From positions 1 to 20,118 of IMG/VR virus record IMGVR_UViG_3300017772_000184: a stretch of 20,118 nucleotides of DNA. One strand, given 5' to 3'. The translations under genes were made by a program, and so were the position numbers. The number at the start of each line of letters is the position of its first letter. Positions within the stretch are counted from its first letter, which is position 1. This document shows positions 1-20,118 of this stretch, one piece after another. Source of the stretch: a virus. The notes under the pieces are model-generated. The model did no database searches. It was given only the letters and a program-made list of their open reading frames with translations, and had not been told where the DNA came from.

Positions 1-748
1 AGTATCTCAAAGCATAGAGTTATTCAAAGGAGCAGTTTATCCTTCTGAATATACCAATGGATTTAACTGGACAAGTCAACCATTACTTACCAATAGTCCA
101 GCAACGCAATCATTTAGTTCTACTGATTACTTAACAGCTACAGTATACGATACAAATGTAACGGTAAAATATTACCAAACAGGAAGTTTAACGGCTACTA
201 AGAACTACGTACCTACAAGTAACTTTTCTGCTATACCTATAAGTCCTCTTAATATTGGATTATATACAGAGAGCGACGCTATAACTTTAGATGTTACAGG
301 AAGCTCTATAAGATATGAGAAAGAAAATGACTGTAGAATAGAAAAACAAAGATTTGCATTTACAAATAAGTTTGGTTTTTGGGATTATTATACTAACCAT
401 ACTGCATTAAGAAAACGTACTAACATAGATAGAAATACTTATAGTAGAGACTTTATAGATTATACTCAAAGAGTACCTTCTTATAATATATCCAATAGAG
501 GAGATGTACAATACTATACTGAATATACAGATGAATTTGAGTTTACTACCGATCAAGTAACTGCAGAAACATCGCAATGGTTAAGAGAAATGTTTGAATC
601 TAACGAAGTATACCTACAAAGCGGTAGTGATTTTATACCAATTAACATACTAAATAGTAATGAAACTATAGTTAACAATACTGCAAGATATAAAAATTAT
701 CAGTATACAGTTAATTATAGATTTGCTAATAATAGAGAACCAAGATAG
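1..748 (+). CDS. Tail-tip/distal tail protein, C-terminal part (5' end outside window)
   Basis: An open frame runs from base 2 to a TAG at 746-748 (248 codons visible); the start is upstream of the window. It is a clear paralogue of the first ~370 residues of the next gene. Shared landmarks, in order, are LFKG/VFRG near the visible N-terminus, SNFSAIPIS/DNFSSIPIS, RFAFTNKFGFWDYY/RFAFINKLGTWDFY, YNISNRG/YDISRRG, W..E..ES..V..Q...FIPI, and a C-terminal QYTVNYRFANNR/QYIITFKPSNQP. It stops exactly where the neighbour adds Fn3-like modules, so it represents the minimal form of the family. The neighbour's N-terminus resembles tail proteins found in Bacteroidota phages, so a tail-tip or distal tail structural role is inferred. 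Its stop abuts the next ATG with no gap, suggesting translational coupling. Confidence is high for a gene and moderate for the role. Confidence 0.7.
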   Translation, partial: VSQSIELFKGAVYPSEYTNGFNWTSQPLLTNSPATQSFSSTDYLTATVYDTNVTVKYYQTGSLTATKNYVPTSNFSAIPISPLNIGLYTESDAITLDVTGSSIRYEKENDCRIEKQRFAFTNKFGFWDYYTNHTALRKRTNIDRNTYSRDFIDYTQRVPSYNISNRGDVQYYTEYTDEFEFTTDQVTAETSQWLREMFESNEVYLQSGSDFIPINILNSNETIVNNTARYKNYQYTVNYRFANNREPR

Positions 749-3700
749 ATGGCGTATACTATAACACAAAAAGCAACCACTCCTAATGCAGCCTATACAA
801 GGCTCATATATACTGTAAGCGGTAGTACTAATACTTATAGACCTCAATTTAAGTATGTATTAGATATATTTGAATCTGGTAGTACTGATAGATTACATAG
901 AGTAGTACAAGAGGTTAATCCTGCCGGAGTATCTGTATTTGATCCTTCTAGGTTATTTCAAGGAGAATTAAAAGAAGACCAATCTTGGAAAATATCGTCT
1001 CTAACACCTTTTGTTTCTAGTAGTAAAGTATTTACGTTAAAGTTTGGAGAACAATACGGTACTTCAATATCTTCTAGTGTAGTAACAGTAGACGATGTAC
1101 AGCAGACTAATACAGAAGTATTTAGAGGAGTAGTTGAACCAAATAACGGTATAGGGTACGATTGGCAATCTAGTTCTTATGCAGTACTTAGTAATATGCC
1201 TGCTACCATGTCAATGCAAGTAGATGACTACGGTACTATATCGGTTTACAATAATGACGTTAGTTATGTTAGTCAAAGCTTTTATTCTTCAAGTGTATCA
1301 GGTAGTTTCCTTGTACAAAGTAAAAGCTATACTATAACAGATAACTTTAGTTCAATACCTATCTCTGCTTCTACTCCTTATTGGAATAATGCAGAAGTAA
1401 ACGTTAGTAGTTCATTAGGATTACAGAGTTACAAATATGAAGTATCAGATGAAACACACAGAGAAAAAACAAGGTTTGCCTTTATTAATAAATTGGGTAC
1501 TTGGGACTTTTATAACAACTATAACCCGGTTAGGCAATCTATGCAAGTTAAGCGAGAGCAATATACTGCTCCTAGGGTGGATTATTCTAGCCTTACTTCT
1601 AATTATGATATAAGCCGTAGAGGTTTAAATACCTATCATAGTACGCAAGACGATACCTTTATAGTAGATACTGATTTTTTAGATAAGACTAATGCTAATT
1701 GGATAGAAGAATTATTAGAATCTCCTTCTGTATTTATACAAAGAAACGGAGAGTTTATTCCTATAATGATTACAGATAGTTCTTATACAGCTAATACAAA
1801 TCAAGCAAGACAGAAACTATTTCAATATATTATAACGTTTAAACCTTCTAATCAACCATTTGGTAAATGGGAACCAGAGTATGTTAGTTGTCCTAAAATA
1901 CAACCTGTATGCCCAGAGATACAAACTAATGCAATTACTGATATAGACTATACAACTCTTACTCTTAATGGAGAAGTAATTTATGACGGAGGTGGTACTG
2001 TTACTAGAGGATTTGCTTGGAATAGCGGTTCAACACCTACTATAGAGAATAATAACCTTGTTGCAGGAACAGGAGAAGGTATATACAGTGCTTCTTTAAC
2101 AGGATTAGCTACAGGTAGTACTTTCTATGTAAGAGCTTATGCAAGTAACGAAGTATGTTTAATATACGGTAGTGAAGTTAATGCTAAAACTTTAGAATGT
2201 TCTGGTAGTAATGTAGAAACAGATCCTATAACTGGTACCTTCTACGGAGGATTTACAGCTAACGGAGAAGTAGTTTGTGAACCACCAGGTGATCTAAATG
2301 TAGAAAGAGGATTTGCTTATAGTTCTACAAATGCTAATCCAAGTGTAAGTGCTTCTTTATCAGTTAAAGCTGGATCAGGAGTTGGTATCTTTAGTAGCTC
2401 TATAACCTGTCTTACAGGATCTACAGATTACTACGTTAGAGCTTATGCTAGTTCTAGTGGTCATTTATACTATGGAGACGTAAAAGAAACAACAACCTCT
2501 ACATTTAGTAACCCAACACTTACTGGTACTGCATCTGGTTCTTTATTTAGAGACTTATATATGATTACCCTTAGCGGTAGTATAACACCAGGTAGTGTTA
2601 CAATAGAAGAAAGAGGATTTGCATTTAGTAGTCAATCTGCTTTACCAGATATTAGTTCATCTAACTCTATAAAACAAATAGTAGCAGGAGGACCAGGAGG
2701 TAATTATGAATTTATTTATACTTCATCTAATGCTGGTACTGAATACTTTGGAAGAGCTTATGCTAAATATACTTACTGTGGTGATGATTTTGTATTCTAC
2801 GGTAATGTAGCTAGTTCTTCAACTCCACCATTTACAGGTAGTTTAAGAGATTTAGATCCTTATGGTTCAGGTAGTATACCTACTGCTTCTTTATTATACT
2901 GGTATGACTTTACAGATCAAACTCAGATGACATTTACGTCAAGTACTGCTTTAGAAAATTACGGTCAAATAACAGATATACAAAACAAAGGTGTAGTAGC
3001 ATCAGCTTCTCTTAATGGAACAGCAGATAGCGATAAATATAAACCACCTCATTATATAGCACCAAACATAGAACAAGGTTATGCTCAATTCTATGGAGGT
3101 GATAACATTAACTCTGTACTTAATCAAAGAGGAGGAGACTTAGGTCAATTCGGTGATTATCCTGGTTTTAGTAGTTCGTCTATAAGTACTGCAATTTATT
3201 TCTCATGGGTAGATTTAGATACTATAAGTAATCAACCTAATATAGAATTTAGAGGTATGACACCAGGCTATCTATTCTCAGTTGCTTATTTACAAAGTCA
3301 TGAAACCTTACCAGGAATAGGCGGTGAAGCAAGATGGTATAGTAGCGTAAGTAGTAGTTTTGACTTAGTTGGTAGTGAAGTAGAATTAAGTGATATAAGT
3401 TCTCAGAAACATGCTATGGCTACGTACTACTCTTATAGTGGATCTAATAATGCATGGCAATCTACTTACCTTATAGTATCAGGTTCTCCTATATCAGGAA
3501 GAACTGATTACGGTAGAGGTGCAGTAACTAGTTCAAGAGCACCTGGTGAAACTAAAGTTTCTCTTAACAGTAATTTCTTAGAGTATACAACGGGTGTTAG
3601 AAATAACGAAGGATTAGCAATTGGTGGTTCAGGAGAAGTTGAGTCTAAAGGTAACAATAACTTTAAATTAGCTCACTTCCTTCTATATACAGGAAGCTTA

Positions 3701-3784
3701 AGTGAAGCTCAAATAACAAGCGTAATAAATGATTTCTCTGCTTCTGTAACTTACGGAGGAGAATTAAATTCAATAAGTAATTAA
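749..3784 (+). CDS. Tail-tip protein with Fn3-like repeats and C-terminal ConA/LamG-like domain
   Basis: 1011 residues. Residues ~1-380 form the tail-tip domain shared with the preceding gene; its N-terminal part (FKYVLDIF, NPAGVSVFDPSRL, FGEQYG) is of a kind I associate with Bacteroidota phage tail proteins. Residues ~381-483, 484-583 and 584-692 are three Fn3-like modules, each with RGFA(W/Y/F)(N/S)S, a short turn, and YVRAYAS or GRAYAK near its end. Residues ~712-1005 start with LLYWYDFTDQ and end with GSLSEAQITSVINDF, a pattern typical of LamG/concanavalin-like adhesin domains; the 18411-19310 product has the same layout. It probably sits at the distal end of the tail and exposes carbohydrate-binding modules to the host envelope. 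ATG at 749 follows the upstream TAG directly; the next gene starts one base after this stop. The exact place in the tail is inferred. Confidence 0.72.
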   Translation: MAYTITQKATTPNAAYTRLIYTVSGSTNTYRPQFKYVLDIFESGSTDRLHRVVQEVNPAGVSVFDPSRLFQGELKEDQSWKISSLTPFVSSSKVFTLKFGEQYGTSISSSVVTVDDVQQTNTEVFRGVVEPNNGIGYDWQSSSYAVLSNMPATMSMQVDDYGTISVYNNDVSYVSQSFYSSSVSGSFLVQSKSYTITDNFSSIPISASTPYWNNAEVNVSSSLGLQSYKYEVSDETHREKTRFAFINKLGTWDFYNNYNPVRQSMQVKREQYTAPRVDYSSLTSNYDISRRGLNTYHSTQDDTFIVDTDFLDKTNANWIEELLESPSVFIQRNGEFIPIMITDSSYTANTNQARQKLFQYIITFKPSNQPFGKWEPEYVSCPKIQPVCPEIQTNAITDIDYTTLTLNGEVIYDGGGTVTRGFAWNSGSTPTIENNNLVAGTGEGIYSASLTGLATGSTFYVRAYASNEVCLIYGSEVNAKTLECSGSNVETDPITGTFYGGFTANGEVVCEPPGDLNVERGFAYSSTNANPSVSASLSVKAGSGVGIFSSSITCLTGSTDYYVRAYASSSGHLYYGDVKETTTSTFSNPTLTGTASGSLFRDLYMITLSGSITPGSVTIEERGFAFSSQSALPDISSSNSIKQIVAGGPGGNYEFIYTSSNAGTEYFGRAYAKYTYCGDDFVFYGNVASSSTPPFTGSLRDLDPYGSGSIPTASLLYWYDFTDQTQMTFTSSTALENYGQITDIQNKGVVASASLNGTADSDKYKPPHYIAPNIEQGYAQFYGGDNINSVLNQRGGDLGQFGDYPGFSSSSISTAIYFSWVDLDTISNQPNIEFRGMTPGYLFSVAYLQSHETLPGIGGEARWYSSVSSSFDLVGSEVELSDISSQKHAMATYYSYSGSNNAWQSTYLIVSGSPISGRTDYGRGAVTSSRAPGETKVSLNSNFLEYTTGVRNNEGLAIGGSGEVESKGNNNFKLAHFLLYTGSLSEAQITSVINDFSASVTYGGELNSISN
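1889..2824 (+). repeat. Three tandem Fn3-like protein modules
   Basis: Roughly 100-residue modules (residues ~381-483, 484-583, 584-692 of the tail-tip protein) repeat the pattern RGFA.(N/S)S ... P.(I/V) ... G.G..Y/F ... GT.Y..RAYA ... YG. They are diverged from one another, so this is an old protein-level duplication rather than a recent DNA repeat. Cysteines recur at the module joints and in the loop before the final YG. This Fn3 variant is widespread in Bacteroidota surface proteins and supports the host assignment. Confidence 0.7.
2882..3763 (+). other. ConA/LamG-like C-terminal domain of the tail-tip protein
   Basis: Residues ~712-1005 of the 749-3784 product. The entry motif is LLYWYDFTDQ with a following FTSSTAL, the body is rich in Ser/Gly/Tyr beta strands, and the exit is a short helix, LSEAQITSVINDF. 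The separate 18411-19310 protein shows the same entry (INYWYDFTSND...LSGSST) and exit (LTEAQMKSLYDTW). The fold call rests on these edges and the overall length; no ligand residues can be named from sequence alone. Confidence 0.55.
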
Positions 3785-3785
3785 G

Positions 3786-6700
3786 ATGATAAACGATTTA
3801 ATACTTAGAGTAACATATGACGATACAATATACGATTTAGACGTAGATGTAGATGTACCTTTAAGACTAGATATGTCAACGGTAGAGAGTCAAGAGTTTG
3901 GTAAAGTATTTGGCGTAGGTTCTCAAACATTTAACTTACCAGGTACAAGTAAAAACAATAGATTCTTTAAACATGCCTACTCTGTCTCTGCAACAGACGT
4001 ACCTGCTTTTTATAATACCATATCGTGTTCTGTTTTACTAAACGGAGAGACGCTTCTAATAGGGCGTTTACAGCTAATGGAGGTAATTACTTCGGACGAA
4101 GGTTATATAGACTATAAAGTTCAAGTAACTGACACGGTATTACAGTTTCAAGAAGCATTAAATGGTCTACTAATTAAGAATGCAGACTTTAGTGCTTACA
4201 ATCATACGTTTAATTCAGCATCTATAATAGATTCTTGGGATGATAATTTACTATCCGGTAGTATATTTTATCCACTAGCAGAGTACGGAGGACAGAATGA
4301 TACTAATAATTTACCTTTTGCTACGTTTGCTTCTGGTAGTGCTTTCGATCAATCTACTTCTAGAGCATGGGATATAGCTTTACATCCATATGAACCAATA
4401 CAATTCTTACCTGCTATAAAGGCTAAAGATTTACTTACAGTAATCTTCGATCAAGTAGGTTATAGGTATACAGGTTCTTTTACAGAAACAGCAGACTTTA
4501 CTCAAGCTTATGTATTACCAAAAGGACAAGATGCATTAGGACCAGTAGTAGATCCTGACTTAGTAGCAACGTTTGAAGCAGAAGAAAATGTACCTCAATC
4601 CTTTGGTACAGGAGTAGTAAGTTCAGATCAAGTTAACTTTACAACAGAAATTAGTGACCCACAAAGTGCTTATAATACAGTACAGAGTCATTACGTATGT
4701 CCTGCTACTGGAGATTATATTTTTAGAGCAGATGTATCTTTTCCTCAACCTTTCTTAGGTACAACAGATATAGTAACGTTTACCTTAAGTTTAAATAAAG
4801 GTGTATATCCAAGTTCAGCTGCAGTAATAGATACAGCACGTATAACCACAAATATATTAGACTCAGGACCAACAATAAGTCTAGCAGTAGGAGGTAAACA
4901 TAACCTTAACTCTGGAGATGATGTATGGGTAACGTTTAGTAAAACATCAGGAGGTAATGCTTTTAGTTTTAGTAACGCTCAATTTGCTTGTAGTGATGCA
5001 CCACCAAGCGTAATAGATACTACGTTATTGATGAACTTACAGTTTCAATCTGATACTAAGAGTTTAGATATACTTCAAGGTTTTATGCAACAATATAATC
5101 TTGTAATGGTACCGGAAGAAGATTCTTCTAGAACTATTGTTATTGAAACGTTTGACGATTGGATAGGTCAAGGTGAAGTAAAAGATTGGTCTCAAAAATA
5201 TAATACAGCTAGAAGAGTAGGTATAAACCATACCGTAGATGACTTAGCTAAAGAGACGTTTCTTAAGAATGCAGATGATGTAGATAGATTTTCTAAGATA
5301 ACTATAGATAACCAACCCAATGATCAGTACGGTACTTTAAGATTATTAGCAGATAATAATATATCACAAGGAGAAGATACTATTGGTGATTTCTTTGCAC
5401 CTGTAATACTATCAGGACCTTTCCAGGTAGCTAGTACACCAGCAAGAGATTTACCAGAATCACAATCGTTTGACTTTGATATAGATGTAAACGACAATAC
5501 AGTATTTCCTCATTTATATAGATTTGAGAATAAACAAATAAGATCATTTGCTTTTAAACCAAGAATAGGGTATAAAGTAACTAATACAGTACAATATCCT
5601 TATGTAATAAAAATAGGAGATGTAGATAATAAATCAAGTATTTCTGGTAGTTATGCTACTCTATCTAACGTAGCTGCTTTGCCAGTTATATCTTCTTCTA
5701 CTAATGACTTGTTATTTAACAATACTTATACACCTTATACTGACGTAGGTTTTAACCTTAACAACAGTGTATCTAATTACGAAAGATACTGGAAGACTTT
5801 TTATAGTAGTCTTTATTGGGAAAATGCTACTTTAGTAACTATGGATTTATTCTTTGAACCTTACGAATATCAAAGTATAAAACTTAACGATAGAATATTA
5901 GTAAATAATATAGCTTATCGAATAAATAAAATTAAAGGGTTTAACTTAACCCGTAGAGATGTAGTTACAGTAGAGTTACTAAGACTATATCCTTCTTACT
6001 TTGAAGCAACCGATGTAGTAGAGTGTCCTAAAGTAGAAACTTACGAAGCACAGAATATAACATCTCAATCTATGACATTATCCGGTAGTGTAACATCTAT
6101 TGGTTCTGGTATACTTGAAAAAGGATTCGTAGTAAGTACATCAGATACTACTCCTACTATAGAAGAAGGAGCAACTAAATACGTTGTAGCAGGTGTTTCT
6201 GCTGGTGAGTACGATTATGACTTAACTGGACTTAATCCTGGTACTACTTATTATTACCAAGCATATGTAAGTTCAAGTCAAGAAGCTTGTGGTAATCCAA
6301 TATATAATGGTGACTCAAGAGGAAATCCTACTTTAACTTCTAGTGCTTGTCCTGCTGTAATAACAGTTAGTGGTTCAGTACAAGGGCCTTATAAAGCTAC
6401 TTTATTTGGTTCTACTACTAATACAGGATCAGGAGTCGTAGAGAGAGGATTTGTAATTAGTTCAACTGATACTAGTCCTGAGATAGGAGAAACTAACGTT
6501 AATAAGAAAATAAATGCTACAGGTAGTGCAGCTAATGTAGTAGAGAGCTGGAGTAATATAATAACAGGAAGTATAGATACTTGGTTATCTTGTAGTACTG
6601 ATTATAACTTTAGAGCATATGCTTCTTCTAGTGAATGTTTAGAGTACGGTACTAACCTTACTTTTACAACTGAAGCTTGTCCAACAGGTTCTACACCATC

Positions 6701-7016
6701 TGATACTGGTAGTTGTATACCATTTAGTGCTTCTTTAGAAACAATATTTAACGGAGCTTGTAGTGAGACAATAGCACAAGTATTGCATACTGACTATACT
6801 GGTTCATGGCCTCCAACTCAAGGTTACTTAGACGGAGGAGGAGTAATGCATGTATATATGGATAGTAGCTGTAGTGTTGCTTCACCAAATACATACTATG
6901 CATTTGATAGTAGTTCAACTACGGGTACAGACGTTAATAGCTTCTTAAGAGTTAATGATGCAGTAGGAGACAATCCAGGAGACGTAATTTACATCTATAA
7001 TTGTGAAGGTCCTTAA
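3786..7016 (+). CDS. Tail hub/tip protein with C-terminal Fn3-like modules
   Basis: 1076 residues. The N-terminal ~125 residues (DVDVPLRLDMSTVE..., VFGVGSQTFNLPGTSKNN, LLIGRLQLMEV, DYKVQVTD) match the pattern of a tail protein common in Bacteroidota phages, in which a short ring-like beta domain precedes a large tail hub. A beta-sandwich-like insert lies near 290-405 (YVCPATGDYIFRADVSF). Residues ~680-735 (DLFFEPYEYQSIKLNDRI, AYRINKIKGFN, VTVELLRLYP) form the conserved end of the hub region. Two Fn3-like modules follow at ~747-853 and ~854-964, related to those of the preceding gene. The last ~100 residues are a separate Cys-containing domain ending IYIYNCEGP. It starts one base after the preceding stop, so the two are probably co-translated. 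I infer a central tail-tip or baseplate-hub role; no enzymatic motif is seen. Confidence 0.65.
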   Translation: MINDLILRVTYDDTIYDLDVDVDVPLRLDMSTVESQEFGKVFGVGSQTFNLPGTSKNNRFFKHAYSVSATDVPAFYNTISCSVLLNGETLLIGRLQLMEVITSDEGYIDYKVQVTDTVLQFQEALNGLLIKNADFSAYNHTFNSASIIDSWDDNLLSGSIFYPLAEYGGQNDTNNLPFATFASGSAFDQSTSRAWDIALHPYEPIQFLPAIKAKDLLTVIFDQVGYRYTGSFTETADFTQAYVLPKGQDALGPVVDPDLVATFEAEENVPQSFGTGVVSSDQVNFTTEISDPQSAYNTVQSHYVCPATGDYIFRADVSFPQPFLGTTDIVTFTLSLNKGVYPSSAAVIDTARITTNILDSGPTISLAVGGKHNLNSGDDVWVTFSKTSGGNAFSFSNAQFACSDAPPSVIDTTLLMNLQFQSDTKSLDILQGFMQQYNLVMVPEEDSSRTIVIETFDDWIGQGEVKDWSQKYNTARRVGINHTVDDLAKETFLKNADDVDRFSKITIDNQPNDQYGTLRLLADNNISQGEDTIGDFFAPVILSGPFQVASTPARDLPESQSFDFDIDVNDNTVFPHLYRFENKQIRSFAFKPRIGYKVTNTVQYPYVIKIGDVDNKSSISGSYATLSNVAALPVISSSTNDLLFNNTYTPYTDVGFNLNNSVSNYERYWKTFYSSLYWENATLVTMDLFFEPYEYQSIKLNDRILVNNIAYRINKIKGFNLTRRDVVTVELLRLYPSYFEATDVVECPKVETYEAQNITSQSMTLSGSVTSIGSGILEKGFVVSTSDTTPTIEEGATKYVVAGVSAGEYDYDLTGLNPGTTYYYQAYVSSSQEACGNPIYNGDSRGNPTLTSSACPAVITVSGSVQGPYKATLFGSTTNTGSGVVERGFVISSTDTSPEIGETNVNKKINATGSAANVVESWSNIITGSIDTWLSCSTDYNFRAYASSSECLEYGTNLTFTTEACPTGSTPSDTGSCIPFSASLETIFNGACSETIAQVLHTDYTGSWPPTQGYLDGGGVMHVYMDSSCSVASPNTYYAFDSSSTTGTDVNSFLRVNDAVGDNPGDVIYIYNCEGP
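6024..6677 (+). repeat. Two tandem Fn3-like protein modules
   Basis: Residues ~747-853 and ~854-964 of the hub protein repeat the pattern EKGFVVSTS / ERGFVISST, TPTI / SPEI, and TTYYYQAYVSS / TDYNFRAYASS. Each module opens with a CP dipeptide (ECPKV, ACPAV) and has a second Cys in the loop before the terminal YG/YNG (EACGNPIYNG, SECLEYG). They are clearly related to the modules at 1889-2824 in the adjacent gene. Confidence 0.7.
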
Positions 7017-7043
7017 ATAATTAAAATTCTATTTATATAATAT

Positions 7044-8561
7044 ATGGCAAAAGAGGTAGTAAATATAGACGTACAGGTCCAAACTAAATCCGTAGGTGAG
7101 TTAGAAACTGAATTAGCTAAAATTAACGAAGAGTTAAAACAAGTTAAGATAGGTAGTCAAGCTTTTAAAGACTTATCTGCAGATTCTCAAAAACTTACAG
7201 CAGAGTTAGAGACCGTAAATAGAGAGATCGAAGGATTTACTTTAGATAAGAAGATTGAAACATCTCAAGCAGCTGTATTAGGTTTAGCTGGAGGATTAGA
7301 AGCTACTGTAGGTACTTTAGGTCTATTAGGAGTAGAGTCAGAGGTATTCGGTAAGTTTGAAGAAAAAGCTATATCAGCATTAACTGCAGCAAGAGGATTT
7401 ATAGATCTATCAGAAGGGTTTGGTAAATTAGCTAAGAATATATCTTTTGCAACTATAAAGTCTAAGATATTCGGTATAACAACTAAACAAGCTTTAATTG
7501 CAACAGGTATAGGTGTATTTGCAGTAGCGTTAGGTAGTATTGTAGCTTACTGGGATGATATTATAAAAGGAGTAGATAAAGCAGCTAAGAAGTTTCCTTT
7601 ACTTGGAATTATAATTACTAAGATAGAAAACGGCTTCAATACTCTTATAGAGTCAATGAGACCGGTACTAGAGTTCTTTGGTATCTTACCAGATGCAGCA
7701 GAGAGAGCTAACAATAAGATTATAGAAGGTAATGAAGAATTAATTTCTTCTAATAAAAAGACTATAGATATACTAAAAGCAAGAGGAGCTACTCAAGAAG
7801 AGATTTATGCTAAACAAGAAGAGCTCTTAATGGCTGAGTTAGATAACCTTAAAAGAACTGATGCTGAAGCTGAAGATATAGAATCTAAAGCTCATGAATT
7901 AACTCTACTTAGAATAGCAGAAGAAACAAGAAAAAGAAAAGAAGCATTTGACGAAAGATTAAAACAAATTCAGTTAAGTGAAACTTTAGAGAAAGAAAGA
8001 GTAGAATTAGAAAAGGAATGGTTTGCTAACTTTGGTGATGAAGCTGCTATGTCGTTTGTAGAGGCATTTGATAAGACTGTAGAAGAAGAGTTTGAACCAG
8101 AATTTATTGACGAAGATTTCGATGACGTAATGGATGGGTTACTAGGAGAAGATGGTGTAGTAACTAAATTTAGAAAAGGATTAGATGATGCATTACAGCA
8201 AACTTTAGCTAATAAAGATAATTGGAATAACTTTTTTGATTTAGCCAATCAAGCATTTGGTAACATAGAGATGTTATCTCAACAGAAGTACGAAAGAACG
8301 TTACTTAACTTACAAAGAGAGAGAGATGAGATAATAAATAATACTAGTCTTACAGAGCAAGAAAGAGCAGCAGCATTAGAAAGAATAGAAAAGAAAGAAA
8401 AAGAAACAGAGATAAGAAGAATAAAAGCAGAAAGAGATCAATTTACTCTTAAACAAACCTTAGCAGGATTAGAAGCTATAATGAATGCTAAGATGTTTGC
8501 TATAGAAATGGTACAGATAGCTAAGAAACAAGTAGCTAATGCTACAGCAACAGCACAATAA
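7044..8561 (+). CDS. Tape measure protein, main part (ends at an in-frame TAA)
   Basis: 505 residues. It begins with a coiled coil (LETELAKINEELKQ, ~20-63), followed by an Ala/Gly/Leu-rich segment with LGLLGVESEVFGK (~93-104) that resembles Bacteroidota phage tape measures. A hydrophobic, probably membrane-active segment lies at ~149-170 (LIATGIGVFAVALGSIVAYW). Long charged helices then run to the end (~225-335 and ~400-480). The role is to set tail length and assist DNA entry. The TAA at 8559-8561 is followed in the same frame by 13 sense codons and then the 109-residue ORF at 8601-8930, which looks like the missing C-terminus. The upstream leader 7017-7043 is A/T only apart from one C and has no Shine-Dalgarno. 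It is short for a tape measure; the joined protein would be about 628 residues. Confidence 0.72.
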   Translation: MAKEVVNIDVQVQTKSVGELETELAKINEELKQVKIGSQAFKDLSADSQKLTAELETVNREIEGFTLDKKIETSQAAVLGLAGGLEATVGTLGLLGVESEVFGKFEEKAISALTAARGFIDLSEGFGKLAKNISFATIKSKIFGITTKQALIATGIGVFAVALGSIVAYWDDIIKGVDKAAKKFPLLGIIITKIENGFNTLIESMRPVLEFFGILPDAAERANNKIIEGNEELISSNKKTIDILKARGATQEEIYAKQEELLMAELDNLKRTDAEAEDIESKAHELTLLRIAEETRKRKEAFDERLKQIQLSETLEKERVELEKEWFANFGDEAAMSFVEAFDKTVEEEFEPEFIDEDFDDVMDGLLGEDGVVTKFRKGLDDALQQTLANKDNWNNFFDLANQAFGNIEMLSQQKYERTLLNLQRERDEIINNTSLTEQERAAALERIEKKEKETEIRRIKAERDQFTLKQTLAGLEAIMNAKMFAIEMVQIAKKQVANATATAQ

Positions 8562-8600
8562 ATAGCTTTATCCGGTATTGCCGCTACTGGTAAAGCCTCT

Positions 8601-8930
8601 ATGTCCTTAGGAGCCTTTGTAGCTGCATTAGGACCTTTTGGTATTGCTGCATTTGCTGCTACTATTGGAGGGGTAATTGCAAGTATTATATCTGCAAGAA
8701 AGAATGCTAAGTCACAAATAGCCGCTATAAGCGGTGGTGCCGGAGGTGGTGGCGGAGGCGGAGTACAAGTAGGATCTGCTCCATCACAAGGATTAGCTAA
8801 TTTAGAAGATACATCAGCACCTCAATTTTCAGGAGCACAACCTGCAATAAGAACATATGTATTATCAGGAGATGTAACCTCTGCACAAGAGGCTGATAGT
8901 AAAATAAATAAAAGAAGAACGGTAGGATAA
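8601..8930 (+). CDS. C-terminal part of tape measure protein, separated by an in-frame stop
   Basis: 109 residues from ATG at 8601, in the same frame as the tape measure gene; the 13 codons 8562-8600 upstream are also open. It has a hydrophobic segment (FVAALGPFGIAAFAATIGGVIASIIS), a poly-Gly linker, and a tail ending IRTYVLSGDVTSAQEADSKINKR. Bacteroidota phage tape measures typically end in exactly this order: a hydrophobic Ala/Gly segment, a Gly-rich linker, and (A/T)YV(V/L)S.DVT.AQ..D. It is therefore read as the end of the tape measure. Whether it is made by re-initiation at 8601, by read-through, or not at all cannot be told. The codons just after the stop use more GCC/TCC than the neighbouring DNA. 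Confidence 0.65.
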   Translation: MSLGAFVAALGPFGIAAFAATIGGVIASIISARKNAKSQIAAISGGAGGGGGGGVQVGSAPSQGLANLEDTSAPQFSGAQPAIRTYVLSGDVTSAQEADSKINKRRTVG

Positions 8931-8940
8931 AATTTATATT

Positions 8941-10872
8941 ATGAGGATAATCGAATTATTAATAGACAAGTTAGAAGAGTTTAATGGGTTTGATGCAGTA
9001 GCATTAGTAGAAGAACCAGCTATAGAATTAGATTTCTTTGCTTTTAACAATAAAGAAGTATTAGATACAATTAAGTTTGAAGTACTAAAACTTGCAATGA
9101 AAGAAAAATTTGTAGAAAGACTACCCGGAGAAGGTAAAGATAGCTACATAGCAAGATGTATACCGGTACTAAAGTCAGAAGGATACGGTGACGATCAAGC
9201 AGCAGCTATATGTTATGATGCTTTAAAACTAGATAGTCACGAAGAATACGAGCATAAAACTCTTTATGTCTCTGTAGTTAAAACAGACGATGGTAAAAAG
9301 TATGTTATAGACGATACGTTACTACCAGAGTTACACTTAGAGAGAGGTAAGAAATACTGTATCGATCAATGTGATGAGTCAAATCAAGACCATCCTATGA
9401 GATTATCTATAACTCCTGACGGTATACATAACGGAGGTAAAGCTTATTTAGGTCAAGGAACTGACGAAGTAGAGTATCAATTAGATAAAATACATTTCTG
9501 TCCTAAAACATCTACACCAGAAGTACTTTATTATTACTGTGTTAATCATCCAGGAATGGGAGGTAGATTTGTAATGGTACAAAAAGAAATGGACTTAGAT
9601 ATAGATGTATCTAGTCTACCAGATTATGCTAACCCTTTAGAAGACCAAGAATATGAATTTGAATCCTTTAATGACTATCCTGAATCTGCCACTAATGCCG
9701 CTAAAAGAGCCCTTAAGTGGAGAGAAGATCATCCAGACAATGATTGCGGGACCCGTGTGGGATGGGCCAGAGCTAATCAGCTTGCTGACAGACGAAACAT
9801 ATCAGAAGATACTATTGCAAGAATGGCTTCGTTTGCTAGACATTTACAATACGAAGATGTCCCATACTCAGAGGGATGCGGAGGTCTTATGGTTGATGCT
9901 TGGGGAGGACGTGCCGGAATAGAATGGGCTAAAAATAAGCTAGAAAGAATAAGAGCAAGTAAGGTGTCTCTCTCTAATGAAAGTATTATAGAAAGTCTAC
10001 CTATAGAAGAACAAGAGAACATCTTTAAGACACTATCAGATAGAGGGATTAACGAAGCTAAGTTAGGTAAAGATGGCTATGAAAGAGTAGAACCAGAAGA
10101 ATTCTTTAAAAACGTATTTACTTCTGCAACTACAGGACTACCAATAAAGGGAGATGCTAAACAAGCAGATGCTATAACTACAAAAGGTGCTAAGGTATTA
10201 TACGAATACGTAGGGCCATTAGATGAAAAGACTAGAAAGTTTTGTAGAAGAATGTTATCATTAAGTAAAAAAGGTACTTTATGGTCTAAAGCAGACTTAC
10301 AAAACATACAAGGTAGTAACCCAGAGTTTCCACAATACTATAATATATTTCTATACAAAGGGTCTTATGGTTGTAGACATTCTTGGAAAGCAGTTTATCT
10401 ATACCAAAAGAAACCTAAGAAAGCTAAAGTTACTGTAACGTTTATGCAGAAAGCTGAGTTAGCTTCTAAAGAGTTTAAGTTTGGATTAAACGAAGATAAG
10501 AAAAGAGTAGTAGGTCCAATGCTTGTTCCTAATAAACTTATAATGAGAATGGATGCTGAAGGTAATCCTTTTTATGTATATTTTAGTGAAGATACAGTAA
10601 GATCTATAGCTGAAAAAGCAATTAAAGAAAAACTAATAGATATAGTTAACTTAGAACACAATCCAGATATGCCAGTAAAGGCACATATGACTAGTAGTTG
10701 GATAAAAGAATCAGATGACGATAAATCTAGTATGTATGGTTTAAACGTACCTATGGGTACTTGGATGGCAGAGTATAAGATAGAAGACGATAACGTATGG
10801 CAGATGATTAAGGATGGAGTTATTAACGGGTTTAGTATAGAAGGTTTCTTTCAAAATAAAAAGATACAATAA
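8941..10872 (+). CDS. Composite capsid protein: XkdF-like prohead protease with cupredoxin and Mu gpF-like modules
   Basis: 643 residues with at least five segments. ~1-36 (IIELLIDK, GFDAVALVEEPAIELDFFAF) is the start typical of XkdF-type proteins. ~55-97 holds KFVERLPGEGKDSYIARCIP and DDQAAAIC, a short phage motif. ~105-216 is cupredoxin-like with YYYCVNHPGMGG. ~241-338 has NDYPESATNAAKRALKW, CGTRVGWARANQLA and PYSEGCGGLMVDAWGG. ~345-490 resembles the C-terminal part of Mu gpF head-morphogenesis proteins (YEYVGPLDEKTRKFCRRML ... GCRHSW). ~513-637 is the XkdF-like protease domain (VVGPMLVPN, YVYFSEDTVRSIAEK, LEHNPDMPVKAH, MGTWMAEYKI, NGFSIEGFF), with His573 and Ser585/Ser586 as candidate catalytic residues. 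It probably joins the procapsid, cleaves scaffold and capsid precursors, and brings a minor head protein in the same chain. It lies directly upstream of the small membrane protein and the scaffold gene. Confidence 0.75.
   Translation: MRIIELLIDKLEEFNGFDAVALVEEPAIELDFFAFNNKEVLDTIKFEVLKLAMKEKFVERLPGEGKDSYIARCIPVLKSEGYGDDQAAAICYDALKLDSHEEYEHKTLYVSVVKTDDGKKYVIDDTLLPELHLERGKKYCIDQCDESNQDHPMRLSITPDGIHNGGKAYLGQGTDEVEYQLDKIHFCPKTSTPEVLYYYCVNHPGMGGRFVMVQKEMDLDIDVSSLPDYANPLEDQEYEFESFNDYPESATNAAKRALKWREDHPDNDCGTRVGWARANQLADRRNISEDTIARMASFARHLQYEDVPYSEGCGGLMVDAWGGRAGIEWAKNKLERIRASKVSLSNESIIESLPIEEQENIFKTLSDRGINEAKLGKDGYERVEPEEFFKNVFTSATTGLPIKGDAKQADAITTKGAKVLYEYVGPLDEKTRKFCRRMLSLSKKGTLWSKADLQNIQGSNPEFPQYYNIFLYKGSYGCRHSWKAVYLYQKKPKKAKVTVTFMQKAELASKEFKFGLNEDKKRVVGPMLVPNKLIMRMDAEGNPFYVYFSEDTVRSIAEKAIKEKLIDIVNLEHNPDMPVKAHMTSSWIKESDDDKSSMYGLNVPMGTWMAEYKIEDDNVWQMIKDGVINGFSIEGFFQNKKIQ
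9253..9588 (+). other. Cupredoxin-like module inserted in the capsid protease
   Basis: Residues ~105-216: TLYVSVVKTDDGKKYVIDD, LHLERGKKYCIDQ, NQDHPMRLS, then YYYCVNHPGMGG and RFVMVQ. This is the plastocyanin-like beta-sandwich seen in many marine phage virion proteins. Cys200, His203 and Met206 form a C-x2-H-x2-M set, and His151 could be the fourth ligand, as in type-1 copper sites. Whether metal is bound is inference. Confidence 0.65.
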
Positions 10873-10877
10873 TAATA

Positions 10878-10885
10878 TATAAATA
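10878..10885 (+). promoter_or_regulatory. TATAAATA motif upstream of the small membrane protein gene
   Basis: An exact TATAAATA lies 11 bases before the ATG at 10897, in a gap made almost only of A and T. The motif equals the T4-type late promoter core, but no late sigma factor is visible and such words arise by chance in DNA this AT-rich. Given as a weak candidate only. Confidence 0.15.
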
Positions 10886-10896
10886 TATATAGATAT

Positions 10897-11058
10897 ATGG
10901 AACTAAGTAACTTTCAAACAGGTGGAATAGGTTTTATGAGCTCAAGCGTAGTATCATTTATGCATCTACAAGACGTACTAATTGCCTTTTTATTAGGGTT
11001 TGTTGGTGCTATGGGTGCTTGGCTATTTAAATTTATAGTGGAAAAGCTTACAAAATAA
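10897..11058 (+). CDS. Small membrane protein, 53 residues, unknown function
   Basis: ATG at 10897 to TAA at 11056-11058. The N-terminal half is polar (MELSNFQTGGIGFMSSS). The second half is one strong hydrophobic helix, DVLIAFLLGFVGAMGAWLFKF (residues ~26-46 in two stretches), followed by a short basic tail (IVEKLTK). This gives a single-pass membrane protein with a probably cytoplasmic basic C-terminus. It sits between the protease and scaffold genes on the same strand, 24 bases after the protease stop. I do not recognise the family. A holin-like or membrane-bound head-assembly role is possible, but nothing in the sequence decides. The start is supported by the shared A/T-rich leader type and by the lack of any other frame covering the region. 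Confidence 0.6.
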   Translation: MELSNFQTGGIGFMSSSVVSFMHLQDVLIAFLLGFVGAMGAWLFKFIVEKLTK

Positions 11059-11147
11059 CGTGTCTCTCCTATTATTTTTGAATAGTTATATATAAGCCTA
11101 TTTATTACTATAGAAAAGACACTTAACTAACTTAAAAATTCAATATT
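11059..11147 (+). promoter_or_regulatory. Leader/possible promoter region before scaffold-capsid-tube genes
   Basis: An 89-bp non-coding gap, the largest in the window. TTTG at 11077-11080 and TATTTATT starting at 11099 are spaced roughly as in Bacteroidota promoters (TTTG and TAnnTTTG), but the second element is a poor match. The gap can also fold: GTGTCT (11060-11065) pairs with AGACAC (11117-11122), enclosing CTATT/AATAG (11069-11073/11081-11085) and CTAT/ATAG (11098-11101/11110-11113). It is a candidate promoter plus structured leader for the capsid unit; weakly supported. Confidence 0.3.
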
Positions 11148-11885
11148 GTGAAAAAAGAAGAATTAAAGGACTTAGTGAAAGGCTATTTCAATCTAACAGA
11201 CAAACAAGACGAAATCAAAGAATCAAAAGAAATTACTAAAGAAGCATTTGCATCAGGAGAGTTAATTGACGGAACTAAAGTCAATAACGGATCTGATAAA
11301 GATCTTGAAGTTGGTGATAGCTTATTCGTAGAAACTGAAGCTGGTGAAACAGTAGATGCTCCTTCTGGAGAACACGAGATGAAAGATGGTACTGTTGTTG
11401 TTGTAGATGGAGAAGGCAAAATAACAGGTCTACACAAAGACGGTGAAACCGGTCAAGGATCTCTTGCAGAAGAGTTACCAGATTCAGGTCCTGCTAAAAT
11501 CTTAAACGAGAAAGACGAAATGTCAGAAGTTAAAGAAGAAGTAGCACTTGCTGACGCAATCGAAGAATCAGGTGATTTACCAATGGCAGAACATAGCGAC
11601 GACGAAGAAGCTATGGCACACCATGAAATGAAAGAAGAGATTATCGAAGCTATCATGGAAGTAGTATCTCCTATGATGGATGAGATGAAAAAGAAACTAG
11701 AAGAGCACGAAGAAAAAATGAAAGAACATTATTCTTCAGCAGCTAGTGATTCAGTAACTGAAAAAGCTTTTAGTAAAGCTGGATTTGGTTCAAAGCCAGA
11801 AGGAGAAGTATTAAACTTTTCTAATGGTGATTTAAAAGCTATGCAATACGCTAACGTATTAAGTAGAGCTTCAAAAAACAATTAA
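11148..11885 (+). CDS. Head scaffolding protein (probable)
   Basis: 245 residues, strongly acidic, from GTG at 11148 (MKKEELKDLVKGYF after initiation). Residues ~38-97 are a compact Gly/Val/Asp-rich beta region (IDGTKV, LEVGDSLFVETEAGETVDAP, GEHEMKDGTVVVVDGEGKIT). I associate this pattern with scaffold-position proteins in Bacteroidota phages. The remainder is acidic helix (MKEEIIEAIMEVVSPMMDEM, MKKKLEEHEEKMKEHY), a likely coiled-coil dimer, and then a short C-terminal tail with basic residues. Position directly upstream of the major capsid gene, size, acidity and coiled coil fit a scaffold that fills the procapsid and is removed by the XkdF-like protease encoded just upstream. A GTG start is chosen because no ATG precedes it in frame near the leader and the N-terminus is a good helix. 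No Cys or enzyme motif is seen. Confidence 0.62.
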   Translation: MKKEELKDLVKGYFNLTDKQDEIKESKEITKEAFASGELIDGTKVNNGSDKDLEVGDSLFVETEAGETVDAPSGEHEMKDGTVVVVDGEGKITGLHKDGETGQGSLAEELPDSGPAKILNEKDEMSEVKEEVALADAIEESGDLPMAEHSDDEEAMAHHEMKEEIIEAIMEVVSPMMDEMKKKLEEHEEKMKEHYSSAASDSVTEKAFSKAGFGSKPEGEVLNFSNGDLKAMQYANVLSRASKNN

Positions 11886-11911
11886 TTAACAAACTTTAAA
11901 ATTTAAAAATT

Positions 11912-12808
11912 ATGGCATTAGATGTATCTGCATTATCAGACTTCAATAACGAAGTAGCAGGAAAAGTCGTTCCTAAGATTGTATTTGAAGGATATACTAC
12001 TTCAATACTACCAATCCAGGAAGGTATTAAATACCAAGAGCCGTTAAACATATTCGAAGTTGATTTACAAATCCAAGCCGGAGATTGTGTTTCAAATGCT
12101 TCAGGATCTTTTGACGCGACTCAAAGAACAATTACAGTTACTCAAAGAACTTCTTACGATGGGCTTTGTTTAGACAACCTAAATCCAAAGTACTTAGGTA
12201 TTTCGGCTTTAGATAGAGGATCGTACAACGAGACTTTCAAATTAGCTTCTATATACACGGAGCAAATCGTTAACCAAATGAAAAAAGCAGATGATGCTTT
12301 CCTATGGGGTGCAGGTCAATTCGGAACCTTTACTTCAGCATCTACAGCAGGAGTAGTAATTCCTGATGCAGCTACAGGATCAGTATCTTCAGCTACAATT
12401 CTTGGGATCACTGACGCAATGATAGAAAACTTATCTGACGATGTAGCAGATAGAGATGATTTAACTATCTGGATGTCTGTATCTAACTTTAGAAAATTCA
12501 TTACAGCGTTAAGAGGAATTAACAACTATTACTTCGACCCAAGCTCTATTTCTAATAGAACTGGTATCTTACAAATAGCTTATCCATTCCAAAATGTAAA
12601 AGTAGTAGGAACAAGTGGTATCTCTGGAGACAGAATCGCACTTATGCCTGATGCTTATGCAGTAGTAGGAGTAGATCTATTGAGTGACGTTGAAAACTTC
12701 CAACTTTGGTATGATATTAATGCAGACCAATTAAAACATAGATTAAAATCTAAGTTAGGTTCGCAAGTAGCGTTCCCAGAGTACATCGTTTCTAACGGAT
12801 TAAACTAA
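11912..12808 (+). CDS. Major capsid protein
   Basis: 298 residues. It resembles a Bacteroidota phage major capsid family: an N-terminal helix-strand (FNNEVAGKVVPKIVFEG), a Cys-containing loop (QAGDCVSNASGSFDATQRTI followed by TVTQ), GLCLDNLNPKYL, a long helix ending MKKADDAFLWGA, then SNFRKFITAL and a C-terminal part FQLWYDINADQLKHRLK. The HK97 fold is inferred. There is no N-terminal delta region, in keeping with a separate scaffold gene upstream. The gene follows the scaffold by 26 A/T-rich bases (AAAAATTATGGCA start) and is followed by a strong hairpin. Of its 24 Ile codons only five are ATA (nine ATC, ten ATT), unlike neighbouring tail genes, where ATA dominates; this fits high expression. 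Two Cys residues near the N-terminal loop (in GDC and GLC) could cross-link if oxidised. Confidence 0.8.
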   Translation: MALDVSALSDFNNEVAGKVVPKIVFEGYTTSILPIQEGIKYQEPLNIFEVDLQIQAGDCVSNASGSFDATQRTITVTQRTSYDGLCLDNLNPKYLGISALDRGSYNETFKLASIYTEQIVNQMKKADDAFLWGAGQFGTFTSASTAGVVIPDAATGSVSSATILGITDAMIENLSDDVADRDDLTIWMSVSNFRKFITALRGINNYYFDPSSISNRTGILQIAYPFQNVKVVGTSGISGDRIALMPDAYAVVGVDLLSDVENFQLWYDINADQLKHRLKSKLGSQVAFPEYIVSNGLN

Positions 12809-12815
12809 TATAACC

Positions 12816-12845
12816 TATAGAGGGTCTTTAATTAGGCCCTTTATA
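12816..12845 (+). terminator. Hairpin after the capsid gene (attenuator/terminator-like)
   Basis: Arms 12816-12827 and 12834-12845 pair over 12 bp, with a six-base loop TTAATT and two G-U pairs; the core is AGGGTCT/AGGCCCT. The bases following are not a U run, so it may act as a partial terminator or as a 3' stabiliser of the capsid message rather than a full stop. Confidence 0.55.
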
Positions 12846-12867
12846 CTAACCTAAAAAAACTAAAATT

Positions 12868-13419
12868 ATGGCATGTAACATTTCAAGCGGATTTACTTTA
12901 GCATGTAGAGACAATAGCGGGGGTATAAAAAATATTTATATTCTTTCAGGCTCTGTATCCTCAGTAGTTGAAGCTTCAGAAGGTCTAATTAGTGCATTAT
13001 CGGGTTCAGGTGTATTTTATAAATTTGAATTAACGAAAAACACTGGAGACTTTACAGAGACTCCTACTCCAAGTTTAGAAAATGGAACTGTTTTTTATGA
13101 TTCTACAATCAACGTAGCGTTTCACAAATTACAATCAAGTATCAGAAATCAAGTTAAAGTATTAGCTCAGAATCCTGATCTTAAAATAATTGTAGAAACT
13201 AACAATGGTGTTGAATCACCGTACACAGGAAGATTCTTTTATGTCGGAAGATATAGAGGAGCAACTCTTTCAGGGGGAGCAGCAACATCCGGAACAGCTT
13301 TCGGAGATGCTAATCAATACGCTCTAGCTTTTCAAGGCATGGAGCCGGAACCTGCAGATGAAATTTCAACTTCTGACGGTACTTTAGCAGTCGCACTATC
13401 TGGAATAACAGTAGGCTAA
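12868..13419 (+). CDS. Tail tube (major tail) protein, probable
   Basis: 183 residues. The N-terminus (CRDNSGGIKNIYIL), the centre (FYKFELTKNTGDFTETPTP, NGTVFYDSTINVAFHKLQ, IRNQVKVLAQNPDLKIIVE) and the C-terminal GRYRGATLSGGAATSGTAFGD with YALAFQGMEPEPA match my recollection of the abundant tail-tube protein of Bacteroidota siphophages. That family shares the C.D..GGI...Y start and the AATGTA.GD end. It would polymerise around the tape measure to form the tail tube. Its placement next to the capsid gene, its AAAATTATGGCA start and its flanking hairpins fit a high-copy virion protein. The last ~20 residues (ISTSDGTLAVALSGITVG) may be a small extension. A capsid decoration protein is the main alternative. 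Confidence 0.6.
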   Translation: MACNISSGFTLACRDNSGGIKNIYILSGSVSSVVEASEGLISALSGSGVFYKFELTKNTGDFTETPTPSLENGTVFYDSTINVAFHKLQSSIRNQVKVLAQNPDLKIIVETNNGVESPYTGRFFYVGRYRGATLSGGAATSGTAFGDANQYALAFQGMEPEPADEISTSDGTLAVALSGITVG

Positions 13420-13432
13420 TTATACAATAACT

Positions 13433-13471
13433 AAAGGGGAAAGGTTCTAAACTATCTTTCCCTTTTTTTTT
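13433..13471 (+). terminator. Rho-independent terminator after the tail tube gene
   Basis: AAAGGGGAAAG (13433-13443) pairs with CTTTCCCTTTT (13456-13466) with one G-U pair, and T continues to 13471. It is the clearest intrinsic terminator in the window and lies 11 bases before the next ATG. Downstream genes must therefore rely on read-through or on a promoter overlapping this site. Confidence 0.85.
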
Positions 13472-13482
13472 AAACGAATTAA

Positions 13483-13938
13483 ATGATAAACTTAATTAAA
13501 GAAGGTACTACTAATACAATAGCAATATCACCTGCTACAGCTAGTATCTACCATTCACAAGTAAGCGGATCATTCAGATTAAACATTACACAGGACTATG
13601 ATATGTCCAGTGCAAGTCTTGCTTTGGATAAGCTAGCACCAGTTCCGGCTGGATATTATAATAACTATTTGTTATTTAGCGTTCCATCAAGTCTTATACC
13701 GTCTCAGAGCGGTAATTATTCTTATGTATTAGTAGAAGGTATAACTGGTACTGGTATATGGGGAAATACAACAGAAACATTTGGCCTTGCAGACTTTAAA
13801 TGGACTGACGAAGGTACGTTTATAAATGATAGACAAATAGATTCAGGTAGAGTAAGAGTTGTTGGATTGGATGATCCTTCGTATCTTAGTTATATCGGTG
13901 GTCCACAAGAAGGACAATATACAACTTATCATAAATAA
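13483..13938 (+). CDS. Small beta-rich virion protein, unknown function
   Basis: 151 residues. It starts MINLIKEGTTNTIAISP and continues with alternating hydrophobic strands (FRLNITQDYD, NYLLFSVPSSL, GNYSYVLVEG, GRVRVVGL), which suggests a single immunoglobulin-like beta sandwich. No catalytic motif, signal peptide or membrane segment is present. Small proteins with this N-terminus (short strand, then GxTNT) occur in structural clusters of Bacteroidota phages, but I cannot name the family. It lies between the terminator and the portal gene, with two bases to the portal ATG, so a head-tail junction, tail-end or decoration role is plausible. There is no Shine-Dalgarno; the T run of the terminator is in the leader. 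Confidence 0.6.
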   Translation: MINLIKEGTTNTIAISPATASIYHSQVSGSFRLNITQDYDMSSASLALDKLAPVPAGYYNNYLLFSVPSSLIPSQSGNYSYVLVEGITGTGIWGNTTETFGLADFKWTDEGTFINDRQIDSGRVRVVGLDDPSYLSYIGGPQEGQYTTYHK

Positions 13939-13940
13939 TT

Positions 13941-15155
13941 ATGGCAAAGAATAAAAATAAAATGCATTTCGCCAAAGTAGAAAGGTTTAACTCAGAGCAA
14001 GTAAACTTTCAAGAGAAGATACAAGGCAAATATGTAAAGAGTGGTAACGATAATAGGTTTCCACAATATCTTATAGACTTATACAACAGATCAGCAATAC
14101 ATGCTGCTTGTGTAGATTCTATTGTCCATGGAGTTATAGGACAAGGGTTAACAGCAAACGATGAGCTTTTTTTAGAGCATGCAAATAGTAGAGGAGAAAC
14201 ATGGAATGATATCTTTAAGAAAATATCTTTAGATTATATCTTACACGGTAGCTTTGCTTTAGAAGTTATCTACAGTAGAGATAGAACTAAAATAGCAGAA
14301 GCATATCATATTGACTTTTCAACTCTTAGAGCTAAAGAAAAAAACCATAGAGGAATTATTCCTGGATACTATATTTCTAACGAATGGAAAGTATTTACTG
14401 CTCATACAGACGATAATACAATGTATCTTCCAGTATTTAATACTAAGAAAGCAAGAGATGAAGCTTCTCAAATCTTTGTCGTACACAACTACAGACCAGG
14501 TCAACAGTACTATCCGTTACCTTCTTATAATGGAGCCCTTAGAACCATTGAGTTAGACGTAGAAATAGATAATTTCCATGTTAATAACATAAAGAATGGC
14601 TTAGCACCAAGTTTAGCTATAACAACTTATACAAATGGAGCTAATGACGATGTAGAGTCTATAGAGGCTATGTTAAGGTCTAACTATGGCGGAACTGATA
14701 ATGCTGGTTCATTAATATATATGGATGTAGATAGTCCAGAAAATAAACCAGATATAACACCAATACCTCAGAATGGAGCTGATGGTTATTATACTGCGAT
14801 TAACGATATGTCTATTCAGCAGATACTAACAGCACATAGAGTTACAAGTCCTATGTTATTAGGAATAAAAACAGAAGGTCAGTTAGGTGGTAGATCAGAA
14901 CTAATAGATGCTAGAATATTATTCGAACATAACGTTATTGAACCATTCCAGCAACAAATATTAAGACAATTAGAGGGTATTATGCAAGTTAATTACCCAG
15001 ACATAGTCTTAGGAGTAGAAACTCAAACTTTATATGAAGATGGAGAAGTAGAAGAAGATGTAGTAACTTCAGTAGAGGTAACTGACTCAGAAGCTGAACA
15101 AGTAGAGAGATCAGACGAAACTAACGTAGAAGACGTACCAAGAAATTTAGAATAA
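13941..15155 (+). CDS. Portal protein
   Basis: 404 residues. Portal-like features are the N-terminal FPQYLIDLYNRSAIHAACVDSI, the wing/stem region (SLDYILHGSFALEVIY, HIDFSTLRA), the stem helix EIDNFHVNNIKNGLAPS, and the conserved clip/crown part INDMSIQQILTAHRVTSPML followed by LGIKTEGQLGGRSE and a helix FEHNVIEPFQQQILRQLE. The last ~50 residues are acidic and probably disordered. It would form the dodecameric DNA gate, bind terminase and the head-tail connector encoded next, and nucleate procapsid assembly. It is near the short end for HK97/SPP1-type portals. It begins AATAATTATGGCA, two bases after the preceding stop, and ends four bases before the connector gene. Finding the portal after the capsid and tube genes is unusual. 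Confidence 0.85.
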   Translation: MAKNKNKMHFAKVERFNSEQVNFQEKIQGKYVKSGNDNRFPQYLIDLYNRSAIHAACVDSIVHGVIGQGLTANDELFLEHANSRGETWNDIFKKISLDYILHGSFALEVIYSRDRTKIAEAYHIDFSTLRAKEKNHRGIIPGYYISNEWKVFTAHTDDNTMYLPVFNTKKARDEASQIFVVHNYRPGQQYYPLPSYNGALRTIELDVEIDNFHVNNIKNGLAPSLAITTYTNGANDDVESIEAMLRSNYGGTDNAGSLIYMDVDSPENKPDITPIPQNGADGYYTAINDMSIQQILTAHRVTSPMLLGIKTEGQLGGRSELIDARILFEHNVIEPFQQQILRQLEGIMQVNYPDIVLGVETQTLYEDGEVEEDVVTSVEVTDSEAEQVERSDETNVEDVPRNLE

Positions 15156-15159
15156 AGAT

Positions 15160-15762
15160 ATGACAAATACATTTTTAATATCAGAAGCTCAAATACGAAA
15201 TTATACTGACATCGAAGATAACATCGATTCAGCATTAGTTAAAAACGGTATAAGAGAAGCACAGGATATAAAGCTACAACCAATTATAGGTACTTTACTA
15301 ATAGATAAACTTTATTCTTTAGTAGATGCAGGTACTATGGGAGATGCGGCTAATGCAGACTATAAAACGTTATTAGATAGCTATATTCAAGATATGCTTA
15401 TATATGCAGCTTATTACTATATACTAGACTCAGTATACATAAGAAGTAGAAACAATGGATTACTTATACCTGATGGTGGAGAAAATTCTATTGCAGCAGA
15501 TAGATCTATGTATAACGTTAAAAGACAAGCAGTACAAAATAAAATGGAATTCTATTCTAATTTATTAACAGACTATATAATAGAAGAACAAACTTTATAT
15601 CCAGAGTTAAATGCTTCAAATAAACTATTCGAATTAAATCCTGATTACGATGAGAAATATGGTTCTCCATTTATCTTTAACCATAAAGGAAAAATGACTA
15701 GAGAGTTTATAAGAAGAGGATACAGAGTTTACGACACAAGATATAAACAATACCCACAATAA
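15160..15762 (+). CDS. Head-tail connector/adaptor protein (probable)
   Basis: 200 residues, mostly helical. It begins with FLISEAQIRNYTDIEDNIDS and then LVKNGIREAQDIKLQPIIGT, LDSYIQDMLIYAAYYYILD and YNVKRQAVQNKMEFYSNLL. This is the layout of gp6-type connector proteins: an N-terminal helix that starts ITEADIR-like, a REAQD...IG.L segment, and a long C-terminal helix. The C-terminal ~45 residues (NPDYDEKYGSPFIFNHKGKM, YRVYDTRYKQYPQ) are an extension with no recognised motif. Position immediately behind the portal gene, same strand, four bases apart, strongly supports a ring that docks under the portal and receives the tail. The family is identified by pattern and context only. Confidence 0.6.
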   Translation: MTNTFLISEAQIRNYTDIEDNIDSALVKNGIREAQDIKLQPIIGTLLIDKLYSLVDAGTMGDAANADYKTLLDSYIQDMLIYAAYYYILDSVYIRSRNNGLLIPDGGENSIAADRSMYNVKRQAVQNKMEFYSNLLTDYIIEEQTLYPELNASNKLFELNPDYDEKYGSPFIFNHKGKMTREFIRRGYRVYDTRYKQYPQ

Positions 15763-15764
15763 TT

Positions 15765-18404
15765 ATGGCACTAAATTACAATTTAACTAACCAGGAAATA
15801 AAGGATACATTTCAGCAGCTTGCACAGGTATCTGGTAGTATAGCTACTAATCAAGGTCAAGCAAGTGGATCTGCTATTTTAGATGGTTCAGGTAGTAGAG
15901 TAGAAAACTTACACGTAACTGCTAGTCATGCAGTATCATCTTCTTTTGCTGACTTAGCTAAGAGTGCTACAACTGCTACTTTAGCAAATACTGCTTCTTT
16001 CTTTGGAGAGGGTATGGTGACTGCCTCAGCGGTAGCTTCAACTATTACGTTTACTAAAGATAACGGTACTACATTTGATATACAGATAGCTCAATCAGGT
16101 TCAGTAGAATCAGCTTCTTATGCTGCTTTTGCTAGTAATGCAGAGTCTTCATCTTATGCAGTTTCTGCTTCTAGTGCTATATATACAGTATCAAGTTCTT
16201 ATGCAATTAAAGCTAGTTCATCAGATACAGCTACATCAGCTACAACAGCAACTTCTGCTTCACATGCAGTAATAGCAGATAGCGCTTTAAGTTCTACTTC
16301 CGCTACTAGTGCTTCTCATGCAGAGTTTGCAGATCTAGCAGAGTTAGCAAATAACGCAACTGCTGCAGTAAGTGCATCTCACTCTTTAAAAGCTAACTTA
16401 GCAGATAATGCTACTAATGCAGTAACGGCTTCACATGCGGTTAGTGCTTTAAGTTCTTCTCATGCTATAAAGGCTAATTCAGCAGACAGTGCTACTAGCG
16501 CTACAACGGCAACATCAGCATCACATTCGGAAAGATCAGACTTTGCAGGTACAGCAGATTCAGCTACTTCGGCTTCTCATTCAGAGTTTGCTGATTTAGC
16601 AGAACTAGCTAACAATGCTACAGCAGCGGTTTCTGCTTCTTATGCTTTAAGTTCATCAGTAGTAAATGACCCTAACGTAGCTTACATAAATAAAAATAAT
16701 GTATTTACAGGTGACCAAACGTTTAACGATATAACAGTTAATGGTACTGGTTCATTTGCTTATATAGAGTCAGTAACAGGTTCAGCTAAGAATATAGGAG
16801 AATCTTTTATAGTACTTACTAACGATACTCCTGCTCAAAGATATGCAGGAATAAAAGTATACGATAGTGGTAGTACTGCAGCTACAGCTTCTCTAGAATG
16901 GGATGGTTTAAATGATAACTGGATTATAGCAGAAGAGACTGGAAATACAGGAGCTGTACTAACAGGCGTTACAGGTAGTAGAGGCTCAGAAGCTTTACCT
17001 ACTATAAACGTATTACAAAAAGGAGCAGGACATCATAGTTTAACTAACTCTAACATTACCGATGACGGTACAAGTGTTAGTGTTTCTACGTCAGTTACTT
17101 CTAGTAATGGATTTAGATCTAGTGGATTTAACAAACCTTCTAGCTTTAATGGCGATGTAAGTGCATTTAGTTTAACTACTACTGGAGAGGTATTAGCTAA
17201 AGCTTCTTTTAGTACTACAGCAGGAATGACTTTAGGAGAAGTTGGCACACCTAAGAGATTGGGATACTTTAAAGCAAATACAGATATAGGATCTAATTCA
17301 GGTGTAGGTGCAGCAGCAGGTTTATACATAGTAGATGCTAATCAATCAGATGCATTTGTAGGTACAATAGCTAACTTTAGTAATCCATTCGATGAAGCAG
17401 ATTCAGGTTCGTTTATTATGCAAGGTGGAGCTAATGCAGATTCTAATTATCAGAATACGATAATGTATGCTAATGAGGCTAATGGTTTCCCTCACTTTGT
17501 AAAATCAACTTACTTTGACAAACCAGTATTTGTATCTAGTAGTTTACAAGTTACAGGTTCTTTAGACGTTAATGGAGCTTTAACACCAAGTAGTATATCT
17601 ACAGGTAATATAGTTGCAACTGCAGTTACTTCTAGTAATGGATTCTCTTCTACAGCAATTAACGCAGCTTCTAACTTTAACGGTAACGTTCAGGCGTTTA
17701 GTTTTGGTACTACAGGGGCAGTTAGTTTAGATGCTTCGTTTAGTACAACAACAGGGCTTAGCTTTGGTACATATGCAGGACCGGTTAAAACTATTGGTAC
17801 TACAATTTATTATACGTCTGCAAGTCAAGCAAGTAGTGCGATAAGATACTACGGTCAATATATTATCGATAGAGATCAAAGTAACTCATTTGTTGGTAAC
17901 TTTGTAAATTTAGGAAGTTTAGATACAGCAGATAAGACTGCTTTTGTAATTCAAGGTGGTGCTAATGCAGATGCAGATTATAGTAACACTATTATGTCTG
18001 CTAACGAAACAGATGGTTTTCCTAAGTTTCAAAAATCAGTACATTTTCTTAAGAAAGTAATTACTTCAGGCTCTGTTGCTACAGAGGTTATTAGTGGTTC
18101 TCACAATGGTAGTAATATCTTTATAGATTACTCTCAAGGTAGTATGTTTGACGTAGAGTTAAAGTCAGGTAGTCTTTTAGTAGTAGAAGCACAGAATATA
18201 GAAAAAGGTATGACTGCAATGATTAAATTAAGACAACCTACTGCTACAGGTGCATATGGTACTATTGATTTTGCAGATGCTTATAAGTTTGCAGACGGTA
18301 CTAAAGTACAGGCAACACAAGCTTCAGGTAGTGTAGATATACTTACTGTTACTTCTTTTGACGGAACTACTTTAGATACTACATCTGTTAAGAATTTAAA
18401 ATAA
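15765..18404 (+). CDS. Tail fibre protein with long Ala/Ser triplet repeat
   Basis: 879 residues. Residues ~1-50 are a short attachment region. From 53 to 77 and again from 117 to 297 every third residue is Ala or Ser (one Thr at 141), with SASH/SSSY-type marks recurring. Residues ~309-440 form a beta-rich shaft (INKNNVFTGDQTFNDITVNG). Two related ~150-residue units follow, starting VTSSNGF at 444 and 621 and each containing QGGANAD and NTIM.AN...GFP.F. The C-terminal ~90 residues (FDVELKSGSLLVVEAQNIEK ... DILTVTSFDGTTL) resemble the end domain of many marine phage fibres. It is probably trimeric and mediates host recognition. It starts AATTATGGCA, two bases after the connector stop, ends with tandem TAA TAG, and is followed by the adhesin gene six bases later. 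Confidence 0.75.
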   Translation: MALNYNLTNQEIKDTFQQLAQVSGSIATNQGQASGSAILDGSGSRVENLHVTASHAVSSSFADLAKSATTATLANTASFFGEGMVTASAVASTITFTKDNGTTFDIQIAQSGSVESASYAAFASNAESSSYAVSASSAIYTVSSSYAIKASSSDTATSATTATSASHAVIADSALSSTSATSASHAEFADLAELANNATAAVSASHSLKANLADNATNAVTASHAVSALSSSHAIKANSADSATSATTATSASHSERSDFAGTADSATSASHSEFADLAELANNATAAVSASYALSSSVVNDPNVAYINKNNVFTGDQTFNDITVNGTGSFAYIESVTGSAKNIGESFIVLTNDTPAQRYAGIKVYDSGSTAATASLEWDGLNDNWIIAEETGNTGAVLTGVTGSRGSEALPTINVLQKGAGHHSLTNSNITDDGTSVSVSTSVTSSNGFRSSGFNKPSSFNGDVSAFSLTTTGEVLAKASFSTTAGMTLGEVGTPKRLGYFKANTDIGSNSGVGAAAGLYIVDANQSDAFVGTIANFSNPFDEADSGSFIMQGGANADSNYQNTIMYANEANGFPHFVKSTYFDKPVFVSSSLQVTGSLDVNGALTPSSISTGNIVATAVTSSNGFSSTAINAASNFNGNVQAFSFGTTGAVSLDASFSTTTGLSFGTYAGPVKTIGTTIYYTSASQASSAIRYYGQYIIDRDQSNSFVGNFVNLGSLDTADKTAFVIQGGANADADYSNTIMSANETDGFPKFQKSVHFLKKVITSGSVATEVISGSHNGSNIFIDYSQGSMFDVELKSGSLLVVEAQNIEKGMTAMIKLRQPTATGAYGTIDFADAYKFADGTKVQATQASGSVDILTVTSFDGTTLDTTSVKNLK
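16113..16661 (+). repeat. (A/S)-x-x triplet region of the tail fibre
   Basis: Codons for residues 117-299. Sixty-one successive triplets place Ala or Ser at residues divisible by three, with Thr141 the single exception. SASH/SASY/SSSY marks are spaced 12, 15, 21, 18, 21, 18, 9, 21, 18 and 21 residues apart, all multiples of three. A 19-residue unit EFADLAELANNATAAVSAS occurs twice, at 187-205 and 274-292. Confidence 0.85.
17094..18074 (+). repeat. Two related ~150-residue units in the tail fibre
   Basis: Unit 1 (residues ~444-594, 17094-17546) and unit 2 (~621-770, 17625-18074) share VTSSNGF, FNG(D/N)V.AFS, ASFSTT.G....G, YI(V/I)D..QS..FVG, QGGANAD, NTIM.AN...GFP.F.KS. They are separated by a linker containing LQVTGSLDVNGALT. 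The units have diverged in sequence and in small gaps, so the duplication is old. Confidence 0.75.
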
Positions 18405-18410
18405 TAGAAT

Positions 18411-19310
18411 ATGTTAATTAAACCTTTTGGCTTTGCAGGAGCAGGTGGAGTAAGTGAATGGGACCCTACTCTTGATGGAGATCTTACAATAAATTATTGG
18501 TATGATTTTACCTCTAACGATTATGTAACGTTAAGTGGTAGTTCAACTAATGTATTAGATATACTTCCTAGACAAAAGCCAGCAGGAGAAACAGGTGAAG
18601 GTAGATTACATGATGCTTCTGGTACTTCTAAAGGGTATACTAACCCGGTAGAGTGGAATACTAATTTTAACATAGACTGTATAAACATAAATAATGCTGC
18701 ATTATTCTCAGGTAGTGATTCTTTAAACTTAAACTGGATACCAAGTGGTAGTACAAATAACGATGAATGGTCGGCTGTATGTATAACTGCTACTGATGAT
18801 TGGCAGGATAGAGGTACTACAAATAGTATTGCAGCATGGAATATAACAGCTACTGGAGATGGTTATGATAGTTTAAACTTATTTATAAATAAAAACGGTG
18901 GTTTAGGTAGTAGTTGTAGTGGGAGTGGTGACTTCGATGTTGCTTATGGTAACTACAACGGTTCGAATTGGAACGATACAAGATTTCAAAACATGACTGC
19001 TAATCCTTCTGGTTCAAGTGGTGAAGGTTATGTACCTAATATGTATAGTACAACCTTTAGCGGTGATAGTAATCCAGCAGATGCAAGTTTTACTGTTAAC
19101 AATCGTGACGAATGTAGTGGTTTATCTTTTACTAAAGCTTCAGGTAATAGTTGCGGTTTATGTATCGCTGCAGCTCCTACGTTTACAAGTGCAAATAGTT
19201 ACAACGGTAGGTATTGGCATTTCATTACTTATAAAGGTATTCTTACAGAAGCGCAGATGAAAAGTTTATACGATACTTGGAGAGAGCATTATTTAGCTTT
19301 AGCACCATAG
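18411..19310 (+). CDS. Lectin-like (ConA/LamG-type) adhesin
   Basis: 299 residues. After a short Gly-rich start (FGFAGAGGVSEWDPTLDGDL) comes INYWYDFTSNDYVTLSGSST, a long Ser/Asn/Gly-rich beta region with six to seven Cys, and a C-terminal YWHFITYKGILTEAQMKSLY followed by DTWREHYLALAP. The entry and exit match the C-terminal domain of the tail-tip protein at 749-3784, so both are read as ConA/LamG-like carbohydrate-binding domains. It probably caps the fibre or tail as a receptor-binding or chaperone protein, since it follows the fibre gene by six bases on the same strand. Cys pairs (GSSCSGSGD, NRDECSGLS, NSCGLCIAA) could stabilise it outside the cell. Its 3' end overlaps the opposite-strand glycosyltransferase gene by 22 bases. 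Confidence 0.65.
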   Translation: MLIKPFGFAGAGGVSEWDPTLDGDLTINYWYDFTSNDYVTLSGSSTNVLDILPRQKPAGETGEGRLHDASGTSKGYTNPVEWNTNFNIDCININNAALFSGSDSLNLNWIPSGSTNNDEWSAVCITATDDWQDRGTTNSIAAWNITATGDGYDSLNLFINKNGGLGSSCSGSGDFDVAYGNYNGSNWNDTRFQNMTANPSGSSGEGYVPNMYSTTFSGDSNPADASFTVNNRDECSGLSFTKASGNSCGLCIAAAPTFTSANSYNGRYWHFITYKGILTEAQMKSLYDTWREHYLALAP

Positions 19311-20074
19311 TTATCTTTATAACGTAACCAAACATCTCTCATTATTCTAGTCCTATCTTCTATAGGAAAGCCAGTAAAGTGCCATATAAAAGCATACTTA
19401 ATAAAGAACGGTGTAGGATCTTCGTTTAACTGCCAATTGTGTTTAAACATATCTTTTTTATGTATAGAGAATAAGTTCCAAGTAGGAGGCAGATATTTTA
19501 TTTTTACTTTATTTAGTTTCAGTACATAGTTAAGAACGGTTTGTACTTTACCAACACCTTTTATTAGATCTAAGTCTTTACCATAATGTAAGTATAATCC
19601 TTGTAACTCATCAAAAATATACTTATGCTCTTTAGTAAAGAAACATACACCGGAGTTAAAATAGTTATCTAAAATAAAGTCATCAGTAGCTGCTTTAGGA
19701 AAAAAAGGTTTATAAGCATCTAAAGATCTAAGAATCCATCCTATACTAGCTCTATCGTTTACTACACAGAATTCATCTGTATATAAGTCAAAAGGATTAG
19801 GTGCATCCCATTTAACCATAGTATCTGAGTCAACGTATATAATCTTATCGTACTTATCTCCTACGTAATCAAATATAAGATCTTTAGCCCATACAGGGTA
19901 TTTATAATCATTGTTAACTGTAGGACCAGTCATTTTATCAATAACTAAAAAGTCTATATCCATCTTCTTACACCAAGCAGTCCAAGAATTTATACAGTAT
20001 TGACTATACTCAGAGTTGTTAAACTGAGAAGTATCACTGTTGATTGCAGTAGTATATATTAGATTTTTACTCAT
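19289..20074 (-). CDS. GT8-like glycosyltransferase (GT-A fold)
   Basis: 261 residues on the minus strand. The order of features fits the GT8-like GT-A fold. An N-terminal strand (NLIYTTAINSD) comes first, then YPVWAKDLIFDYV, the acidic metal/nucleotide-sugar motif IIYVDSDTMVKWD (Asp82-x-Asp84), YFNSGVCFF (~138-146), and IWHFTGFPIED (~230-240), comparable to the HF.G segment of GT8 enzymes. No signal peptide or membrane helix is seen, so it acts in the cytoplasm on a sugar nucleotide donor. The acceptor is unknown: host surface glycan, phage DNA base or virion protein are all possible. It is the only gene on the opposite strand, convergent with and overlapping the adhesin gene, so it is likely expressed from a separate promoter upstream (beyond 20074). 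The start ATG has AAGAG just ahead of it. Confidence 0.75.
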   Translation of the reverse strand: MSKNLIYTTAINSDTSQFNNSEYSQYCINSWTAWCKKMDIDFLVIDKMTGPTVNNDYKYPVWAKDLIFDYVGDKYDKIIYVDSDTMVKWDAPNPFDLYTDEFCVVNDRASIGWILRSLDAYKPFFPKAATDDFILDNYFNSGVCFFTKEHKYIFDELQGLYLHYGKDLDLIKGVGKVQTVLNYVLKLNKVKIKYLPPTWNLFSIHKKDMFKHNWQLNEDPTPFFIKYAFIWHFTGFPIEDRTRIMRDVWLRYKDNYGAKAK

Positions 20075-20083
20075 CTCTTATTA

Positions 20084-20105
20084 TATAAACTTATATATGT
20101 TTATA
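20084..20105. repeat. Inverted repeat upstream of the glycosyltransferase gene
   Basis: TATAAAC (20084-20090) and GTTTATA (20099-20105) are 7-bp inverted arms with an 8-base A/T spacer, ten bases ahead of the minus-strand start. The site could be an operator or an RNA hairpin in the leader. All-A/T context makes chance likely. Confidence 0.3.
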
Positions 20106-20118
20106 AATACGTAAGTAA

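Follow-up and report, generated by a model that had tools for sequence, protein, structure and literature searches.

Gene neighbourhood and authenticity of the protease ORF

The window, a 20,118-nt stretch of uncultured marine phage DNA analyzed here computationally, carries a head-maturation protease gene with ∼470 extra amino acids lodged inside the enzyme (Table 1). The ORF encodes 643 aa, with an ATG at 8941 and a stop codon ending at 10872. Head proteases are usually treated as compact, scaffold-digesting enzymes. Peptidase_S78_2 (XkdF, PF14550) matched residues 518–636 in Pfam (E 3.3e-14, 53.4 bits versus a cut-off of 24), and the ORF matched phrog_24921 in PHROG (E 3.3e-30). No match was found for the window protease in NCBIfam, for the whole protein in a sequence search against PDB, or for nt 8400–11300 in Rfam.

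The gene is part of a head cluster with the order tape measure, protease, scaffold-like gene, major capsid protein (MCP), two small genes, portal and one more small gene. This order recurs in related loci wherever these extend far enough. The probable MCP has no Pfam or PHROG match of its own. The portal gene (13941–15155) lies downstream of the MCP gene, as it does in relatives; this departs from the common portal–protease–MCP order. Between the protease and scaffold-like genes is a 53-aa ORF with one hydrophobic stretch (10897–11058), and a similar short ORF follows the protease in relative L024 (8744–8929). A glycosyltransferase family 8-like gene (PF01501, E 1.2e-6) occupies 19289–20074 on the minus strand, opposite to the structural genes.

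An ORF of such unusual architecture in an uncultured contig might be a chimera from sequencing, assembly or chance readthrough. But the same architecture, with all modules in the same order, recurs at 80–83% identity in separate contigs (relatives L001 and L002), with reading frames intact and the same genes as neighbours. The chimera was therefore rejected, its probability being negligible, and we regard the multi-module architecture of the 643-aa ORF as nearly certain.

Table 1. Features of the protease ORF and neighbouring head genes (nucleotide positions in the window; aa, residues of the protease)
Feature	Position	Strand	Basis
XkdF-type head protease ORF, N-B-Cup-C-F-S78_2	8941..10872	+	ORF, PF14550, phrog_24921, relatives
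N element, aa 1–40, first piece of protease	8941..9060	+	Alignment with 24 relatives; 4–19 aa from S78_2 in compact proteins
Module B, Cys module, aa 52–98	9094..9234	+	Other positions in relatives; 51–70 aa ORF
Cupredoxin module, aa 104–214; ligands H151, C200, H203, M206	9250..9582	+	Fold search; ligand conservation
Linker peptide resembling MCP N-terminus, aa 220–235	9598..9645	+	Pattern and HMM tests
Module C, Cys/Trp-rich, aa 241–341	9661..9963	+	phrog_2859; fusions to four protease types and portals elsewhere
Block aa 342–500 holding module F (core aa about 421–486, 10201–10398), minor-head-protein-like	9964..10440	+	Profile comparison
S78_2 protease domain; putative catalytic His573 (10657–10659), Ser632 (10834–10836)	10474..10854	+	Pfam, conservation
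Scaffold-like gene	11148..11885	+	Weak match to phrog_24921 (protease–scaffold fusion family); position
Probable MCP	11912..12808	+	Position; conservation in relatives
Portal protein, 404 aa, without F extension	13941..15155	+	phrog_11226 (E 1.9e-38); PF04860

The ends of the ORF correspond to one compact protease

Among relatives that have both, the distance between the N element and the S78_2 domain is bimodal: 4–19 residues in 13 compact proteins and 121–542 residues in expanded ones. The compact class includes a protein of the isolated Nonlabens phage P12024L and two from Flavobacteriales metagenome-assembled contigs; additional compact forms with module C behind S78_2 also exist. In P12024L, gp01 (protease–scaffold) has the same N element and S78_2 domain as the window protease. 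Unlike in the window, the two are nearly contiguous, with a scaffold-like part fused behind. A compact relative modelled with AlphaFold (pTM 0.73) shows a loop of low confidence at residues 29–40, where the window protein has its inserted block. This model matched no solved structure in PDB, and a PDB profile search of the S78 domain gave nothing credible. The full-length window model had low overall confidence (pTM 0.32), so only its single-domain features were used.

His573 and Ser632 lie at nearly invariant columns in 31 sequences; their catalytic roles are presumed from knowledge of the family. One XkdF relative (L030:8001–9350) has Asn at the putative catalytic His column (NLENN) and is possibly inactive. 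An earlier sequence-only reading had proposed that the two ends of the ORF belong to one XkdF protease and that residues 1–36 are related to XkdF N-termini. The latter is clearly so, by alignment with the N element of relatives, and the short spacing in compact relatives bears out the former. Together these comparisons argue strongly, at the level of sequence, that the first ∼40 and last ∼130 residues represent the two ends of a single protease.

Module B, the cupredoxin and module C

Module B varies in position: some relatives encode it as a separate ORF of 51–70 aa that closely follows the protease, and in another protease (L041) it is C-terminal. The cupredoxin has no Pfam match. A fold search against PDB ranked pseudoazurin, rusticyanin and amicyanin highest (best E 7.6e-4). 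The window retains the complete set of type-1 copper ligands (His, Cys, His, Met), with C-x2-H-x2-M spacing, and CxxHxxM is present in 87 of 89 distinct cupredoxin modules. The window cupredoxin is predicted to bind copper. Antibody chains, the sole matches in a PDB profile search, were rejected as chance. The same cupredoxin is common in structural and tail-fibre proteins of marine phages. Among related proteases, it is absent in L013 and swapped in L038. In the literature searched, cyanophage combined with cupredoxin returned only work on Borgs. B and the cupredoxin are most likely exchangeable accessories.

Module C matches phrog_2859, a PHROG family of unknown function. Both the cupredoxin and the Cys/Trp-rich module that the first reading had placed in the middle of the protease were recovered, the former by fold search and kept ligands and the latter at aa 241–341. 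Pfam searches of 30 C-bearing ORFs from outside the family identified Peptidase_S78 (5), CLP_protease (3), Mu-like_Pro (3), two portal families (3 and 2) and Phage_Mu_F (2); both portals and unrelated head proteases are thus repeated partners of C. In loci L270, L243, L252, L247 and L289, phrog_2859-like C is fused to ClpP-type or S78 proteases and to two portal families. C is also part of multidomain head proteins of haloviruses, namely the portal–gpF fusion of HRTV-4 (gp30) and the prohead protease of HGTV-1 (gp11). Unlike the window protein, these involve a different protease family, with no XkdF domain and no cupredoxin found. A PDB profile search of C gave nothing credible, and no description of a shared head function was found in the literature consulted. 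C is most likely a general partner of head proteases and portals.

Module F resembles minor head proteins

Elsewhere, module F occurs at the C-terminus of portals and forms the C-terminal part of separate proteins of 255–340 aa. Profile comparison with these stand-alone, minor-head-type proteins gave E 5.6e-24, showing clear homology to their C-terminal part. They sit just after the portal gene; the F-bearing gp30 of Pelagibacter phage HTVC112P, for example, is encoded directly between the portal and scaffold genes.

The relationship to Mu F is less evident. Phage_Mu_F (PF04233) did not match the window protease at E ≤ 1 in Pfam, and stand-alone F relatives matched it at only E 0.006–0.017, below the cut-off. 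In pairwise profile comparisons with Mu F proteins, F alone gave E 0.02–0.07 and the stand-alone F proteins E 5e-4 to 2.5e-3, at low probability. A PDB profile search of F gave nothing credible. F does share a C-terminal signature (aromatic, D..tR, later G..CR[CH]) with MuF proteins such as Mu gpF (gp30) and SPP1 gp7, yet the window has only the C-terminal part, and its similarity to Mu F is weak at the sequence level. The proposal that residues 345–490 are gpF-like holds too, though less clearly than that on the N-terminus. The core at about 421–486 matches minor-head-type proteins and has its relatives on the portal C-terminus or immediately behind the portal gene, as expected of such a protein; in sequence, similarity to Mu F proper is marginal. 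We describe F as minor-head-protein-like, with a weak family-level link to gpF, rather than as an established MuF member.

A protease linker peptide similar to the MCP N-terminus of the same phage

The linker between the cupredoxin and C reads DIDVSSLPDYANPLED, and the phage's own MCP begins MALDVSALSDFNNEVAGK (11912–11965). Such likeness to the MCP arm is also seen in protease linkers of relatives L033, L041, L062, L063, L068 and L090. A pattern derived from such linkers had 20 distinct matches in the collected ORFs, 16 in S78_2 ORFs and 4 in MCP N-termini, with none elsewhere. Because this pattern was devised after the linkers had been seen, an HMM is the fairer test. Built from 35 MCP N-termini, such a model picked out 11 protease linkers at E ≤ 0.1 (best 1.8e-8). 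The proteases shuffled ten times yielded no match, and a further 1.08 million residues yielded 2, one of which lies in a short ORF on the reverse strand. The window's own linker was found by the pattern and missed by the HMM at E ≤ 0.1. The likeness of the linker peptide to the phage's own capsid N-terminus is new here. The peptide could serve as a docking tag or as a shared cleavage site.

Modules are exchanged in place among relatives

Two pairs of loci differ by the swap of a single module. L035 and L038 encode closely similar proteases, with the cupredoxin in one and DUF3721 (PF12518) in the other, and DNA on both sides of the swap is 93–96% identical in aligned pieces. L028 and L029 differ by the same swap, with flanks 88–98% identical. 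A literature search found no paper linking DUF3721 with phage. Across relatives, most of them uncultured fragments, the module orders N-C-F-S78, N-F-C-S78, N-C-B-F-S78, N-S78-F and N-C-S78-B were seen, using module HMMs built from the same loci in which the modules were then counted. Modules are thus lacked, permuted or swapped independently at the same site. Some relatives carry DUF5824. In L061 (94–1893), a CDGSH-type iron–sulphur motif (CACGLSQHAGGLCDGSH), identified by eye, ends the protease ORF behind S78_2. In L068 (468–2966), the protease is split over two ORFs. An MCP-arm-like peptide opens the second, which also contains a DUF3721-like stretch and another stretch bearing a HAD-phosphatase-like DYDDTL motif.

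Modules of the block also occur on a portal. In L283, B-C-F follows the portal domain in the window's order, and residues 239–493 of the window protease align to this protein in one piece (39% identity, E 1e-47). F was found in the protease in 17 records, with portals of 379–460 aa, and on the portal in 19 records, with portals of 556–692 aa and no F in the protease; many of these records were found through F itself and most are fragments. No record that yielded all three of protease, portal and F has F twice. In the window, the record's only F is in the protease; P12024L likewise has F once, on the C-terminus of portal gp06.

One related contig (L007/L009) has ends that overlap by 174 bp at 95% identity, with no exact end repeat, suggesting a near-complete genome of ∼29 kb. 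It has one S78_2, one portal and one F, which is in the protease. F was not seen in the available sequence of at least 11 relatives, the closest among them; its presence in the protease is therefore not universal. By eye, none of the plus-strand ORFs that separate protease and scaffold in the F-less relatives L021 and L024 was recognized as a stand-alone F. Counting only well-placed rows with both genes seen, F moves between protease and portal about once on the protease tree; the number of changes is 6 when all rows are used and 'not seen' is counted as a state. With about one switch on the tree, the either/or pattern reflects few independent events, and a tree test of independent switches had too few pairs for significance. 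In relatives, these parts occur in the same enzyme, on the portal, in other head proteases or as genes of their own, a distribution suggesting that parts of the forming head are traded as cassettes.

Comparison with other fusions

In the literature searched, XkdF with prohead protease returned isolate descriptions only. A BFVD structure search identified many uncultured XkdF-named proteins of 202–622 aa, called after the protease alone, that match over one or more domains. Rhizobium phage DNA methyltransferase/prohead protease fusions, as annotated, also join an XkdF-like domain to another domain, but the partner differs and, as far as seen, nothing is inserted between the N element and S78_2. 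In the polyvalent proteins and MuF/portal fusions (PMC5512222), as in the window protein, many exchangeable domains occur in one phage chain, there joined to MuF or portal domains. Polyvalent proteins have effector domains, whereas none was recognized in the window protease by Pfam or NCBIfam. The text on polyvalent proteins in PMC5512222 does not mention XkdF.

Role of the inserted block

The phage T4 protease gp21 is located in the core, which it digests, and its own N-terminus blocks it until it has cleaved itself (PMC9958956). Taken with the anatomy of the window, this suggests that the inserted block would enter the procapsid with the protease, that F would lie near the portal and that linkers may be cut. 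We picture an XkdF-type prohead protease with mobile prohead-core modules in the loop between its N element and catalytic domain. Judging from compact relatives, these two pieces would still form one protease, and the modules would ride into the procapsid as part of its chain. F, otherwise on or just after the portal, would sit at the portal vertex and tether the chain there, and the capsid-N-arm-like peptide may dock the chain to shell or scaffold. At maturation, the protease would cut the scaffold and probably also linkers in its own chain. This account as a whole, in which fusion to the protease is the means by which prohead-core and portal-vertex modules are delivered, is in our judgement probably correct. 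More tentatively, the XkdF-type proteases of these phages may be platforms for prohead-core cassettes: F would tether them to the portal vertex and the MCP-arm-like peptide to the shell, and the same loop would take up exchangeable modules, a copper protein among them.

Other functions for the block can be envisaged. The modules could be passengers: effector-like or protective domains that are packaged because they are fused to the protease, are released when it cleaves, and are injected along with the DNA. Packaging and injection have been proposed for polyvalent and MuF-fused multidomain proteins (PMC5512222, PMC5576092), and both the phosphatase-like stretch of L068 (DYDDTL, by eye) and DUF5824 of other relatives would fit such a role. 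No module in the window, however, is a recognized enzyme or toxin, and the ties of C and F to proteases and portals of several families point to head assembly. We consider the passenger role unlikely. It is quite improbable that the block is mainly a control element, keeping the protease inactive or misplaced until assembly and then being cut out. The self-blocking N-terminus of T4 gp21 offers a precedent (PMC9958956), and the peptide common to the linker and the MCP N-terminus could be a shared cleavage or recognition site. But compact relatives have no insert at all, and a dedicated inhibitor would need neither free exchange of modules nor their recurrence outside proteases. The same cupredoxin is common in tail fibres, but it is very unlikely that the virion displays it and the adjoining modules on its exterior in that manner: the prohead interior is where head proteases work, the adjoining C and F are modules of portals and head proteases, and nothing points to an exit to the surface.

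In the window, a protease, a portal-vertex-type module and a capsid-arm-like peptide are joined in a single chain, and close relatives have swapped single modules in place. Module C, recurring with four kinds of head protease and with portals, is a good target for finding a shared prohead function. Family members range from those without an insert through those with one to those with several, a natural series in which to test protease recruitment and location and whether the functions of portal and protease are coupled.

Follow-up and report, generated by a model that had tools for sequence, protein, structure and literature searches.

An 879-residue protein encoded by a virus fragment of 20,118 nt (IMG/VR record IMGVR_UViG_3300017772_000184, 20.1 kb; the whole fragment is called the window) carries Ala or Ser at every third residue from position 117 to position 297, the only exception being Thr141. 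We confirmed this period-3 shaft and demonstrated its sequence rule, the selection that acts on it, its modularity, and its spread. Residues 117-299 would form a homotrimeric fiber shaft, for which an alpha/beta (beta-layer-type) coil is the most likely fold, a reading to which we give an even chance. Taken together, the data point to a thin three-chain rod with a three-residue repeat, an exchangeable part in the fibers of many phages.

The 879-residue protein had no match in Pfam, PHROGs, PDB sequences, cultured phages (tblastn included), or GTDB genomes. It is likely to be a virion fiber. The gene order in the record is protease, MCP-like ORF (named from position and synteny only), portal, DUF6712, and fiber gene. 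The order portal/DUF6712/fiber gene was also found in L003, L004, and L017, and in L009 and L019 the fiber gene lies just upstream of scaffold/capsid genes. This synteny with portal and DUF6712 suggests that attachment to the head or neck is at least as likely as attachment to the tail. The earlier note had called the protein a tail fiber; "fiber" is likely to be right, but "tail" is unproven, the gene being located in the head module. Unrelated ORFs that bear the same triplets match known fiber families, namely Peptidase_S74 (L096), Gp53-like_C (L122), and phrog_677 (L089). Elsewhere in the window, positions 8941-10872 encode a fusion protein whose C-terminal part is an XkdF-like head maturation protease; in its N-terminal part, residues 118-219 match the fiber/baseplate families phrog_30742 and phrog_708. 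At the end of the structural module lies a glycosyltransferase family 8 gene that runs in the opposite direction (19289-20074, -).

Table 1 Parts of the fiber protein and its upstream neighbors (window positions)
Feature	Position	Strand	Basis
Portal protein, neighbor	13941..15155	+	Pfam/PHROG-type family searches
DUF6712 protein (presumed connector), directly adjoining in relatives too	15160..15762	+	
Fiber protein CDS, 879 aa	15765..18404	+	ORF; 19 related viral loci
Conserved N-terminal anchor, residues 1-52, MALNYNLTNQEIKDTFQQLAQVSGS...	15765..15920	+	Alignment of relatives
First run (9 triplets in the other phase), residues 53-79	15921..16001	+	
Short beta-rich element between runs, residues 80-116	16002..16112	+	Alignment, AlphaFold2
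Main shaft of 61 A-x-x triplets, residues 117-299	16113..16661	+	
Internal duplication in shaft, copy 1	16298..16389	+	DNA repeat
Internal duplication in shaft, copy 2, DNA 75% identical to copy 1	16559..16650	+	
Post-shaft domain, common to relatives with triplets or heptad coiled coil ahead	16683..17105	+	
Two tandem copies of ~177-aa unit, distal half	17069..18038	+	Repeat comparison
C-terminal beta domain, residues 770-879, pLDDT about 80	18072..18401	+	AlphaFold2, structure comparison

The 61 consecutive third positions (residues 117, 120 ... 297) hold Ala 50 times, Ser 10 times, and Thr once. In 20,000 same-composition shuffles of 184 residues the A/S/T run averaged 10.8 and reached at most 28. 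Ala is autocorrelated at lag 3 (0.69) and at all multiples of 3 (0.62-0.76), and Ala Fourier power is found at 3.0 only, the values at 3.33, 3.5, 3.6, 3.67, 6, 9, 18, and 21 being 0.00-0.01. The coordinates given by the earlier note for the main run with its Thr141 exception, and for a second run in a different phase (residues 53-77), were exact. Its remark that the SASH/SSSY-type marks are always multiples of three apart, often 18 or 21, also holds (spacings 12, 15, 21, 18, 21, 27, 21, 18, and 21). A DNA repeat artefact was rejected as the source of the rule, since the Ala codons are mixed (27 GCT, 21 GCA, and 2 GCG); Tandem Repeats Finder (TRF) gave no long tandem array and only two short 9-nt stretches. 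The shaft does contain an internal duplication of 87 aa (61% identical). Its copies differ at 23 of 34 codons, 16 synonymously and 7 non-synonymously, and this mostly synonymous divergence indicates that selection acts on the protein and maintains the rule there. Between the two runs, strands were predicted at residues 94-97 and 103-106 with low confidence (AlphaFold2). Distal to the shaft, the tandem ~177-aa units are 531 nt apart and share 64 of 177 residues, and the model of residues 770-879 resembles the capsid spike of Pseudomonas phage Pa223 (Z 9.2) as well as tail parts (Z 7-9), with likeness to T4 gp9/gp10 and CBA120 TSP4 domains.

The relatives share the N-terminal anchor MANYNLTNQEIKDTFQQLAQVSGS in the alignment and differ in what follows it: 9-26 triplets, an extra domain, or, in L002 and L003, a heptad coiled coil. 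The shaft site holds 25-26 triplets in L001, L004, and L005, and in L007 and L008 a run interrupted once by Gly (9 and 16 triplets). In all five of these loci the run is followed by a domain of ~150 residues and then by 7-9 further triplets, whereas the window protein lacks that domain and has a single long run instead. L002 and L003 have no triplet shaft at the site. They have NxxNIxT heptads there (Asn power at 3.5 reached by none of 5000 shuffles), which in L003 match the solved trimeric-autotransporter stalks 2WPR/2WPQ (E 0.01-0.02) and which lead into the same post-shaft domain as in the window protein. As heptad stalk and triplet shaft stand between the same flanks, they are interchangeable parts. 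Beside the distant relative L011 lies a collagen-like ORF (6753-8861) with many G-[TS]-S triplets and GPQGPQGRQGPIGPSG.

The triplet rule persists beyond these relatives in unrelated phage fibers. Two DNA pattern scans of IMG/VR plus the related loci gave ~50 triplet-bearing ORFs after filtering; the remaining matches, for the most part 9-nt tandem repeats, frame artefacts, or Gly-based collagen-like ORFs, were discarded. The same grammar recurs in ~40 other viral contigs (longest single run 103 triplets, in L122) and, among cultured phages, in gp324 of Synechococcus phage B23, which has runs of 67, 48, 42, 35, and 29 triplets. The grammar reads Ala, then D/T/G, then aromatic/His/Arg/Asn; in 27 pooled proteins F, Y, H, and R fall almost solely at position 3 and D, G, and T at position 2. 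A hydrophobic residue before Ala pairs with V/I/L or T after it and not with S/G (43 families, z 6.5), and in these families triads of the hydrophobic-Ala-hydrophobic and polar-Ala-polar kinds alternate as in the beta-layer consensus. The hydrophobic-Ala-Thr form of that consensus was absent from the window shaft (0/22). A hexad HMM tested by leave-one-out on held-out families gave a mean z of 7.7 versus triplet-order shuffles; about a third of the families showed no gain, and for the window shaft alone its gain was reached by 2 of 100 shuffles. B23 gp324 (L214, 3001-6885) is annotated as a secretory antigen precursor SsaA, yet it is a 1294-aa triplet-shaft protein, and it is related to baseplate/fiber ORFs. 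The ORF at 2902-4095 (-) of L068 has a 49-triplet run and a signal-peptide-like N-terminus that resembles the start of a secreted Bacteroidota protein, and by this sequence feature the triplet shaft may also occur outside virions. The Plasmodium_HRP Pfam model (PF05403, AHHAHHAAD repeats) scores the shafts of L122, L028, L126, L023, L068, and L089, but kinship was rejected because all scores are below the Pfam cut-off and reflect likeness of composition.

Alpha-helical coiled coils go down to 3.33 residues per turn (range 3.33-3.9), and below that value beta-layers occur, in which a small central residue is hydrogen bonded between three chains; beta-layers with a central Ala are known at hexad and nonad spacing, both of which have a period of 3.0 (PMC4786415). 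A core period of exactly 3.0 is therefore one that alpha-helices cannot meet. The window shaft has both this period and a small central residue. In a geometric scan we built every period-3 backbone of standard geometry into a C3 or a staggered trimer, and then ran the C3 search again with no condition on which residue faces inward. Both searches led to the same backbone, x (-112/119), Ala (-109/130), x (-69/-66). This best C3 trimer is beta-beta-alpha with a twist of 93 degrees and a rise of 4.3 A per triplet (~11.6 residues per turn), and in it all three NHs of each triplet are bonded to other chains. The Ala C-alpha lies 3.4 A from the axis, and the inward site accommodates Ala or Ser (one rotamer) and clashes with any C-gamma, in agreement with the 50 Ala, 10 Ser, and 1 Thr observed. 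As the scan assumed ideal bond geometry, used a score that rewards inter-chain hydrogen bonds, and contained neither side chains nor solvent, it is to be read as a plausibility argument and not as a structure. A six-residue search, which did not converge, gave nothing better than the three-residue solution. Comparison of the contact pairs of the model with the residue couplings gave no positive hydrophobic signal, the couplings being explained by simple hexad alternation. In the PDB, a profile built from 16 unrelated shafts matched 7O92 (E 0.003) and 5APZ (E 0.085) and, slightly better, the beetle antifreeze protein 1EZG (E 0.001). By sequence and name, 7O92 is a Candidatus Giovannonibacteria construct that contains AETATK hexads, only about three of them strict, and 7O97 is the same protein "converted" by an extra Ile per hexad. 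The 7O92 and 5APZ matches are weak and read as likeness of composition and period, not as homology.

Four other readings were weighed against the alpha/beta coil. Heptad and hendecad alpha-helical coiled coils have periodicities of 3.5 or 3.67. An Ala-rich trimeric coiled coil, in which the triplet would be tolerated because Ala and Ser fit any helix face, is in our view unlikely. Ala is a strong helix former, L003 has a heptad coiled coil at the same site, and for a 72-aa slice with a pooled alignment the best AlphaFold2 model was a straight helix (pLDDT 89). However, the other four models of the slice were discordant (pLDDT 72, 62, 49, and 44), and the full-length model (10-row alignment) showed a shaft with pLDDT of 25-30 and no helix. 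Foldseek of the slice helix against viral models gave no match. Given the range from 89 to 44 we report this predicted helix and do not trust it; moreover, the fold of an intertwined trimer is beyond what a monomer prediction can settle. The earlier note had named a confident helix or disorder as an outcome that would tell against an uncommon fold. This came about in part: the best slice model is a confident helix, but the five models disagree and the full-length model has none. Its statement that the shaft is no heptad coiled coil agrees with the absence of Ala power at 3.5 and 3.67 and with a period of 3.0 that is outside the 3.33-3.9 range. The x positions also argue against a helix: many of them hold T, S, N, D, G, or an aromatic residue, their mean helix propensity cost is 0.52-0.54 kcal/mol, and their hydrophobics recur every 6 residues, so that no stripe would form on a helix. 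A flexible, disordered low-complexity linker, Ala/Ser-rich by composition alone, would fit the low pLDDT of the full-length model and a shaft length that varies freely between relatives. The exact register over 61 triplets (far longer than any chance run), synonymous drift with conserved amino acids, and positional preferences common to unrelated families make it a poor candidate.

Of the two folds that the earlier note put forward, packing of three polyproline-II chains on Ala, which we weighed as a collagen-like triple helix with Ala for Gly and together with a variant built of 3-10 helices, is improbable, yet it stays among the rivals. A turn takes three residues in either form, position 2 favors acidic and position 3 basic residues like X and Y of collagen, and the relative L011 has an adjoining Gly-based collagen-like gene. 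In the geometric scan, however, polyproline-II-type solutions with inward Ala made at most about one inter-chain hydrogen bond per triplet versus three for the beta-beta-alpha triad. The collagen triple helix has Gly at each third position; the shaft has Gly at none of the 61 positions and has no Pro, and Gly-based collagen had rightly been set aside. The other fold, a triangular (left-handed parallel) beta-helix, has 18-residue coils built on the hexapeptide [LIV]-x-x-x-[STAV]-x. Aromatic marks that are often 18 apart and a slight aromatic excess at 6 triplets are in its favor, but the marks are also 12, 15, 21, and 27 apart, there is no period-18 power, the geometric solution has a different number of residues per turn, and the aliphatic class reaches only 25% at the best hexad position, unlike the hexapeptide rule. 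We consider the beta-helix very improbable, far more so than the other three.

For the alpha/beta coil we infer the trimer, its backbone, its dimensions, and its head or neck attachment. The trimeric heptad stalk that takes the place of the triplets between the same flanks in L003 counts in favor of this reading. Every third residue of three parallel chains would meet at the trimer axis, leaving room for Ala or Ser only. Each triplet would advance its chain by a fraction of a turn about the axis, with the backbone NH groups bonded to the other chains. At about 4.3 A per triplet, the rise of the geometric model, the shaft would be a rod ~26 nm long and roughly 2-2.5 nm thick. Phages extend the shaft triplet by triplet or put another trimeric shaft in its place, with the anchor and head domains on either side unchanged. 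If length is indeed set by addition of triplets, fiber length could be read from sequence. The shaft type is common in marine and other phage fibers, is read as low complexity today, and is picked up neither by family libraries nor by structure prediction of monomers; if the fold is right, a widespread phage shaft type would have a named fold. Our literature search on Ala triplet fibers, polyproline-II shafts, RBPseg classes, and 7O92/7O97 found nothing on the motif.

Several known systems share features with the window shaft. Collagen-like Gly-X-Y phage fibers have a strict triplet and a rod function, but the window shaft has Ala/Ser in place of Gly and no Pro. Plasmodium histidine-rich proteins (PF05403) have strict A-x-x triplets. 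Trimeric autotransporter-type stalks (2WPR/2WPQ) have counterparts at the same site and between the same flanks in L002 and L003, but consist of NxxNIxT-type heptads without triplets. The A-T-Y-A-x-x-A-G-I repeats of cyanophage tail-fiber/baseplate proteins such as B23 gp324 follow the same triplet grammar in a glycine-richer variant (A-G-I), and a literature search found no described structure for them. The alpha/beta coiled coils (Hartmann et al. 2016, PMC4786415; 5APZ, 5APP, and 2C3F; hexad construct 7O92) share the period of 3.0 and a small central Ala every hexad or nonad, with many examples in trimeric phage fibers. The window shaft most likely works like one of these, although we stop short of counting it as a proven case. 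Known examples are short (few layers) or are nonads with helical residues between, whereas shafts of the window type have Ala at every triplet for 61-103 triplets and few helix-forming residues. A more specific and tentative proposal is that the shaft is a continuous triple-stranded coil of a beta-beta-alpha three-residue repeat with all NHs bonded and Ala/Ser on the axis, although no such coil of this length was found among solved structures. It is possible, if somewhat doubtful, that this coil is the alpha/beta coiled coil taken to its limit, long and with every hydrogen bond made, and put to wide use by phages.
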